Shown one piece after another: positions 1-64,000 of a stretch of DNA of 64,000 nucleotides. The translations under genes and the position numbers were made by a program. The DNA comes from Chthoniobacterales bacterium. GTDB lineage: Bacteria > Verrucomicrobiota > Verrucomicrobiia > Chthoniobacterales > UBA10450. Below the pieces are notes generated by a model. The model saw nothing but the letters and a program-made list of their open reading frames with translations. It made no database searches and had not been told where the DNA came from. Location of the stretch: contig DATENU010000016.1 of the NCBI GenBank assembly GCA_035274845.1, positions 62,001-126,000 on the forward strand. Reading direction: 5' to 3'. Position 1 is the first letter of the stretch, and the number at the start of each line of letters is the position of its first letter.

Positions 1-422
1 GATACCGCGGCGGGCTGCTGGGCCGAATGAGGATGCAAATCGCCCCGATAAACTTTCAATTTTCGATAAACCGCGCGGCCGAGTTTGTTGTGCGGAATCA
101 TGCCGCGGATCGCTCGCTCGACGAGCAATTCCGGATGACGAGCGCGGCGCGCCTTGGCGTTCTCGGATTTATGGCCACCGACGAAGCCCGAAAAACTCAT
201 GAAGCTCTTCTGGTCTTCTTTCTTGCCGGTCAGCCGCACTTTTTCGGCATTGATCACGACCACGAAATCGCCGGTATCCACGTGCGGAGTGTAGATCGGC
301 TTTTCTTTGCCGCGGAGGAGATTGGCCGCTTTTACGGCGACCTGGCCGAGCACCTGGTTATTGGCGTCAATGATCCACCACTTGCGCGGGACTTCGTTGG
401 CTTTTGCGGAAAACGTCTTCAT
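1..422 (-). CDS. rplM: 50S ribosomal protein L13 (C-terminal end outside window)
   Basis: The reverse strand from 422 to the window edge encodes about 140 residues beginning MKTFSAKANEVPRKWWIID, followed by the L13 signatures NQVLGQVAVKAANLLRGK and the conserved segment around VNAEKVRLTGKK and SFSGFVGGHK. L13 is an early-assembly protein of the large subunit. The ATG at 422-420 is the only sensible start. The gene is truncated at its 3' end by the window, and rpsI would be expected next outside it. It is transcribed divergently from the CAP-domain gene at 553. Confidence 0.95.
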   Translation of the reverse strand, partial: MKTFSAKANEVPRKWWIIDANNQVLGQVAVKAANLLRGKEKPIYTPHVDTGDFVVVINAEKVRLTGKKEDQKSFMSFSGFVGGHKSENAKARRARHPELLVERAIRGMIPHNKLGRAVYRKLKVYRGDLHPHSAQQPAAV

Positions 423-552
423 CGGAGCGGAAAAGGCCCGGAAATTACGAGCGAGGCGGGTGGGTGTCAACTGCTTGTTCCGGGGCTGGCGGACCGAGCG
501 TGCGGGGGGAGGCGCGAGAGGGCTGGCACCCGAGCTGCTTATAATTATTATA

Positions 553-1224
553 ATGCGCACCTCGCTCTGTTCCGCCGCCTTGCTCCTGGTTCTCGCCCTT
601 TCTGTCGTTGCTTCGCAGGATGAACAAGGGGGCGGAAACGACTCCGCGCGGGCCGTCATTCGGGAGATGAATCTTGCCCGCCAGAATCCGGCGCTCTATG
701 CCGGGTTTATCCGAGACTTGCGCAGCCGAATGACCGGCAATGCCATGGTTCTCCCCGGAGGCACTCGGATCCGGACCAAGGAAGGCACGCGCGCCCTGGA
801 TGAGGCGATCCGCTTTTTAGAGAATTCGCAACCGCTCCCAGCTTTTGTGTTTTCGCCCGGAATGTCCCGGGCAGCAGCCGACCATTGTGCGGACCAGGCT
901 AACGGCGGATTCGGTCACGAAGGAAAAAATGGAAGCCACGCGGGCCAGCGAATCGCTCGCTACGGAAGGTGGAGCGGCGCCTGGGGTGAAAATGTTTCCT
1001 ACGGGAAATCATCCGCGCGCGACGTGGTCCTGGCCCTGATCATCGACGATGGATTGCCCGCGCGGAAACATCGCCAGAATATTTTCAACGCCGGCTTTGG
1101 CTATGCGGGCGCCGCTTTTGGCCGGCACGCCCGGTTCGGCACGGTTTGCAGCATGGATTTCGCGGGGGCCTACGCAGAACGGGGACAGGAGTCCATCGAC
1201 ACGCTCGTGGCCCGCAATTTCTAG
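553..1224 (+). CDS. Secreted CAP-domain (SCP/PR-1-like) protein
   Basis: This 223-residue protein starts at the ATG at 553, which gives a clear signal peptide (MRTSLCSAALLLVLALSVVA); the same frame is open further upstream but without signal-peptide character. The rest is a CAP domain: an N-terminal helix with REMNLARQNPALYAGF, a mid-domain His in AADHCADQANGGFGHEG, and the downstream WGENVSYG motif, which carries the conserved Glu of the family. Bacterial CAP proteins are exported. Their biochemical role is mostly unknown, with lipid binding or peptidase-like activities proposed. It faces rplM divergently and converges on the next small gene with a 7-bp gap. The family call is firm; the function is open. 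Confidence 0.85.
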   Translation: MRTSLCSAALLLVLALSVVASQDEQGGGNDSARAVIREMNLARQNPALYAGFIRDLRSRMTGNAMVLPGGTRIRTKEGTRALDEAIRFLENSQPLPAFVFSPGMSRAAADHCADQANGGFGHEGKNGSHAGQRIARYGRWSGAWGENVSYGKSSARDVVLALIIDDGLPARKHRQNIFNAGFGYAGAAFGRHARFGTVCSMDFAGAYAERGQESIDTLVARNF

Positions 1225-1231
1225 GCGGCTG

Positions 1232-1585
1232 TTAGAACGGTCCGTCGTCGCGGCCTGGGCGTTCGGGGCGCAACTTATCGAGAATCCCCTGGATCGACGG
1301 GTCCGCTTTTAACATTGCCGGGCGCATTAACTGCCGAAACTCGCGCCGGGCTTGCCGCAGTTTTTCCTGGGCCGCACGAACAGCCGGATCTTCCATGGCT
1401 TTTTGATGCGCGGCCCTGAGCTTGGTCCGTTCTTCCTCACTCAAATTTGCAAACCGCGCCCGGCGCTCATTTTGAAAAGGCCGGAACGGTCTGTCTCCCG
1501 GCGGGGGCTGCGCTCCAATCGACGAGGCGAATTGCAGCGTGAGAGCCAAAGTGGGAACGAGCAGGAAGGTCAATTTCGCTTTCAT
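1232..1585 (-). CDS. Small exported hypothetical protein, charged helical
   Basis: This is a 117-residue protein with an N-terminal signal peptide (MKAKLTFLLVPTLALTLQFA), then a proline/arginine stretch and a long charged helix containing LSEEERTKLRAAHQKAMED and a second AQEKLRQARREFRQLMRPAM segment. The layout resembles small periplasmic helical proteins of the Spy/CpxP (LTXXQ) type, but no diagnostic motif is visible, so this is only a structural analogy. It is convergent with the CAP gene and divergent from proS, whose start lies about 100 bp away. No function is assigned. Confidence 0.7.
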   Translation of the reverse strand: MKAKLTFLLVPTLALTLQFASSIGAQPPPGDRPFRPFQNERRARFANLSEEERTKLRAAHQKAMEDPAVRAAQEKLRQARREFRQLMRPAMLKADPSIQGILDKLRPERPGRDDGPF

Positions 1586-1688
1586 TTGTTGGTAGTAGTA
1601 TAACCCGGCGCCACGGAAAAGTTGCGCCTACCCTGGAAATGGCCGCTGGTCATTTCATTGCGCAAGAGTAATTTTGGCGGTTTCGCTC

Positions 1689-3230
1689 ATGGCCAATCCA
1701 ACAACAGCCGCCAAAACCGCCATCACGCCCCGGCGCGATGAGGATTTCCCAGAGTGGTACCAACAGGTCATTCGCGCCGCCGAGATGGCCGAATCTTCCG
1801 ATGTGCGGGGCTCCATGGTCATTCGGCCCTGGGGTTACGGCATTTGGGAAAACATCCAGGGCCAGCTCGACGCGATGTTCAAGGCGACCGGGCATCGCAA
1901 CGCTTATTTTCCGCTCTTCATTCCGTTGAGTTACTTTGAGAGGGAAGCCGCGCACGTGGAAGGCTTCGCGAAGGAATGCGCTGTCGTCACCCACAGCCGG
2001 CTGGAGGTGAACGCGGAAGGAAAGATGGTGCCGGGCAGTCCGCTCACCGAACCGCTGGTGGTCAGGCCGACCTCGGAAACCATCATCGGCGCGAGCTACG
2101 CGAAGTGGGTCCAAAGCTACCGCGATCTTCCCATTCTCCTCAATCAGTGGTGCAACATTGTCCGCTGGGAAATGCGGCCTCGCATTTTCTTGCGCACGAC
2201 CGAGTTCCTCTGGCAGGAGGGGCACACCGTCCACGAGACAGAAGCTGAGGCTCGCGCGGAGACGAAACAGATGCTGGGCGTTTATGAAACGTTCGTGCGC
2301 GATCATCTGGCCATCCCGGTCTTTGGCGGGGAGAAATCGGAGAGCGAACGTTTCCCGGGCGCGGTCCAGACTCTTTGCATCGAGGCGATGGTCCAGGATC
2401 GTAAAGCCATCCAGGCCGGCACCTCCCATTTCCTCGGCCAGAACTTTGCCCGGGCCAGCGGAATTCAGTTCCACTCGCGCACGGGCACGCAGGAGTACGG
2501 ATGGACAACGAGCTGGGGAATGACCACGCGACTCATCGGCACCCTGATCATGGCGCACGGCGATGACGACGGCCTCGTCCTGCCGCCGAGAATCGCGCCC
2601 ACCCAGATCATTATTCTGCCGATCACTCCGAAAGAGGATACTCGCGACCGCGTTCTCGAGGCGGCCGACAAACTTGCCCTCGAGCTGCGCAAACTGGCGT
2701 TTTATGGGGCGCCGCTGGAAGTGGAAGTCGATAAACGAGATCTCGGGGGAGGACTCAAGAACTGGGAGTGGATCAAGAAAGGGGTGCCGTTGCGAGTGGA
2801 ATTAGGCCCTCGCGATTTGGAGTCGGGCAACGTCGCAGTGAGCCGCCGCGATCAGCCGGTAAAGGCCAAGGAGTTCATAGCGTCGTCAGAGTTTGTCAGC
2901 CGCGCCGTCGAAATCCTGGAGTCAATTCAGCAGAATCTTTTTGAGCGGGCAAAACAGTTTCGGGAAAGCAACACCCGTCTGATCGATTCGAAGGAAGAAT
3001 TCTACGAATTCTTTACCGCCAAAAATCCCGCCAAACCGGAGATTCACGGTGGGTTTGCGCTGACCCACTGGGATGGCTCGCGGCAGGTGGAGGAAAAGAT
3101 CAAGGCCGACCTGAAGGTCACGATCCGCTGCATTCCGTTCGACGACCCCGCCAAACCATCTCAAGCCGGCACCTGTCCCTTCACTGGAAACCCCAGCCCA
3201 CGCCGGGTGTTTTGGGCCAAGGCTTATTAG
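1689..3230 (+). CDS. proS: Prolyl-tRNA synthetase, short archaeal/eukaryal type
   Basis: This class II aminoacyl-tRNA synthetase of about 513 residues charges tRNA-Pro. Visible motifs are the PTSETIIG segment (about residue 130), motif 2 FLRTTEFLWQEGHT (about 165-180) and motif 3 around GTLIMAHGDDDGLVLPPR (about 285-300), followed by the anticodon-binding domain. The bacterial editing insertion is absent. The protein ends in a C-terminal domain closing with Tyr (FWAKAY), as is typical of the archaeal-type ProRS found in some bacteria. The ATG at 1689 is preferred over a TTG five codons upstream. It is transcribed alone. Confidence 0.95.
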   Translation: MANPTTAAKTAITPRRDEDFPEWYQQVIRAAEMAESSDVRGSMVIRPWGYGIWENIQGQLDAMFKATGHRNAYFPLFIPLSYFEREAAHVEGFAKECAVVTHSRLEVNAEGKMVPGSPLTEPLVVRPTSETIIGASYAKWVQSYRDLPILLNQWCNIVRWEMRPRIFLRTTEFLWQEGHTVHETEAEARAETKQMLGVYETFVRDHLAIPVFGGEKSESERFPGAVQTLCIEAMVQDRKAIQAGTSHFLGQNFARASGIQFHSRTGTQEYGWTTSWGMTTRLIGTLIMAHGDDDGLVLPPRIAPTQIIILPITPKEDTRDRVLEAADKLALELRKLAFYGAPLEVEVDKRDLGGGLKNWEWIKKGVPLRVELGPRDLESGNVAVSRRDQPVKAKEFIASSEFVSRAVEILESIQQNLFERAKQFRESNTRLIDSKEEFYEFFTAKNPAKPEIHGGFALTHWDGSRQVEEKIKADLKVTIRCIPFDDPAKPSQAGTCPFTGNPSPRRVFWAKAY

Positions 3231-3367
3231 CGCGCCGTAAAAACCCGCGTCGCTGAACACAGCAGCCTGTTCTACACAGATTTGGCTTGGTGCCGGATTT
3301 TCCGGGTGCTAAATTGTGCCTTGCGCCCCTTCCACGCAATAACCCACACCCCGGGGGACCACCCAAG

Positions 3368-4417
3368 ATGAGCAAATTTCTCTACACGATAAGCAATCGG
3401 CAAAGCGGCAATTCCGTCATCGGAATGGAAATTCAGGATACCGGTGATTTGCGGTTTGTCCCCGGCTCGCCATTTGTCACCGGCGGCAAAGGTTCGCGAT
3501 CGTCACAGAGCCAGAATGGCGCCTGGATCGATCACGATCTGCTTTACGCGGTTGATTTCGGCAGCAGCTCGTTCGCGATTTTTCGGAAGCAATCGGACGG
3601 CACGCTGACGCGGGCAAACGACCGCCCGATCGAGTCGCACGGGGTTAGCCCGTGCAGCGTTTGCGTGAGCGACGGCATCCTCTATGTCGTCAATCAGCAT
3701 ATTCGGAGTTCAGGGGGGAGGGCCGAGCCAAATCTCGCCGTTTTCGCAGTGAAAGGGTCGGGCGTCCGCTTTCTTGAAAGGAGCAGCTTCCCGTTCGCAC
3801 GCGGAGAGTCGCCAACCCAAGCGATCGTGAATCCTCAGGGAACGATCCTCGCGGTTCCCTCCGTGCGAACTCGCCGCAGTTTACTGCACTGCTATCGAAT
3901 TAAGCGCGGCACTGCCGGACCGACATTGACGGAGTTCGAAACGAGTCCCTTCGCCATTGCCGACAGTGGATTCGGTTTTGGATCCGTGTGGAACTCGGAC
4001 GGCAAAACGCTCTTCATGACCAATGCTACCGGCACAGGCTCGGTCGTCCGCCTCGACGTGGACATCGACTCCGGACGCATCACGGAAAAAGCGAGGGCGA
4101 CGACGCCCGGGAACGCGTGCTGGACGGCCCTGTCGTCGAACGGGAAGAGACTCTATGTCGCCAACCTTCTTTCCCTGCTCGTGTTTGACGTCTCGGGGAA
4201 TCGACTCGATCAAATTCAGAGTCTCGACGTTACAGATGTGAAGGGCCCGGTGTTGCGGGATCTTATCCTGGGGCCCGGCGGCAAATTCCTCTACGCAATC
4301 GAGCAGCGAAAGCGCCGCATCTTGATTTATGCCGTGGACGGGACAGGACGCGTCACACGTTCTGGGGAATTGGCGCTCGGCATCCCCGGCTACACCCTCG
4401 GGCTGGCGATCGGCTAG
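3368..4417 (+). CDS. Lactonase-like seven-bladed beta-propeller protein
   Basis: The protein has 349 residues from the ATG at 3368 (MSKFLYTISNRQSGNSVIG), with repeated blades such as GSPFVTGGKGSRSSQSQNG, SPFAIADSGFGFG and DLILGPGGKFLYAIEQRKRR. The blade grammar (F-L-Y-x-I, GSP-F, NP-G-T-I-L-A-V-P) is that of the 6-phosphogluconolactonase/YncE-like cytochrome-D1-type propellers. There is no signal peptide, so it is probably cytoplasmic. Members range from true lactonases to uncharacterised proteins, so no substrate is claimed. An in-frame extension upstream to 3287 is possible but looks non-coding. Confidence 0.75.
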   Translation: MSKFLYTISNRQSGNSVIGMEIQDTGDLRFVPGSPFVTGGKGSRSSQSQNGAWIDHDLLYAVDFGSSSFAIFRKQSDGTLTRANDRPIESHGVSPCSVCVSDGILYVVNQHIRSSGGRAEPNLAVFAVKGSGVRFLERSSFPFARGESPTQAIVNPQGTILAVPSVRTRRSLLHCYRIKRGTAGPTLTEFETSPFAIADSGFGFGSVWNSDGKTLFMTNATGTGSVVRLDVDIDSGRITEKARATTPGNACWTALSSNGKRLYVANLLSLLVFDVSGNRLDQIQSLDVTDVKGPVLRDLILGPGGKFLYAIEQRKRRILIYAVDGTGRVTRSGELALGIPGYTLGLAIG

Positions 4418-4469
4418 GGGCCGGTTACACGGTTGACGCGGAGAAACGGGTCGGGTTTATTCCGATGCC

Positions 4470-4718
4470 GTGACCGATATCACTCTCTATAGCCGGGCCT
4501 GGTGTTCCTGGTGCATCGACGCGAAGGAATATCTGACCGAGAAAGGCTACCAGTTCACGGAGATCGATGTCGGCCGGGACCGCGCTGCTTATGAAGAGAT
4601 GCGCGAGCTTTCCGACCAGACCTACGTGCCCACGCTCGTCGCGGGCGATGAAGTGCTTGCCAATTTCGATACCGACCAGCTGGAAGCGTTTCTCAACAAG
4701 CACCGAATCGAGCCTTAA
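4470..4718 (+). CDS. Glutaredoxin-like thiol-disulfide oxidoreductase
   Basis: This 82-residue thioredoxin-fold protein has the redox motif CSWC at about residues 12-15 and the cis-proline loop TYVPT at about 51-55, both standard for glutaredoxins. It begins with GTG at 4470 (MTDITLYSRAW), the only start that keeps the first beta strand. Its stop codon overlaps the next start by one base (TAATG), so the two are translationally coupled. It probably reduces mixed disulfides in the cytoplasm. CSWC rather than the usual CPYC suggests a variant redox potential, but that is inference. Confidence 0.88.
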   Translation: MTDITLYSRAWCSWCIDAKEYLTEKGYQFTEIDVGRDRAAYEEMRELSDQTYVPTLVAGDEVLANFDTDQLEAFLNKHRIEP

Positions 4719-5533
4719 TGCTGTTTGGCCTTTTTCTTACGCTCGGCGTTGCGGTGCTCAGCGTCGCCTTACGCAGCTACCAGACCGCCTTTGCGCAAAA
4801 GGCCGGCGCGGTCGGGATTCTGGTTTCCACTTTCCTCGCGGTCTATTTTCTTTCTGGGAATTGGATCGCGGGCCTGGCCGCGGCGCTGGCGTGGCTCTTC
4901 CTGCCGTGGCTGGAAATCCTGACCCGCATCCGGGCGCTCCGATTGCCGAAGGAAAAAGCGTTGCGCCCGAAGAGCCCGCCTTCCGCCGAGGTGTTCCCAA
5001 CCCTCGCGGAGATTACGGCCGAGATTCAAAACGAAGGTTTTATCCACATCAACGACGCCGGCTGGGATTGGGAAGATTACCGGCAATTCTTTCGGCTTTT
5101 TTACAAGGAGGAAGACCGGTCGCAGGCGACGATCTGCCTGAACGAGCAAAACGATCTCTCATTCTATTACCTCCGCATTTCCTCGCGGGCCAGAGGTGGC
5201 ATCATTTGGACGACCTGGAATTATCCGCTCTCGTACGGGCTGAAACTGACGCCGCACTTCAAAATCAACCGGCAACGGCCGGACCAGTCGTTCTGGCAGC
5301 TTTACCAAAGCCATAAGGAATTCCTGCGGCTAAACCGCGTGGAAACGAGCGTGATCGATCCGCTGGATGAAGAGCGCATCCAGTCGGAAGTCGAGAACGA
5401 TTTGCGCGATCAGATCGCCCACAACCTCGAGAAAGGGGTGCTCAAGTCCACGCCCGACGGGGAAGTGAAATACTCCTGGCGCGGTATGGTGTATCTCTGG
5501 TGCCAGTTTTTGCTCGATCTGGTCAGGCTCTGA
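4718..5533 (+). CDS. Membrane-anchored hypothetical protein coupled to glutaredoxin
   Basis: This 271-residue protein has two or three N-terminal hydrophobic helices (about 1-20, 28-46 and 47-65) followed by a roughly 200-residue soluble domain rich in aromatics and charge (for example HINDAGWDWEDYRQFF and ISSRARGGIIWTTWNYPLSY). I do not recognise the family. It starts within the glutaredoxin stop codon (TAATG), so the pair is almost certainly one operon. The long soluble part probably faces the cytoplasm, but the topology cannot be fixed by eye. A 19-bp perfect palindrome follows immediately after the stop. Confidence 0.7.
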   Translation: MLFGLFLTLGVAVLSVALRSYQTAFAQKAGAVGILVSTFLAVYFLSGNWIAGLAAALAWLFLPWLEILTRIRALRLPKEKALRPKSPPSAEVFPTLAEITAEIQNEGFIHINDAGWDWEDYRQFFRLFYKEEDRSQATICLNEQNDLSFYYLRISSRARGGIIWTTWNYPLSYGLKLTPHFKINRQRPDQSFWQLYQSHKEFLRLNRVETSVIDPLDEERIQSEVENDLRDQIAHNLEKGVLKSTPDGEVKYSWRGMVYLWCQFLLDLVRL

Positions 5534-5554
5534 AACTTCGCTTCTCGCTTGCGC

Positions 5555-5617
5555 TGTAGCGACGGCGCTCTGTCGCCGTACGAAGGCGTGGCACGGCCAC
5601 AGAGCGCCGTCGCTACA
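5555..5617. repeat. REP-like palindrome between convergent genes
   Basis: Arms at 5555-5573 and 5599-5617 are perfect 19-bp inverted copies (core gtagcgacggcgctctgt) around a 25-bp loop. It sits between the hypothetical membrane gene and frr, which converge on it, so it may work as a bidirectional terminator. A close relative is at 46766-46830. Confidence 0.8.
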
Positions 5618-5618
5618 A

Positions 5619-6179
5619 CTAAATCTTCATGACCTCGGCTTCTTTGCGCTCGAGGTGTTCGTCGATCTCTTTGACCGATTTGTCGGTAAGTTTTTGCACG
5701 TCGGCTTCCAGATCGTGCAGGCCGTCTTCGGTCAGCTCGCTGGCTTTCTGCATTTTCCTGGCTTCATCCACGGCGGTGCGGCGGTTCGCCCGGACTCGCA
5801 CCCGTGCTTCCTCCGCCATCTGCCGCAATGATTTCACCAGGTCTTTCCGCCGCTCCTCGGAAAGCTCGGGGATCGGAAGGCGGATAATCTTTCCATCCAC
5901 CTGCGGCGTGATCCCGATCTTGGATTCCTTGAGGGCCTTCTCGATGTCTCGGACGGTTCCGGCGTCGAACGGTTGCACCACCAGCAGGCGCGGTTCCGGC
6001 GTCGTGATGAGAGCGAGCTGCTTCAATTTCATGGCGGAGCCATACGCTTCCACATCCACGTTCTCAACCAGCGCCGGCGATGCCTTTCCGGTGCGCACGG
6101 CGGAGAACTCGTGCACCATGTAATCGACGCTTTTCTCCATCGATACTTCGGCGTCGAACAAGATTTCTTCAGCGGTCAT
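5619..6179 (-). CDS. frr: Ribosome recycling factor
   Basis: The protein has 186 residues, the family's usual length. It has the long three-helix-bundle pattern, with VDYMVHEFSAVRTGKASPAL near the N-terminus and the conserved C-terminal RRKDLVKSLRQMAEEARVRV and RRTAVDEARK segments. It splits post-termination ribosomes together with EF-G. It lies 45 bp downstream of pyrH on the same strand, the classical pyrH-frr pairing, although rpsB and tsf are not upstream here; fmt takes that place. Confidence 0.96.
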   Translation of the reverse strand: MTAEEILFDAEVSMEKSVDYMVHEFSAVRTGKASPALVENVDVEAYGSAMKLKQLALITTPEPRLLVVQPFDAGTVRDIEKALKESKIGITPQVDGKIIRLPIPELSEERRKDLVKSLRQMAEEARVRVRANRRTAVDEARKMQKASELTEDGLHDLEADVQKLTDKSVKEIDEHLERKEAEVMKI

Positions 6180-6224
6180 TTCAATCGACTCTTAATCAGC
6201 AATCAGTAATCGGCAATCCAATCC

Positions 6225-6956
6225 TTATTCCGAGACCATCGTTCCGATCTTTTTGCCGAGAACGATGTCGGTAAAGTTGCTTGGGTTATTCATGTCGAAC
6301 ACAGCGATCGGGATCCGGTTGTCCATGCAAAGACTAAAGGCGGTCGAGTCCATGACCTGGAGCCGTTTGGTGAGCGCCTCGGAAAAGGTGATGCGGTCGA
6401 AGCGTTGTGCGTCCGGATCTTTGGCCGGATCCCGATCGTAAACCCCATCCACCTTGGTGGCTTTCAGGATAATGTCGGCCCGAATCTCGCTGGCTCGAAG
6501 CGCGGCGGTGGTGTCGGTGGAGAAATAGGGGTTCCCGGTGCCGGCGACGAAAATGACCACGCGGCCGAGCTCCAGATGGCGAATGGCACGGCCGAGAATA
6601 AAAGGTTCGGCCACGTTTTTCATTTCGATGGCCGTTTGCACCCGGGTCTCGACGCCGATCTGGGTGAGCGCGCTCTTCAGCGCCAGGCCGTTGATCACGG
6701 TCGCCAGCATTCCCATGTAATCGGCGGTGGTGCGATCCATCCCGCGGTGCGCGGCCGACAAGCCGCGCCAAATATTGCCGCCGCCGATCACGACCGAGGT
6801 CTGCACCCCAAGCGCCTTTACTTCCTTAATGCGCTCCGCGATTTCCCGCACGATCTGCGGTGAAATATTTTCCTTGGCGCCACGTTCGCGAAGCGCTTCG
6901 CCGCTCAATTTGAGGACGATCCGCTTGTAGACGGGCTCGGAAGTTTCGGTGGGCAT
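6225..6956 (-). CDS. pyrH: UMP kinase
   Basis: This is an amino-acid kinase-fold protein of about 243 residues that phosphorylates UMP to UDP. Visible landmarks are the N-terminal [11 protein letters not shown], the glycine-rich [10 protein letters not shown], the [13 protein letters not shown] segment and the nucleotide-binding [13 protein letters not shown]. The ATG at 6956 ([12 protein letters not shown]) is preferred over a TTG three codons upstream. It sits between fmt (56 bp upstream) and frr (45 bp downstream) on the reverse strand. Confidence 0.96.
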
Positions 6957-7012
6957 GGCCGGCAATGATCAACAGAATGCCGGAGGATTGGGAAGTAAAA
7001 TGAATCGCCCCG

Positions 7013-7921
7013 TTAGGCGAGGCGAATCGGCCCGGGATAGCCCCGCAGAAACTCTGTCGCCTTCATCCGGCGTTTTCCTTCGAGCTGGACTTCGTCGAGC
7101 GCCAGGAAACCGTCGCCGGCTCGGAACGAAAGCGGGCTTTGCGTTTCGCCCGCGTCAACGTGGGCCCGGAAGATTTTCAGCTTTCTCTCGCGGCCGGCAT
7201 CATCGCGCAAAACGGTAAAGGCGCCGGGCCACGGATCGAAGGCGCGGACTTTGCGCTCCAGCAGCACTGCGGACTCATTCCAATCGAGTCGACCATCTTC
7301 GCGTTCAAGCTTTCCGGCGTAAGTGGCACGCGATGAATCCTGTGGAACGCGGGGCGCCGTGCCGTCCATAAGACCGGTGAGCGCTTCCTCCAGCGCCGCC
7401 GGTGCAATCTCCGCCAGCCGATCATGGAGCGAGCCGCCAGTCTCATCCACCGCAATCTCAATCCGCTTTTGGTGCAGGACGTCCCCCGTATCCAGGCCTT
7501 CGTCCATATACATCACGCTGATTCCGGTCTCGGTGTCGCCCGCCACAATCGCCGCCTGGATGGGCGCGGCGCCTCGGTGCTGCGGAAGGAGCGAAGCGTG
7601 CAGATTCAGGCAGGCGATTCGCGGAATCTCCAGGACGGCGCGCGGCAGAATCTGGCCGTAGGCCATCACCACAATCACATCTGGTTTGAGCGCACGAATC
7701 CCCGCGATCGCATCCTCCGCCTTAATCCGCTTCGGCTGCAATAACGGCGCTTTGCTGGCGCCGATCGCAGCCTTGATCGGCGGCGCTTCGATTCGTTGGG
7801 CCCGTCCCACCGGTTTATCCGGCTGGGTGACTACGCCGACCAATTCGTGCTCATCCGACTTCAATAACGACCGCAGGACCGGCACGCCGATCTCACCCGT
7901 CCCGATAAACAGCACGCGCAT
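7013..7921 (-). CDS. fmt: Methionyl-tRNA formyltransferase
   Basis: This 302-residue enzyme formylates the initiator Met-tRNA. It has the N-terminal Rossmann start MRVLFIGTGEIGVPVLRSLL, the catalytic region ACLNLHASLLPQHRGAAPIQ with the conserved Asn-His pair, the MDEGLDTGDVL loop, and a C-terminal OB-like domain with VRAFDPWPGAF. It is separated by only 6 bp from the upstream zinc-ribbon gene, so the two are probably cotranscribed. Length and motifs are standard for the family. Confidence 0.96.
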   Translation of the reverse strand: MRVLFIGTGEIGVPVLRSLLKSDEHELVGVVTQPDKPVGRAQRIEAPPIKAAIGASKAPLLQPKRIKAEDAIAGIRALKPDVIVVMAYGQILPRAVLEIPRIACLNLHASLLPQHRGAAPIQAAIVAGDTETGISVMYMDEGLDTGDVLHQKRIEIAVDETGGSLHDRLAEIAPAALEEALTGLMDGTAPRVPQDSSRATYAGKLEREDGRLDWNESAVLLERKVRAFDPWPGAFTVLRDDAGRERKLKIFRAHVDAGETQSPLSFRAGDGFLALDEVQLEGKRRMKATEFLRGYPGPIRLA

Positions 7922-7927
7922 CGCGCG

Positions 7928-8185
7928 TTAAAGCCGAATCTGGGGCGTCGCGGCGCGGCGACGCGGACGCCGCGGGGAGTTCCGTTGCGCCATCATTTTT
8001 TCACCGGCTGTGACTTCGCGCTGCCCTACGGACGAGGCGCAGCCGGTGCAGAGGTAATCGTAGATTTCCTTGTCCGGCAGAATCAGGAGGAGCCGCTCGC
8101 GCACCGGCATGGCGGTTTTGCACTTCTCGCAGAAAAGGCTCGAGGCGGTGAAATTCTCAAACTGCTGCTGACTCATGCGCGCCAT
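7928..8185 (-). CDS. Small zinc-ribbon protein between adk and fmt
   Basis: This 85-residue protein has two CxxC-type pairs, FCEKCK near residue 20 and LCTGC near 46, which should bind one zinc, and an Arg/Pro-rich basic tail (RRPRRRAA). It overlaps the 3' end of adk by about 29 bp and ends 6 bp before fmt, so it is embedded in that operon. A second in-frame ATG at 8176 (MSQQQFENF) is an equally good start. I do not know its function; a nucleic-acid or ribosome-associated role would fit the basic tail and the neighbours, but this is inference. Confidence 0.7.
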   Translation of the reverse strand: MARMSQQQFENFTASSLFCEKCKTAMPVRERLLLILPDKEIYDYLCTGCASSVGQREVTAGEKMMAQRNSPRRPRRRAATPQIRL

Positions 8186-8768
8186 TTTCCCCGTCGTTCA
8201 CACTCTCGAGGATGTGCATCAACACTTTCGCCGGCGGTTCGCTCGCATCCAGGCAGGTAATCCGCTCTTTCGAATAATAACTGAGCACCGGTTTCGATTC
8301 CTGCTCGTAGATCGCCAGACGGCGCTTGATCACTTCGTCGTTCGCGTCGTCGAGCCGGTTGTCTTTGAGCGCCCGTTTTTTCAACCGCGTGAAAAGCGCA
8401 TCCCGGTCCGGGCAGGAAAGGTGAAATATCCTCTTCACGTCAATCAGCGCGTCCATGATCTTGGCCTGGGCGACATTTCGCGGGATTCCGTCCAGGATCA
8501 GGGTGTCGATGTCCGGTTTGAATTTGTGCGCCTCGACCGCGGCATCGATCGCAGCCTTCCAAAGCTGGACGGTGATATCGTCCGGCACGAGTTGCCCTTT
8601 GCTGGAGTATTCGAGAAACGCCTGGCCGACCTTTGTGCGCGTGTCCATCGAGCGAAAAACATCGCCGCAGGGACAATGATAAAAGCGCGGGATGCTGCCG
8701 AGGGTGCGGCCCTGGGTGCCTTTACCGCTGCCGGGCGCGCCGAAGAGAAGGAACGTCTGGTATTTCAT
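8157..8768 (-). CDS. adk: Adenylate kinase
   Basis: This 203-residue P-loop kinase interconverts ATP+AMP and 2 ADP. The N-terminal LLFGAPGSGKGTQG is the Walker A loop, LILDGIPRN is the AMP-binding region, and RLKKRALKDNRLDDANDEVIKRRL is a short LID without zinc cysteines. An unusual feature is CPCGDVF in the NMP-binding segment, where most family members have no Cys-x-Cys. It lies between rpmA and the zinc-ribbon gene on the reverse strand and overlaps the latter. Confidence 0.93.
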   Translation of the reverse strand: MKYQTFLLFGAPGSGKGTQGRTLGSIPRFYHCPCGDVFRSMDTRTKVGQAFLEYSSKGQLVPDDITVQLWKAAIDAAVEAHKFKPDIDTLILDGIPRNVAQAKIMDALIDVKRIFHLSCPDRDALFTRLKKRALKDNRLDDANDEVIKRRLAIYEQESKPVLSYYSKERITCLDASEPPAKVLMHILESVNDGENGAHESAAV

Positions 8769-8849
8769 GGAGCAGAATTCTTTTGTATCGCAAAGACTCG
8801 TCCGCGCACCAGCCTAATTCGGCGCGGCAATGGATCGGGGGAAAAGACG

Positions 8850-9104
8850 CTACTTTGCGGCCGCGGGCTCGACGTTTACCCGCCGCCCCGACCGATCGAA
8901 ACGCACCTGGCCATCCACCAGAGCGAAGATGGTGTAATCGCGGCCCAGGCCCACATTTTTGCCGGGCACAAACTTCGTCCCGCGCTGCCGAATGATGATG
9001 TTGCCGGCGACAACCGCTTCGCTGCCAAATTTCTTGACGCCGAGGCGCTTGCTAACGCTGTCCCGGCCGTTCTTGACGCTGCCCTGTCCTTTTTTATGTG
9101 CCAT
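8850..9104 (-). CDS. rpmA: 50S ribosomal protein L27
   Basis: The protein has 84 residues starting [20 protein letters not shown], then [21 protein letters not shown] and [19 protein letters not shown], all diagnostic of L27, whose N-terminus reaches the peptidyl-transferase centre. There is no cleavable N-terminal extension of the Firmicutes type. It lies 4 bp downstream of rplU, the conserved rplU-rpmA arrangement. Confidence 0.97.
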
Positions 9105-9108
9105 GAGA

Positions 9109-9471
9109 TTACTCCTTCTCCTCGGTCTTGGCCTTCTTCGCTTTCGAAGTCTTTCCGCTCAGGGAGATGCCCGTGATCTTGATCCGGGTCAGTTTGCGCC
9201 GATGGCCCACGGTCCGGTGATAGCCCTTCCGGCGTCGATACTTGAAAGCGATGACCTTCTTGTCCTTGCGTTGCTCGACCACTTCACCAGTGACGGTCGC
9301 GCCCTCGATCAGAGGACTGCCATGGGTGAGCTTGTCGCCGTCGCCGTGAAAGAGGACATCACCGAAAACGGTTTCCTTGCCTGCATCTCCCTCGAGGAGA
9401 TCGACATCGATAATATCGCCCTCTGCGACGCGATGTTGTCTGCCGCCTGTTTTAATAATTGCGTAAGCCAT
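9109..9471 (-). CDS. rplU: 50S ribosomal protein L21
   Basis: This 120-residue protein starts [19 protein letters not shown] and has the L21 signature [20 protein letters not shown] near residue 80-95, followed by a Lys-rich acidic tail ([14 protein letters not shown]). It binds 23S rRNA and pairs with rpmA directly downstream. Confidence 0.97.
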
Positions 9472-9535
9472 ACGAAAAGCCGGGTGTTATCCGGGGGAAA
9501 AGCCGCGCAAACTTCCACAGGTGGGCGGCTTTGAC

Positions 9536-9650
9536 AAGGGGAAATCGGGATGCGGGATTCGGGCTTCGAGATGCGGGATACCGGAGGCGCGATACCCGGC
9601 GATTTTATCCCGTATCCCGCATCCCGCATCTCGCATCTCGGCTGCCGCCG
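9536..9650. repeat. Inverted/direct repeat cluster invading the rsmI 3' end
   Basis: Units of the type gggatgcgggat and gagatgcgggatac occur several times in one orientation at 9548-9590 and in the opposite orientation (atcccgcatc, atctcgcatctcg) at 9606-9640, giving a large imperfect hairpin. The right half overlaps the last codons of rsmI, which therefore ends in the repeat-encoded string DARCGMRDTG. Confidence 0.7.
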
Positions 9651-10300
9651 ATCACCAGCGTGATCTCGCCCTTCGCCGGGTGGGCAGTGTAATGCGCCAG
9701 GAGCTCGGCCGCCGTCCCGCGCCGGAATTCCTCGAATTTTTTCGTCAGCTCGCGGGCCACGCACAACTGTCTGTCCGGCATCAATTCCACGCAGACCGCC
9801 AGCGTTTTCAGGATTCGGTAAGGCGACTCGAAGAACAGGGAGGTTTCCCTGCTCTCGGCCGCCGCTCGCAGCTCGCGCTCGCGCTGACCGCTCTTCACCG
9901 GCAGGAACCCGCGAAAAGAAAATGCTTCCGCTTCCAGCCCCGATCCCACCAGCGCCGTCAAGATCGCGGAGACGCCGGGTATCACCGTGTAGGCCAGGCC
10001 GCGCTCGATGCACTTCCGGATCAACCGCGCGCCGGGATCTGAGAGCCCGGGCATGCCGGCGTCGGTGATCAATGCCACGTTTTCGCCGGCTGCCAGCCGC
10101 TCCGCCAGTTCCTCGGAGCGCATCGCTTCGTTATGCTCGTGAAAACTGACCAGCGGCTTCCGGATTTCGAAATGTTTCAGCAAATTTCCGGAATGCCGCG
10201 TGTCTTCCGCCGCGATCAGGTCGACCGATTTCAGGACCTCCAGCGCCCGGAGCGTGATGTCTTCCAGGTTCCCGATCGGCGTGGCCACGACATAAAGCAT
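9605..10300 (-). CDS. rsmI: 16S rRNA (cytidine1402-2'-O)-methyltransferase
   Basis: The 231-residue protein has the tetrapyrrole-methylase fold that methylates C1402 in the decoding site of 16S rRNA. Landmarks are VVATPIGNLEDITLRAL (residues 4-20), AAEDTRHSGNLL, ALITDAGMPGLSDPG and the SAM-site VIPGVSAILTAL. The family's usual C-terminal KGEITLVIGG is present, after which about ten residues are encoded by a repeat element. It is divergent from the hydrolase gene at 10367. Confidence 0.93.
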   Translation of the reverse strand: MLYVVATPIGNLEDITLRALEVLKSVDLIAAEDTRHSGNLLKHFEIRKPLVSFHEHNEAMRSEELAERLAAGENVALITDAGMPGLSDPGARLIRKCIERGLAYTVIPGVSAILTALVGSGLEAEAFSFRGFLPVKSGQRERELRAAAESRETSLFFESPYRILKTLAVCVELMPDRQLCVARELTKKFEEFRRGTAAELLAHYTAHPAKGEITLVIGGSRDARCGMRDTG

Positions 10301-10366
10301 TCCGGGATCATCGAATCAGAATCCGGTTTGCGCCATCAGAACAGCTGTAGTTCGCTAACAGCCCGA

Positions 10367-11239
10367 ATGGAATCACTCGCAAAGCGCGCCCCGAAACGGC
10401 ATCGCTCCATTCGGTGGTTACGGCGAATAGGGGCTGCGGTTTTTGCCCTGGGGTGTGCTGTGGTCGCTTTGGTCTATTTCAGCCAGCACGCGATGCTTTA
10501 CCATCCGCGTCCCTATGACGCACGGTATGCGGGTTACCTTCCGCACGACGGCGCCGAGCTTTCTTTCGGCACGGCCGCCGGAAAACAAGTTGCCTTCTAT
10601 TTGCCGCGCGGTTTGGGTCAGCAGTTGCCAAGTCGCCTTTGGGTCGCATTTTGCGGCAACGGCTCTCTCGCTTTGGATTGGACGGGCCTTATCGCGAAGG
10701 ATCCCAGGCCCGGTGATGCCTTTTTGTTAATCGACTATCCCGGTTACGGAAAGAGCGAAGGCTACGCGACGATCGCGACGACCCGCGCCGCTGCCGATGG
10801 CGCGCTCACGGCACTGGCAACGCATTTGAACACCACCGTCGATAAACTCGAACCCTTGTTGAACGTCCTCGGTCATTCTTGGGGAACTGCGGTCGCGTTG
10901 GATTTTGCCACGCGGCACTCCGTGCAAAGGATTGTCCTCGTCGCGGTCTTCACGAATCTTCGAGAAGAAGCGGCGCTCGTCGTAGGCGGTCCGCTGTCCT
11001 ATTTGCTTAGCGAGAACTATGATAACCTGAGTTGCTTGCGGGAGTTGGAGAAGCGGACGCCGCCGCCGCGAGTGGAAATTTTCCATGGCACCAGGGACGA
11101 CATCATTCCGGTTCGAATGGGCCGGGCCGTCGCTGCGAATTTTCCCGCGTTTGTAAGATTCCACCCTGTCGAAGGCGGTGATCATCTCAGCCCGCTCTTC
11201 ACCGCCACCGACGAGATTCTTGCGGCAATGAATCCGTGA
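10367..11239 (+). CDS. Membrane-anchored alpha/beta hydrolase
   Basis: This protein of about 290 residues begins at the ATG at 10367, which gives a basic N-terminus and one membrane segment (GAAVFALGCAVVALVYF). The alpha/beta-hydrolase domain has a nucleophile elbow GHSWGTAVALDFA, a lid region with PRPYDARYAGYL upstream, a later acid in FHGTRDDIIPVRMG and a C-terminal His in VEGGDHLSPLF, completing a Ser-Asp-His triad. The substrate is unknown. The frame is open upstream over rsmI, but that part is its complement and not coding. Confidence 0.82.
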   Translation: MESLAKRAPKRHRSIRWLRRIGAAVFALGCAVVALVYFSQHAMLYHPRPYDARYAGYLPHDGAELSFGTAAGKQVAFYLPRGLGQQLPSRLWVAFCGNGSLALDWTGLIAKDPRPGDAFLLIDYPGYGKSEGYATIATTRAAADGALTALATHLNTTVDKLEPLLNVLGHSWGTAVALDFATRHSVQRIVLVAVFTNLREEAALVVGGPLSYLLSENYDNLSCLRELEKRTPPPRVEIFHGTRDDIIPVRMGRAVAANFPAFVRFHPVEGGDHLSPLFTATDEILAAMNP

Positions 11240-11304
11240 TGGCGAAGTGATTTTTCCTCTGCGATTTGTCCCAAATTGAGGCGCCAATTTTCATTGGCTC
11301 CCCG

Positions 11305-11823
11305 CTACAGTTTTGGATGCGGCCGGAAATCGGTCTCGTATTTGCGCCACTTCGCGCCGTCCTGCGACCGGCCAATGATCCGGATCTTCCAGATCCCTTT
11401 TTCGCCGACTTCGTTGATCGTGCTCCGGATACACCTAAGCGCCGCCCGGACTACTTCGTCGTCGGTCAATTCGTATTGCCGGGTCAGTTTCATTTGGGAA
11501 AGGTCGAGCGTCGCGGTGTAACGCCCCGGCCCTGCCGTCTCCCCACTGACGGATATACCGAGGCGCGAAAGCAGATTTGAGTCTTCGACAATCGAAGGCC
11601 CCCGCTGCAGTAACTGGTGCGGCGCACAAATGTAAGTGAGCATTCCTTCCGGAGAGCCACTGAGGATAATCGGAACCTTCGCGACAATGATTTTGGATTC
11701 CATGTCGGTCCCAAGCGTGGTCAGCGGCTGGTAAACGAACGATATGCCGCTCAGGCCTCCGAACGCCGAAGATGCCGCCAGCAGGAAGATCAGGATGCGC
11801 GATGTCTTCACTACATTAAACAT
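11305..11823 (-). CDS. Exported hypothetical protein
   Basis: This 172-residue protein starts at the ATG at 11823 (MFNVVKTSRILIFLLAASSAFG), giving a signal peptide or N-terminal anchor; in-frame ATGs at 11850 and 11865 would only lengthen the N-region. The rest is mixed alpha/beta, with segments such as YTATLDLSQMKLTRQYELTD and a basic C-terminus. I recognise no domain. It converges with the hydrolase gene. Confidence 0.6.
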   Translation of the reverse strand: MFNVVKTSRILIFLLAASSAFGGLSGISFVYQPLTTLGTDMESKIIVAKVPIILSGSPEGMLTYICAPHQLLQRGPSIVEDSNLLSRLGISVSGETAGPGRYTATLDLSQMKLTRQYELTDDEVVRAALRCIRSTINEVGEKGIWKIRIIGRSQDGAKWRKYETDFRPHPKL

Positions 11824-11883
11824 CGAAGCCGCGAGTTGGTTGGGCTGCATTCGTTGCCAGATCACGTTTGCTCCATCGCATGG

Positions 11884-12235
11884 TTAGATGGCGGACGTGA
11901 CATCACGAGAAGTGTGGAGCGTCTCGGCGTATTCGTCGAGCGTCCGGCACGAAGATGGATGAACATGGAGGACCTCAGGCCACTGAGCTATCTGCTGATC
12001 GTCGATTATGACTTGCGGCTTCGGGAGGAAGCCGGCGAAACAGTGTGCGAGGCCAAGCTCCTCGGCGGTCTCGCGCGCGTAGTCCGCTCCGCCCGAACTC
12101 CAACAGTAGAGAACCGCGCCCTCTGAATGCAATTGCGTGATGTGCTGAATCACCGATGGAACCGGAATGCGCTTGCTGCCAGCGCTGCGCACGAGTGTAT
12201 CGTCAACGTCGACGTAGATGCAAAGCTGGAGCCAT
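11884..12235 (-). CDS. Small HAD-superfamily protein, apparent 5' frameshift
   Basis: The reverse frame ending at 11884 contains HAD motif I (YVDVDDTLVR), a motif II-like LYCWSSGGADYA and the metal-binding pair VIIDDQQ. The frame holding motif I has no ATG, GTG or TTG before a stop upstream; the only GTG (12192) lies after motif I. An ATG at 12235 is one base out of frame, and removing a single A from the AAA at 12222-12224 would join it to motif I as MAPACIYVDVDDT. So this is either a one-base frameshift or sequencing error, or a gene with a non-standard start. The substrate is unknown. It lies downstream of putA on the same strand. Confidence 0.5.
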
Positions 12236-12278
12236 CTAACAAAAATTAGGCTGCATTCTGCCGTCTATCACGGCGGAC

Positions 12279-15200
12279 TTACTCGTGGACCAAATGCCCA
12301 AATGGCGCGCGGAATTCCGGGGTGGTGTCCGGTGCAAAACCGTGGCGCATGATGTTTTCGGTTACGACGCGCGGGACCATGAACTGGAGGAGGTAATCGC
12401 CGCCGCCAGCTTTGGTGCCGCCGCCTGACATCTTGAATCCACCGAACGGATGGCGGCCGACGACGGCGCCCGTGCAGGAACGGTTGATGTAAACGTTCCC
12501 GGCAACCAGCTCCGCTTTGACCCGCTCGATGTTCGCCGGGCTGCGGGAGAAGAAGCCGGCGGTCAACGCGTAGTCGGTCTCGTTCGCCACCCGGATTGCT
12601 TCGTCGAGATCGCGCACTTTCAGCACGCTCAGGACCGGTCCGAAGATTTCTTCGCAGGCGAGGCTGAATCCGGGTTTGACGTCGGTGAAGATCGTCGGCG
12701 GCACGAAGAAGCCTTCTGGCGGCGTTTTGCCCTGGAAGGCGAGGGTCGCTTCCTTTTTGCCGGCTTCAATGATCTCCAGAATCCGGCGGTACGCCGTCTC
12801 GTCGATCACGGGACCGACCGTGATCCCGGCTGTTTCCGGATTGCCGACGCGCAAACTGGCCGCCGCTTCGACCAAACGCTTCACGACGCGGTCGTAATTT
12901 TCCTCGAGCACAATTAACCGGGAACAGGCTGAACATTTCTGGCCCTGGTAACCGAACGCGGAATAAATCGTATCGACGATCGCTTCGTCGAGGTCGGCGT
13001 CGGAATCGACGATGACGCCGTTCTTGCCGCCCATCTCGCAAACGACCCGCTTCAACTCCAACTGGCCTTCGCGCGTTTCGCCGGCGCTCTTCCAAATCCG
13101 GAGCCCGACTTCGCGCGAGCCCGTAAACGCGATCATGTGCACGTCCTTGTGATCGACCAGGTGCTGGCCGATCACACGGCCTTTGCCGGGCAGATAATTC
13201 AGGACGCCGGGCGGGATGCCGGCTTCCTCGAACATTTCCATCAGCATCGCGCCGCAAACCGCGGATTGCTCGGCGGGCTTCATGATCACCGTGTTGCCGG
13301 TAACGATCGCTGCCGAGACCATGCCGGTCAGAATCGCGACCGGGAAATTCCAGGGCGCTATGACGAGCGCGACGCCGCGTGGCCAGTAGTGCTGGTAACT
13401 TTCTTCGCCGGGGACGTGTTGGGTGAGCCGCGGCAAGCCGCGGAGCCGCATCTGTTGGGCGTAGAAGAGGAGGAAATCGATCGCTTCGCGAATATCACCG
13501 TCGGCTTCCGCCCACGGTTTGCCGACTTCGAAAACTTCGAGGGCACAGAGCTCCCACCGGCGGCGATCCATGATGGTCGCCACTTTTTCCAGCAGCTCCG
13601 CGCGATGCTCGACGCTGACGCGGCACCAATGCTCGAACGCCTTCTTCGCTGCCGCCGCCGCCTGCTCGGCATGCTCGACTGTCGCTTCGGCGACCGCGCC
13701 CACCACCTGCGTCGGCCGGCTTGGGTTGATCGAGTCGATGAAATTGTCGGTCCAGATTTTCTTGCCGTCGATCACGATCGGATATTTCGCGCCGAGCTTT
13801 CCGCGCATCTCTTCGATGGCGCTCCGCATTTTTGTGCGGGCTTTTTCGTGGACGAAATTGACCGAAGGCGAGTTCTCGTAGGTGTCGCCCGGAGGCGTGT
13901 CGAGCGATTGGCCGTTGCGTCCTGTGGCCGGCATCGGTGAGGCCGGTCGAGACACCTTCGTTACGAGTGAACGCGGATCGCGCAGCAACTGCTCTGGCCC
14001 GGCGTTGTCGGAAAACTTCGCCTTCAAAAATCCTTCGTTCGAAGTGTTCTCGAGCAGCCGCCGGACGAGATACGACATGCCGGGGAGAAGCTCGCCCACC
14101 GGGCAATATTCGCGGACGCGATAACCCATCTCGACCAGCGCCCGCTTGATCGGGCCGGCCATTCCGTAAAGGAGCTGAAATTCGATCCGGCTTTTATCGA
14201 TCCCAAGCTGCTGCGCGTAGGCCTGCGCGTGGGCAATGCTGCGGATGTTGTGCGAACCGAACGCCGAGGTGACGATCGATTCGTTCTCTAGCAGGATCCG
14301 CGTGCAGACCTCGAAATTCGCGTCGCTCTCCGGCTTCTGAAGCCAGACCGGGACCCGCCAGCCGTTTTGCGCCGCCTTGATCTTTTCGTAATCCCAGTAG
14401 GCGCCTTTGACGAGCCGGACGGTGAACCGTGTTCCGCGTTGCCGGCCCCATTCGATGAGGTTCCGGAGATCCGGCTCGGCATCGCGCAGGTAAGCCTGGA
14501 TCACGATCCCGGCGTGCGGCCAGTCGCGGAACTCCGGTTCCATGAAGAGCGTCCGGAAAAGTTCGAGCGTGGTGTTTTTGTGCGCGTAACTCTCCATGTC
14601 GAAATTGATGAACGCGCCCAGCTCACGGGCCCTCCGCAGGATCGGCCGAAGTTTCGGCGCGAGATGCGCGATCGCGTCCTCCGGGTCGGCCGGGTTCATT
14701 TGCGAATAGAGGGCCGAAATTTTTACGGAAACGTTGACCACCGGAAACAACTCGGTGTTTTTCCCCAGCGGATCGCGCCAGCCCTGGGTTTGCGCGGACA
14801 GGCCTTCGACCAAAGCCAGGCAGCGGGCCGCGTATTCGTCCGTCTCGTGTTCGCTCACCACCGCTTCGCCGAGCAGGTCCACGGTGAACCCGATCTTTTC
14901 CCCGCGCCGTTTCCGGAGCGTCTTCATCACGTCGTCCGGGTCGCGGCCGGCGATGAATTGACGCGCCATGCCGGAGACGTTCCAGCGCAGGACCGGCGCG
15001 GTAAGCCACGGGAAAATCTTGGCTGCTTTAATCCCGGTCTGGAGGAACGGCACCGAGCCGTTTTTCATGTCCGCAAAATATTCGCCGAGATGCTGGACGA
15101 TGTCGGTGGAATGGCGAAGCGACGCGAGCACGTCCACGAACCGGAACATCTGCACCTTGAAATGCTCATCGCGCATCGAAAACGCCATCATGCGCTGGTA

Positions 15201-15296
15201 AAACCCGGCCTTACTGAAGATCGACTCCGGGTTCCGGTCGACCAGATCAAACATGTGAAGGCCGCGCTGCTCGATTTCCTGCTGCAACGAACTCAT
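12279..15296 (-). CDS. putA: Bifunctional proline dehydrogenase / P5C dehydrogenase
   Basis: This 1005-residue enzyme oxidises proline to glutamate in two steps. Residues about 1-440 are the FAD-dependent proline dehydrogenase barrel (VNVSVKISALYSQMNP, RLVKGAYWDYE, QLLYGMAG and the C-terminal YLVRRLLENTSNEGF). Residues about 500-985 are the NAD-dependent glutamate-semialdehyde dehydrogenase, with AIVTGNTVIMKPAEQS, Glu in VCEMGGKN and the catalytic Cys in GYQGQKCSACSR. There is no N-terminal ribbon-helix-helix DNA-binding domain, so it should not autoregulate transcription as E. coli PutA does. A Pro/Ser/Gly-rich linker (about 465-490) joins the halves. Confidence 0.95.
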   Translation of the reverse strand: MSSLQQEIEQRGLHMFDLVDRNPESIFSKAGFYQRMMAFSMRDEHFKVQMFRFVDVLASLRHSTDIVQHLGEYFADMKNGSVPFLQTGIKAAKIFPWLTAPVLRWNVSGMARQFIAGRDPDDVMKTLRKRRGEKIGFTVDLLGEAVVSEHETDEYAARCLALVEGLSAQTQGWRDPLGKNTELFPVVNVSVKISALYSQMNPADPEDAIAHLAPKLRPILRRARELGAFINFDMESYAHKNTTLELFRTLFMEPEFRDWPHAGIVIQAYLRDAEPDLRNLIEWGRQRGTRFTVRLVKGAYWDYEKIKAAQNGWRVPVWLQKPESDANFEVCTRILLENESIVTSAFGSHNIRSIAHAQAYAQQLGIDKSRIEFQLLYGMAGPIKRALVEMGYRVREYCPVGELLPGMSYLVRRLLENTSNEGFLKAKFSDNAGPEQLLRDPRSLVTKVSRPASPMPATGRNGQSLDTPPGDTYENSPSVNFVHEKARTKMRSAIEEMRGKLGAKYPIVIDGKKIWTDNFIDSINPSRPTQVVGAVAEATVEHAEQAAAAAKKAFEHWCRVSVEHRAELLEKVATIMDRRRWELCALEVFEVGKPWAEADGDIREAIDFLLFYAQQMRLRGLPRLTQHVPGEESYQHYWPRGVALVIAPWNFPVAILTGMVSAAIVTGNTVIMKPAEQSAVCGAMLMEMFEEAGIPPGVLNYLPGKGRVIGQHLVDHKDVHMIAFTGSREVGLRIWKSAGETREGQLELKRVVCEMGGKNGVIVDSDADLDEAIVDTIYSAFGYQGQKCSACSRLIVLEENYDRVVKRLVEAAASLRVGNPETAGITVGPVIDETAYRRILEIIEAGKKEATLAFQGKTPPEGFFVPPTIFTDVKPGFSLACEEIFGPVLSVLKVRDLDEAIRVANETDYALTAGFFSRSPANIERVKAELVAGNVYINRSCTGAVVGRHPFGGFKMSGGGTKAGGGDYLLQFMVPRVVTENIMRHGFAPDTTPEFRAPFGHLVHE

Positions 15297-15344
15297 GGCG
15301 CGATTCTAACGCCGGGAGCGGGGTTGGGCAAAGAGGTTCCGTGC

Positions 15345-15429
15345 AGCTTCAAGGAGCGGCGGTGTCTACACCGCCGTGGACCGCTCTCTAACAAGCCTCG
15401 GCGGTTTCAAACCGCCGCTCCTTGAAGCT
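15345..15429. repeat. REP-like palindrome upstream of putA
   Basis: Arms at 15345-15363 and 15411-15429 are 19-bp perfect inverted copies (agcttcaaggagcggcggt), with an internal pair ggtgtctacaccgcc and ggcggtttcaaaccgcc. It lies between the putA start and the 3' end of the dioxygenase gene and may separate the two transcription units. Confidence 0.8.
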
Positions 15430-15433
15430 TTCG

Positions 15434-16039
15434 CTACTTCACTGCCGGAATGACGATATCCCGCTCACCCCGCCATACTTCATCGCTTCCACGTTTCAGC
15501 TCGACGATCACGACAAACGGATGGTCCGTCCCGTCGCTGGCGTTCTTCAGCTCTTTCTCGTTGATCCGCGGATCGTCCTTGAACCAGTAATCTTCGATCG
15601 AACGCTCCGAGAATCCCGGCCCGTATACGTGGGCGTGAATGTGCGCCGGAGTCGACCGGTGCGGATAGGCCCCGGGCCGGATCGTCCGGAACTCGTATTT
15701 CCCGTCCGCGCCGATTTTCATCCAGCCATTCAGCCGGGGATGGCTCGCGTCGTCTTTGTCGTTGTAATAACCGGTTCGGTCGGTGTGATAAACCCAGAGC
15801 ACCATTCCCTGGGCCGGGGTCTTTCCATCGTGCTGAAAAACTTTGCCGGTGATCACGAGCGGCTCACCGGGCTCGTTCTCCGGCGGGATCACGGTTTTCC
15901 ACGACAGCTCTTTCGGCTCCTTGCACGAGCCGCAGGGCGCTCCGCCGCTCAACGTCGGTGGATACTTCGGATCCTTGCTTACCTGCGCGGCCAGCGTCCC
16001 CGCAAAGATCAGCGTCGCGATGAGGACCATGGACTTCAT
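15434..16039 (-). CDS. Exported intradiol ring-cleavage dioxygenase-like protein
   Basis: This 201-residue protein has an N-terminal signal peptide (MKSMVLIATLIFAGTLAAQ) and a domain of the catechol/protocatechuate 3,4-dioxygenase family: ITGKVFQHDGKTPAQGMVLW, the Tyr-containing YHTDRTGYY and RPGAYPHRSTPAHIHAHVY, which would supply the Tyr and two His iron ligands. A cysteine pair (APCGSCKEP) precedes the domain. Classical intradiol enzymes are cytoplasmic, so this is one of the exported subgroup of unknown substrate. Its ATG overlaps the stop of the AraC gene (ATGA), so the two form one operon. Confidence 0.82.
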   Translation of the reverse strand: MKSMVLIATLIFAGTLAAQVSKDPKYPPTLSGGAPCGSCKEPKELSWKTVIPPENEPGEPLVITGKVFQHDGKTPAQGMVLWVYHTDRTGYYNDKDDASHPRLNGWMKIGADGKYEFRTIRPGAYPHRSTPAHIHAHVYGPGFSERSIEDYWFKDDPRINEKELKNASDGTDHPFVVIVELKRGSDEVWRGERDIVIPAVK

Positions 16040-16905
16040 TTCCGTTCAGACAAACATCCCCGACTGGTGATGTCTTGTATCGGTCTAAGGTACGGGGCCC
16101 GGCGGCGTCCGGGAAGGTTGGCCCGGAAAAGACCCGGACTCATGCCGGTCTGGTGCTTGAACACTTTCGAGAAATGACTTTGATCGGAAAAGCCGGCGGC
16201 CAATCCGATTTCGCACAGGGAGCGGTTGGAGCTGGCGATTTCGCCGGCGGCGAATTCGACCCTCAAGCGGCGAACGTATTCGCCGATGGTGCATCGGAAA
16301 CAGCGGCGGAAAAGCGTCGCGAGATAAACCGGATGCACGCCTACATCTCTCGCTACTTCGTCGTGGGTCAGGTTCTCGCAACGTCGGGCATGCAGAAGTT
16401 CGCGCGCCTGACTGAGCCAGCGCGGTGGCTTTGGTTGGGCAGGGCCGGTGTTGAGCCGCGCGAGCTCCGCCAGGATCTCCAACGCGAGAGCCTCGACTGC
16501 CAACGACGATGCGGCGTCGGTGCGCAGCGCTTCGCCATACATCCGTAGGGTGAGCCACGCCGCCCGGCCGCCATGGACAAAAACCGGTTCCCGCAAGGCC
16601 GCGAGGTCGCGCATCCGCTCGAGTCGTGCGGGACTGATTTCCACAACGAGGCAATGCACGCCGTGCCGGAAGTCATCGGTATGGGGCAGGCCGGGCGCGA
16701 TGTAGGAGACACTGAGGGGCCGGCACTCCAGCGTCTTGCGGGTAAATGTCTCCGTGAATCCGCCGCTCAGGATGAACCCGACGTGCGCGTTGGCGTGCGA
16801 ATGTTTCGGAATGAATACCTCCGCCGGATGCCGGATTTCCTTAAGGGTGAACCCATTCGACTCCCGGCGCTTGAGGGTGGTTCCGTGAAATCTGACCGAA
16901 GCCAT
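16036..16905 (-). CDS. AraC-family transcriptional regulator
   Basis: This 289-residue protein has an N-terminal cupin-like sensor (FIPKHSHANAHVGFILSGGF, about residues 32-52, and APGLPHTD) and a C-terminal double helix-turn-helix (about 180-280) with DVGVHPVYLATLFRRCFRCT and the second helix CEIGLAAGFSDQSHFSKVFK, the AraC hallmark. The stop overlaps the dioxygenase start by four bases, so it most likely controls that gene, with the ligand possibly a related aromatic. The target and ligand are inference. Confidence 0.92.
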   Translation of the reverse strand: MASVRFHGTTLKRRESNGFTLKEIRHPAEVFIPKHSHANAHVGFILSGGFTETFTRKTLECRPLSVSYIAPGLPHTDDFRHGVHCLVVEISPARLERMRDLAALREPVFVHGGRAAWLTLRMYGEALRTDAASSLAVEALALEILAELARLNTGPAQPKPPRWLSQARELLHARRCENLTHDEVARDVGVHPVYLATLFRRCFRCTIGEYVRRLRVEFAAGEIASSNRSLCEIGLAAGFSDQSHFSKVFKHQTGMSPGLFRANLPGRRRAPYLRPIQDITSRGCLSERK

Positions 16906-16977
16906 GGCGGAATAGAATCAACACAAAGCCGGGCACGTTGTCACATTCCGAAAGCCCCGCGCCGGGTTTGCGAAAAA

Positions 16978-18000
16978 TCAACGCAGCCGCGCTTCGAGCT
17001 TCGGCAGGTAACCGTGGACCGGGTCGTGATCAAGAATCCGGTTCTGGGTGCGGAGGAGTTGGCCGAGCTGGGCGCGCACCAAACCTGGGAAGGTCCTGAG
17101 CAACTCCGAGAGCGTGCCCGAGTAAACTGCCTCGCGGTTCTGCCATTCTTGCTCATCGCTCGTGATGGAGCCATCTCGCCGGAAAAGCAAAAGCTGTCCC
17201 ACGTGAGAGAACCGTTCGCCTTCGATGACGGCGTCGAGGGCAGCGTGAATCTCTCGCGGCAGGTCCCTGGCCTTGCGAAGAAAGTCGTGCAGCGTTCGCG
17301 GCGCCTGCACCATTGGCTTGGCGACGAGGCGAGTAGATGGAACGTGGGGAACCAAATCGAGATCATTTACATAACGGAACGTGACCGCTCCCAGCGCTTG
17401 ATCGAACGCGGTTGAAAATGCCGGGTCGCCCACCCGGGGCTGTCCATATGTAAACACGCCGGCGATTTTTCGCCGATAACCGAAATGGAAGAGCGCGGCA
17501 GCCAGCACCGCGAGCGCACCGCCAAGACTGTGGCCCGTGACGAATAACCGCGTCTCCTCACCGCGAGCGAGTTCCACGACAGCGTCTCGCATCGCCTTGG
17601 CGACTTCGCCGAGGCCATTGGCGAATCCGCCATGAACCCGTCCCGGGACCTCCGCGACCGCTTCCTCACCCGTCAGGACGCGTTGATGAACCTTCAGGTT
17701 GGACAGCCAATCGTCGGCGTTGATCGGTTCGGTGCCCCGAAAAGCCAGGACTATGATATCACCGCGCCGAGCGACAAATCCCTGCGTCAGGAACCCGCAA
17801 AAAATGCGCGGCTCCTCAAACCCCCATTTGGCCAGAAAGCGTTCTACATCCGTTTGCGCTGAATAGGTCAGCACCGCCGCATTGCACAAGGCCACGGCAT
17901 TGAGCGCGCTTTCACCTTCGGCGGCCGGGTCGAAATTCCAGGACCAGTCCTCGCGGGGGCGCTCGTTAAGCAGGTCCAGGATGGGGTCCATGTCTGCCAT
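16978..18000 (-). CDS. Class 3 lipase (fungal-lipase-like)
   Basis: This 340-residue protein has the lipase class 3 nucleophile elbow FVTGHSLGGALAVLAAALF (Ser about residue 157), the downstream region VFTYGQPRVGDPAFS with the Asp-loop FRYVNDLDLVPHVP, and the lid segment VLAFRGTEPINADDWLSNL. There is no signal peptide; it starts MADMDPILDLLNERP at 18000, so it may act in the cytoplasm or be exported by other means. It has a Lys/Arg-rich C-terminus without a recognised domain. It probably hydrolyses acylglycerols or similar esters. It faces the Minf_1886 gene divergently. Confidence 0.88.
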   Translation of the reverse strand: MADMDPILDLLNERPREDWSWNFDPAAEGESALNAVALCNAAVLTYSAQTDVERFLAKWGFEEPRIFCGFLTQGFVARRGDIIVLAFRGTEPINADDWLSNLKVHQRVLTGEEAVAEVPGRVHGGFANGLGEVAKAMRDAVVELARGEETRLFVTGHSLGGALAVLAAALFHFGYRRKIAGVFTYGQPRVGDPAFSTAFDQALGAVTFRYVNDLDLVPHVPSTRLVAKPMVQAPRTLHDFLRKARDLPREIHAALDAVIEGERFSHVGQLLLFRRDGSITSDEQEWQNREAVYSGTLSELLRTFPGLVRAQLGQLLRTQNRILDHDPVHGYLPKLEARLR

Positions 18001-18167
18001 GGGGGTATGCGGGCGTTTTTAACAGGAACGCTCTTACTTTCAAGAATGAATCGTCCGGCATCCGGCGCGCCTCGTCCGGACGCGATTTCAGTTTCCTGCG
18101 CGCAAGAGTTGCTCGCAGGAGCGTTATTGCATATGATGGGTGCCCTCGGTAAAACGGGCGGGATAAC

Positions 18168-18608
18168 ATGCAAAAAATAGGATTCGCGGAAGCTCTCGAT
18201 TCGATTGTGGCCAGCGACCCGCGCTATCAGCGCGAGGCCTACGTTTTTCTTCGAGACGCGCTCGATTACACCACCAAGCAGCAAAAGAAGGCCAAAGGCG
18301 CTTCAGTTCGGCACGTGGCCGGGCCGGAATTGCTCGAAGGAGTGCGCCAGTATGCGCTGAAGGAGTTCGGGCCGATGGTGGTGACGGTGTTGTCCTATTG
18401 GGGAATTCGGTCGTGCGAGGATGTCGGGCACATGGTCTTTAATCTCATCGGGGCAGGGATCTTCGGAAAGACCGAGGAAGATTCGATCGAGGATTTCAAG
18501 AACGTCTTTGATTTCCACGAGGCGTTCGTCAAACCGTTCGAACCGCAAAAGCGTTCCCATCCTGACGTTCCGCTTGGACTTCCCGCGTCTGCGCCGAAGT
18601 TGTCCTGA
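18168..18608 (+). CDS. Minf_1886 family protein of unknown function
   Basis: This is a 146-residue protein. The segment SDPRYQREAYVFLRDALDYT, then RHVAGPELLEGVRQYALKEF and WGIRSCEDVGHMVFNLIGAG match the small cytoplasmic family known from Methylacidiphilum (Minf_1886) and other verrucomicrobia and planctomycetes. The function is not known. It is followed after 38 bp by the M16 peptidase in the same direction. Confidence 0.85.
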   Translation: MQKIGFAEALDSIVASDPRYQREAYVFLRDALDYTTKQQKKAKGASVRHVAGPELLEGVRQYALKEFGPMVVTVLSYWGIRSCEDVGHMVFNLIGAGIFGKTEEDSIEDFKNVFDFHEAFVKPFEPQKRSHPDVPLGLPASAPKLS

Positions 18609-18646
18609 ATCGAGCCGCGCCGGCTGAGGGGCTCTCGTTCGTTTGT

Positions 18647-21232
18647 ATGCGTAGCGCTCATCTCAACCCTGGGTCACCGGACGCCGGTCCGGGCGTCACC
18701 TTCCCGCCGAGCTCCGCGCAGAAACGTGTCCTTCCCAACGGTCTAACCATTATCGTGCAGGAGGATCGCAGTGCGCCGGTGGCGAGCGTGCAGGCGTGGT
18801 GCGGGACCGGGAGCGTGGATGAGAACCAGCATCTCGGCGCGGGGTTGTCGCACATCCTCGAGCACATGCTCTTCAAGGGAACAAAAACAAACCCGGCCAG
18901 CGCGATCACCCGGAAAGTCCAGGACGCCGGCGGCTATATCAACGCCTACACCTCGTTCGATCGCACGGTTTACTGGATCGATGTCCCGAAGGATGGAGTT
19001 CCCGTGGCGCTGGAGGTTTTGTCCGACGCGATGATGAATTCGACCCTGCCCACGGAAGAGTACGCGAAAGAGCAGGAGGTGATCCGCCGCGAGTTCGCCA
19101 TGGGCATGGATGATCCCGACCGGATGGCGGGACAATTACTTTTCGCGACGGCGTTTCAGCGTCACCCCTACAGGCTGCCGGTCATTGGGTTGATCGACGT
19201 TTTCAACCAGCTCACCCGCGACGACGTCCTGCGTTATTACCAGACCCGTTACGTCCCGAATAATCTCACGTTTATCGTGGTGGGCGATGTTGAGGCAGAC
19301 GCAGTGTATCGGCAACTCGGCGAGCTTTTTGAGGCGTATCCCGCAAAATCGCTCCAACCGGTTTTCATTCCGGCCGAACCGTCCCAACTCGGCCGTCGCG
19401 AGGTGGACCAGGAATTTGTCACCGAGCTGACGCGTCTCTCCCTGGCCTGGCATATCCCGGAAATCACCCATCCCGATGTCCCGGCGCTGGACATTCTCTC
19501 GACGATTCTCGGCGACGGCCGGAGCTCGCGCCTCTACCGGCGGGTGCGCGAAGAGGAGGGCCTGGCCTACGGGGTGTCCGCTTTTTCTTATACCCCCGGC
19601 GACCCCGGACTGCTCGGGATCGACGCAACCGTTGAGCCGGCCAATCGCCCAAAGACACAGGCGCTCATCCTGCAAATTGTCCACGACATAAAGGAAACTG
19701 GCGTCACTGCCGAGGAGCTGGCCAAGGCGAAGAAGATTTCGCTGAGCCACCACCTCGGTTCGCTCACGACGATGCGGGGACAGGCCTCCGATCTCGGCTC
19801 GAATTGGTTCCTGACCCGGAACCTGAACTTTACTCGCGATTATCTCGACGCCGTCCAGCGACTCACCTCCGGCGACATCCGCGGCGTCGCCGCGAAATAT
19901 TTGGTCGACGACAACCTCACGATCGTCTCGCTGAATCCAAAGACCGGCCAGCACGGCGAGGCCGAGCGGGTGACCGCAATTGCAGCGGGCGAAATCCAGA
20001 AGGTGGAGCTGTCGAACGGGCTCCGGCTTCTGGTTCGCGAAGACCCGCGTCTCCCGCTTGTCTCCATGGCAGCGGTATTTCGCGGCGGGCTGATGGCGGA
20101 AACGAACGCGACGAACGGGATCACGCGATTGATGGCCAAGACGCTGTTGAAGGGAACGAAGACCCGGACGGCCGAGCAAATCGCCGATACGATCGAGGCC
20201 GTCGGTGGCAGTATCGGAAGTGACGCGGGGAACAATAGTTTCAGCGTAGCGGTTGACGTCACGCAGCCGGATTTGCAACTTGGCGTGGAAATCCTGGCGG
20301 ACGTCCTGTTGAACGCGACGATGCCCGAGTCCGCCCTCGAGCGGGAACGCGAAGTGCAGCTCGCGGGAATAAAGGAGGACGAAGAGCAGCTGACCACCGT
20401 GGCCCGCAATATTTTGCGCCAGGCGCTCTTCCGCGATCATCCCTACGCACTGCGCGGCAAAGGCTCGGCCGAATCCGTTGCGGGGCTGACCCGGAAACAA
20501 TTGGTCGGCTTTCGCGATCGCCTTCTGGTGGCGCGTAACGGGGTCGTCTCCGTTTTTGGAAACGTAAAGGCCACGGAGGTGCGTGAGCTTTTTGAAAAAG
20601 CGCTCGGCAAGATGAAACCGGGCGAGCTCGCTTTGACGGCGCCGCCGCAACCGGAGCCGCTCAAGGAGACGGTGGCGGTCGAAAGTTTGAAAGAAAAGGC
20701 GCAAGGCGTTTTGATGGCAGGATTCCGCGGAACGGACATTTTCAGCGCGGACCGCGCCGCGCTGGAACTGATCGACGAAGCCAGCAGCGATCTCGGCTCC
20801 CGCTTTTTCGTCCGGATCCGCGAGCAGATGGGCCTTGCCTATTACGTGGGCGCAAGCCAGATGCAGGGATTGGTTTCGGGATTGTTTCTGTTTTACCTCG
20901 GAACCGATCCGCAAAAGATCGAGCCGGTGAAAGCGGCGTTGCTGGAGGAAATCCGGAAGCTGGCGACCGAAGGGTTAACCGAGGCGGAACTGGCGCGCGC
21001 GAAGAAGAAATTGATCGGGCAACAACAGATCGCGAACCAGAGCAACGACTCGTTTGGTTACATGGCCGCGCTCGACGAGCTTTTCGGGCTCGGTTTCGAT
21101 CATTACAAAGCGCTCGAACGCGACGTCGAGGCGGTCACGTTGGGGGAGGTTCGGCGCGTTGCCGCGAAGTACTTCCTGGACCAGCCGTACGTTCTGGCGC
21201 AGGTGCGGCCGCCCGGGGCGTTGAAGCGCTGA
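18647..21232 (+). CDS. M16 (pitrilysin) zinc metallopeptidase, two fused halves
   Basis: The 861 residues make two complete M16 repeats. The N-half has the zinc motif GLSHILEHMLFKG (inverted HxxEH, about residue 69) and the downstream Glu in EYAKEQEVIRREF. The C-half (about 445-861) lacks HxxEH, has VFRGGLMAETNATNG in its place, and resembles the non-catalytic partner half. This is the layout of processing-peptidase-like bacterial enzymes that are normally two adjacent genes. There is no obvious signal peptide from the ATG at 18647. It probably degrades short peptides. Confidence 0.92.
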   Translation: MRSAHLNPGSPDAGPGVTFPPSSAQKRVLPNGLTIIVQEDRSAPVASVQAWCGTGSVDENQHLGAGLSHILEHMLFKGTKTNPASAITRKVQDAGGYINAYTSFDRTVYWIDVPKDGVPVALEVLSDAMMNSTLPTEEYAKEQEVIRREFAMGMDDPDRMAGQLLFATAFQRHPYRLPVIGLIDVFNQLTRDDVLRYYQTRYVPNNLTFIVVGDVEADAVYRQLGELFEAYPAKSLQPVFIPAEPSQLGRREVDQEFVTELTRLSLAWHIPEITHPDVPALDILSTILGDGRSSRLYRRVREEEGLAYGVSAFSYTPGDPGLLGIDATVEPANRPKTQALILQIVHDIKETGVTAEELAKAKKISLSHHLGSLTTMRGQASDLGSNWFLTRNLNFTRDYLDAVQRLTSGDIRGVAAKYLVDDNLTIVSLNPKTGQHGEAERVTAIAAGEIQKVELSNGLRLLVREDPRLPLVSMAAVFRGGLMAETNATNGITRLMAKTLLKGTKTRTAEQIADTIEAVGGSIGSDAGNNSFSVAVDVTQPDLQLGVEILADVLLNATMPESALEREREVQLAGIKEDEEQLTTVARNILRQALFRDHPYALRGKGSAESVAGLTRKQLVGFRDRLLVARNGVVSVFGNVKATEVRELFEKALGKMKPGELALTAPPQPEPLKETVAVESLKEKAQGVLMAGFRGTDIFSADRAALELIDEASSDLGSRFFVRIREQMGLAYYVGASQMQGLVSGLFLFYLGTDPQKIEPVKAALLEEIRKLATEGLTEAELARAKKKLIGQQQIANQSNDSFGYMAALDELFGLGFDHYKALERDVEAVTLGEVRRVAAKYFLDQPYVLAQVRPPGALKR

Positions 21233-21300
21233 AGGGTCGAAGCGTTAGAGCGATAGGCTTCCGCGCTTCAACGCTTTAACTCTTCAACGCTTCATCTATC
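21228..21300. repeat. Short inverted repeat after the M16 gene
   Basis: Related units (ttgaagcgctgaagg, then cgcttcaacgctttaactcttcaacgcttc in the opposite sense) form an imperfect palindrome between the M16 peptidase and the DUF1844 gene. It begins within the last codons of the peptidase gene. Confidence 0.5.
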
Positions 21301-21308
21301 TTCCTCGC

Positions 21309-21746
21309 ATGGCCGAAGTTCAAACCAATACACAGTCGGGCGAGATGTCGCAGCGCTTCATCGAATTTGTGATGATGCAGGCCCAGAACGCCGCGCTTTT
21401 TCTCGGGCAGATCCCAAATCCGCAGACGGGTCAGGGCGAAGTGAATCTCGAGCTGGCGAAAATGTTTATCGATCAGCTGAGCATGATTCAGGAAAAAACC
21501 CGGGGGAATCTGACCAACGAAGAGGGAGCGGTTTTGCGAAATACCCTCTCGAATTTGCAGATGGCGTTCGTCGAGGTGTCGCAAGAAACGCGGGGCCAGA
21601 AGTCCGGCGTTACTTCCCAGCCGGAGACCAAACCGGAACCGCCGGAGCCTTCTCCGACGTCTTCGGGCGAGGAAGCGGCTAGCCCGGAAGCGCCCCAATC
21701 CGAAGGCGAATCCCGGAAGAAATTCACGAAGAGCTACGGCGCGTAG
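21309..21746 (+). CDS. DUF1844 domain protein
   Basis: This 145-residue protein has the DUF1844 core RFIEFVMMQAQNAALFLGQI and LELAKMFIDQLSMIQEKTRG (about 15-65), and a Pro/Glu/Ser-rich disordered tail (about 100-145). The family is widespread in acidobacteria, planctomycetes and verrucomicrobia with unknown function. It lies downstream of the M16 peptidase. Confidence 0.85.
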   Translation: MAEVQTNTQSGEMSQRFIEFVMMQAQNAALFLGQIPNPQTGQGEVNLELAKMFIDQLSMIQEKTRGNLTNEEGAVLRNTLSNLQMAFVEVSQETRGQKSGVTSQPETKPEPPEPSPTSSGEEAASPEAPQSEGESRKKFTKSYGA

Positions 21747-21750
21747 GTCG

Positions 21751-21836
21751 GCGGCGCGCCTGGAGGGCGGAGCTCTGCGACGCCGCGTGGCCTCGCCAGT
21801 GACGCCGCCCAGGCTCGCGGAGCTCGGCCCTCCAAA
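21751..21836. repeat. REP-like palindrome (tggagggcggagctc type)
   Basis: Outer arms tggagggcggagctc (21761-21775) and the complementary ggagctcggccctcca (21819-21834) enclose a GC-rich stem of gacgccgc units. A decayed relative sits inside the fadJ coding sequence at 47503-47553. Confidence 0.7.
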
Positions 21837-21876
21837 TTCGTGCGACCTTGCACCGCTTTTCGCACGTATAGCTTGG

Positions 21877-22986
21877 ATGCCCTCGAAGAAGAAACTGCGC
21901 GCGGAAAAGAAGAAAATCGACGAGATCGAAGTTGCGCCTGATCCGGTCGCGGTCGCGGAGGAAGCCGGCCTGCGTTACGTCAGCGACGAGCAGCCCGGTT
22001 ACACCCGAAAACGCAAAGGCGACGACTTCGAATACTTCGATACCGAGGGAAAACGAATCAGGGATGAGACCCGCCTCCTTCGCCTGAATCGTCTCGCCGT
22101 TCCGCCGGCTTACACAGACGTCTGGATTTGCCCTGCCCCGAACGGCCACATCCAGGCGACCGGCCGCGATGCGCGCGGCCGGAAGCAATACCGTTACCAC
22201 GAGCGCTGGCGCGAAACGCGCGATGAAAACAAATACGAACGCATGGTTGTTTTCGGCAAGGCGTTGCCGAAAATCCGGCGGCGAGTAAATCGCGACCTCA
22301 AGCGGCGCGGGCTGCCACGTGAGAAAGTGCTGGCGACCGTGGTCCAACTTCTCGAACGGACTTTCATTCGGATTGGAAACGAGGAATACGCGAAGGAAAA
22401 CAAATCATTCGGCCTGACCACCATGCGCAGTCACCACGTGGAAGCGACGGCCACCAAGCTGAGGTTCAGCTTTCGCGGCAAAAGCGGGATCAAGCACGAG
22501 GTCGACGTGACCGATCGACGGCTGGCGAAGATCATTCGGCAGCTGCAGGATCTGCCTGGGCAGGAAGTTTTCCAATACGTCGACGAAGAGGGGGAAAAGC
22601 GGAAGGTCACGTCGGAGGATGTGAACGAGTATCTCCGCGACATCACCGGCGACGATTTTACCGCGAAAGATTTTCGGACCTGGGCGGGAACCGTCCTGGC
22701 CGCGATGGCCTTGAACGCGCAGGAAGCCTTTGAAAACAAGACCCAGGCGAAGAAGAACATCAAAGACGCTATTACGGCTGTGGCCAAAATCCTCGGAAAC
22801 ACGCCGACGGTTTGCCGGAAGTGTTACGTCCATCCGGCCGTGCTCGAAACCTATCTAAATGGCGCGATGATCGAAGGCCTCAAACAGAAGACTGCCGACA
22901 CTCTGGAACGAAAGCGGGGCGATCTGAAGTTGGAAGAGTCCGCCGTCATGAATTTCCTGCAGGCCCGGCTCAAGAAAAAAGCGTAG
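21877..22986 (+). CDS. DNA topoisomerase IB (eukaryal/poxvirus type)
   Basis: This protein of about 369 residues starts at the ATG at 21877 (MPSKKKLRAEKKKIDE); the frame upstream is a repeat element. It carries the type IB catalytic set: LTTMRSHHVEA, a beta-hairpin Lys (RFSFRGKSGIKHEV), DFRTWAGTVLA with Arg, and the nucleophile Tyr in VHPAVLETYLNGA near the C-terminus. Such enzymes relax supercoils through a 3'-phosphotyrosine. Bacterial homologues are sporadic and probably spread by horizontal transfer. It has a Lys-rich N-terminus. Confidence 0.93.
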   Translation: MPSKKKLRAEKKKIDEIEVAPDPVAVAEEAGLRYVSDEQPGYTRKRKGDDFEYFDTEGKRIRDETRLLRLNRLAVPPAYTDVWICPAPNGHIQATGRDARGRKQYRYHERWRETRDENKYERMVVFGKALPKIRRRVNRDLKRRGLPREKVLATVVQLLERTFIRIGNEEYAKENKSFGLTTMRSHHVEATATKLRFSFRGKSGIKHEVDVTDRRLAKIIRQLQDLPGQEVFQYVDEEGEKRKVTSEDVNEYLRDITGDDFTAKDFRTWAGTVLAAMALNAQEAFENKTQAKKNIKDAITAVAKILGNTPTVCRKCYVHPAVLETYLNGAMIEGLKQKTADTLERKRGDLKLEESAVMNFLQARLKKKA

Positions 22987-22995
22987 AGACGCGAA

Positions 22996-23109
22996 TTGGA
23001 GACGGCGAAATGGAGACGGCCTGCCCACAGGCCGTTGGGGGAAAACGGAGCTGCATCCCTCCGGCACGAGGGCGTGCCGGCTCCAAGCACGAGGGCGTGC
23101 CGGCTCCAA
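22996..23109. repeat. Repeat cluster with tandem 23-bp unit
   Basis: The unit gcacgagggcgtgccggct+ccaa is present twice in direct tandem at 23064-23086 and 23087-23109. It is preceded by a ggcctgcccacaggcc palindrome at about 23019-23034. Related copies are at 25888-25910 and 26694-26722, so the mla operon and the GT2 gene are bracketed by the same repeat family. Confidence 0.75.
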
Positions 23110-23115
23110 TCCTGA

Positions 23116-24132
23116 CTATCGCGTCCGCGGTGGCGGAGTGGGGGCGGCCGTTTTCCGCGGCGGCTTGGTTGTTTTCTTGGTTGGAGTCGCCTCGGGCGCG
23201 GCCCGTTCGTCCTGCGGATATTTCTTCGTACTTGGCCAGATCAGGCGCCACGGCTGCGTCTTCACAGTTTCGGTCAGCTCCTTTACGTTTTGGCCGCTCG
23301 CTTTGAGGTCCGGCCCCAGTTGACTGAGGTCAGTCAAGACTCCCTTCAACTTGTCGGACGATTCGCGAAAATTCTGCAGCGTGATCTGGATGTTGTCGTT
23401 GCTGGAAAGATCGGTGCTGATCTTCTCCACGTTCTTGAGCGCAACGGAGAGCGAGCTGTCGCGGCCGGTCAGGTTCGTTAAGTTTTCGACGAACGTGCGA
23501 AACTGGGCGAGGCCCATATTGAGCTGAGAGCTTTCATCGGTGATTCGGCTGAGGTTTTGCGCGGTCGTTTGCAGTTCCTTCAAGGTGGCGGTGGCTTCGG
23601 TGGCCACCGGCTTCACGATGTCGAGCATTTTGGAAATGGACTCGCCGAAATCCGGGACCCGTTCGCCGGCGAAAACTTCGCCGTCATTGGCCCGCCCGGA
23701 ACTCTCGTTGCCCTGGGTAATGTCGATGGCCACTTCTCCGAGCAGGCCGAGGGTGATGAGGCGCGTTCTGGCGTCTTTGTAAACGAGCGCGTTCTTGTCC
23801 ACCTTCACGTCAATGCGCGCTTCGTATTTCGGCTTGTCGGCGGGCGTTGGGCTGGGATCGCCGGCGTGCAACACCTCGGCCGCCGCGATCGCCTTGGCCG
23901 CCTCTTCTTTAGACACCGGCGAAAACAATTTATCGACCTGCCCGATCTTGCGTCCCGCCAGCAACACCGGCGCGCCTTGTTTGATCCCGGCGGCGTTGTC
24001 CATGTAAATCCGATACGTCACTAGCGGGCGGAACAATCCCGGCGCCCCGAGCAGAATCAGGATAAAGGCCAGCACTGCGATCGTCGCCAGGACGAGCAGG
24101 CCGGTCAGGACTTCATTTCGTTGCAACTGCAT
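23116..24132 (-). CDS. mlaD: MlaD/MCE-family lipid-transport substrate-binding protein
   Basis: The protein has 338 residues. One N-terminal membrane helix (VLTGLLVLATIAVLAFILILL) is followed by the MCE domain (YRIYMDNAAGIKQGAPVLLAGRKIG, about 40-150). A long helical segment follows (about 160-290, with LSRITDESSQLNMGLAQF and repeated LTD/LSQ heptads) that could form the tunnel seen in MCE assemblies, and then a Lys/Pro-rich tail (KKTTKPPRKTAAPTPPP). It sits in the inner membrane and carries lipid through the periplasm. It overlaps mlaF by 20 bp. Confidence 0.9.
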   Translation of the reverse strand: MQLQRNEVLTGLLVLATIAVLAFILILLGAPGLFRPLVTYRIYMDNAAGIKQGAPVLLAGRKIGQVDKLFSPVSKEEAAKAIAAAEVLHAGDPSPTPADKPKYEARIDVKVDKNALVYKDARTRLITLGLLGEVAIDITQGNESSGRANDGEVFAGERVPDFGESISKMLDIVKPVATEATATLKELQTTAQNLSRITDESSQLNMGLAQFRTFVENLTNLTGRDSSLSVALKNVEKISTDLSSNDNIQITLQNFRESSDKLKGVLTDLSQLGPDLKASGQNVKELTETVKTQPWRLIWPSTKKYPQDERAAPEATPTKKTTKPPRKTAAPTPPPRTR

Positions 24133-24904
24133 CTTTGCTTCCTTCCAGAATGGGGCCTTCCGTGCTACCGCTCAAGAACTGCGCCACCACGGGGTTGGTC
24201 GAGTTTTTGAACGCCTCGGCTTCGCCCTGTTCAATAATTTTTCCCTGATAAAGCATCGCCATCTGGGTGCCGACACGAAACGCGCTGTCCATTTCGTGCG
24301 TCACGATGATCGAGGTGACCTTCGAGCTCTCGGTCAGGCTGATGATTAATTCGTCGATCACCGTCGCGATGACCGGGTCCAGCCCGGCGGAAGGCTCGTC
24401 GAACAGGATCAGCTCCGGTTCCATGACGAGCGCGCGCGCCAGGCTGACGCGCTTCCGCATCCCGCCGCTCAACTCCGAGGGCGCCTGACTTTTCGCGTCG
24501 AGCATTCCGACCATCTCCAATTTCTCGTCCACGATTCGATCGATCTCGACGCGGCTTTTCTTCGTTAATTCCTCGAGAGGCAAGGCCACGTTGTCGCGCA
24601 CGTTTCGCGAGCTGAGGAGCGCGGAATACTGATAAACCATCCCGATTTGGGCACGAACCTGCTGGAGTTTTCGCCGGTTCAACCGCGTAATTTCGAATTG
24701 CTTAAAGAAAACCGAACCGCTGTCCGGCTGCAGAATCCCCAGGATCAAACGCAGGATCGTGCTTTTGCCGCTGCCGCTCTGGCCCATGATCACGAGGCGA
24801 TCGAGCGGCTCGACCCGGAGCGACACGCCATCGAGAACCTGTTTTTCGTCAAAGCTGAGGCGGACATCGCGCAGCTCGACCACGTCGGGAATCGGCGCGC
24901 TCAT
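24113..24904 (-). CDS. mlaF: ABC transporter ATP-binding protein, MlaF type
   Basis: This protein of about 263 residues starts at the ATG at 24904 (MSAPIPDVVELRDVRLSF). It has Walker A GQSGSGKSTILRL, the signature LSGGMRKRVSLARAL, Walker B ELILFDEPSAGLDP and the switch His in IIVTHEMDSAF. MRKR after the signature and the insertion pattern fit the Mla/Ttg2A lipid-transport ATPases. It overlaps mlaE by four bases (ATGA) and mlaD by 20, so the three are cotranscribed. Confidence 0.94.
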   Translation of the reverse strand: MSAPIPDVVELRDVRLSFDEKQVLDGVSLRVEPLDRLVIMGQSGSGKSTILRLILGILQPDSGSVFFKQFEITRLNRRKLQQVRAQIGMVYQYSALLSSRNVRDNVALPLEELTKKSRVEIDRIVDEKLEMVGMLDAKSQAPSELSGGMRKRVSLARALVMEPELILFDEPSAGLDPVIATVIDELIISLTESSKVTSIIVTHEMDSAFRVGTQMAMLYQGKIIEQGEAEAFKNSTNPVVAQFLSGSTEGPILEGSKDAVATK

Positions 24905-25755
24905 GTGGGAAAGAAAACCGTGTAGATGATGTTGAAGAGCGTATCGAAACCGATCACGGTCGTGATTGCGGTGACGACGCTCGAGGTGGTAGCGTTGCCG
25001 ACGCCTGCCGCACCGCCAGTCACATTCAATCCCCGGTAGCACGCGATCGCCGCGATCAACGTTCCGAAGAGAAAACTTTTCAAGATGCCGGTGATGATGT
25101 CGCGGATGAGGAGCGAGTTGATGACCAGGTCGTTAAAGTAAACCAGGGGAATGTTGAAATAGGCGTAGGAGATAAAGCAGGTCCCAATAATGGCAGCGAT
25201 GCTGGAAACGACGGAGAGGCACGGCATCAACGCGAAGAGGGCCAGCATTCGCGGCGCGACGAGAAAACGCAGCGGACTGATGCCCATCGCTTCGACTGCT
25301 TCCACCTCTTCGTTTACTTCCATCGTCCCGAGTTCCGCGGTGAAGGCTGCGCCGATTCGGGCCGCCAGCATGATGCCGGTCATTAACGGTCCGAGTTCCC
25401 GCGTGAAGGCGATGGCCACGAGGCCCGGGACCAACCGCTCCTGGCTGAAGCGTTCCAGCTGATACCCAGTCAGCAGCGCCATCGTCAGCCCCAGAAAGAA
25501 GGAAACCATCGCGACGAGCGGGACGGATCCGACTCCGGCGCGTTCCGTATGCCGGAAGAAACTCGCGGCGCGGAAGGGCGCCCGGCCCCGCCGCATGTTA
25601 GCGACGGTCTCGGTGAAGGTGTGGACGATGAACCAAAACATGCCGCCGATTTCCCGGAGAAATCCGCGGCCTTTCTGCCCGATTTCCTGGACCACCACCA
25701 CGGGATTGGTGGCGAGGGGTCCATTTGAGTCGGCGCTCTGATTTTCTTCGGCCAT
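24901..25755 (-). CDS. mlaE: ABC transporter permease, MlaE type
   Basis: This protein of about 284 residues is taken from the ATG at 25755 (MAEENQSADSNG); the frame extends further upstream, but that part is repeat DNA. It has five hydrophobic segments, with the MlaE signature LTREVLGPL-like region read here as IAFTRELGPLMTGIMLAARI and LGTMEVNEEVEAVEAMGISPLR, a strongly conserved cytoplasmic coupling loop. It forms the inner-membrane channel of the MlaFED complex. It is first in the operon and divergent from the GT2 gene. Confidence 0.94.
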   Translation of the reverse strand: MAEENQSADSNGPLATNPVVVVQEIGQKGRGFLREIGGMFWFIVHTFTETVANMRRGRAPFRAASFFRHTERAGVGSVPLVAMVSFFLGLTMALLTGYQLERFSQERLVPGLVAIAFTRELGPLMTGIMLAARIGAAFTAELGTMEVNEEVEAVEAMGISPLRFLVAPRMLALFALMPCLSVVSSIAAIIGTCFISYAYFNIPLVYFNDLVINSLLIRDIITGILKSFLFGTLIAAIACYRGLNVTGGAAGVGNATTSSVVTAITTVIGFDTLFNIIYTVFFPT

Positions 25756-25973
25756 GTTCAGGGGGAAGGTGCCCCAGTTCCCTGAGGTGAAAAGCAAAAT
25801 TGGAGCTGGCTCCGGATGGAGCCGGCTGCAATGGAGCCGGCCTGCCCTCAGGCCGGGAAGGGGACGCCATGACGCGCTAGCCCAACGGCACGAGGGCGTG
25901 CCGTCTCCAAAGGCCCACAAATTACGTGCGCGGCGGAAGGGATCAGGATAAATAACCTCTCTTTCCAGATCCC
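25756..25973. other. Divergent mlaE / GT2 intergenic region with repeat
   Basis: These 218 bp hold a ggcctgccctcaggcc-type palindrome (about 25839-25854) and one copy of the gcacgagggcgtgcc unit at 25888-25910. The promoters for both flanking genes must lie here or within the repeat; I could not pick out convincing -35/-10 boxes. Confidence 0.5.
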
Positions 25974-26693
25974 GTGACCACGCTTTCGCCATTTTCCCTG
26001 GTTATTCCCGCTTACAACGAAGCGGGGCGAATCGGCCAAACTTTGCGCCAGGCGCTGGCCTATCTGCAGAGCAACAGCCCGGAGAGCGAGCTCATCGTCG
26101 TGAACGACGGGTCGACCGATTCTACCGCCCAGGTGGCGCGCGATATTTTTGCGGCGACGGGCGGGGTCGAGACCAGGCTGCTGGAGCACTCGCCCAATCG
26201 AGGGAAGGGCGCATCGGTCCGCGAAGGGTTGCTCGCGGCCACGCGGCCGATCGGATTGTTTTCCGATGCGGACCTCTCGACGCCAATCGAGGAAGCCCCG
26301 AAACTTATTTCCCCAATCGCGGCAGGGGAGCTGGATGTCGCCTTTGGTTCGCGCGCGCTCGATCGAGGATTGATTGGCAACCGGCAGTCCTGGCGTCGAG
26401 AACAGGGCGGCCGCGTTTTCAATCTGATTGTGCGAGTCGCCACCGGCCTGCCGTTTTGGGACACCCAATGCGGATTCAAGGCATTTCGGCTCGATGTTTT
26501 TCGCCCCATCCTGGAACGAGCGAAGACCGACGGTTTCGGCTTCGACGTCGAGTTGCTTTACCTCGCTCATCGCGCGCATTTGAGAATCCGGGAGATTCCC
26601 GTGCGCTGGAACCATTACGAGGGAAGCAAGATTCGTTTCGTGCAGGACAGCCTGCGGATGGTGCGCGAAGTCGCTGCGCTGAGAAGAAGCTAG
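25974..26693 (+). CDS. Family 2 glycosyltransferase, dolichyl-phosphate glucosyltransferase-like
   Basis: This protein of about 239 residues starts with GTG at 25974. It has the GT2 fold: FSLVIPAYNEAGRIGQTL, the nucleotide-sugar loop VVNDGSTDSTAQVA, the DxD-type SDADLSTPIEEAPKLI and the later DTQCGFKAFRLDVF and IPVRWNHYEGSKI. This pattern is that of ALG5/DPM1-like enzymes that load glucose or mannose onto a polyprenyl phosphate at the membrane surface. No C-terminal membrane helices are visible. Donor sugar and acceptor are inferred. Confidence 0.87.
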   Translation: MTTLSPFSLVIPAYNEAGRIGQTLRQALAYLQSNSPESELIVVNDGSTDSTAQVARDIFAATGGVETRLLEHSPNRGKGASVREGLLAATRPIGLFSDADLSTPIEEAPKLISPIAAGELDVAFGSRALDRGLIGNRQSWRREQGGRVFNLIVRVATGLPFWDTQCGFKAFRLDVFRPILERAKTDGFGFDVELLYLAHRAHLRIREIPVRWNHYEGSKIRFVQDSLRMVREVAALRRS

Positions 26694-26724
26694 TGGAGAC
26701 GGCCTGCCCTCAGGCCGTTGGATT
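26694..26724. repeat. Palindromic repeat between convergent GT2 gene and carA
   Basis: The sequence ggagacggcctgccctcagg continues into ccgttgga and contains a ggcctg-ccct-caggcc hairpin. It is the same family as the elements at 22996-23109 and about 25839, and it may terminate both convergent genes. Confidence 0.55.
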
Positions 26725-26727
26725 GCG

Positions 26728-27876
26728 CTATCGGGCCTTTTCGATCAGCTCCGCGAACTGCGAAAAGAAATAGCTCGCATCATGCGGGCCGGGCGCTGCT
26801 TCGGGATGGTACTGGACACTGAAGATGGGCAATTCGCGATGGCGCATCCCTTCCACCGTGCCGTCGTTCAAATTGATGTGCGTGACTTCCATCTCCGGCG
26901 GCAACGATTCCGCGTCGACCGCGAATCCATGATTTTGAGAAGTGATGGCCACTTTCCCGGTGCGCAAATCCTTGACCGGTTGATTGCCGCCGCGATGGCC
27001 GAATTTTAGTTTGAAAGTCTTGCCCCCCACGGCATAGCCGAGGACCTGGTGGCCGAGGCAAATTCCGAAGATCGGTTTCTTCCCCATCAAACCGCGGAGA
27101 GATTCGTGGGCGTAGTGGAGCACCGACGGGTCGCCCGGGCCGTTGGAGAGAAAGATTCCGTCCGGCTTTCGCGCCAGCACTTCCTCGGCGGTCGCGGTGG
27201 CGGGAACGACCGTGACTGCGAACCCATTCTGGCGCAGCCGGCGCAAAATGTTCTCCTTGATCCCGTAATCGTAGGCGACCACGCGATACCGCACCGGCGG
27301 GAGCTTTTCCCTGATGACTTCGTCCGCGTTTCCACTTGCCACCGACCAGGTTTCACTGAGCCGGTCGGCGGCGTCCCATTCATAGGGGGCGGGCGTGCTG
27401 ACTTCGCGGACGTAATCCATCCCGATTACGCCCTCGCCGTCGATCGCCTGCCCGACAGCCTCTTTTTCCGAAAGCGCCTCGCTGGTCAGGCAGGCCTTCA
27501 TCGCGCCCCGTTCTCGTAAGTGACGGGTCAGCGCTCGCGTGTCGATGCCCTGCGCGCCGGGAATTTTCCAAAGCCGCAAATATTCTTCGAGGGAACTTTC
27601 GGAGCGCCAGTTGCTCGGGATCTCGCTTAGTTCTTCAATGACGAAGCCCCGGACATGCGGCTCGCGGCTTTCCTGATCGAGCGCGTTCGTGCCGTAGTTG
27701 CCGATGAGCGGATAAGTCATGGCGACGATCTGGCCGCGGTATGAGGGATCGGTCAGGACTTCCTGGTAGCCGGTCATCGAAGTGTTGAAGCAAACTTCGC
27801 CGACGCGCGTCCCGACTGCGCCGAATGATTCTCCCTCGAAAATCCGACCGTCTTCGAGGGCGAGAATTGCGCGCAT
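26728..27876 (-). CDS. carA: Carbamoyl-phosphate synthase small (glutaminase) subunit
   Basis: This 382-residue protein releases ammonia from glutamine for carbamoyl phosphate, which feeds pyrimidine and arginine synthesis. The N-terminal domain has [20 protein letters not shown] and [16 protein letters not shown]. The C-terminal class I amidotransferase has the nucleophile Cys in [16 protein letters not shown] and the His-Glu pair in [12 protein letters not shown]. The carB partner is not adjacent in this window. Start ATG at 27876. Confidence 0.96.
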
Positions 27877-27927
27877 GTTCGCGCAGTTTCTCGCTTACCG
27901 GAAAATTTTCAAATGCTTTGCCGCTGA

Positions 27928-28317
27928 CTAATTGAACTTCGGATTCGTCAGGGCGGTGGTGCGATTGTTCCCGTAATTATTTTCGGCAACCACTTTGTCG
28001 GGATTTAGAATGAACTCGCACTGCATCCCAGCCCGGCTCTTGAACGGCATCCGGCAGGGGACATCCGCGGTTGCGCCCGCTTTGATCGCGGGGACCGGGC
28101 AGGTATACGATCCGCCGGGGGTGGCAACCATCTTCAGCGTGGTCGCAGCCGCATCGATTTTGCCCATGTTCCTGACTTTGACCATCCAGAACGTGGATGA
28201 GGTCTGGGTGGTTTTCTCGATGACGAGATCCGGCGTCGCCGGAGTGATCGCTCGGGCCGGCAACGGCGCGATGAGCAGTGTAATTGCGGTAAGAAAAAGT
28301 GAGAATTGGATTTTCAT
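27928..28317 (-). CDS. Small secreted CARDB-like protein
   Basis: The 129 residues from the ATG at 28317 (MKIQFSLFLTAITLLIAPLP) give a clear signal peptide. The mature part, TPDLVIEKTTQTSSTFWMVK then VRNMGKIDAAATTLKM and VAENNYGNNRTTALTNP, has the adhesion-like CARDB beta-sandwich pattern (x-V-x-N-x-G, then N-N-Y-G-N-N). It probably lies in the periplasm or outside the cell. A 6S RNA gene lies just upstream on the same strand. Confidence 0.68.
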   Translation of the reverse strand: MKIQFSLFLTAITLLIAPLPARAITPATPDLVIEKTTQTSSTFWMVKVRNMGKIDAAATTLKMVATPGGSYTCPVPAIKAGATADVPCRMPFKSRAGMQCEFILNPDKVVAENNYGNNRTTALTNPKFN

Positions 28318-28339
28318 AAATTGGTCTCCTGCACTCATC

Positions 28340-28418
28340 GTAATCGTGCTCGTGCTCCTGCTCGTGATCGAGTCTTTATTGAATCGATTACGATTACGAT
28401 TACGAGCATGAGCACGAG
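28340..28418. repeat. Imperfect palindrome of cgattacgat / gagcacgag units
   Basis: The left part (atcgtaatcgtgctcgtgct) is complementary to the right part (cgattacgagcatgagcac) around a loop holding ctttattgaatcg. The repeat abuts the terminator of the 6S RNA gene. Confidence 0.65.
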
Positions 28419-28419
28419 A

Positions 28420-28452
28420 AAACCCCGAACCGCCTTTGCGGCCCGGGGTTTA
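28420..28452 (-). terminator. Rho-independent terminator of the 6S RNA gene
   Basis: Read on the reverse strand, a stem of aaccccg-gccgc pairs with gcgg-ttcggggtt around an AAAG loop, followed by a T run (tttt). It lies about 10 nt after the closing stem of the 6S RNA. Confidence 0.85.
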
Positions 28453-28460
28453 AATTAATA

Positions 28461-28636
28461 CCCCGCAGATGCCGTTAAGGCGGATATCCCGTTCCCTTTC
28501 GGTAACGGGCGGATGACCACCGCACGAGCGTCTGACTTCCAATTAAGGCATGTCATTTTCCCAATACGGCCAAGCCTCCTGAGCTAATGAAATATCGGTT
28601 CGGGAATCACACCTGTAATCTCGAACACCGCAGGGT
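28461..28636 (-). ncRNA. ssrS: 6S RNA
   Basis: The reverse strand reads as a 6S RNA of about 176 nt. The 5' side contains GAACCGATATTTCATTAG, nearly the conserved 5' central-bubble sequence of E. coli 6S (GAGCCGATATTTCAT). The 3' side ends TTAACGGCATCTGCGGGG, matching the conserved GGCGGCATCTCGG end region. The terminal stem closes as CCCTGCGG with CTGCGGGG. A central arm with cgcccgtt-ACCGAAAG-ggaacggg forms a clean hairpin. It is followed by a terminator. 6S RNA mimics an open promoter and binds the housekeeping sigma-RNA polymerase in stationary phase. It lies downstream of pheT; whether it has its own promoter is not clear. Confidence 0.85.
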
Positions 28637-28727
28637 AAATCGGTTGAGAGTTCTCGATTGAGAGTTGAGCGAAAAGCGCTGGTTTCCATCCCAACCCTCA
28701 ATCAAAAACTCTCGACCTGTCAAAGAA

Positions 28728-31070
28728 CTACTCCCGTAGCTCCACGCCCAATTCCCGCTGCAACCGCTCGCGAATCTTCGCGTGGACCACGCTGATTTCG
28801 TCGTTCGTCAGTGTGCGAGTTTTGTCGCGATATGTCAACGCATATGCCATCGACTTTTTTCCAGCGCCGAAACTTTGTCCTTCATTTCCGCTGAAGACAT
28901 CGAATAGCTCCACGCTCGCCAGGAGCGGTTCGTTCGCGCTTGCCATCGTCGTGATAATTTTTTCGTGCGTTAAATCTTCCGGGACGATCATCGCGATGTC
29001 GCGCGTGATGGCGGGAAACTTGTCGATTTCCCGATACATCGGCCGGCTCGGGGCATGAACTTCGAGATTGATCTCCGCGAACCAGACCGGATGGGCCGAG
29101 CCGAGCGCCTTCGCCTGGTCGGATGAAATTTGCCCGGCAAAGCCAATCGGGCGTTCGTTCGCAAATATTTCCATGGCCAGAACCAGATCGGGCCGCTCTG
29201 TCCGGCGGAAACTGGTGGGGCCAATCACGGATTCAATCACACCCTTCAGGTCGAAATAATCGAGAATGCGATCCTGCGATCGCCAGTGGATGGAAGGCGC
29301 GAGTTTGCCCGACAGGACAATTCCCAGGTGGCGTTCCTCTCTTGCGTCGGGCGGAAGAAAGACGCGTCCGAGTTCGAAAATCGCGACCCGCTCCGCGCCG
29401 GCCAGAACGTTGCGCTCCAAAACATTCAGAAGGGGCGAGAGAAAACTTTTCCGGAGCGCGGCATAATCTTCGTTTAACGGGTTCCGCAATTCGATGGCGT
29501 GTTCCAGTGCGCCCACCTTTCGCGAAATCAATTTCGAAGTCCTGACCTCGTTGAGCCCGCGCCCGACCAGGTGCGCGCGAACGGTTCCTTCAAAATCGTG
29601 GTTCCGATCCGCCTCCGACTCGGGCGTGGATCGGCTGCGATCATTCCCCGGCACCTGTGCAATTCCGAAGCCGCGAACGATTTCCTCGATCAGATCGACG
29701 TCGCGTTGAAGATCGAACCGGTGGCTCGGGATGCGCCACGAACTTTGTTCGTCGCCTGAATCGGCTTTTTCCAAACCGAACCGCGCCAAAATTTCGTCCA
29801 CGCGTTTTGGCGCGACCGACACGCCGATCAGCTCGTCGACGTGCTCGTAGCGCAACGCAACCTCGGGTGGAGATGATGGCAGCTGGCCCGCGGTCAGGAT
29901 TTCGGGAGCGGGTTGCGCCCCTGCGATCTCGCGCATCAATTCCGCTGCGCGGTTTGACGCCGCCAGGACCATTCCCGGATCGACCCGGCGTTCGAAACGG
30001 TAGCTGGCATCGCTCGGAAGATTGAGCGTCCGTGCCGTGCGCCGAACGCTGGCCGGAGAGAACCAGGCTGCTTCCAGGAGAATCTCTCTCGTCGAGTCGC
30101 TCACTCCGGTTTCTTCGCCCCCCATCACGCCGGCAATGCCGACCGCCCGTGCTTCGTCGGCGATCACGAGATCGCGCTCGCCCAACGAATAGGTCCGTCC
30201 ATCCAGGGCGAGGAATTTTTCGCCAGCGCGCGCGAGGCGAACGTTCATGTCGCCCTTCAATTTCCCGGCATCGAAGGCGTGGGTCGGTTGACCGAGCTCG
30301 AGCATGACGAAGTTGGAGATATCCACGATGTTGTTGATCGATCGAATCCCGACGCTTTCGATCTTCGCTCGCAACCAATCCGGGCTCGGCCCAACCGTGA
30401 CATTGTCGATTTTGCGGAACGAAATGAATGGGCATTGGTCCGGTGCGGAAATGCGAATGCTATCGGCCCTAATTGGTAGGGACGGCGCGCTGCGCCGTCC
30501 GCGGTCATCGCAGCGCGATGACCCTAGCAGCGCGGCTATTTCTCGCGCCAAACCGAAATGACTAAGGAGGTCGCCGCGGTTCGGTGTGATCTCGACGTCG
30601 AGAATCGTGTCCGAGGGGAACAAGGACGCGATCGGTTCCCCGATCTTTGCCTCCGGCGAGAGAATGAGGAGGCCGTCGCTGTCCTGGGAAAGGCCCAGCT
30701 CGCTGGGACTGCAAAGCATTCCCTGCGATTCAACGCCGCGAAGTTTGCTCGGTTTGATTTTCAGATCGTTGACCAGCACCGCGCCCGGCAGCGCGAGCGG
30801 AACCTTGTCGCCGACGTGGTAGTTCTTCGCGCCGCAAACGATTTGGCGTTGCTGGCCGCTGCTATCGTCGACCTGGCAGACACTGAGGCGGTCGGCGTTC
30901 GGGTGTTGCTCGGATGCCTTGATCTGCGCGACGACAACCTTGTCGAAATTCGCGCCGCGCTTTTCGATCCCTTCGATCTCGACGCCCGCCATGGTGAGCA
31001 GTTCGGCGAGCTCATCGACGCTCGCGGGCAACTCAACAAATTCGCGCAGCCAGTTGACGGAAAATTTCAT
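28728..31070 (-). CDS. pheT: Phenylalanyl-tRNA synthetase beta subunit
   Basis: This 780-residue beta chain of the alpha2-beta2 PheRS has the N-terminal tRNA-binding OB domain (KVVVAQIKASEQHPNADRLS, about 45-65), the B3/B4 editing region, the B5 domain (LRYEHVDELIGVSV, about 405), and the C-terminal anticodon-binding FDX domain (PSRPMYREIDKFPAITRDIA, about 690). It is 113 bp downstream of pheS. Residues about 180-200 (CDDRGRRSAPSLPI) are encoded by a double palindrome that looks like an inserted repeat, still in frame. Confidence 0.95.
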   Translation of the reverse strand: MKFSVNWLREFVELPASVDELAELLTMAGVEIEGIEKRGANFDKVVVAQIKASEQHPNADRLSVCQVDDSSGQQRQIVCGAKNYHVGDKVPLALPGAVLVNDLKIKPSKLRGVESQGMLCSPSELGLSQDSDGLLILSPEAKIGEPIASLFPSDTILDVEITPNRGDLLSHFGLAREIAALLGSSRCDDRGRRSAPSLPIRADSIRISAPDQCPFISFRKIDNVTVGPSPDWLRAKIESVGIRSINNIVDISNFVMLELGQPTHAFDAGKLKGDMNVRLARAGEKFLALDGRTYSLGERDLVIADEARAVGIAGVMGGEETGVSDSTREILLEAAWFSPASVRRTARTLNLPSDASYRFERRVDPGMVLAASNRAAELMREIAGAQPAPEILTAGQLPSSPPEVALRYEHVDELIGVSVAPKRVDEILARFGLEKADSGDEQSSWRIPSHRFDLQRDVDLIEEIVRGFGIAQVPGNDRSRSTPESEADRNHDFEGTVRAHLVGRGLNEVRTSKLISRKVGALEHAIELRNPLNEDYAALRKSFLSPLLNVLERNVLAGAERVAIFELGRVFLPPDAREERHLGIVLSGKLAPSIHWRSQDRILDYFDLKGVIESVIGPTSFRRTERPDLVLAMEIFANERPIGFAGQISSDQAKALGSAHPVWFAEINLEVHAPSRPMYREIDKFPAITRDIAMIVPEDLTHEKIITTMASANEPLLASVELFDVFSGNEGQSFGAGKKSMAYALTYRDKTRTLTNDEISVVHAKIRERLQRELGVELRE
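30480..30522. repeat. Double REP-like palindrome inside pheT
   Basis: Two adjacent palindromes, ggacggcgc/gcgccgtcc (30480-30500) and gtcatcgc/gcgatgac (30504-30522), lie within the pheT reading frame. The structure and GC content are those of the intergenic palindromes elsewhere in the window. Confidence 0.7.
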
Positions 31071-31082
31071 GGGAAGTTAGGC

Positions 31083-31165
31083 ATTCGTGCCTGACTCGGC
31101 GGACGGGCTTCCAGCCTGTCCTCGATACGACAGGCAAGATGCCTGCCGGCCGAGACAACCTGGAA
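31083..31165. repeat. Repeat between pheS and pheT
   Basis: This GC-rich block has gcctgactcggcggacgggc, then tgtcctcgatacgacagg and gcctgccggccgag as inverted parts. A related block (ttccagcctgactcggccga) follows the aldehyde dehydrogenase at 58621-58735. Confidence 0.6.
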
Positions 31166-31182
31166 GGTTATCATCCGTTTTT

Positions 31183-32199
31183 TCATGCGAATTGCTTCAG
31201 GAACCGCAGATCGTTCGCGGCGAAATAGCGGAGATCCGGGATGCCGAACAGGATCATGGCGAGCCGGTCCATGCCGAAACCGAAAGCAAACCCGCTCCAC
31301 TTCCGGGGATCGTAAGCGTTGTCGCGGCGGGCTGAATTGACCTGTTCATAGACAGCCGGGTGCACCATGCCGCAGCCACACATTTCGAGCCATTGCTCGC
31401 CGCCACGGAGCGCTTTGGATTTTACGTCGACCTCGAGACTCGGCTCGGTGAACGGGAAATAATGCGGGCGAAAACGAATCTGGGTCTCCGCGCCGAACAA
31501 TTCGCGCAGGAAAAATTCGAGCGTCCCCTTCAAGTCCGCGACGCTCACCTTCTCATCGATGTAAAGACCTTCGATCTGGTGAAACTGCGCACTGTGAGTT
31601 GCGTCGACCTCATCGCGTCGATAAGCAGCGCCCGGCGCAATGATGCGGATCGGCGGCGGCGCTTTTTCCATGGCGCGAATCTGGACGGTCGAAGTGTGGG
31701 TCCGAAGCAAACGGCCGTCCGGCAGAAAGAAGGTGTCCTGTTCGTTGCGTGCGGGATGATCGGGCGCGGTGTTGAGCGCGTCGAAGCAATGCCATTCGGT
31801 CTCGACATCCGGACCTTCCGCCAGCGCGAAACCCATCCGGCGAAAAATGCTGATCGCGCGCTCGAGCATTTGGGTGAGGGGATGAAGGGTGCCGATCTCG
31901 GCGACGGTCCCGGGAAGTGAGATGTCGACGTTGGCCAACTGGCGCGCTTCTTTTTCACTGCGCAGGCGCTCGGCGCTTTGGGCGATCGCGGCTGTGACCG
32001 AAGTGCGCGCTTCGTTCAGGAGTTTTCCGACAACCGGCTTCTCTTCTTTGCCGAGCGATTTCATCCGCTCGGCCCAGGCGGAAATACTGCCGGCTCGGCC
32101 CAGGTAGCGAACGCGGACCGCTTCCAGCGCCTGCTCGTCCGTGGCCCCGCCAATTTCGGTCAGCGCGGCGTCACGTAATTGTTCCAGCTCGTGAGACAT
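31183..32199 (-). CDS. pheS: Phenylalanyl-tRNA synthetase alpha subunit
   Basis: The 338-residue catalytic subunit starts at the ATG at 32199 (MSHELEQLRDAALTEIGG). The N-terminal coiled coil is followed by class II motifs: HPLTQMLERAISIFRRMGF with EGPDVETEWHCFDALN, motif 2 in AYRRDEVDATHSAQFHQIEG, and motif 3 GFAFGFGMDRLAMILFGIPD near the end. It activates Phe and, with PheT, charges tRNA-Phe. The gene order rpmB, pheS, pheT runs on the reverse strand. Confidence 0.96.
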   Translation of the reverse strand: MSHELEQLRDAALTEIGGATDEQALEAVRVRYLGRAGSISAWAERMKSLGKEEKPVVGKLLNEARTSVTAAIAQSAERLRSEKEARQLANVDISLPGTVAEIGTLHPLTQMLERAISIFRRMGFALAEGPDVETEWHCFDALNTAPDHPARNEQDTFFLPDGRLLRTHTSTVQIRAMEKAPPPIRIIAPGAAYRRDEVDATHSAQFHQIEGLYIDEKVSVADLKGTLEFFLRELFGAETQIRFRPHYFPFTEPSLEVDVKSKALRGGEQWLEMCGCGMVHPAVYEQVNSARRDNAYDPRKWSGFAFGFGMDRLAMILFGIPDLRYFAANDLRFLKQFA

Positions 32200-32311
32200 A
32201 AAAGCGACGTTCTTACGTTCAGCCCTCCTTCGCAAGAAAGCTTCAGCGTTCACGGTTAGCCAGCGCTAGTCCGTTGCACCGGCAGAAAGGGGGGCGGAAC
32301 TCGCCGTTTCC

Positions 32312-32581
32312 CTAGGCGGGAACCAAGCCGGCCTTTTTCAAGGTCGCGTAGGCGCCGTTCTTGTTCAGCGTCTTCATCCCCCGGGCAGTCACCCGAATGC
32401 GGACAAATTTCTTCAATTCGGGCACCCAGATTCTGCGCTCGTGCAGGTTCGGGCCAAAGGTGCGCGGCACGTTCTTGGTCACGTGGCGGCCGACGCCGCC
32501 CTTTTTCTTCGCCATACCGCGCCGGTGAATCACACTGCCGCGGGTGACTTTTGATCCTGTAATGCTGCAAACTTTTGCCAT
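32312..32581 (-). CDS. rpmB: 50S ribosomal protein L28
   Basis: The 89 residues from the ATG at 32581 begin MAKVCSITGSKVTRGSVIHR, then KNVPRTFGPNLHERRIWVPE and VRIRVTARGMKTLNKNGAY, the L28 signature. The frame upstream is not coding. It lies upstream of pheS and divergent from the oxidoreductase at 32804. Confidence 0.95.
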   Translation of the reverse strand: MAKVCSITGSKVTRGSVIHRRGMAKKKGGVGRHVTKNVPRTFGPNLHERRIWVPELKKFVRIRVTARGMKTLNKNGAYATLKKAGLVPA

Positions 32582-32803
32582 AACAAACCTCGAAGGTGCG
32601 TAAGCTGGCGCGCCCGCCCCGGTAGTCAAGCGAATCTTGAACGGACGCCGGGTGAGAGAGTCAAAGATAGTTCGTTTAGAAATATTGGCGTCTGAACGAT
32701 TTAGTGAATTAACGATTGGCAACCGTTGCGATTTCTAATTCGATAGGACCTGTTGTTCCCCCGGGTTATTCAAGCGCGAAACCTTTACCTTTAGCTGTCA
32801 GAC

Positions 32804-33844
32804 ATGAGCAAAACAAACAATCAAAAGCTGCGAATCGGAATTATCGGCGCCGGCGACATTGTGCGTAACCGGCACCTGCCCGGGCTGAAAAAGCAACCCG
32901 ATGTGGAAATCGTGGCGGTCTCAAATTCCAGCTACGAAAGCGCGGAGAAATTTTGCCAGGAGAATGTGCCCCATGCCACGCCGATGCAGAATTGGGCGGA
33001 CCTTCTTTCGATTCCGGAGATCGATATTGTCTGGATCGGAACTCCGCCCTACATGCACTCGGCTGTCACGATTTCGGCGCTCGAAGCCGGCAAACATGTC
33101 TTTTGCCAGGCCCGGATGTCGATGGACCGCGCGGAAGCGGAGGAGATGCTCGCCGCCTCGAAACGATTCTCGGAACAGGTCACGATGCTTTGTCCGCCTC
33201 CGTTCGGGCTAAAGGGTGATCTCCTCGTCAAAAAATTGCTGGCGGAGAATTATCTCGGCCGGCCCCACCACATTCGTCTCCAAAGTTTCACCGGCGCTTA
33301 TCTGAATGCCGACGCCCCGGCCCATTGGCGGCAGCGCATTGAGATCAGCGGGCTGAATGTTTTGGCGCTGGGGATTTATATCGAGGTGCTCCAGCGATGG
33401 TTTGGCGACATCACCGGTGTCTTTGCGCGCGGAAAAATTCTGCATGCGATTCGGCAAGGCTACGAGCTGATCGTGCCGGATTTGCTCACGGTGCTCTGCC
33501 ATTTTTCCAACGGCGCTGAAGGCGTTCTGGAATTCAGCGGAATCAACGCGTTGCCTTCGGGTGACCGTGTGGAGGTTTACGGGGACACGGGGACCATGAC
33601 CTATGATTTTGGGACGGACGTCATTAATGCCGGCCGAGCAGGCGACCGCGCCTTGCACGAGGTGGAGATAACGCCGGAGCTGGAGGGCGGCTGGCAGGTG
33701 GAAGAGGATTTCATCAACGCCGTGAGGTCCAAAGGCAAGATGCATCCGCATCCCGATTTCGAGGATGGCGTTCGCTACATGCGGGTCGTCCAGGCCGTCG
33801 CAGATTCGCGCGCCCGGAACGAGTGGGTGGAGATCATTCCCTGA
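32804..33844 (+). CDS. Gfo/Idh/MocA-family oxidoreductase
   Basis: This 346-residue NAD(P)-dependent oxidoreductase has the N-terminal Rossmann segment LRIGIIGAGDIVRNRHLPGL, the DIVWIGTPPYMHS motif and a C-terminal substrate domain. The usual catalytic signature EKP is replaced by CQARMSMDRAEAEE (Gln-Ala-Arg in place of Glu-Lys-Pro), so catalysis may be altered. It lies 163 bp upstream of the DprE1-like gene on the same strand, so it might act on a sugar in that pathway, but this is inference. The divergent gap with rpmB (222 bp) is otherwise featureless. Confidence 0.87.
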   Translation: MSKTNNQKLRIGIIGAGDIVRNRHLPGLKKQPDVEIVAVSNSSYESAEKFCQENVPHATPMQNWADLLSIPEIDIVWIGTPPYMHSAVTISALEAGKHVFCQARMSMDRAEAEEMLAASKRFSEQVTMLCPPPFGLKGDLLVKKLLAENYLGRPHHIRLQSFTGAYLNADAPAHWRQRIEISGLNVLALGIYIEVLQRWFGDITGVFARGKILHAIRQGYELIVPDLLTVLCHFSNGAEGVLEFSGINALPSGDRVEVYGDTGTMTYDFGTDVINAGRAGDRALHEVEITPELEGGWQVEEDFINAVRSKGKMHPHPDFEDGVRYMRVVQAVADSRARNEWVEIIP

Positions 33845-34007
33845 TCTGCCCTGGTCCTGTTCGCAGCAGTTGAGCGAGCCGCACCCTGCTTCTATTTTCC
33901 GCTCGCGGATTTCGAACGCCACTTGCCGCCATCGTCCAAAAGCTCTTGCTTGCTCCAGGGAGCACTTCCAAGATCGGCGCGCTCCGGTTGAGAACGGCAA
34001 GGTAACC

Positions 34008-35366
34008 ATGCGATCCAAGACAATGGAAATCAGCGGCTGGGGACGTTATCCCCGGGGAGTTTCCAGGGTTGTGCGCCCGGAGCGGATGAAAGAAGCGGTG
34101 CCTCCCCGCGAAGGGCAGGTGATCGCGCGCGGGCAGGGACGCAGCTATGGGCAGGCGGCCATGTCCGCCGATGGTTCGGTTATGCTAACCGAGCGCCTCA
34201 ATCGCTTCCTGGATTTCGACGATCGGCCCGGTGTTTTAAGGGCTGAAGCTGGAAGCACGATCGCCGAAGTGCTCGAGGCGTTTGTTCCGCGCGGCTGGTT
34301 TCCAGCGGTGACGCCCGGGACGAAGTTCGTCTCGCTCGGCGGCTGCGTCGCCGCGGATGTGCACGGGAAGAACCATCATCGCGTTGGAACTTTCGGTAAT
34401 CATGTGGAGGAAATCGAGCTGGTTCTGGCCGACGGCCAGCGGAAGCGCTGTTCGCCCCAACAGGAGAAGGAATTGTTCTGGGCCACCGTTGGTGGGATGG
34501 GCCTTACCGGCATCATCACCGAAATCGCCCTGCGGCTCATCCCCATTGAAACGGCTTCCGTGATTGCGCAGCATCATCCCGCGCGCAATCTCGATGAATC
34601 ATTGGAACTGCTCGAGAAGCGCGAGTTCGACGACGAATATACCGTAGCGTGGCTCGATTGCCTGGCGCGTGGAGAGAGCTTCGGCCGGAGCGTGTTGATG
34701 CGCGGCCATCACGCCAAAATTTCGGAGTTGCCTGCAGAAGTGAAGAAGCCTCTCGAATGGGAATCGGCCCAGCCGCGAAATATTCCGGCGAGTTTTCCGG
34801 GTTGGTTCCTAAAACCGTGGGGCGTCTCGCTCTTCAACCGGCTTTACTATTTTGCGCAGAGTAAAAAGAAGGGTCCGTTTGTTAGCTCCTGCGAGAAATT
34901 CTTTTATCCCCTGGATCGATTGGGAAATTGGAACCGCCTCTACGGCCGGCGCGGATTCGTGCAGTATCAATGTGTGGTCCCTTCGGTTCACGCGCGCCGG
35001 GGATTGCGGCTCATTTTGGAGGAGCTCGCCCGGAGCGGACGCGCCAGCTTCCTCACGGTCTTGAAACGTTTCGGCGCGGAAGGTCAGGGACTGCTTTCCT
35101 TTCCCACTGAAGGTTTCACACTCACGCTTGACCTGCCGATGACCGATTCCGGGTTGTTTCCGTTTCTAGATCGATTGGATGAGATCGTGCTCGAGCATGG
35201 AGGCCGCATCTACCTTGCGAAGGATGCCCGCGTTAAGGGTGAGACCTTCAGGGCCATGTATCCCCGATTTGCGGAATGGCAGCTAATCAAGGCCGCGGTA
35301 GATCTAAGCAATTGCTTCAGTTCCGATCTGGCGCGCCTGTTGGCCATGGGCGGCGCTCCAACGTGA
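34008..35366 (+). CDS. dprE1: DprE1-like FAD-dependent decaprenylphosphoryl-ribose oxidase
   Basis: The 452 residues start at the ATG at 34008, which has AAGG six bases upstream. The FAD-binding PCMH domain reads GQGRSYGQAAMSADG, then PGTKFVSLGGCVAADVHGKN followed by HHRVGTFGNHVEEIELVLA. This matches mycobacterial DprE1 very closely (HGKNHH...GSFGNHV). The C-terminal substrate domain has VQYQCVVP, SGRASFLTVLKRFGA and FRAMYPRFAEWQ, also DprE1-like. It would oxidise C2 of polyprenyl-phosphoryl-ribose to the 2-keto form, which DprE2 reduces to the arabinose form. The next gene overlaps its stop. Confidence 0.87.
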   Translation: MRSKTMEISGWGRYPRGVSRVVRPERMKEAVPPREGQVIARGQGRSYGQAAMSADGSVMLTERLNRFLDFDDRPGVLRAEAGSTIAEVLEAFVPRGWFPAVTPGTKFVSLGGCVAADVHGKNHHRVGTFGNHVEEIELVLADGQRKRCSPQQEKELFWATVGGMGLTGIITEIALRLIPIETASVIAQHHPARNLDESLELLEKREFDDEYTVAWLDCLARGESFGRSVLMRGHHAKISELPAEVKKPLEWESAQPRNIPASFPGWFLKPWGVSLFNRLYYFAQSKKKGPFVSSCEKFFYPLDRLGNWNRLYGRRGFVQYQCVVPSVHARRGLRLILEELARSGRASFLTVLKRFGAEGQGLLSFPTEGFTLTLDLPMTDSGLFPFLDRLDEIVLEHGGRIYLAKDARVKGETFRAMYPRFAEWQLIKAAVDLSNCFSSDLARLLAMGGAPT

Positions 35367-36103
35367 AAGAACCAGTGCTAATCCTGGGCGCAACCTCAGC
35401 GATCGCGCGGAGCGCGGCGGCCGCTTTCGCCGAAAAACGCTATTCGCTTTACCTGGCCGGGCGCGATGGAGAAGAGCTCGAGCGGCTGGCATCCGACTTC
35501 AGGCTCCGTTATCGAATAGAAGTTGGTTGGAGTCTCTTCGACGCGGAAGATTATGAGAGCCATGCCGGTTTCGTCGAACGAGTCCGGGGCGAGGTAGGAG
35601 GATTTCGAGGCGTGCTGCTTGCCTTCGGTTATCTTGCGGAACGGGGGCTGGCCGAGAGCGATTCGAAAGAGCGGGTGGCTGTGCTGGCGCGCAATTTGAT
35701 CGGCGCGGCCAGTATTCTTGAGCCCCTGGCGGCCTGTCTGGAGCAACAGCGATCGGGCTTCGTGATCGGGATTTCGTCCGTGGCGGGAGATCGCGGACGG
35801 CAAAGCAATTACATTTACGGCGCGGCCAAGGGAGGATTCACCATTTATTTGCAAGGGCTTCGCAACCGGCTTTCTCACGCCGGGGTGCGGGTCGTGACCA
35901 TAAAGGCCGGCTTTGTGGATACCGCGATGACCTATGGGATGCCCGGCCTCTTTTTGGTGGCGTCGCCTGAGTACGTCGGAGGTCGGATCGTTCGAGCCTT
36001 GGAGAGGGGGAGCAATGTCGCCTACATTCCGTGGTTCTGGCGTTACATCATGCTGGTGATCAAACTGATTCCCGAATCGCTTTTCAAGCGATTGAAACTC
36101 TGA
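35363..36103 (+). CDS. dprE2: DprE2-like short-chain dehydrogenase
   Basis: The 246 residues start with GTG at 35363, overlapping the dprE1 stop (GTGA). The SDR fold has LILGATSAIARSAAAAFAEK as the NAD-binding loop and the catalytic Ser-Tyr-Lys in GISSVAGDRGRQSNYIYGAA then KGG. The GDRGRQSNYIYGAAKGG pattern is typical of DprE2, which reduces the 2-keto-erythro-pentofuranose intermediate to the arabinofuranosyl donor. A C-terminal hydrophobic stretch (YIMLVIKLIPESLF) may tether it to the membrane, as expected for a lipid-linked substrate. Confidence 0.85.
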   Translation: MKEPVLILGATSAIARSAAAAFAEKRYSLYLAGRDGEELERLASDFRLRYRIEVGWSLFDAEDYESHAGFVERVRGEVGGFRGVLLAFGYLAERGLAESDSKERVAVLARNLIGAASILEPLAACLEQQRSGFVIGISSVAGDRGRQSNYIYGAAKGGFTIYLQGLRNRLSHAGVRVVTIKAGFVDTAMTYGMPGLFLVASPEYVGGRIVRALERGSNVAYIPWFWRYIMLVIKLIPESLFKRLKL

Positions 36104-36122
36104 ACGAAACCTCTCTCTCGTT

Positions 36123-37586
36123 CTAGAGGGCCAGATACATCACCAGGCCGGCGAGTATTCCGACACAGTAGCTTGGCCAGTCGCGGAGCGCGAAAATGAC
36201 TGGATCATCGTGCATCAGGCCGCGCGTGGTAAGAATCCAGACCCGGCTTATCCAGTACAGGAGCAACGGGCAAATGAAGAGGAGGATGGCCGGATGGCGA
36301 TAGAGCACGGTGACTTCCGGGTTCATCACATAGAGGACCAAAACCAGGACGGAAACAATGCCGCTCGCCACTCCCAACGCTGCCACCAGGGGCAGGTCGG
36401 CGGACAAATATCCCCTCGAGCGCGACATGCCGGAAGCATCTTCGAGTAGTTCCGAACAGCGTTTTACCAGAGCAAGGCTCAGGAAGAAGAACATCGAAAA
36501 CGCCAGCAGCCAGACCGAGATGGGAATATTGGTCGCCGCGCTGCCGGCGAAGATTCTCAGCGTGTAAAATCCGGCCAGCACGAGGACATCCATGATGGCG
36601 ATGCGCTTGAAAAAGCTGGAGTAAGCGAAGCTCATCCCGAAGTAACCGAGCAGAATGACGCCCAGAGCGGGCAGGCGGGCGACGAATGCCAGGAAGATTC
36701 CGGCTAACAGGAGCAGGGTCGCGAGGATGAAGCCGTCGCCCACGTTCAATTCGCCCGCGGGCAACGGCCGGAGCCGTTTGATCCGGTGGGCCCGGTCCGC
36801 CTCCAGATCGAGAAGGTCGTTAACGAGATAAACGCTCGAGGAGACGAGACTAAAAGCCAGGAAGGCGAGCGCCCCCTTGGCAAAAATCCGGGGATTGGCG
36901 ATTTCATGCGCCATGATGACGGGCACAAAGATCAGAAGGTTTTTGGACCATTGATGGAGGCGCATCGCGGGCGCGAGAGCGTTGAGCCCTCTCTGAGCCG
37001 GCTTGATCTCAGTGGCGGATGTTACCGCCTGCGCCTGTCGAAACAATTGCCGCTTGTGCGTAACCACGAATCCCTGGCGGGCGGCGCCCCAAACGGGAAG
37101 ATCGGCTCGGGCATCGCCCACGTAGTCGAACTGCTTCCGGCCGAATCTTTGTTCGAGAGCGGCTTGCTTGTGCTCCGCTTTCAAATTCACCGAGCCGCGA
37201 GTCGCGATCACCTCGTTAAAGCATCGGAGATGCTCCGCGACTCTGTTGGCCATCAATTCATGCGCCGCGGACACGAGAACGATGGGCCGTTTGGCTGCTC
37301 GCGCCTGATCGATCAAAGCAAGGACTTCCTCTCGATACGGGAGCAGCTCGCAATTCGGGACGGCTCGGCGCGCAATTTCGTACTTAAAACTGGCAATTCC
37401 CTTCGCCAACCAAAGCGGAAAGCGGAGCAAGGCGCTCGGGTTCTTCCTTATCAGAAGAAATGCTCCCTCCCAAAGGAGGTCTGTCTTCACCAGCGTCCCA
37501 TCGAGATCGACGCAGAGAGGGATGCTCGCCGAATCACTCATTCCCGCCGGGAGCGGCAGAGCCGAGGTCTCCATGATTGATTCCAT
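36123..37586 (-). CDS. HAD phosphatase-UbiA prenyltransferase fusion
   Basis: The protein has 487 residues. The N-terminal ~200 are a HAD domain with motif I CVDLDGTLVKTDLLWEG, motif II VLVSAAHELMANRVAE and motif IV FDYVGDARADLPVW. The rest is a polytopic UbiA domain with NDLLDLEADRAHRIKRLRPL, which resembles the NDxxDxEADRxHPxKRxRPIA motif of mycobacterial Rv3806c, and SSFFKRIAIMDVLVLAGFYT as the second Asp-rich region. It would transfer 5-phosphoribose from PRPP to a polyprenyl phosphate, and the HAD domain may then remove the 5-phosphate. It converges on dprE2 with a 19-bp gap. An alternative start is the ATG at 37574. Confidence 0.87.
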   Translation of the reverse strand: MESIMETSALPLPAGMSDSASIPLCVDLDGTLVKTDLLWEGAFLLIRKNPSALLRFPLWLAKGIASFKYEIARRAVPNCELLPYREEVLALIDQARAAKRPIVLVSAAHELMANRVAEHLRCFNEVIATRGSVNLKAEHKQAALEQRFGRKQFDYVGDARADLPVWGAARQGFVVTHKRQLFRQAQAVTSATEIKPAQRGLNALAPAMRLHQWSKNLLIFVPVIMAHEIANPRIFAKGALAFLAFSLVSSSVYLVNDLLDLEADRAHRIKRLRPLPAGELNVGDGFILATLLLLAGIFLAFVARLPALGVILLGYFGMSFAYSSFFKRIAIMDVLVLAGFYTLRIFAGSAATNIPISVWLLAFSMFFFLSLALVKRCSELLEDASGMSRSRGYLSADLPLVAALGVASGIVSVLVLVLYVMNPEVTVLYRHPAILLFICPLLLYWISRVWILTTRGLMHDDPVIFALRDWPSYCVGILAGLVMYLAL

Positions 37587-37701
37587 ACGATGATGCTCGT
37601 TTCGGTAACACGTAAGCAGAAAAGCACGGAAGGCACGAGCCGGATTTGCGGGTGCGCTCCGAAACCGGCTCTACTGGTGAAGGGCCTTTCGGTCTTCGGC
37701 G

Positions 37702-39501
37702 ATGATGTTACTATCCAGACTTTGCCCGATGATCCAGATAGCCACGCGAAAAGAGAAGATCACCCTGACGGTCATTTCCCTGGCCACCGTGATAGCGGTT
37801 TATTGCGGCTGGCGCCTGTTCTGGTTTCTCACTGACGACGCCTTTATCGCCTTCCGCTACATCAGTAACGGCCATTTGGGCTACGGCTATGTTTGGAACG
37901 CGCCCCCTTTCCGGCCGGTGGAAGGGTACACAAGTTTTCTCTGGGTGGTGTTGCTGGATGTCGTCTGGCGCATCACTGGAGTCGAGCCGCCGGCGGCCGC
38001 GAATAATATTGCCCTCCTCTTTACCTATCTGACGCTGCTGCTCGGCGGGCTGATTGTCCTGAAGCTGAAACTGACGGAGCGGCTGCAAAAATATCGACTG
38101 CTTTTTCTCGGCCTGGTCTTTGCCGGGGTGGTCACGAACCGCACTTTTCTGGCCTGGACCAGCTCCGGCCTGGAGACAGCGATGTTCAATTTCTTTCTCA
38201 CCCTTTGGATCTACTGCTCCCTGTTCATCGAGAATACCGGGCGCCGATGGATGTTCTGGCTGAGCCTGACTACGGCATTGCTCTGTTTGACACGGCCCGA
38301 CGGATTGCTCTTCGCGATGGCAACGGTCGTGGTGTTAATCAAAGCGTTCTGGGAGCAACGGACGACCATTTCATCGCCACCCGTGTTCGCAAAACTGGCG
38401 CTCGGAGCCACACCCCTCTTGATAATTCCAATGCACGTTTTGTGGAGGCACGCCTTTTACGGGAGCTGGTTGCCTAACACCTACTATGCGAAAGCAATCT
38501 CGGGCCGATGGTGGTACGAGAGCGGGTTCAGGTATCTCGCGTGTTTCGTGTTGGAGTATGCTCTCTGGATTTGGTTGTTGCTGGTTCTGGCTGCGCTCCT
38601 GGTCGGACTCCGGCGGATCAAATCTCTCCGCGAATTGGTGAAGCTTCCCACGACCAATCTGCTGGTGATCCTGACGGTCCTGGGCCACGTGTGTTACTAC
38701 ACCATCATCATTGGCGGAGACCATTTCGAGTATCGCGTTTTCAGTCAGTTGATTCTGCTCATTTTCATTACCTTTTTGTGGGCGCTGAATGGCCTCGGCC
38801 TATCCGCCAAGATCGCGGCGCCGCTGTTCGCTTTTTTTATTGTCCTTTCGTGGCCGATTCCATGGCTCCACTGGGGAGCTACTCACAATCTGATCCTTCG
38901 CCGTCAGACGTATTACATGACTGGCTCGGTCGCCAAGGTGCTAAAAATGCAGGTGCCGTGGACCCCGTATTTCGTCCTGAGATACATTTCGGCATTCGAT
39001 AGAATGCAGTTCTGGCTGATCGAGCGCAGCGTCTGCATGCGCCATCAGGAGCATAAGATATTTTATGTCTACCAGACTTCGATCCTTCCGCCCCGCGAGG
39101 AAGGCATGCGTCTGCCGGCGGCGGGATATCCGGTTACGCCGGCTACTTCAGTCGGAGTTATTTCGTGGGTCCTGCCGCACGTTAACATTATCGATACGAT
39201 GGGATTGAACGACTATGTCGTGGCCCGCAATCCAAAGCTCAGGCTGCCAGCCCAGATGGCGCACGACCGACAGCCTCCGAAAGGTTATGTCGAATGTTTT
39301 TCTCCGAATATGGCTTTCACTCCGAAGCATGCCGCCATCAAACAGCGCCCAGTGGAATTAACTGCGGAAAAGATCGTTCAGTGCGAACAGGAATATGCGG
39401 CGCTGGTGGCCCGCGGACTCTCCGAAATGCCGTCGCCGACTCCAATTGCCGCTGCGTCAGCCGCCATGCCATCGCCAACCGCGTCGCCCGTCGAACCATA
39501 A
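37702..39501 (+). CDS. GT-C membrane glycosyltransferase, AftB/ZomB-like
   Basis: This 599-residue protein has about ten hydrophobic segments over the first 430 residues and a soluble C-terminal part ending in an Ala/Pro/Thr tail. The first extracytoplasmic loop holds LTDDAFIAFRYISNGHLGYG and RPVEGYTSFLWVVLLDV, the Asp-Asp and VEGYT signature of the AftB (Rv3805c) arabinosyltransferase family and its relatives. Such enzymes use a polyprenyl-phosphate sugar donor outside the membrane. An in-frame ATG at 37729 is an alternative start. With dprE1/E2 and UbiA next door, a D-arabinofuranose donor is likely; the acceptor is unknown. Confidence 0.82.
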   Translation: MMLLSRLCPMIQIATRKEKITLTVISLATVIAVYCGWRLFWFLTDDAFIAFRYISNGHLGYGYVWNAPPFRPVEGYTSFLWVVLLDVVWRITGVEPPAAANNIALLFTYLTLLLGGLIVLKLKLTERLQKYRLLFLGLVFAGVVTNRTFLAWTSSGLETAMFNFFLTLWIYCSLFIENTGRRWMFWLSLTTALLCLTRPDGLLFAMATVVVLIKAFWEQRTTISSPPVFAKLALGATPLLIIPMHVLWRHAFYGSWLPNTYYAKAISGRWWYESGFRYLACFVLEYALWIWLLLVLAALLVGLRRIKSLRELVKLPTTNLLVILTVLGHVCYYTIIIGGDHFEYRVFSQLILLIFITFLWALNGLGLSAKIAAPLFAFFIVLSWPIPWLHWGATHNLILRRQTYYMTGSVAKVLKMQVPWTPYFVLRYISAFDRMQFWLIERSVCMRHQEHKIFYVYQTSILPPREEGMRLPAAGYPVTPATSVGVISWVLPHVNIIDTMGLNDYVVARNPKLRLPAQMAHDRQPPKGYVECFSPNMAFTPKHAAIKQRPVELTAEKIVQCEQEYAALVARGLSEMPSPTPIAAASAAMPSPTASPVEP

Positions 39502-39544
39502 GCTCTGCGGCCGCCAGGTACCACGAAGAATAGCCTTGTTGGGA

Positions 39545-41410
39545 ATGCAGCCGTCAGAGCCACCTACCGACAGAAGACGCCTGATATTCGTTAGCGTTGC
39601 GGGGCTGGTATTTTCCGCGGCCCTGATTTGGCATGCCCGGTATTACATGCCGTTTTTGTCGGACGACGCGCTGATTTCGTTACGCTATCTCAAGCGATTC
39701 CTGCATGGAGAGGGACTAACGTGGACGGCGGGTCGGCCTGTCGAAGGTTATTCGAATCTGCTATGGATCCTTTTGTTGGCCATTCCGGGCGTAGTCGGAG
39801 TGGATTTGATCAACGCGGCGAGGGTTCTCGGTATTGGATGCTCGATCCTGGTTATTGTTTCGCTCCTGGCGTGGCCTCCGCGAAACCGTGCCTCGCGGCA
39901 GGTGCCCTGGCTACCCCTAGTAACCGGTCTTCTTTTTTACTGCCTGGCCGCGCCCACCGCGGTGTGGGCCATCGGGGGACTCGAACAACCGTTGTACGCC
40001 TGTTTGTTAGCCGCCGCCCTTCCGCTCGGATTCTCCATCATGGAATCCGAGGAACTCGATCAAAGAAAAATCCTGGCCGTGTCCCTGGCGCTGGGTCTCC
40101 TGTGCCTGACCAGGCCGGATGGTCCTATCTTTACCGTCGCGTTCTTCCTCGCGTTCGTTTTCGCCTGGGGAATTTCAGGATCCAGACGACGTCTGCGCGG
40201 ATTGCTAACCTTGGTTTCGTTACCGCTGCTTTGTTTTGTGGGTCAAACAACCTTCCGCCTGTTTTATTATGGCGAACTGGTGGCGAACACAGCTCGGGTG
40301 AAAATTGCGCCGTCCCTCTATCACCTGTCGGAAGGGTTGAAGTATGTCTCCAACGGCATCGGTAGTCTCGCGCCGTTTTCCTACATCGCCCTTTTTTATC
40401 TGGTCGTTGCGGTGTGGTTCCGTTCGACGAGAAGGCGAAGCGTTTTGCTGCTTCTCTGCACCGCTTTGTGGATTCCCTACCTCGTTTTCATAGGCGGCGA
40501 TATCTTTCCGGCTTACCGGCTTTTTGTCCCATTAATGCCCGTCTTTGCTTTCGCGCTCATTGAGGCGATTGCCGCCCTCCAATCCTTTTTCAAGGAGAAG
40601 AATCTTGCTGTCTGGCTCATCGCCCTGGCGCTAACCGCCTCCTTCGTTGTTTACGGAAAGATCCAATTCAGGAATCCGGAAAACCAAAGGGGCAAGACGG
40701 AACTTTGGGAATGGGACGGCCAGGTGCTGGGACTGTTCCTGAAGAAGGCCTTCGGGCCGCAGCAACCTCTGGTCGCTGTCACGGCCGCTGGATGCATTCC
40801 CTATTGGTCCGAGCTTCCATCCCTGGATATGCTTGGGCTGACCGACTATTACCTGCCCCGCCATCCGCCCAGTGATTTAGGACAAGGATATCTGGGGCAT
40901 GAACTGGGAGACGGAAATTACGTGATGGAGCAAAAGCCGGACATCATTACTTTCCATGCGGGGGTGAGGAAGCCGGTTTTTCGCAGTGGAATGGAAATGT
41001 TTAAGAGCGGTGACCTCGTTCGCTGGTATACGCCAGTTAACGTTCTCGGCACCTTTCCCTACGCCTGCCGGGCTACTTTCTGGGTTCGGCAGGAGAGCAA
41101 CAAGATCGGCGTTCGCCGGACGCCGGATGAGGTTGAGATTCCTGCTTACCTCTTATCCGGCAATCGCGCTTCGGCAGCTCAGTTCAACGCTGAGGACAAG
41201 CTCATTCTGCCAGTGTCAGTGAAAGAACCAGCTGGAATGAACATTTTGGATCCCTTGCCCGGAAACTGGACCTGTGAAGTCGTCTCGCGAAATGCGCAGG
41301 CGATCGATTGCAAGGTGATGCCAGGAGGCTCCTCGACCCCGGTTCAATTGACGACCAACAGCCTGGCTCCAATTGAAATCGAAAAGGTGATCCTGAGGAA
41401 AGTGCCCTGA
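39545..41410 (+). CDS. Second GT-C membrane glycosyltransferase, AftB/ZomB-like
   Basis: This 621-residue paralogue of the preceding gene starts at the ATG at 39545 (MQPSEPPTDRRRLIFVSVAG); the frame extends upstream over the previous 3' end but that part is not coding. The first loop has FLSDDALISLRYLKRFLHGE and RPVEGYSNLLWILLLAIPG, again the DDAxIS and VEGY motifs. A HMM-scale alignment would be needed to measure divergence from the first copy. The soluble C-terminal region (about 430-621) lies outside the membrane. It follows the first copy after 43 bp, so the two are probably cotranscribed. Confidence 0.82.
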   Translation: MQPSEPPTDRRRLIFVSVAGLVFSAALIWHARYYMPFLSDDALISLRYLKRFLHGEGLTWTAGRPVEGYSNLLWILLLAIPGVVGVDLINAARVLGIGCSILVIVSLLAWPPRNRASRQVPWLPLVTGLLFYCLAAPTAVWAIGGLEQPLYACLLAAALPLGFSIMESEELDQRKILAVSLALGLLCLTRPDGPIFTVAFFLAFVFAWGISGSRRRLRGLLTLVSLPLLCFVGQTTFRLFYYGELVANTARVKIAPSLYHLSEGLKYVSNGIGSLAPFSYIALFYLVVAVWFRSTRRRSVLLLLCTALWIPYLVFIGGDIFPAYRLFVPLMPVFAFALIEAIAALQSFFKEKNLAVWLIALALTASFVVYGKIQFRNPENQRGKTELWEWDGQVLGLFLKKAFGPQQPLVAVTAAGCIPYWSELPSLDMLGLTDYYLPRHPPSDLGQGYLGHELGDGNYVMEQKPDIITFHAGVRKPVFRSGMEMFKSGDLVRWYTPVNVLGTFPYACRATFWVRQESNKIGVRRTPDEVEIPAYLLSGNRASAAQFNAEDKLILPVSVKEPAGMNILDPLPGNWTCEVVSRNAQAIDCKVMPGGSSTPVQLTTNSLAPIEIEKVILRKVP

Positions 41411-41493
41411 TGTTTGATTGATGGATGTTGCTGCTGCTGCCCGGGGAGATTTTTGCCTTGCTCGGGCTGGAGGTGAAAAGGAGGATGAGGACA

Positions 41494-43596
41494 ATGTTAC
41501 AGAAAACACTGAGTCATTACACGCTGCTATTTGCTTTGTTATTTGGTGCCGGTGCGGAATTAACGGCTCAGCCTTCCCGGCCCGAAGGTTCGATGCTGAA
41601 TCCGGGACCGGATCTCATCGTAAGCGACATAGGTGCTCCGCAACAGTTTGGCAGTAACGGCACGCAGGTCGCCCTCGCGATGCCACCGACGGCCTGCAAT
41701 ATCGGCGACGTGGAGGTGAATTTTTTCCAATTAGGAAATACCGACCATCCTGTGATTGCCCAGAGTATTTATCGAATGAGCGGCGGCGCGAGCAACACCG
41801 AGCGCTTTGAGCAGATTGGGGAAGCCTGGATCAAGCATGCGTTTGGGGCGGACCAAATCGATGGCTGCGATCTCGGCTGCGTTCCCGCGTCCAGCTTCGC
41901 CAAGCTGGGAGTAGGCTGCTCTGACACATATGACGCCAGTACCGGGGCGCAATTTACTCAGCTCGGTTCGCGCGCCTGGGTGAACCCATTCACGGGCGCC
42001 TTTCCATCGACTTCGAACGATCATTCCGGCCATACCCACAACGGCACGTCGCACCGGCTTGCCGTGGAGGCGAACGATTTGAAACCCAGCATGAATCCGG
42101 GGGCCACGTATTTTTCGGAGGTCCAGTACGTTACTCCGCACGAATACGCGTGGTGCCAGGCGCACCCCGGACAATGCAACATGTACAACAACGCTTCCTA
42201 CTGCCCTTTTAGCGTTACCGGCACCACAAGTTTCACTTTTTCCAATACTGGTCCGACCATGAAAACGATGCCTGCCATCAGTGCCTGGACCGGTGCGACC
42301 ATCAAGACGATAGAGCCGGAGCCGGGAGTCGATGGGCGTGCTTTCATTGCCTACAAGGTTACCGGCCCCGTCGCGGGCATCTGGCACTACGAATATGCGA
42401 TCTATAATCAAAATCTCGATCGCGCGGTTCAATCGTTCAGTATCCCCCTGGGCTGCGGAGTCACGCTGAGCAATCTCGGGTTCCACGCTCCGCGTAATCT
42501 TGCTGGTTTTGCCAATGACGGGACCCAGGGAAACGCCGGATATAGCAACGCGGAGTGGACTTCGACCCAGACGGCCAGCAGCCTGAGCTGGACTTCCGAG
42601 ACCTTCGCCCAAAACGAAAATGCCAACGCGATCCGCTGGACCACCACCTATAGTTTTCGTTTTGACTCCGACCGTGCGCCGGGAGCGGTAAATGCAACGA
42701 TCGGCTTTCTCAAGACCGGGGCGCCCATGACCGTCGGAATCCAAGGTCCGGATGTTACCTGCGGCGGTGGGACGCCGACGCCGACGCCGGTGCCGGGCCC
42801 GGCCTCGCAGGCGCTCAATCTCTCAACCCGGATGCTGGTTCAAGCCGGCGACAACGCGGGCATTGGAGGCTTCATCGTCACGGGGAGTGCTCCCAAACAT
42901 CTACTCATTCGGGCCCTCGGACCTTCGCTGACCGGGTTCGGTATCTCCAATGCGCTGGCCGATACAGTCCTCGAACTGCACGGTCCAGCCGGATTTGTGA
43001 CGATTACGGACGATAACTGGAGAGACGATCCCGCGCAGGAAACCGCCATCATGGCCTCGGGCATCGCGCCTTCCAATAATCTGGAATCGGCGATTGATGT
43101 CACCGTTAATCCCGGCTCCTACACCGCGGTGCTAACGGGTAAGAACAACAGTTCCGGTGTCGCCGTGGTTGAAGTTTACGACCTCAATCAGGCAACTTCA
43201 TCGAAGCTGGCCAATCTCAGCACCCGCGCCTTCGTCAGCACGGGGAATGATATCGTGATTGCGGGATTCATTCTCGGTGGCAACATCGGCAGTGATCGGA
43301 TTGTAGCGCGCGGGATCGGCCCCAGCCTCAGTGGTTCCGGTGTGCCTAATCCTCTCGCGAACCCGATGCTCGAATTGCGCGATAGCAACGGCGCTCTCCT
43401 GGCTGCCAATAACGACTGGCAGGATAACGCAGCCCAGGCAGCGGAACTTACCGCGGCCGGCCTGGCGCCGACAAACAATCTCGAATCCGGCATTGCGACG
43501 ACGCTACCGCCCGGCGCTTACACCGCGTTACTCAAGGGCGCGAACAACGGTACCGGCATCGGCCTTGTGGAAGTTTACGATCGCGGGGCGCCGTAG
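41494..43596 (+). CDS. Large secreted protein with two tandem C-terminal modules
   Basis: This protein of about 700 residues starts at the ATG at 41494 (AGGAGG nine bases upstream), giving a signal peptide (MLQKTLSHYTLLFALLFGAG). Residues about 30-430 form a Cys-containing beta-rich domain I do not recognise (SDIGAPQQFGSNGTQVALAM, GHTHNGTSHRLAVEAND). A TPTPTPVPG linker follows. Two repeats of about 130 residues end the protein, each with LNLSTRMLVQAGDN or LANLSTRAFVSTGND, IGGFIVTG, an IRALGPSL-type motif, and a closing VVEVYD. The same paired module ends the protein at 51022. Confidence 0.8.
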   Translation: MLQKTLSHYTLLFALLFGAGAELTAQPSRPEGSMLNPGPDLIVSDIGAPQQFGSNGTQVALAMPPTACNIGDVEVNFFQLGNTDHPVIAQSIYRMSGGASNTERFEQIGEAWIKHAFGADQIDGCDLGCVPASSFAKLGVGCSDTYDASTGAQFTQLGSRAWVNPFTGAFPSTSNDHSGHTHNGTSHRLAVEANDLKPSMNPGATYFSEVQYVTPHEYAWCQAHPGQCNMYNNASYCPFSVTGTTSFTFSNTGPTMKTMPAISAWTGATIKTIEPEPGVDGRAFIAYKVTGPVAGIWHYEYAIYNQNLDRAVQSFSIPLGCGVTLSNLGFHAPRNLAGFANDGTQGNAGYSNAEWTSTQTASSLSWTSETFAQNENANAIRWTTTYSFRFDSDRAPGAVNATIGFLKTGAPMTVGIQGPDVTCGGGTPTPTPVPGPASQALNLSTRMLVQAGDNAGIGGFIVTGSAPKHLLIRALGPSLTGFGISNALADTVLELHGPAGFVTITDDNWRDDPAQETAIMASGIAPSNNLESAIDVTVNPGSYTAVLTGKNNSSGVAVVEVYDLNQATSSKLANLSTRAFVSTGNDIVIAGFILGGNIGSDRIVARGIGPSLSGSGVPNPLANPMLELRDSNGALLAANNDWQDNAAQAAELTAAGLAPTNNLESGIATTLPPGAYTALLKGANNGTGIGLVEVYDRGAP

Positions 43597-43617
43597 CGTG
43601 TCCCGCCGCTCCTGAAA

Positions 43618-44646
43618 TTATTGGGCTAACCGCGCCAGGACATAGCCGATCAAACCGGTAGCAGGCAGGGTCAGAAGCCACGCCCAGACGATTCGCTCGA
43701 CGACGGTCCACTTCACGCCGCTGAAGCGTTTCACGGCGCCGACGCCCATGATCGACGTCGAGATGACGTGCGTCGTCGAGAGCGGAATCCCCCAGTGGCT
43801 CGCCACTTGGATGATCACCGCTGCAGTCGTTTCCGCGGCGAAACCGTGCACCGGCTGCAACTTCACCATTTTGTGGCCGAGCGTGCGAATGATTCGCCAG
43901 CCACCTGCAGCCGTTCCCGCGGCCATGGTGGCGGCACAGAGGACAATGACCCAGGGAGCGACGACAAATTCGGGGGTATGCAGGAAGGCGAACATCGGCG
44001 GCAGATCCTTGAACGCGCCGCTCTTGGTGCCAGTGAAAAGAGCCAGGGCGATAATTCCCATGGTTTTCTGGGCATCGTTGGTCCCGTGGCTGTGGGCCAT
44101 CCACGCGGCACTGATCAACTGGGCTTTGCCGAAAATCTTGTGAACGATATGGGGCGTGAATGATCGGAGCAGGAGAAACAGCAGGGCCATCAGAATTCCA
44201 CCAAGCAGAAAGCCCACGACCGGCGAGGTGAACATCGGCACGACTACTTTCGGCATGAGGCCAGTGTCCCACTTGAGCACCGACCAGTTGCCCTTGGCCG
44301 AGGCGAGCGCCGCACCGCAGAGGCCGCCGATGAGTGCGTGGCTGGAACTCGAGGGCAGGCCCAACCACCACGTCAGCAGGTTCCAGATGATTGCGCCCAG
44401 CAACGCGCAGAGCACCGTCGTCATGGTGATCACTTTGGAATCGACAATGCCTTTGCCGATGGTCGAAGCGACCGCGGTTCCCATCAGGGCGCCGGTGAGA
44501 TTAAAAAACGCAGCCAGCGCGATCGCCTGGCGCGGAGTCAGGACTTTTGTGGAAACGACCGTGGCGATGGCGTTGGCCGCATCATGGAAACCGTTGATGT
44601 ATTCAAAGGCGATGGCCGCGAGCACCACGATGATGAACAGGACCAT
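43618..44646 (-). CDS. pit: PiT-family low-affinity phosphate transporter
   Basis: This 342-residue integral membrane protein with about nine to ten helices carries the two inverted PD001131-like halves, NGFHDAANAIATVVSTKVL and AWMAHSHGTNDAQKTMGIIA. It imports metal-phosphate or phosphate with protons or sodium. It is followed directly by its DUF47/PhoU-like partner gene on the same strand (20 bp), the usual pairing. The secreted module protein's 3' end converges on it. Confidence 0.93.
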   Translation of the reverse strand: MVLFIIVVLAAIAFEYINGFHDAANAIATVVSTKVLTPRQAIALAAFFNLTGALMGTAVASTIGKGIVDSKVITMTTVLCALLGAIIWNLLTWWLGLPSSSSHALIGGLCGAALASAKGNWSVLKWDTGLMPKVVVPMFTSPVVGFLLGGILMALLFLLLRSFTPHIVHKIFGKAQLISAAWMAHSHGTNDAQKTMGIIALALFTGTKSGAFKDLPPMFAFLHTPEFVVAPWVIVLCAATMAAGTAAGGWRIIRTLGHKMVKLQPVHGFAAETTAAVIIQVASHWGIPLSTTHVISTSIMGVGAVKRFSGVKWTVVERIVWAWLLTLPATGLIGYVLARLAQ

Positions 44647-44666
44647 GCGATGTGCCTGGAGTGGAG

Positions 44667-45305
44667 CTAGGAGTACTTGAGCACGACCTGGAGAATAATG
44701 TTCCCCGCGTCGCGGCAGCGGTCGATCACCTTCTCGAGAAGTTCATAGAGATCGCGCAGGAAAATGATCTGCTTCGTGTCGTATTGCCCGTGAAACAGGT
44801 CCCGGAGCAGCTCGAGCTCCAGCTTGTCCGCGTCGCCCTCGATCGTTTGCAGTCGTTCATTTTTTTCCCGGGCCGTCGCCACATCGGTGCCCTTGCGAAG
44901 TTCTTTAACCATGGCCAAAACGGTCTCCGCCGCCTGGTCGAGCAATTCCAAATGTTTTTCGAAACTGCGCCCGTGGAGGTCGCCGGGGAAAATCACCACC
45001 CGCTCACCAATTTTCTCCACGGTCTTCGGAATCTTGTAGAGCGCGTCCGCCAGGGCCTGGATATCTTCGCGTTCCAGCGGGGTGATGAACGTCTTGCAAA
45101 GCTGTTCGGTCAGCTCCTGGGTAATTTCTTTGTCCCGCCGGCGGCTATTGACGAAATTCTCCAGGCTTTCAGGTGATTCGTGCTGCTCGAGTTTCGCCAG
45201 TAAGGCGATCAAATGATGGACGCTACTGTCGGCCTGCTCGGCGCTGGCCTCCAGCAGGTCGAAAAACTTTTCGTCGTGTCCCAGGAATTTTCGGATCGAG
45301 AACAT
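44667..45305 (-). CDS. DUF47 (PhoU-like) accessory protein of the phosphate transporter
   Basis: The 212 residues start at the ATG at 45305 (MFSIRKFLGHDEKFFDLLEA). It is an all-helical PhoU-like protein with VEKIGERVVIFPGDLHGRSF and EKVIDRCRDAGNIILQ, characteristic of DUF47 proteins that accompany PiT transporters (TIGR00153 type). It probably controls transport from the cytoplasmic side. It lies 8 bp downstream of mgtE and 20 bp upstream of pit. Confidence 0.9.
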   Translation of the reverse strand: MFSIRKFLGHDEKFFDLLEASAEQADSSVHHLIALLAKLEQHESPESLENFVNSRRRDKEITQELTEQLCKTFITPLEREDIQALADALYKIPKTVEKIGERVVIFPGDLHGRSFEKHLELLDQAAETVLAMVKELRKGTDVATAREKNERLQTIEGDADKLELELLRDLFHGQYDTKQIIFLRDLYELLEKVIDRCRDAGNIILQVVLKYS

Positions 45306-45312
45306 AAGCCGG

Positions 45313-46692
45313 CTATAGCATTGCACCGCGCATGATGAGCAAGGCAATGCTGAAATAGATAATTAGTCCCGTCACGTCGACGAGGGTAGCTACGAATGGA
45401 GCGGAAGAGGTCGCTGGGTCGGCGCCGACGCGCCGTAGAATGAAGGGAAGCATGGAGCCGGAGAGAGATCCCCAGAGGACTACGCCCACGAGGGAGAATC
45501 CCACCGTGAGGGCGACGAGCGGCCAGTGTGGCCCGTAAATCGTGGAGAACTGGGCCCAGATGGCAACCCGCATGAAACCGATGATGCCCAACACGGCGCC
45601 CAGCATTAGCCCGGAAATAATCTCCTTCCGCATGACGTGGAACCAATCGCGCAGGGTGACTTCCCCCAGGGCCATGGCGCGGATGATGAGCATGGAAGCC
45701 TGCGAGCCCGAGTTGCCGCCACTCGAAATGATAAGCGGCAGAAACAGTGCGAGCACCACCGCCTTCGCGATCTCGCCCTCATAGTAACTCATTGCGGAAG
45801 CCGTCAGCATTTCGCCAAGGAAGAGGACAACGAGCCAGCCGGCGCGTTTCCGCACCATCATAAGTAACGGCGTTCGCATGTAAGGCTCGTCGACCGCCTC
45901 CATGCCGCCGAATTTCTGGATGTCTTCGGTCGCTTCCTCTTCGGCGACGTCGAGCATGTCGTCGGCGGTGACGATTCCGACCAGGACTCCGGTGGAATCG
46001 ATCACTGGCAGTGCGGCCCGGTCGTATTTCCGGAAGGCGTTGAGCGCCTCTTCCTGCGACTGAGTCACCGTTAACCCCACAAAAGTCCGGTCACGGAAGT
46101 CGGCCACTTTCGCCTCGAGCGGCCGGAGGAGAAACTCACGCATGCGCAGGTCGTCAATCAACTTTCCGCGCTCATCGACGACGTAAATGACGTTGAGGGT
46201 CTCGCTGTCTCGCCCGAACTCACGGATGTGGTCGAGCACTTCCTTCACCGTCCAGTCGTCGTGGATGGCGATAAAGTCGGGCGTCATTAGCCGGCCGACG
46301 CTGTCTTCGGGATAACCAAGGAGCGCCTGGGCGATGCGGCGTTCATCCGGGGTCAGGACCTTGATGAGCTGCCGCGCGGCGGCACTGGGCATTTCCTCGA
46401 GCAACGCGGTCCGGTCGTCCGGCGACATTTCGTTGAGGATCGCGGCCACCTGCTCGTGCGCCATGGCCTTGAGCAATTGCTGCTGGGCATCGACATCGAT
46501 GTATTCGAAAACGTCCGCGGCCAGCGCATTCGGAAGCAGCCGGAAAATGATGACCTGCTCGTCTTCGGCCAAATCGAGGATGATGTCGGCGACGTCGGCC
46601 GGTGGCATTTCCCGAAATAGGTCCCGGAGCGCGGCAAAATTCCGTTCCGCGATCAGATCTCGAATTTCCGGTAGGAGAATTTTGCCGACCAT
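45313..46692 (-). CDS. mgtE: Magnesium transporter MgtE
   Basis: The protein has 459 residues. The N-terminal superhelical domain has RDLFREMPPADVADII and LEEMPSAAARQLIKVLTPDE; the two CBS domains are about 140-260 (MTPDFIAIHDDWTVKEVLDH, GIVTADDMLDVAEEEATEDI). Five membrane helices follow with LFLPLIISSGGNSGSQASML, the signature of the pore. It imports Mg2+ through a channel gated by the CBS sensor. It is first in a three-gene run with the DUF47 gene and pit. Confidence 0.95.
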   Translation of the reverse strand: MVGKILLPEIRDLIAERNFAALRDLFREMPPADVADIILDLAEDEQVIIFRLLPNALAADVFEYIDVDAQQQLLKAMAHEQVAAILNEMSPDDRTALLEEMPSAAARQLIKVLTPDERRIAQALLGYPEDSVGRLMTPDFIAIHDDWTVKEVLDHIREFGRDSETLNVIYVVDERGKLIDDLRMREFLLRPLEAKVADFRDRTFVGLTVTQSQEEALNAFRKYDRAALPVIDSTGVLVGIVTADDMLDVAEEEATEDIQKFGGMEAVDEPYMRTPLLMMVRKRAGWLVVLFLGEMLTASAMSYYEGEIAKAVVLALFLPLIISSGGNSGSQASMLIIRAMALGEVTLRDWFHVMRKEIISGLMLGAVLGIIGFMRVAIWAQFSTIYGPHWPLVALTVGFSLVGVVLWGSLSGSMLPFILRRVGADPATSSAPFVATLVDVTGLIIYFSIALLIMRGAML

Positions 46693-46765
46693 GATGATGA
46701 CCCAGGTGAACCGAGAGACTGCGCGCCGCCGTGCTTTCTAACATTCGGCTCACGCGAGCGCAATT

Positions 46766-46830
46766 GTTGTAGCGACGGCGCTGTGTCGCCGTAACGGCCT
46801 CTGACGGCGACAGAGCGCCGTAACTACAAC
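46766..46830. repeat. REP-like palindrome upstream of fadJ
   Basis: Arms at 46766-46792 and 46804-46830 are 27-bp inverted copies with three mismatches (gttgtagcgacggcgctgtg and its complement). The core gtagcgacggcgct is shared with the element at 5555-5617. It lies between the divergent mgtE and fadJ starts. Confidence 0.75.
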
Positions 46831-46859
46831 TGCTTGGAATTTTCCTGAATCTCGCCAAT

Positions 46860-48941
46860 ATGAGCCGAATGACGCAATCAGCGCCTGCCCCAATGATTCG
46901 CCGTGAAGTCGGTGACGACGGAATCTGTCTGCTCACCTTCGATCGGCCCGAATCCGGGGCGAATATTTTCGACGCGGCGACGATGGACAATCTGCGCGAG
47001 CACGTGGATGCGATCGAAAAGGATGCATCGCTCAAGGGCGTTATCGTGACCTCGGCGAAGAAGTCGATCTTCATCGCGGGCGCCGATCTCAAGACCTTGC
47101 TGAAGCAGGCGCAGACTGGCGAGATGCGTGGCTTCATCGCCGAAGGACAGAAGGTCTTCAACCGGCTGGCGGCGCTGAAAGTGCCGACGGTCGCGGCAAT
47201 TCACGGCGCGTGCGCCGGTGGCGGCTACGAGATTACGCTGGCCTGCGATTACCGGGTCGCCTCCGACGATCCGGCAACGAAGATTGGTTTGCCCGAGACG
47301 GGTCTTGGGCTCGTGCCGGCCTGGGGCGGGGCGACGCGTTTGCCGCGGTTGATCGGGATGGAGAAGGCGGCGGAGGTCATTTTGAAAGGGAAGCTTTACG
47401 GCGCAGCGGAGGCGCTGAAACTCGGGCTGGTCGACGAGGTCGTTGCCAAGGAGCAACTGCTCGATGCCGCGCGGAAAAAGCTGGCGGGAGGCAAACGGAA
47501 TGTGGAGAGCGGAGCTGCGGCCACGCCGGCTTCGCAGGAGCTCAGCCCTCCAAAAGTCCGGGGCAACGCCGCGCCCGGGCGCGCTCTTGAGATCATCAAG
47601 CGGGCTGGCGATTCCTCGATCGATGAATCGCTCGCCATGGAGGTGGACGCCATCAGCGAATTGGGCGCGACTGACGCGACCCAGAACCTGATTCGTAATT
47701 TCTTCCTCGCGGACAAGTATCGGAAAGGTTCGTCAAAGACGGCGCCGGAAAAAATCCAGCATGCGGCAGTGATTGGCGCAGGGGTGATGGGTTCCGGGAT
47801 TGCGCAATGGCTGAGCTCTCGCGGGGTCACGGTGATCCTGCGGGACGTCGATTCCGCGGCGATCGACCGCGGTCTGGCGAATATCGACAAGACATACGGC
47901 GACGCCGTGAAACGCGGGTTAATGGCGGAGGCCAAGGCCAAGGAAGGCCGCGCCCGGATTGTCGCGTCCACGCAGCCAGTGCCTCTGCGGGACGTGCAAA
48001 TCGTGATCGAAGCCGCCTCGGAAAAGCTGGAGATCAAAAAGGAGATCTTCGCCGAACTGGCAGCGAACACGCCGGAGACGACGATTCTCGCCACGAACAC
48101 TTCGGCGCTGCCGATTGCCGAGCTGGCTGAAAGCACTGGCGCGCCTGCTCGCGTGGTCGGCCTGCATTTCTTCAACCCGGTCAGCCGGATGAAGCTGATC
48201 GAAGTCGTCGTCGGCAAAGCGACGGCAGACGAGACGCGCGAGCGAGCGCTGGCTTTTGCGCGGCAAATCGGAAAGCTGCCGGTGCTGGTGCAGGATTCGC
48301 CGGGCTTTCTCGTGAATCGCGTCTTGTTCCCGTACCTTCTGGACGCGGCGGAAATGTTCCAGAACGGCGTCAGCGCCGAGGAAATCGACAACGCGCTTTT
48401 GGAGTGGGGGATGCCGATGGGCCCGCTGCGGTTGATCGACGAGATCGGCATCGATATCACCGTGGACATCGCGGCGACGCTGGAGAAGGCGTTTGGCGCC
48501 CGGGACCAGGCGCCGGAGATCCTGCAAAAGATGCACTCGGAGAAAATCCTGGGGCGAAAGACCGGCGCGGGCTTTTATAAGTACGAAGGCAAACAGCAGA
48601 CGCCCAACGATTCGTTGCAGCAATGGCGGCAGGAATCCGGAGAAAAATTCGGTCTGGAGAACATCACGAACCGGCTGGTTTATTTGATGGTGAATGAAGC
48701 GGCGCGTTGCCTGGAGGAAAAGGTCGTCGCCACGCCGGAGGATGCGGACTACGGGATGATTCTCGGGACTGGCTTTCCGGTTTATCGCGGAGGCCCTCTG
48801 CGCTATGCTGAAAGCGTCGGCCTCACCAAAGTGGTGACCGATATGGACGGCATTCATTCGCGCGCCGGAGAGAAGTTTGCGCCGTGTGATTTGCTTCGCC
48901 AGCACTCCCAGAACGAAACTACATTTTATCAAGGGAAGTGA
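46860..48941 (+). CDS. fadJ: Bifunctional enoyl-CoA hydratase / 3-hydroxyacyl-CoA dehydrogenase
   Basis: This 693-residue multifunctional beta-oxidation protein has a crotonase-type N-domain (about 1-200) with IFIAGADLKTLL and HGACAGGGYEITLACDYR. The 3-hydroxyacyl-CoA dehydrogenase part has VIGAGVMGSGIAQWLSSRGV (about 305) and VQDSPGFLVNRVLFPYLLDA, and the C-terminal domain ends near GTGFPVYRGGPLRYAES. Residues about 215-230 (VESGAAATPASQELSPP) are encoded by a palindromic repeat in the linker between domains. It lies 2 bp upstream of the acyl-CoA dehydrogenase gene. Confidence 0.93.
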   Translation: MSRMTQSAPAPMIRREVGDDGICLLTFDRPESGANIFDAATMDNLREHVDAIEKDASLKGVIVTSAKKSIFIAGADLKTLLKQAQTGEMRGFIAEGQKVFNRLAALKVPTVAAIHGACAGGGYEITLACDYRVASDDPATKIGLPETGLGLVPAWGGATRLPRLIGMEKAAEVILKGKLYGAAEALKLGLVDEVVAKEQLLDAARKKLAGGKRNVESGAAATPASQELSPPKVRGNAAPGRALEIIKRAGDSSIDESLAMEVDAISELGATDATQNLIRNFFLADKYRKGSSKTAPEKIQHAAVIGAGVMGSGIAQWLSSRGVTVILRDVDSAAIDRGLANIDKTYGDAVKRGLMAEAKAKEGRARIVASTQPVPLRDVQIVIEAASEKLEIKKEIFAELAANTPETTILATNTSALPIAELAESTGAPARVVGLHFFNPVSRMKLIEVVVGKATADETRERALAFARQIGKLPVLVQDSPGFLVNRVLFPYLLDAAEMFQNGVSAEEIDNALLEWGMPMGPLRLIDEIGIDITVDIAATLEKAFGARDQAPEILQKMHSEKILGRKTGAGFYKYEGKQQTPNDSLQQWRQESGEKFGLENITNRLVYLMVNEAARCLEEKVVATPEDADYGMILGTGFPVYRGGPLRYAESVGLTKVVTDMDGIHSRAGEKFAPCDLLRQHSQNETTFYQGK
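47503..47553. repeat. Decayed REP-like palindrome inside fadJ
   Basis: The sequence tggagagcggagctg and the complementary ggagctcagccctcca lie in frame in the interdomain linker. The outer arms match the intergenic element at 21761-21834. Confidence 0.65.
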
Positions 48942-48943
48942 CC

Positions 48944-50866
48944 ATGAAATCACCGCTCGAAGCTCCGGAAAAGCAGATCGCAGAAGAAACGACCGCAAAA
49001 CCCGTGGCCGCGCCGGTAATCGACACGTCCAAGATGTCGGCCGGCAAAGCCGCGGCGCTGGAACTGGCGGAAAGCTCGCGCGATCCGCTCGACGAACGCG
49101 GCAGTTTCGCGAGCAACCTCTTCATTGGCCGGTTCGATTTTGACCGGATTTTTCCATTCCCGAAACAGAGCGCGGAGGACGCGGCCGCGGCCGAGGAATT
49201 TCTCGCCGAGCTCCGGAGTTACCTCCGCGACAACGTGGACGCCGACGAGATCGATCGCACGGGTGAGATTCCGCAGAAGAACATCGACGAGCTCTTTGCG
49301 ATGGGCGCTTTCGCCATCAAAGTGCCGAAGCAGTACGGCGGGCTCGGGTTGTCACAGGTAAATTATGGCCGGGCCGCGGAGCTGCTGGGAAGCTGGGACG
49401 CGAACCTGACGGCGCTCGTCTCCGCGCACCAGTCGATTGGCGTTCCCCAGCCGCTCCTGCTTTTCGGCACGGAAGAGCAAAAGACGAAGTATTTGCCGCG
49501 GGTCGCGCGAAAGGAAATCTCCGCGTTCGCCCTCACGGAGATGAATGCCGGGTCCGACCCGGCGAACATGAGCCTGACTGCCGCGCTGTCCGACGATGGA
49601 ACAGCGTGGGTCCTGAACGGTGAAAAGCTCTGGTGCACGAACCTGATCAAGGCGGGCGTGCTGGTGGTGATGGCGAAAACGCCGCCGAAAATCGTGAACG
49701 GCAAGGAGCGGAAGCAAATCAGCGCCTTCATCGTGGATGTCGATTCGCCCGGGCTTGAGATTACGTATCGCTGCCACTTCATGGGGCTGCGAGCGCTCTA
49801 TAACGGCATCGTGAAATTTACCAACGTCCGGGTGCCGCGCGAGAATTTGATCGCGAAGGAAGGCCAGGGATTGAAGGTCGCGCTGACGACCTTGAACACC
49901 GGACGGCTGACCATTCCGGCGGCATGTGTCGGGCTGTCGAAGCGGCTCGTGGAGATCTGCCGGAAATGGGCGAGCGAACGCATTCAGTGGGGCGCGCCGA
50001 TCGGGCAGCATTCGGCCATCGCGGGCAAAGTCGCGGAAATGGCGGCGAACACGTTCGCCATGGAAGCGATCACGTTCCTGACTTCCGCGCTGGTCGATCG
50101 CAAAGCGGGCGACCTGCGAATCGAAACCGCCATGTGCAAAATGTGGTGCACGGAGATGACCTGGAAGATTGCGGACGACGCCATGCAGGTGCGCGGCGGG
50201 CGCGGTTACGAGACGGCGGAATCCCTGGCCGGGCGCGGCGAAGAACCGATCGCGGTGGAGCGTTTTATGCGGGATTGCCGGATCAACCTGATCTTTGAAG
50301 GGTCGAGTGAAATCATGCGGCTCTTTATTGCGCGAGAGGCGCTCGATCCGCATTTGAAAGTGGGCGGCGCGATTTTCAACACGCAGTTGCCGATGGCGAC
50401 CCGGATCAAATCGATGTTCGGCTCGGGCTCCTTTTACTCGCGGTGGTATCCGAAACAGTGGCTGGGCAGCAGTGCCGGAAATTTGGATCGGCTCCATGCC
50501 GACCTGCGCGAACACGTGAACTATGGCGCCGCCACCAGCAGGAAACTCGCGCGCGGTTTGTTCCACGCCATGATGCGGTTCGGTCCTAAACTCGATCGCG
50601 AGCAGTTGTTGCTTTCGCGCTTCGTTGGGATCGCGACCGAACTCTTCGCCATGAACGCGACCTGCGCCTTCGCCCAGTCGAAGATCGATGCAGGAGAGCC
50701 GGCCGCGGAAATTCTTTCGCTGGCCCAATACTTCTGCCGTTCCGCCCGGATGCGGATCGATCATCACTTTGCCGGGACGAGCGAGAACGCCGACAAGGCG
50801 GGCTACGCGCTCACGCAGGAACTGCTCGCCGGCAAGCACGAGCATTTGCGCCAGGGAATCGTCTGA
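48944..50866 (+). CDS. Acyl-CoA dehydrogenase, long two-part form
   Basis: This protein of about 640 residues starts at the ATG at 48944, with aagggaag five bases upstream. The dehydrogenase core (about 70-460) has the FAD-proximal FALTEMNAGSDPANMSLT and WCTNLIKAGVLVV, and the catalytic base region INLIFEGSSEIMRLFIARE. An extra C-terminal helical region of about 170 residues (480-640) resembles the extended FadE-type enzymes. It makes trans-2-enoyl-CoA for FadJ and is cotranscribed with it (2-bp gap). The acyl chain length is unknown. Confidence 0.92.
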   Translation: MKSPLEAPEKQIAEETTAKPVAAPVIDTSKMSAGKAAALELAESSRDPLDERGSFASNLFIGRFDFDRIFPFPKQSAEDAAAAEEFLAELRSYLRDNVDADEIDRTGEIPQKNIDELFAMGAFAIKVPKQYGGLGLSQVNYGRAAELLGSWDANLTALVSAHQSIGVPQPLLLFGTEEQKTKYLPRVARKEISAFALTEMNAGSDPANMSLTAALSDDGTAWVLNGEKLWCTNLIKAGVLVVMAKTPPKIVNGKERKQISAFIVDVDSPGLEITYRCHFMGLRALYNGIVKFTNVRVPRENLIAKEGQGLKVALTTLNTGRLTIPAACVGLSKRLVEICRKWASERIQWGAPIGQHSAIAGKVAEMAANTFAMEAITFLTSALVDRKAGDLRIETAMCKMWCTEMTWKIADDAMQVRGGRGYETAESLAGRGEEPIAVERFMRDCRINLIFEGSSEIMRLFIAREALDPHLKVGGAIFNTQLPMATRIKSMFGSGSFYSRWYPKQWLGSSAGNLDRLHADLREHVNYGAATSRKLARGLFHAMMRFGPKLDREQLLLSRFVGIATELFAMNATCAFAQSKIDAGEPAAEILSLAQYFCRSARMRIDHHFAGTSENADKAGYALTQELLAGKHEHLRQGIV

Positions 50867-51021
50867 CGAAACCGCATTACCTTTTGGTAATGTGAGTCTC
50901 GGATCCGGACTTGTGGCGGCCAGCGGCCGCGGCAAAACCGTTTCCTTTGTGAAACCATACGCCGCCGCGCGGCTCCGTCAGCCGTCCCGTTGTGCCGTTT
51001 CGCACTCAACCACGATCTGTT

Positions 51022-54000
51022 ATGCGCAAATCACATCACCACCAATCTGCGTTTTTTCGCGTTCGCGTTCTTTTGGCCTCGACCTTATGCGGTGTCGGCG
51101 CCGCGTTGCTCGCCATGCTTGCTTTGGCAGCGAATCCGCCCTCGGGCAGCATAGGGCCCGCCGGGCCGGCGCTGGCCTGGATGGGCACCGGTGTGGGCGG
51201 AGAAGGGGACCCGAGTGGAGAGGTGTCTAGTGAGGACAGCTGTGTCGATGGGGTCAACTGCGATGTCTTCACGCTGACTCTGAGCGGCAGTCCGGCGGAG
51301 TGGTCGGGAAAGAAAGCGCGCGTTCAAATCAAGTGGGCGTCGAACACCCACGACTACGATCTCTTTATTCACAAGGATACAGTGGATGGACCGGGCATCA
51401 GCGCATCAGCTACGGGAGGGCAGAATACCGAGGTCGCGGATGTCGATCCCAACCGAGGCGCAGGCACCGGCGTGTTCGTCGTGCATGTCGTTTACTTCAA
51501 TGTGCCGCCGATTCCTCTCGATCAATACAATGGCACCGTCACGGTGGTGGGAGCTGACGAACCGGGCGGAACTCCTGTCGCACCGCCAGGGACAGCGCGG
51601 ATGTACAATTCAACCGCGCCCCCCGGAATCGGTGATAGCGCTGGAGAGCCCTCGATCGGCTGCAACTGGACGACGGAGCGAAGTTTCAGCAACAGCATGT
51701 TCACGATTCCGAACGGCGGCACCTCCACTTACTACGGCGGCTTCCTGGCCGAAATGCTGCGCGTGATTTGGAATGATTGTTCCTCGCCCGCAAAGGCGAC
51801 CTGGGAAGAAAAGCCGTTGGTTTTGGCGGCCACGCCCCGTGCCCTGGGCGATCCGATTCTTTTCACCGACAACGCGACCGGCCGCACTTTTGTGGCGCAG
51901 GAAGAAACTCAGGCTGGGGCGACGGTGGACATTACGGATGACGACGGTGAGACTTTCCAGCCGAGTGAAGGCAGCGGTCCGCCTGCCGGAATCGATCACG
52001 AGACGATCGCCTCCGGGCCGTACCATGGGCCGACTCCCCCGACGGCGCTCTATCCCGCAACTGGCGAGAAGCGCGCCGTTTATTATGCTTCCCAAAGTGT
52101 CTCGGACGCCCGCGCGTCGCGCAGTGATGATGGCGGGGTCACGTTTGGGCCGGCGGTGCCGATGTTCACGACGGCGGATTGCGGCGGATTGCACGGCCAC
52201 CTGAAAGTCACGCCCGATACACCCGCCACGCGGGCGAACGGGACGGTAGGTACGGTATATGTGCCAGACAACGCGTGTGGCGGAACGGTCGACCCGATTG
52301 GCCATTCCGATGGGCAACAGGCCGCGATCGTTTCCGAAGACAATGGGATAACCTGGAGCGTCCGGCCGGTTCCCGGGTCGACAACGAAGAGCGATCGCGA
52401 CCCTTCCATCGGCGTGGCGACCGATGGCACGATCTACATGGGCATGCAGTCGCAGGACGGGCATCCGCGGATTTCGGTTTCGCATGATCAAGGGAGGACC
52501 TGGACCGCGCCGTTCGACGTGGGTGCGGCAGCCAGCATCCAGAATTGCGTTTTCCCCGCGGTGGTCGCTGGGGATCCCGATCGCGCCGCGTTTGCCTTCT
52601 TCGGCACCACGACGGGGGGCAATGATTACGATCAGCCGTTTTTCACCGGTGTTTGGTACCTTTACATGGCGGTCACTTATGATGGCGGTCAGAGTTGGAC
52701 GACGATTAATGTGACCCCGAACGATCCAATTCAGCGGGGCGGCATTTGCGGAGGCGGGACCTGCCGAAATCTACTCGATTTCTTTGACGCCACGATCGAC
52801 AAGGAGGGCCGCATCCTGATCGGTTACGAGGACGGCTGCGTCGGGCCCTGCGTGGATGGCGGCGCAAACTCGTTCACGGCAAAGGCGGCGATTTCCCGGC
52901 AGGGCGGCGGCAAGCGGATGTTCGCTGCGTTTGACCCAGTTGAGCCAGCGCTGCCGGGCGCGCCCTCGGTGACTGCGACGATGAACGAATCGAGCATTGT
53001 CACCCTGAAGTGGCCCGCGCCGGATGACAGCGGTTCGGCTATTACCGGGTATCGGATTTATCGGGGTACGTCACCAGGGGGTGAGACGTTCCTGGCCAAC
53101 ACCGGAGTCAAAGGGGCCTACATCGATACCGCGACCGTGGCGGGCACCACCTACTATTACCGTGTCACGGCGATTAACGGAATCGGCGAAGGACCTTATT
53201 GTGAGGAAGTGATCCCGGAACTGGTTCCGGGTCTCAACCCTTGCGAATTGCCTGGGATTACAATCCTGACCGATCCGTCCGGCGATCTCGTTACCCCGAT
53301 TGGGGTGACCAGCGTTCCTGATTACGATCTGCGAAGCCTGTCGATAGCGGAGCCTTTCGGCATCACGGACAAAATTGTCTTCACGGTGAAGGTGGAGAGC
53401 CTGCTGACCATGCCGCCCAACACGCGCTGGCCGGTGCAATTCCGGCTCCCCGGCGATCCGGCGAACCTTGGCCGGTGGGTCGATATGCGGACCGACGCCC
53501 TGGGAATGGCGAGCTTCAAGTACGGGACGTTCGTGGTCACCAACGGCGCCTACGGCGCTCCCAGCACGGTCGTGGGCGACGCCGATGCGGAGAGCACCTT
53601 TAATCCGAACGGCTCCATCAAGATGGTGATCTCACGGAGCAAGATCGGTGATCCTGCCCCAGGATCTCTCCTGCAAGGCTTCCTCATTCGAGTGAGAATC
53701 AACGATACGATTACGCCGGACAACATGCCGAACGACCTCGCGCCGGCCGGCGTTTACGCGGTGGTTGGGAATGACGCCTGCCGTCTCAATACGCCGCCTC
53801 TGGCTTCTCTGGCGGCGGACCCGCGGAGTGGGCCGGCGCCTTTGACCGTGAACTTTGACGCCTCAAGCTCGAGCGATCTCGATGCGGGCGACACGATCGC
53901 TTCCTACACCTTCAACTTCGGTGATGGCACTCCGGACGTCACCCAGGCGAGTCCGTTTATTACTCATACCTATACCCACCCGGGTAACTCATTCTTTGCC

Positions 54001-54852
54001 ATCCTGCGCGTGACCGACTCGCGCGGCGTAATGAGTATCAACCCGGCGGTGAGAGCCATTACCACCAACTCGGTGATGCTGAATATCGCGACCCGGCTCC
54101 AGGTTGATAACGGGAACAACGTCGGCATCGGCGGCTTTATCATAACCGGAACCGACCCAAAGAAGGTGGTGATTCGAGGCATCGGACCATCAATTCCACT
54201 CGGTGGAACGTTGTCCGATCCGGTGCTGGAATTGCACAATCAAAGCAGCGTCCTCGCGACCAATGATAACTGGAAAGTGAACGATCAGACCCAGCAATCG
54301 CAGGAGGCGGAAATCAATGCGACCGGCCTCGCCCCCGCACACGACAGCGAAGCGGCGATGCTGGTGACGCTTGCGCCGGGATCCTACACCGCCATTCTTC
54401 GTGGGAAAAACGGCGGCGGTATCGGGTTGGTCGAGGCGTACGACATCGAGCGGGCCGTCGATTCGCAACTGGGAAACATTAGTACTCGCGGTCTCGTTGA
54501 GTCGGGTAACAACGTCATGATCGGTGGCTTTATCATCGGTCCGGGGACATCCGGCCCGGCAAAGGTTGTCGTCCGCGCGATGGGTCCCTCGCTCAGCTCG
54601 TCGGTGCCGAACGCTCTCGCCGATCCGAGTCTGGAGGTCTTCGATCAGAACGGCCAATCAATCGCGACCAATGATAACTGGCGGCAGGACACCCACGCGG
54701 ACCAGATCGAGGCCGCCGGGCTGGCGCCGGCACAAGATGCGGAATCGGCTGTCCTCCTGGAACCCCTGGTCCCGGGTCCCTATACCGCCATTGTTCGCGG
54801 AGTGGGCGGCACGGTGGGCGTTGGGTTAGTGGAAGCGTACAATATTAGATAA
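51022..54852 (+). CDS. Giant secreted BNR-propeller protein with FN3, PKD and tandem C-terminal modules
   Basis: This protein of about 1276 residues starts at the ATG at 51022, giving a signal peptide (VRVLLASTLCGVGAALLAML). An N-terminal PPC-like beta domain is followed by a sialidase-type propeller (about 200-640) with Asp-box repeats: DDDGETFQPSEG, SDDGGVTFGPAV, SEDNGITWSVRP, SHDQGRTWTAPF and TYDGGQSWTTIN. A fibronectin III domain (GSAITGYRIYRGTSPGGETF) and a PKD domain (FNFGDGTPDVTQASPFITHT) follow. Two roughly 130-residue modules (LNIATRLQVDNGNNVGIGGF, LGNISTRGLVESGNNVMIGG) end it. The substrate is unknown; there is no evidence of sialic acid use. Confidence 0.85.
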   Translation: MRKSHHHQSAFFRVRVLLASTLCGVGAALLAMLALAANPPSGSIGPAGPALAWMGTGVGGEGDPSGEVSSEDSCVDGVNCDVFTLTLSGSPAEWSGKKARVQIKWASNTHDYDLFIHKDTVDGPGISASATGGQNTEVADVDPNRGAGTGVFVVHVVYFNVPPIPLDQYNGTVTVVGADEPGGTPVAPPGTARMYNSTAPPGIGDSAGEPSIGCNWTTERSFSNSMFTIPNGGTSTYYGGFLAEMLRVIWNDCSSPAKATWEEKPLVLAATPRALGDPILFTDNATGRTFVAQEETQAGATVDITDDDGETFQPSEGSGPPAGIDHETIASGPYHGPTPPTALYPATGEKRAVYYASQSVSDARASRSDDGGVTFGPAVPMFTTADCGGLHGHLKVTPDTPATRANGTVGTVYVPDNACGGTVDPIGHSDGQQAAIVSEDNGITWSVRPVPGSTTKSDRDPSIGVATDGTIYMGMQSQDGHPRISVSHDQGRTWTAPFDVGAAASIQNCVFPAVVAGDPDRAAFAFFGTTTGGNDYDQPFFTGVWYLYMAVTYDGGQSWTTINVTPNDPIQRGGICGGGTCRNLLDFFDATIDKEGRILIGYEDGCVGPCVDGGANSFTAKAAISRQGGGKRMFAAFDPVEPALPGAPSVTATMNESSIVTLKWPAPDDSGSAITGYRIYRGTSPGGETFLANTGVKGAYIDTATVAGTTYYYRVTAINGIGEGPYCEEVIPELVPGLNPCELPGITILTDPSGDLVTPIGVTSVPDYDLRSLSIAEPFGITDKIVFTVKVESLLTMPPNTRWPVQFRLPGDPANLGRWVDMRTDALGMASFKYGTFVVTNGAYGAPSTVVGDADAESTFNPNGSIKMVISRSKIGDPAPGSLLQGFLIRVRINDTITPDNMPNDLAPAGVYAVVGNDACRLNTPPLASLAADPRSGPAPLTVNFDASSSSDLDAGDTIASYTFNFGDGTPDVTQASPFITHTYTHPGNSFFAILRVTDSRGVMSINPAVRAITTNSVMLNIATRLQVDNGNNVGIGGFIITGTDPKKVVIRGIGPSIPLGGTLSDPVLELHNQSSVLATNDNWKVNDQTQQSQEAEINATGLAPAHDSEAAMLVTLAPGSYTAILRGKNGGGIGLVEAYDIERAVDSQLGNISTRGLVESGNNVMIGGFIIGPGTSGPAKVVVRAMGPSLSSSVPNALADPSLEVFDQNGQSIATNDNWRQDTHADQIEAAGLAPAQDAESAVLLEPLVPGPYTAIVRGVGGTVGVGLVEAYNIR

Positions 54853-54964
54853 CGCTCGGTTTTGGACCTCCGGCGCTGGGGGTATTGACCCCGGCGTCCG
54901 GGGGCGGATTGTTGGCGGCGGGTCTGAAACCCAAGGCTGGCATTTTGCCTGCTAACGGTGAGGC

Positions 54965-55561
54965 ATGGTTGCCTTGGTTTTCTTGCTTCTGGGAGTGCTT
55001 TGCGGACTTATCGCCCGCGGTCTGCTCATCACGGCCGCCTTCGGGATCAGCAAGAAATGGGGATTTGGCGTGTTTTTCCCCTTTGGGCCGCTCTTCTTTC
55101 GCCTCAGTTATCCGGACGAAGCACGCCGGGCACGGTTGTTCCAGCTCGCCACCCTCCCTTGCCTGTTCCTTTACGTGATGACGTCGAACGAAATGTTGCC
55201 CAGCACCCGGGTGGGGCTGGTCAAGATGGGTCCGCCCGAGAAACAATACTATGCCCTGGCCGCCGGGAGTTACTCCTTCAAAATCCCCGGTTTCGGGACC
55301 GAGAAAGCCGCCCCGAATCAGCCTTCGGTCGAAGAGCGGCGCGCGGCCAACGACAAGGAATTTCAGCGGCTGCGGCAGGTGAGCGAGGAGCTGCGCATCA
55401 GGAAGCGCGACCTGCTCAATAGCGACACCGAAGGCGCCAAGGCCTACAATCAGATGGCAAACGATTATAACGTTGCTCTCGACAAGTTTAATGCGGAGAA
55501 GTTCGCCTTGTCGCTCCTCTCGAGCCCGACCACGGTCGCGGCCGGACCCAAGCGTCCATAG
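54965..55561 (+). CDS. Membrane-anchored hypothetical protein
   Basis: This 198-residue protein has an N-terminal membrane segment (VALVFLLLGVLCGLIARGLL) and a second hydrophobic segment (about 60-75, LFQLATLPCLFLYVM). A charged, partly coiled-coil C-terminus (about 120-175, ERRAANDKEFQRLRQVSEEL) follows. I do not recognise it. It lies between the giant secreted protein and the lysine aminotransferase gene, on the same strand as both. Confidence 0.6.
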   Translation: MVALVFLLLGVLCGLIARGLLITAAFGISKKWGFGVFFPFGPLFFRLSYPDEARRARLFQLATLPCLFLYVMTSNEMLPSTRVGLVKMGPPEKQYYALAAGSYSFKIPGFGTEKAAPNQPSVEERRAANDKEFQRLRQVSEELRIRKRDLLNSDTEGAKAYNQMANDYNVALDKFNAEKFALSLLSSPTTVAAGPKRP

Positions 55562-55597
55562 ATTGACCAACATACTTGGTCCAGCTAACCTCTGCGG

Positions 55598-57001
55598 ATG
55601 AGTTTTCCGCCTGTGCTCACGGAGGCTGCCCGCACATCGTCGCGGAGCCGCGGGAGCGAAGATAAACCTACCGTCGAGAACAAGAATTCAGGCGCGACGC
55701 GCGCCTTGGAAATACTCGAGCGCCATGTGCTGCTCGATGGGTTCCGGATCGTACTCGATCCCGAGAAAAGCCAGGGCTCCTATTTGTTTAACGCCGCCAG
55801 CAATTCCCGGTTGATCGATTTCTACGGTTTCTTCGGCTCGATGCCGGTCGGGTATAATCACCCGCATTTTAGCGATCCGGCCGTGCAGAAGGAACTCGCG
55901 CTCGCTGCCTCAATCAAAGTCGCGAACTCCGACATGTACTCGCTCGGCTACGCCGAATTTGTCGATACCCTGGCGCGGGTCGCCGGGTTGCCGCCGCTCG
56001 AGCGTTATCTCTTCATCGAAGGGGGAGCGCTCGCCATCGAGAACACCCTGAAAGCCGCGATGGATTGGAAGGTGCGGAAAAATATGGCGGCCGGTCGAGG
56101 CGAGCGGGGGACTGAGATTTTGCATTTCCAACGGGCCTTTCACGGCCGGAGCGGCTACACCATGAGCCTCACCAATACCGACCCGCGGAAGACGGATTTG
56201 TTCGCGAAGTTCAAATGGCCCCGGGTCTCGAATCCAGGCATCGACTTCTCGCTGCCGGATTCCGAACGGGAGGCTGACGTGGTCGCCCGGGAAAAGAAGG
56301 CGGAAGGGGAAATCCGCCAGTTTATTGACGAACGCGGCATCGACATCGCGGCGATCATCATCGAGCCGATCCAGGGCGAAGGGGGCGACAATCATTTCCG
56401 AGGGGAATTCCTGAAGAAACTGCGCGAGATCTGCGATGAAAACGAAATCCTGCTCATCTTCGACGAAGTGCAGACAGGCCTCGGGACGACTGGGCGCGCC
56501 TGGTGTTCCCAGCATTTTGGGGTGAAGCCGGATCTCATGGCTTTCGGCAAGAAGGTGCAGGTTTGCGGGGTGATGGCCGGTCCCCGGCTGGACGAAGTCG
56601 AGGACAACTGCTTTCGCCTGCCGAGCCGGTTGAATTCAACCTGGGGCGGCAATTACACCGACATGATTCGTTCGACCCATTTCCTCCGCATTATCGAGAA
56701 GGAAGGGCTGATCGAAAACGCGCGCGTCGTCGGCCAATATTTTCTGAATGCGCTGCTGGATTTGCAGAAGGAGGAGTCAATCGTCACCGCCGTCCGCGGA
56801 CGCGGCCTCTTCATTGCCTTCGATTTGCCGGACCCAGCCACGCGCGACGAGTTCTGGAAGGGTCTCTTTGACCGCGGCCTGCTCGTCTTGAAATCGGGGG
56901 AGAAGGCAATTCGTTTTCGCCCTGCTCTCGACCTCACCACCGAGGTTGTGGACGAAGCAATCGACCTGCTGCGCGCCCAATGCCGGCAGGTGCGCAGGTA
57001 G
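55598..57001 (+). CDS. lat: L-lysine 6-aminotransferase
   Basis: This 467-residue class III PLP aminotransferase has the sequence hallmarks of lysine epsilon-aminotransferase: NSRLIDFYGFFGSMPVGYNH, ANSDMYSLGYAEFVDTL, FIEGGALAIENTLKAAMDWK, then FDEVQTGLGTTGRAWCSQHF and the PLP-Lys in LMAFGKKVQVCGVM. It converts lysine and 2-oxoglutarate into 2-aminoadipate 6-semialdehyde, which cyclises to piperideine-6-carboxylate. The next gene encodes the dehydrogenase for that semialdehyde, so the pair is one catabolic unit. Confidence 0.92.
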   Translation: MSFPPVLTEAARTSSRSRGSEDKPTVENKNSGATRALEILERHVLLDGFRIVLDPEKSQGSYLFNAASNSRLIDFYGFFGSMPVGYNHPHFSDPAVQKELALAASIKVANSDMYSLGYAEFVDTLARVAGLPPLERYLFIEGGALAIENTLKAAMDWKVRKNMAAGRGERGTEILHFQRAFHGRSGYTMSLTNTDPRKTDLFAKFKWPRVSNPGIDFSLPDSEREADVVAREKKAEGEIRQFIDERGIDIAAIIIEPIQGEGGDNHFRGEFLKKLREICDENEILLIFDEVQTGLGTTGRAWCSQHFGVKPDLMAFGKKVQVCGVMAGPRLDEVEDNCFRLPSRLNSTWGGNYTDMIRSTHFLRIIEKEGLIENARVVGQYFLNALLDLQKEESIVTAVRGRGLFIAFDLPDPATRDEFWKGLFDRGLLVLKSGEKAIRFRPALDLTTEVVDEAIDLLRAQCRQVRR

Positions 57002-57005
57002 GATG

Positions 57006-57063
57006 GTGGCGCAAGTTTTCAACTTGCGTTGTTTTCGATTCGCAAGTTGAAAACTTGCGCCAC
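57006..57063. repeat. Perfect 23-bp inverted repeat between lat and amaB
   Basis: Arms at 57006-57028 (gtggcgcaagttttcaactt, continuing gcg) and 57041-57063 are perfect complements around a 12-nt loop. The element occupies most of the 75-bp gap before the aldehyde dehydrogenase and could act as an mRNA hairpin. Confidence 0.85.
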
Positions 57064-57076
57064 ATTTCACAACCAA

Positions 57077-58621
57077 ATGCATCCAATTCTCAATAAGCTC
57101 GGCCTGGCCGACGAAAACCCCGGGGCGTTCTGTGGCGAATGGATCGGCACCGGCCCGGTCATCGAAAAATTCTCGCCCATCGACGGGAAGCTTCTCGCGA
57201 AAGTCAGGACCGCGAGTGACGCCGAATACGAAAAGACGATCGCTCGCGCCCAGGAAGCTTTCGAAAAATGGCGCGTCACTCCAGGACCGGTCCGCGGTGA
57301 AACCGTCCGGCAGCTCGGCAACGCGCTACGCGAACTGAAATCAGAACTCGGGCAGCTCGTCACTCTCGAGTCCGGCAAAATTATCGCCGAAGGCGAAGGT
57401 GAGGTGCAGGAGATGATCGACATTTGCGATTTTGCGGTCGGCCAGTCGCGGATGCTTTACGGGCTCACGATTCAATCGGAAAGGCCGAATCATCGGCTGA
57501 TGGAGCAATGGCACCCGCTCGGCCTGGTCGCGGTGATTTCCGCCTTCAATTTTCCGGTGGCGGTGTGGTCGTGGAACGCCGCGTTGGCGGCGATTTGTGG
57601 GGACGCCACGATCTGGAAACCGTCGGAAAAAACACCGCTGACCGCGATTGCTGTCATTAAGATCGCAGAGCGCGTCTGCCGGGAAACCGGTGTTGATCCC
57701 GCGATCTTCTGCTTGCTCATCGGGGACGGCCCTTCGATTGGCCGAAAGCTCGCGACCGATCGCCGCATTCCGCTGGTCTCGGCCACCGGTTCCACGCGGA
57801 TGGGTTTCGATGTAGCGAAAGAAGTCCACGGCCGCCTCGGTCGCACGGTCATGGAACTCGGTGGCAACAACGCTTTGATCGTGACGCCGACGGCCGATCT
57901 GGATATGGCGACGAGCTCGATCTTCTTCGGTGCGGTCGGGACGGCCGGCCAGCGTTGTACCTCGACGCGGCGCATCATCGTGCATGAATCAGTGGCTGAC
58001 GAGGTCCGCAAACGGCTCCTCGCTGCTTACAAATCGGTCAATATCGGCGATCCGCTTAAGCGTGAAACTTTGATGGGGCCGCTGATCGACCAGGCATCGG
58101 TGGAAAACGTGCAGCGCTCTATTGAAAAGGTTAAGAGCGAGGGCGGCGAAATCCTCTACGGCGGCGAGAAGCTCACCGGCGAGCAATTTCCGGGCGGCTG
58201 CTATATGAAGCCGTGTCTCGCGGCGGCGAAGCCGGATTTCGAGATCGTGCAGGAAGAGACCTTCGGGCCGTTGGCTTACCTGATGACGTATCGAGATTTC
58301 GACGAAGCGATGGCCATCCACAACGGAGTGACCCAGGGATTGAGCTCCTCGATTTTCACCAACGACATGCGAGAGGCGGAGAAATTTCTCAGCGCGGCCG
58401 GGAGTGATTGCGGGATCGCGAACGTCAATACCGGCACGAGCGGGGCGGAGATCGGCGGCGCGTTCGGCGGGGAGAAAAATACCGGGGGCGGCCGGGAGAG
58501 CGGAAGCGATTCGTGGAAGAGCTACATGCGCCGGCAAACGAACACGATTAATTTTTCGACGGAATTGCCGCTCGCGCAGGGGATCCAGTTCGGGGCAGGC
58601 GAGGGGAGCGCGACGGCGTAG
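57077..58621 (+). CDS. amaB: 2-aminoadipate 6-semialdehyde dehydrogenase (ALDH7 family)
   Basis: The 514 residues start at the ATG at 57077 (MHPILNKLGLADENPGAFCG); the frame is open upstream only through the repeat. ALDH family motifs include VISAFNFPVAVWSWNAALA, the Glu in VMELGGNNALIV, the catalytic Cys in GTAGQRCTSTRRIIV, and a GGEKNTGGGRESGSDSWKSY segment typical of ALDH7/antiquitin. It oxidises the LAT product to 2-aminoadipate with NAD. The C-terminus is complete at about the usual length. Confidence 0.93.
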   Translation: MHPILNKLGLADENPGAFCGEWIGTGPVIEKFSPIDGKLLAKVRTASDAEYEKTIARAQEAFEKWRVTPGPVRGETVRQLGNALRELKSELGQLVTLESGKIIAEGEGEVQEMIDICDFAVGQSRMLYGLTIQSERPNHRLMEQWHPLGLVAVISAFNFPVAVWSWNAALAAICGDATIWKPSEKTPLTAIAVIKIAERVCRETGVDPAIFCLLIGDGPSIGRKLATDRRIPLVSATGSTRMGFDVAKEVHGRLGRTVMELGGNNALIVTPTADLDMATSSIFFGAVGTAGQRCTSTRRIIVHESVADEVRKRLLAAYKSVNIGDPLKRETLMGPLIDQASVENVQRSIEKVKSEGGEILYGGEKLTGEQFPGGCYMKPCLAAAKPDFEIVQEETFGPLAYLMTYRDFDEAMAIHNGVTQGLSSSIFTNDMREAEKFLSAAGSDCGIANVNTGTSGAEIGGAFGGEKNTGGGRESGSDSWKSYMRRQTNTINFSTELPLAQGIQFGAGEGSATA

Positions 58622-58734
58622 TCGGAAGTTTGGCTTCCAGCCTGACTCGGCCGACGGGCATCTTGCCTGTCGGCTTAATCCTTGAGATGAAATTCAGCAG
58701 GCTGGAAGCCTGCCGGCCTATACAGACTGGAAGC
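58621..58734. repeat. Repeat between convergent aldehyde and glutaryl-CoA dehydrogenase genes
   Basis: The block has ggcttccagcctgactcggc and gcatcttgcctgtcggctta on one side and caggctggaagcctgccggc on the other, forming imperfect hairpins. It resembles 31083-31165 and may be a bidirectional transcription stop. Confidence 0.55.
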
Positions 58735-59934
58735 CTATCCTCCAAAAGCCGAGATCCCGGTGATTCGTTCGCCCAGGACCAGCAGATGGACGTCGTGCGT
58801 GCCCTCGTAGGTTTTCACGCTCTCGAGATTACACATGTGCCGGAAGCACTGGCGTTCATCGAGAATGCCAACCCCGCCGAGGAGGTCGCGCGCGGTCCGG
58901 GCGGCGTCGAGCGCGATCTCGACGTTGTTCATCTTGGCCATCGAAATGTGGTAATGCCGCGCGGTGCCCGCGTCCTTCAGTTGCGCGAGGCGAAACGCCA
59001 GCAGCTGGGCCTTGGTAATTTCGGTCAGTATGCGCGCGAGCTTCGCCTGCACTAGCTGGAAGCCGCCAATGGGACGGTCAAACTGGATCCGGTTCATGGC
59101 ATACTGCCGCGCTTCATCGTAGCACGCCATGGCCGCGCCGAGGGCGCCCCAGGCAATTCCGTAGCGGGCCTGGTTCAGACACAACAGCGGCGATTTCAAT
59201 CCGTTGCTTTCCGGCAACAACGCGTTCGTCGGGATCAAGCAATCCTTAAACTCGAGCTCGGCCGTTAACGCCGCCCGCAAGGAAAGCTTGCCGTCGATCA
59301 ACTTCGCGGTGAAACCCGGCGCTCCTTTTTCGACCAAAAATCCACGGATCGCTCCCGCGCCCTCGGGGTCGACGCCCGCTTCGCCGGAGACTTTCGCCCA
59401 GACGATCGCCACGTCCGAAATCGTTCCATTGCCAATCCACTTTTTCGCGCCGTTCAGGCGGTAACCATTCGGGGTCTTTTCGGCGCGACAACGCAGGCCG
59501 CCTGGGTTCGAGCCGAAGTCGGGCTCGGTCAACCCAAAGCAGCCTAGCTTTGCGCCTTTAGCCATGTCCGGCAGCCAGCGGTTCTTTTGTTCTTCCGAAC
59601 CGAAAAAATTGATCGCCATCATGGCGAGCGAGCCCTGGACCGAAGCAAAGGTGCGCAGCCCGCTGTCGCCCCGCTCCAGCTCCTGCATCATCAAACCGGC
59701 GGCGACACTGCCAAGCCCGCCACAACCGTATCCCTTGATGCTTGGTCCAAAAACACCGAGCGAGCCCAGCTCCGGCACCAGCTCCATCGGGAACGTGCCG
59801 TCGCGGTAATGCTGAGCGACGATCGGCAGCCAACGTTCCTCCACCCAATGGCGGACAGAATCTCGCACGCGACGCTCGTCCGCTGTGAGCAGTTCCTCGA
59901 GATTGTAAAAGTCCGGCGCTTCGAATGTTGGCAT
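58735..59934 (-). CDS. gcdH: Glutaryl-CoA dehydrogenase
   Basis: The 399 residues from the ATG at 59934 (MPTFEAPDFYNLEELLTADE) match the usual GCDH length. It has GYGCGGLGSVAAGLMMQELE, CFGLTEPDFGSNPGGLRCRA for FAD binding, and the base region SVKTYEGTHDVHLLVLGERI then TGISAF. The TYEGTHD motif is typical of glutaryl-CoA rather than medium-chain acyl-CoA enzymes. It decarboxylates and oxidises glutaryl-CoA to crotonyl-CoA, the last specific step of lysine degradation. It converges on amaB. Confidence 0.92.
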   Translation of the reverse strand: MPTFEAPDFYNLEELLTADERRVRDSVRHWVEERWLPIVAQHYRDGTFPMELVPELGSLGVFGPSIKGYGCGGLGSVAAGLMMQELERGDSGLRTFASVQGSLAMMAINFFGSEEQKNRWLPDMAKGAKLGCFGLTEPDFGSNPGGLRCRAEKTPNGYRLNGAKKWIGNGTISDVAIVWAKVSGEAGVDPEGAGAIRGFLVEKGAPGFTAKLIDGKLSLRAALTAELEFKDCLIPTNALLPESNGLKSPLLCLNQARYGIAWGALGAAMACYDEARQYAMNRIQFDRPIGGFQLVQAKLARILTEITKAQLLAFRLAQLKDAGTARHYHISMAKMNNVEIALDAARTARDLLGGVGILDERQCFRHMCNLESVKTYEGTHDVHLLVLGERITGISAFGG

Positions 59935-60142
59935 CGAGATCCTAATCTGGCCGATTGTAGGGCAAGCGCTCCCGCTTGCCATCGCTTTTCTGCTTCCTGT
60001 AGTCGGGGCAGCATTTAAGGACCCCTCGCTTACCGGGGTCAACGACCCCGGCTACAGCTACGCGCAACGGTGCCCGGGATTTGGAGCGAGCAGAGCGACC
60101 CTGGCCTTGCTCCCAAATTGTCGTTGTGGCAGAAGCAGGGCC
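59935..60142. other. Intergenic repeats upstream of gcdH
   Basis: This gap holds gcaagcgctcccgcttgc (59963-59980), a perfect hairpin, and a gtcggggcagc / cttaccggggtcaacgaccccgg block. I see no further gene in it. The divergent promoters for gcdH and the next gene should be here. Confidence 0.5.
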
Positions 60143-60679
60143 ATGAATCCGGCGGGTTTCTTCGCGGAGCTGAAGCGCCGCAACGTTTACAAGGTGGCGG
60201 TTGCTTACGGCGTCATCGGCTGGCTTCTGGCAGGCGTGTCAGCGGCGCAATCGAAAGATTCTGGCAACGGGTGCCAGGAGATGAACGAGAAGGTCAGCGC
60301 TCTGATCAGTCAGTATAAGGAATTGCGAGAGAGATGCCGTCAGTTGCCTGATGGGACTTATGACAAGGATTTGCATGACCATGGCGGCAAGCTCCACAGA
60401 GTTCTCGCTTCCCTCGGCATTGAGCTCGGCCATCCTCCTTCTACGAAGCAAATTATTGTGGGATGTCTCGGAGAGCCTGATGCCATTAAGGATGGCCGGC
60501 AGATGGCTCGCTTTCTTGATATTTATCATCGGGAGCTGAGAAAAGCGGGGCGAGACGTAAAAGAGAAGAGCGACCGGGAATACCTGGTTTATCACTGGAG
60601 AGGGGGACACGACTTCATGTTCTTCATCAGTGAAGGCGGGCTGATCGTGGACCATGGTTGGTGGTTTGCTTACGAATAA
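60143..60679 (+). CDS. Hypothetical protein with FFAELKRRNVYKVAV-type membrane leader
   Basis: The 178 residues start at the ATG at 60143 (MNPAGFFAELKRRNVYKVAV). That leader followed by YGVIGWLLAG is the N-terminal membrane segment seen in verrucomicrobial TPR or adenylate-cyclase-like proteins, where a large soluble domain normally follows. Here it is joined to an unrelated domain of about 140 residues with Cys pairs (GNGCQEMN, ERCRQLP) and HHWRGGHDFMFFISEGGLIV-like aromatic strands. I do not recognise the second part. A recombination product is possible. Confidence 0.6.
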   Translation: MNPAGFFAELKRRNVYKVAVAYGVIGWLLAGVSAAQSKDSGNGCQEMNEKVSALISQYKELRERCRQLPDGTYDKDLHDHGGKLHRVLASLGIELGHPPSTKQIIVGCLGEPDAIKDGRQMARFLDIYHRELRKAGRDVKEKSDREYLVYHWRGGHDFMFFISEGGLIVDHGWWFAYE

Positions 60680-60739
60680 GCGCGGAGTAAATCTGTAGCC
60701 GGCGCCGCTATTGGCTTCCGCGTTCACGCCTGGCGGACA

Positions 60740-60832
60740 AGGCGTACGCACTGATTGGTCCGCAGATTTCGCAGATTCGCACAGATTCATTAGACCTCGG
60801 CAAATCTGCGGAAATCTGCGTAACCTGTGGAT
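60740..60832. repeat. Repeat array of cagatttcgcagattc units
   Basis: Units like ccgcagatttcgcagattcg are repeated in the opposite sense (aaatctgcggaaatctgcg), forming a hairpin ahead of the propeller gene. Similar elements are common between genes in this kind of genome. Confidence 0.5.
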
Positions 60833-60835
60833 GTA

Positions 60836-62032
60836 ATGATGATGAACCGCATCGCACTTGCCGGGTTGCTGTCCGCGACCGCCCTGGCAACCATGGTTCA
60901 GGGTGATCTCGCCGAGTTCAATGCGATCAACGCGGCGGCGCGGGCGGCGAGGGAACGCGGGGATAATCCGGCGTTTCTGGCAAATGTCCGAAAGCTGGCC
61001 GTGATCACGCCGAGTCATCCGTCGCTCCAAATCGCGTTGGCGCGCGGGCTGGCGCTCGACGGAGATGGTGCCGGAGCGATAGCGCTGCTCAACCGGATTG
61101 CCGACCTTGGCCTCTCTTTCAAGGCCTCCGACGAAGCTGCGTTTCAGAAACTGAAGGAGGATCCGCGATTCGTTGCGGCGGCGCAGCGCTTGGCGGCGAA
61201 TGGCAAGGGCCTCGGACGTGGCAAGGGCATCATCAAGCTCGGACTCCCCGGCGGCAGCGAAGGAGTTGCCTGGTCGGAACAATCCAAGTCTCTCCTGATG
61301 GGCGCGAGCGGGTCCATCTACGCTTACAAGCTCGATGGCGACGGGGCGGCGAAGCCGATCGCGAAGGCAGGCGGCTCACAGATTCTCGGGATCCGCCCGG
61401 ACCCGGCGAGCCGCAGCGTTTTGGTTTGCGTGAACGAGGTTGACGGCAGCAATGCCGCGGCCGTGCGGCATAACGAAACCAACGGCGAGATCGAGGCAAC
61501 CTACAAGCTCCCGATGCCGAACGCGTACTGTAATGACATCACCCTGCTCAAGAACGGAAGCTTCGCGGTGACGGACAGCAACAATGGCGTGTTCCACCTC
61601 GTGGACGGCAAGCTCGAGGCGCTCGCATTGACGACGCCCGTCTACCAGCCGAACGGGATCGCTACCGATTTCTCCAAAAACCGCCTCTATGTGGCCCATG
61701 CCGGCGGCGTGGTTGTCCACGACCTCACGAGCGGCAAATCACGGGAACTCGCCCTCAGGGGGACGCTGATCGGCGGGATTGATGGAATGGTCTGGCACAA
61801 GGGGTCGTTGATCGCCGTTCAGAATGCGCGCGACGCCGCCGTCCGGTTGCTCCGAATTACGCCGGACGCAAACGCGCAAACCGCGAAGGTGGAGGTCCTG
61901 CTTGCGGGAGCCGATTTTCCGGGCCACGCGAGCACCGTTGCTGTGGCCGGCGACGAAGCGTTCGTGATCGGCGCGATCGCGGAGGGGGAGGGGAAGCGCG
62001 AAGAGCCCGTTCTGATCCGCGCAGGCCTGTAG
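60836..62032 (+). CDS. Secreted SMP-30/gluconolactonase-like propeller protein
   Basis: This protein of about 398 residues starts at one of three adjacent ATGs from 60836 and has a short signal-peptide-like N-terminus (MNRIALAGLLSATALATMVQ). Residues about 30-120 form helical TPR-like repeats (LAEFNAINAAARAARERGDN, SLQIALARGLALDGDG). Residues about 130-398 form a six-blade propeller with GSEGVAWSEQSKSLLMGASG, NAYCNDITLLKNGSFAVTDS, and YQPNGIATDFSKNRLYVAHA. This pairing suggests a lactonase or scaffold; no activity is claimed. Confidence 0.72.
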   Translation: MMMNRIALAGLLSATALATMVQGDLAEFNAINAAARAARERGDNPAFLANVRKLAVITPSHPSLQIALARGLALDGDGAGAIALLNRIADLGLSFKASDEAAFQKLKEDPRFVAAAQRLAANGKGLGRGKGIIKLGLPGGSEGVAWSEQSKSLLMGASGSIYAYKLDGDGAAKPIAKAGGSQILGIRPDPASRSVLVCVNEVDGSNAAAVRHNETNGEIEATYKLPMPNAYCNDITLLKNGSFAVTDSNNGVFHLVDGKLEALALTTPVYQPNGIATDFSKNRLYVAHAGGVVVHDLTSGKSRELALRGTLIGGIDGMVWHKGSLIAVQNARDAAVRLLRITPDANAQTAKVEVLLAGADFPGHASTVAVAGDEAFVIGAIAEGEGKREEPVLIRAGL

Positions 62033-62372
62033 CCGTCGCCCTGCGGGCGACGTTTGCTCTGCATGATCATCGCGACGCTTCGCATAGCGAAGCGGCTACA
62101 GAAGCGGCAGACGGTTTTCGCGACGGGCTCGAAATAGGAGCGGGTTCTTCAGCCTTGAGTTTCGCCCCTAGGAGACTGTTGGAATACCCCCCAGGTGGAG
62201 CAGAGAATGTCAGCTTCGGCACACTTTGCAAAGTGTGTCAGAGGAGGAAATTGGTCACCGTTTCTAAAATGACATGACGCTCGAAGCACGAGCCAGGGTT
62301 TTTAACAGTCTCCTAGACTTGGGCAGATAGTTCCCTTAGTACATTGCTCGTGCAGCGACGCGATCAAATCTG
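62033..62372. other. 340-bp intergenic stretch: stem-loops, MITE-like element, thiolase leader
   Basis: The first part has gccgtcgccctgcgggcgac (62033-62052) and gacgcttcgcatagcgaagc as hairpins. The MITE-like element lies at 62168-62316. After it about 55 bp precede the thiolase start. I see no gene in this stretch. Confidence 0.6.
62168..62316. mobile_element. MITE-like element, 149 bp with 13-bp terminal inverted repeats
   Basis: The ends ctaggagactgtt (62168-62180) and aacagtctcctag (62304-62316) are perfect 13-bp inverted repeats, extended imperfectly by ggaataccc versus ggtttt. Inside is a perfect palindrome cacactttgcaaagtgtg (62220-62237). There is no coding capacity. The outer CTAG is part of the repeat, so a separate target duplication is not obvious. 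Confidence 0.65.
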
Positions 62373-63578
62373 ATGCAAAGGCGAGCGGCGATCATCACGG
62401 CTCTCCGAACACCTGTCGGTCGGCACGGGGGCGCATTGGCGTCGGTTCGCCCCGACGATCTTGCTGCCCACATCATCAAGGCCGTCGTGGAGCGATCCGG
62501 CATCGACCCCGCCTTGATCGAGGATGTCTATTTCGGCGCTACCAACCAGGCGGGCGAGGACAACCGCAACGTCGCGCGCATGGCCGCGCTGCTGGCGGGC
62601 CTCCCCGCGTCCGTGCCGGGTTCGACGGTGAATCGCCTCTGTGCGTCGGGGCTGGAAGCCGTCAATATCGCGGCGCGCATGGTCGAGGCGAATCACGGCG
62701 ATGTGTTCATCGCGGGCGGCGTCGAGTCGATGAGCCGTGCACCTTATGTGCTCAGCAAGGCGGAATCCGCGTTCGACCGGTCGCAGCAGATCTTCGACAC
62801 TTCGATTGGCTGGCGCCTGGTCAATCCTCGCCTGGCGGCGCTGCATCACCCCTTCTCCATGGGTGAGACCGCCGAGAATGTCGCCCGCGAGCACAAGATC
62901 AGCCGGGCGGATCAGGATCAGTTCGCGCTCCAGAGCCAGCAACGGTGGTCGGCGGCGCACCAAGGCGGGCTATTCGCCCAGGAGATCGTGCCCGTCGAGA
63001 TTCCGCAGCGCAAGGGCGCTCCGACCCTCGTCAGCGTGGACGAGCACCCGAGGCCGGACACGACGCTGGAGAAACTCGTCAAGCTGAAACCCGCATTCTC
63101 CAAAGACGGCCAAGGCACGGTGACCGCGGGCAATTCGTCAGGGATCAACGACGGCGCGGCGGCATTGCTGATCGTTGAAGCCGGGCTGGCCAAATCGCTG
63201 GGTCTTCAGCCGATCGCCTTCATCGGTCCCAGCGCCGCAGCCGGCGTCGATCCCGCGTTCATGGGGCTTGGACCCGTGCCCGCGATTCGCAAGGCGCTTC
63301 AGCGCGCGAAACTGACGCTCGACCGCATCGACCTGTTCGAGTTGAACGAGGCATTCGCCGCGCAGGCCCTCGCCTGCCAGCGCGAGCTGGGCATCGACAA
63401 CGCAAAATTGAACGTCAACGGCGGCGCGATTGCGATCGGTCATCCACTTGGTTGCAGCGGCGCCCGCCTGGCCACGACGCTGATCCACCAGATGGCTCGC
63501 ACCGGCGCCTCCCGCGGCATCGCGTCGCTCTGCGTCGGAGTAGGACAAGGCTTGGCGACGGTCTTCGAACGGGAGTGA
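62373..63578 (+). CDS. Acetyl-CoA acyltransferase (thiolase)
   Basis: This 401-residue thiolase has the acyl-accepting Cys in [19 protein letters not shown] (about residue 90), the His motif [20 protein letters not shown] (about 353) and the second active Cys in [17 protein letters not shown] at the end. The N-terminus ([16 protein letters not shown]) and [16 protein letters not shown] fit the PcaF/beta-ketoadipyl or acetyl-CoA thiolase branch; the exact substrate cannot be told. It could complete beta-oxidation with fadJ 14 kb away or the glutaryl-CoA route. It lies directly after the MITE-like element. Confidence 0.93.
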
Positions 63579-63737
63579 GTTTGGCCCGACTAGCCTCGCA
63601 CCAGCACCGTCTTGATGTCGTTAATCTCGCCGCTTCGAAGGCTTGCACCGATGGCCAAAACGCTCCGGCGCTTTTGGAAATAGCTCGCCGCGCTATCGTC
63701 GCTTGTCGATTCGTATTGCAAAGGCTAACCTCACCGC

Positions 63738-63941
63738 ATGAGCCTCGCCGAAATCGAGCAGGCAGTGGACAAGCTGAGCCGCGACGAACTCGCGAAGCTC
63801 GCGGCCCACATAGCCCGTCGGGACAAGCTCGGCTGGGATGAACAGATCGAAGAGGACTTTGCGCCCGGCGGTAAACACGCTGCTGCCTTGGAGAGAATCG
63901 ACGCAGAAATTGACGCTGGAAATTTCCGCCCGATGCCGTGA
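63738..63941 (+). CDS. Putative antitoxin of a type II toxin-antitoxin pair
   Basis: This 67-residue protein (MSLAEIEQAVDKLSRDELAK, then KLGWDEQIEEDFAPGGKHAA and a charged C-terminus) has the form of small antitoxins paired with RelE/ParE toxins in alpha-proteobacteria and cyanobacteria. It overlaps the following GTG start by four bases (GTGA), which is typical of such pairs. It would bind the toxin and repress the operon. Confidence 0.62.
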   Translation: MSLAEIEQAVDKLSRDELAKLAAHIARRDKLGWDEQIEEDFAPGGKHAAALERIDAEIDAGNFRPMP

Positions 63942-64000
63942 AGTCTCATGCGCTCGCGTCGTTCTGGCGATGTTATGATGAGTTGCCTGAGCACGTGCAG
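63938..64000 (+). CDS. RelE/ParE-like toxin, 5' part only
   Basis: The frame from the GTG at 63938 reads 21 residues (VKSHALASFWRCYDELPEHV) to the window edge. FWxxYxxLPxxV is the start of the RelE-like toxins that act on ribosome-bound mRNA or on gyrase. The gene is truncated by the window and only the N-terminus can be seen. Confidence 0.55.
   Translation, partial: MKSHALASFWRCYDELPEHVQ

Follow-up and report, generated by a model that had tools for sequence, protein, structure and literature searches.

A putative D-arabinofuranosylation island in a Chthoniobacterales bacterium

Organization of the locus

A group of genes similar to the mycobacterial pathway for the arabinofuranose (Araf) donor raises the question of what such genes may do in a verrucomicrobium and how they came to be there. 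The window (the whole stretch of DNA analysed here, 64,000 nt) represents positions 62,001-126,000 of the forward strand of contig DATENU010000016.1 from a Chthoniobacterales bacterium (GCA_035274845.1). It contains a five-gene block at 34008-41410, encoding DprE1, DprE2, a UbiA-type phosphoribosyltransferase and two GT-C enzymes. All five genes that the original prediction had placed within ~7.4 kb were found, and the motifs quoted for DprE1 (HGKNHH...GTFGNHV) and UbiA (EADRAHRIKRLRP) are literally present. Family and structure-sequence matches were obtained for all five genes, and the likeness to mycobacterial pathway proteins is far above chance in family profile and PDB searches. The features of the locus are as follows:

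32804-33844, left flank, Gfo/Idh/MocA gene
33846-43630, inserted segment (island); the flanks are 62 bp apart in a congener
34008-35366, plus strand, dprE1 (ATG at 34008), predicted polyprenyl-P-ribofuranose 2-oxidase (FAD)
35363-36103, plus strand, dprE2-like SDR gene (GTG start), predicted 2-keto-pentofuranose reductase
36123-37586, minus strand, PRP-PPPRS fusion (UbiA gene), N-terminal HAD phosphatase and C-terminal UbiA-type polyprenyl-P 5-phosphoribosyltransferase
37702-39501, plus strand, GT-C A, putative AftB-like pentofuranosyltransferase, homologous to GT-C B (AftB family profile, Foldseek)
39545-41410, plus strand, GT-C B, putative AftB-like pentofuranosyltransferase whose C-terminal part is beta-rich (NF041481, PDB AftB, Foldseek)
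41425-43596, plus strand, 723-aa protein predicted to be secreted, from a family expanded in the genus, within the inserted segment
43618-44646, right flank, PiT-type phosphate permease gene

The dprE2 start and the dprE1 stop overlap by 4 bp.

Donor pathway genes

The DprE1 protein matched the NCBIfam model NF053785 with 451 bits (E 7e-135), and the DprE1 model scored ~400 bits above the next FAD family. The equivalog cut-off of NF053785 (500 bits) was not reached by this protein, and the matches in all 27 verrucomicrobial genomes that gave one also stayed below it. M. smegmatis DprE1 was matched in the PDB with an E-value of 3e-98. The equivalents of M. tuberculosis (Mtb) H132, K134, Q334, Q336, K367 and K418 are all kept, and in an alignment of 104 homologues the tested catalytic residues were invariant in every sequence. 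Since the score is below the cut-off and the residues are kept, we consider this protein a DprE1 homologue that probably works like DprE1. The position of Mtb Cys387 is occupied by Thr; the benzothiazinone-trapped Cys was present in two of the 104 aligned sequences, one being M. tuberculosis, and is thus nearly private to the mycobacterial form of DprE1.

For the second enzyme, the top PDB match was M. tuberculosis DprE2 (E 8e-26 to 9e-26), followed by another SDR at 1.5e-12. The protein also matched PRK07102 with 285 bits (cut-off 267), and the Tyr-Lys pair of SDRs is kept as YGAAK (Y152, K156), aligned with YGSTK of Mtb DprE2. As its score of 159 bits misses the NCBIfam DprE2 equivalog cut-off (250 bits), we name it DprE2-like.

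The third gene was correctly recognized in the original prediction as Rv3806c-like UbiA, but its minus-strand orientation and N-terminal HAD domain had been overlooked. Both Pfam UbiA and Pfam HAD are found in the protein, which matched PRK08238 with 596 bits (cut-off 351) and Rv3806c (PDB 8j8j) with an E-value of 2e-26; the Rv3806c-type models scored ~100 bits above heme-o and ubiquinone-type UbiA models. In the HAD part, CVDLDGTL (starting at residue 25) and GDARADLP were observed. The Rv3806c/ORF15 motifs NDxxDxxxD (N256, D257, D260, D264) and RxxE (R376, E379) are kept, with the same spacing as N247/D248/D251/D255 and R366/E369 of Citrobacter ORF15, for which the PRP-PPPRS architecture has been demonstrated biochemically (PMC11127046). 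Based on these features, polyprenyl-P-ribofuranose should be formed from PRPP by a single protein, the fusion.

At least 572 DprE1 relatives were confirmed in genome contigs. In the conserved-neighbourhood check, DprE2 adjoins DprE1 in 90 of 100 loci examined, a UbiA gene lies within 7 kb of dprE1 in 67 of them (HAD-fused in 32), and DprE1-DprE2-UbiA neighbourhoods span over ten phyla. It is extremely improbable that the block is a set of unrelated neighbours, namely an FAD oxidase and an SDR of generic type, a quinone-type UbiA and two uncharacterised membrane proteins. NCBIfam cut-offs alone would indeed leave DprE2 as an 'SDR family oxidoreductase' and the fusion as a 'UbiA family prenyltransferase'. 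However, the family scores and the kept active-site residues do not place these proteins with unrelated FAD oxidases, generic SDRs or quinone-type UbiA, and with the conserved neighbourhood across many phyla this combination was rejected.

Two AftB-like GT-C proteins

The GT-C family profile matched AftB (GT89) in the PDB with an E-value of 4.8e-36, and the single sequence of GT-C B matched PDB AftB with 2e-6. Against the NCBIfam AftB model NF041481, GT-C B scored 31 bits (E 5e-8) and GT-C A had no match. As the equivalog cut-off of 1050 bits is missed, both proteins are described as AftB-like and not as AftB. Their identity to AftB is distant (about 20-23%), and a scan of both against Pfam and NCBIfam at relaxed E-values gave nothing except AftB for GT-C B. 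The proposal of two AftB/ZomB-like proteins was retained in its AftB-like part, but no ZomB model was matched, AftB being the sole family match and for GT-C B only.

All six AftB residues reported for catalysis and the donor site (D62, T91, E172, R221, T274 and R372) have matched positions in both proteins. The donor-site residues are D46, T77, E158, R198, T260 and R345 in GT-C A and D41, S70, E147, R190, T249 and R325 in GT-C B, in which the T91 equivalent is a Ser. Foldseek gave AftB as the top match for the models of both proteins, which are of low confidence. In VIA-align Z-scores OST and PMT folds were level with AftB, so that fold alone is not a basis for naming these proteins; profile, Foldseek and VIA-align results together indicate a GT-C fold and AftB-like sequence in both. 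By analogy with AftB, the family suggests transfer of beta-D-Araf with retention.

We consider it unlikely that, with the donor pathway operating as proposed below, at least one of the GT-Cs uses another lipid-linked sugar or polyprenyl-P-ribofuranose, the product being not (or not only) D-Araf. Such promiscuity has a precedent in ORF12, which takes Ribf and Xylf donors. In addition, a plasmid search with GT-C B gave three distant matches; both of the two inspected lacked dprE1 nearby, and AftB-like motifs are kept in these plasmid-borne relatives without a nearby dprE1 match. On the other hand, the two GT-C genes share the inserted segment with the donor genes and keep the Araf-contacting residues of AftB; no further member of the family turned up in their own genome, and relatives lie close to dprE1 in five other loci.

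Probable horizontal acquisition of the island

The five-gene block was absent from all seven same-genus and all 29 same-family genomes (0/36 in all). In a genome of the same genus (G001, contig L145) an empty site was identified, in which the flanking genes are 62 bp apart: window positions 32312-33845 align with L145 961-2459, and 43631-45238 with L145 2522-4130. The secreted-protein gene (41425-43596) is also missing from this site, and many paralogues of its product are present in its own and related genomes. The five pathway genes have a GC3 of 0.68, lower than the 0.745 of the neighbours.

In phylogenetic trees of DprE1 and DprE2 the window proteins group with gammaproteobacterial homologues, which for DprE1 are from gammaproteobacterial MAGs. 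A clade of window DprE1 with DprE1s of the same class was rejected by the AU test (p-AU 3.7e-5 and 1e-36). The absence in relatives, the empty site, the trees with the AU tests and the lower GC3 thus indicate a horizontally acquired island. Neither exact 10-base repeats at the island ends nor a tRNA in the window was detected, and we therefore put forward no mobile element as the mechanism.

It appears very unlikely that the block is an ancient trait of the Verrucomicrobiota which the relatives have lost, and not a recent acquisition. Of the 388 genomes sampled from the phylum, 27 do carry DprE1, among them members of other families in this class, but the verrucomicrobial DprE1s are scattered over several separate tree positions, and many repeated losses would be needed to account for the 36 genomes and the empty site in the congener. 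The idea of a module belonging to the verrucomicrobial lineage, which the original prediction itself had made dependent on conservation in relatives, is contradicted by the same absence. The locus shows the predicted D-Araf donor pathway packed into one small island, within a lineage otherwise lacking it.

Proposed pathway

It is very probable that the block makes lipid-carried D-arabinofuranose, which is attached to something on the cell surface, and we regard a horizontally acquired D-arabinofuranosylation module, with donor pathway and two transferases, as the likely nature of the whole. For its substrates, lipid, linkage, acceptor and flippase we infer the following scheme. The membrane PRP-PPPRS fusion would transfer 5-phosphoribose of PRPP to a polyprenyl phosphate, which is probably undecaprenyl-P. 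Removal of the 5-phosphate by the HAD domain of the fusion would then leave polyprenyl-P-beta-D-ribofuranose. Oxidation at C2 by DprE1 and reduction with inversion by DprE2 would then yield polyprenyl-P-beta-D-arabinofuranose. The donor would be presented outside by a flippase encoded elsewhere than the island, where the two AftB-like GT-Cs would pass Araf on to an acceptor; they may act one after the other or each on an acceptor of its own.

The island has no flippase gene, and no GtrA-type flippase was detected anywhere in the genome; GtrA is found nearby in 26 of 100 dprE1 loci. Since the MatE and LPG_synthase_TM genes of the genome are on other contigs only (one being MurJ by Pfam), no flippase was assigned. 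The usual carrier in Gram-negative bacteria is undecaprenyl phosphate (PMC11127046). The 'decaprenyl' label is not supported, and by analogy the carrier lipid is probably undecaprenyl-P.

As a speculation that we hold to be quite unlikely, the island might serve for D-Araf decoration of the genus-expanded secreted proteins, including the 41425-43596 member, with the AftB-like pair acting in sequence as an undescribed type of transferase.

Comparison with known systems

Previous studies have reported three-component pentofuranose systems in which DprE1/E2 are used for Araf (Kelly et al., 2024; PMC11127046), and D-Araf on P. aeruginosa pilin was known even earlier, as cited in PMC11841053. The core of the prediction was upheld: outside Actinobacteria, a polyprenyl-phosphoryl-Araf donor pathway is combined with two AftB-like transferases. 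However, given the number of DprE1 relatives and PMC11127046, the pathway is neither isolated nor undescribed there. A literature search, covering few subscription papers, found no report joining Verrucomicrobia, arabinofuranose and decaprenyl. As tuberculosis bacteria and a number of Gram-negatives are known to have this kind of pathway, the locus is a clear new example and not a new kind of system; it is ordinary in kind and well supported. Its new aspects are its host, its mosaic composition and its pair of AftB-type enzymes.

In the systems of Kelly et al. (Citrobacter youngae O1/O2 ORF12-ORF15), as predicted here, a PRP-PPPRS fusion forms polyprenyl-P-Ribf, an optional DprE1/E2 epimerase follows, and a GT-C transferase acts outside the membrane. 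A PPPRS making polyprenyl-P-Ribf with PRP (HAD) activity appears to be matched by the HAD-UbiA fusion and its motif spacing, and the DprE1/E2 homologues for Araf are present. However, a linked flippase (MATE in Citrobacter) has no counterpart in the island, ORF12 (GT136) was described as closest to ArnT whereas two GT-Cs resembling AftB are found here, and the host is a verrucomicrobium whose island is not beside a recognisable O-antigen locus.

The mycobacterial DPA pathway (Rv3806c, Rv3807c, DprE1/DprE2, Rv3789, AftB) shares the predicted phosphoribosyl transfer, 2-epimerisation and AftB-type transfer, and DprE1, DprE2, Rv3806c and AftB have homologues in the window. In contrast, the 5-phosphatase is Rv3807c in mycobacteria and a fused HAD domain here, the Rv3789-type (GtrA) flippase is lacking, the BTZ-target Cys387 is Thr, and the lipid is decaprenyl-type in mycobacteria and probably undecaprenyl here. 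Neither Pfam nor NCBIfam pointed to Emb, AftA, AftC or AftD among the genes of the block.

In the P. aeruginosa group IV pilin system (TfpW; cited in PMC11841053), a polyprenyl-P-Araf donor pathway is likewise combined with a GT-C outside Actinobacteria; here, no pilin gene lies beside the module. The PPPRS of P. aeruginosa has no PRP domain (PMC11127046), whereas this domain is fused here. Two AftB-type transferases tied to a fused PRP-PPPRS outside Actinobacteria would offer a small set for studying how the AftB family uses polyprenyl-P-Araf without the mycobacterial arabinogalactan machinery.

Components of the module

The original prediction proposed an arabinofuranose (Araf) donor module of five genes at 34008-41410, and all five were found at these coordinates. 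After start sites were adjusted by context and overlaps, the gene layout is as follows.

Genes of the module and the adjoining downstream gene
34008-35366, plus strand: dprE1, refined start ATG at 34008
35363-36103, plus strand: dprE2, start GTG at 35363, 4 bp overlap with the dprE1 stop
36123-37586, minus strand: UbiA gene, facing dprE2
37702-39501, plus strand: GT-C A, after the UbiA gene
39545-41410, plus strand: GT-C B, after the UbiA gene, refined start ATG at 39545
41425-43596: predicted secreted protein of 723 aa, downstream of the GT-C genes

DprE1 scored 451 bits against the NCBIfam DprE1 model (NF053785, cut-off 500 bits), about 400 bits above every other NCBIfam family, and in the PDB it matched mycobacterial DprE1 structures best (E 3e-98). 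The equivalents of Mycobacterium tuberculosis H132, K134, Q334, Q336, K367 and K418 were invariant across 104 aligned homologues, the window protein among them. At the position of C387, the covalent benzothiazinone target, the window protein has Thr (T373); the 104 sequences have Ala (93), Thr (6), Ser (3) or Cys (2), the last only in M. tuberculosis and one other locus (L049). Most DprE1 homologues should therefore resist covalent trapping at this position.

Against the DprE2 model, the protein starting at 35363 reached 159 bits of the required 250, and its 285 bits with PRK07102, a generic SDR model, exceed the cut-off of 267; NCBI rules would therefore name it only as an SDR. Considering this sub-threshold score, M. 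tuberculosis DprE2 as by far its best PDB match, and the adjacency of such genes to dprE1 (below), we label the predicted product DprE2-like.

The UbiA gene encodes a two-domain protein, with HAD at the N terminus and UbiA at the C terminus (PRP-PPPRS; 596 bits with PRK08238). The UbiA half matches Rv3806c as originally predicted, but the HAD domain had been overlooked. The same architecture is found in Citrobacter ORF15, which makes polyprenyl-P-ribofuranose (Ribf) from PRPP, the 5-phosphate being removed by its HAD (PRP) domain (PMC11127046). ORF15 N247, D248, D251 and D255 correspond to window N256, D257, D260 and D264, and R366 and E369 to R376 and E379, with identical spacing in both motifs.

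The two GT-C proteins are homologues of one another (26%, E 5e-15) and were the only two members found in a family search of their own genome. Neither had a Pfam match, and the only NCBIfam match was AftB, for GT-C B. A profile of both proteins plus relatives near other dprE1 genes matched AftB in the PDB (E 4.8e-36) and no other glycosyltransferase there. Foldseek also ranked AftB first for both models, although confidence in these is low (mean pLDDT 55-57) and the GT-C fold is common to oligosaccharyltransferases and PMTs as well. D62, T91, E172, R221, T274 and R372, described as catalytic or donor-binding in the AftB structure paper, are all matched in both proteins, with T91 replaced by Ser in GT-C B. 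The AftB part of the predicted AftB/ZomB-like assignment thus holds as a likeness; since both proteins fall far below the AftB equivalog cut-off, these putative transferases are AftB-like and not AftB.

Distribution of the module

At least 572 DprE1 relatives were confirmed in genome_contigs, and the 80 named loci returned include Pseudomonadota, Bacteroidota, Actinomycetota, Myxococcota, Chlorobiota, Nitrospirota, Acidobacteriota, Planctomycetota, Kiritimatiellota and others. Together with 20 verrucomicrobial loci, they gave 100 loci for neighbourhood counts. Among these listed matches, a dprE2-like gene adjoins dprE1 in 90; within 7 kb of dprE1, 67 loci have a UbiA gene, fused to HAD in 32 of them, and 26 have a GtrA gene. 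AftB-like GT-C genes occur in five of the 100 listed loci, and the GT-Cs of three close DprE1/DprE2 relatives (L051-L053) are of PMT_2 type. From these counts the DprE1/DprE2 module is common, and the PMT_2-type enzymes show that its transferase component can be exchanged. Annotated plasmids of Rhizobium and Azospirillum carry UbiA-GtrA-DprE1 and, in the vicinity, an SDR gene.

In two of the close DprE1/DprE2 relatives, whose modules had no GtrA match, an LPG_synthase_TM (PF03706) gene adjoins the UbiA gene (L052:7473-8426 and L053:14681-15637); its product could flip the lipid-linked sugar in place of GtrA. Separately, a dprE1-dprE2-PPPRS module was present in a MAG titled Klebsiella pneumoniae (L130); its DprE1 groups with a Pseudomonadales MAG, and the species label may be wrong.

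Probable horizontal acquisition

Of 388 genomes sampled from the phylum, 27 carried DprE1. In one same-phylum family (f37), the DprE1s interleave with a named Kiritimatiellales record, which identifies the phylum as Verrucomicrobiota in its GTDB definition. Conservation in close relatives, on which the original prediction also depended, was not observed: DprE1 was absent from all seven same-genus and all 29 same-family genomes, and PRP-PPPRS from the seven congeners. In the same-genus genome G001, the Gfo/Idh/MocA and phosphate permease genes that flank the block are separated by 62 bp, versus 9,785 bp in the window. The DprE1 tree groups the window's DprE1 with gammaproteobacterial MAGs, Paraperlucidibaca and Holophagaceae (supports 98/90, 97/82 and 100/98), AU testing rejected its constraint to same-class DprE1s (p-AU 3.7e-5 and 1e-36), and the DprE2 tree agrees; in the PRP-PPPRS tree, the window protein belongs to a different clade, made up of HAD-fused proteins. 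The five genes have a GC3 of 0.68, versus 0.745 (SD 0.034) in neighbouring genes. Because of the absence from relatives, the empty site, the trees with the AU test and the lower GC3, we read the five-gene block as a horizontally acquired, mosaic island.

Two features argue against a chimeric contig: the island's flanks agree with those of the genus, and within the inserted segment lies one member of a genus-expanded family, the predicted secreted protein of 723 aa (24 matches reported in its own genome, from 147 first-look candidates; a C-terminal part of ~270 aa is the most widely shared). Beside the phosphate permease gene (43618-44646; L144, L146 and L147), gene content differs between genus members, and this region may be an insertion hot spot in the genus.

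Proposed pathway and comparison with known systems

PRP-PPPRS would convert PRPP and polyprenyl-P into polyprenyl-P-Ribf-5-P and then polyprenyl-P-Ribf, from which DprE1 and DprE2 would form polyprenyl-P-Araf; a flippase would move this donor across, and the GT-C enzymes would transfer Araf. The first steps are predicted from homology to tested enzymes and conserved active sites. No linked flippase was found at the locus and no GtrA in the genome; MatE and LPG_synthase_TM genes are present on other contigs.

The original prediction could not confirm that a verrucomicrobial module of this type had been described. Kelly et al. (2024) had already described the pathway class, including Gram-negative DprE1/DprE2 variants for Araf (PMC11127046), and a passage of PMC11841053 cites a still earlier report of D-Araf on Pseudomonas aeruginosa pilin; within incomplete literature coverage, we found no paper linking Verrucomicrobia with the pathway. 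In mycobacteria, dephosphorylation is credited to Rv3807c (PMC11127046), whereas in the window the HAD domain of PRP-PPPRS would supply this step. The pathway class is therefore known, and the island is a further example of it.
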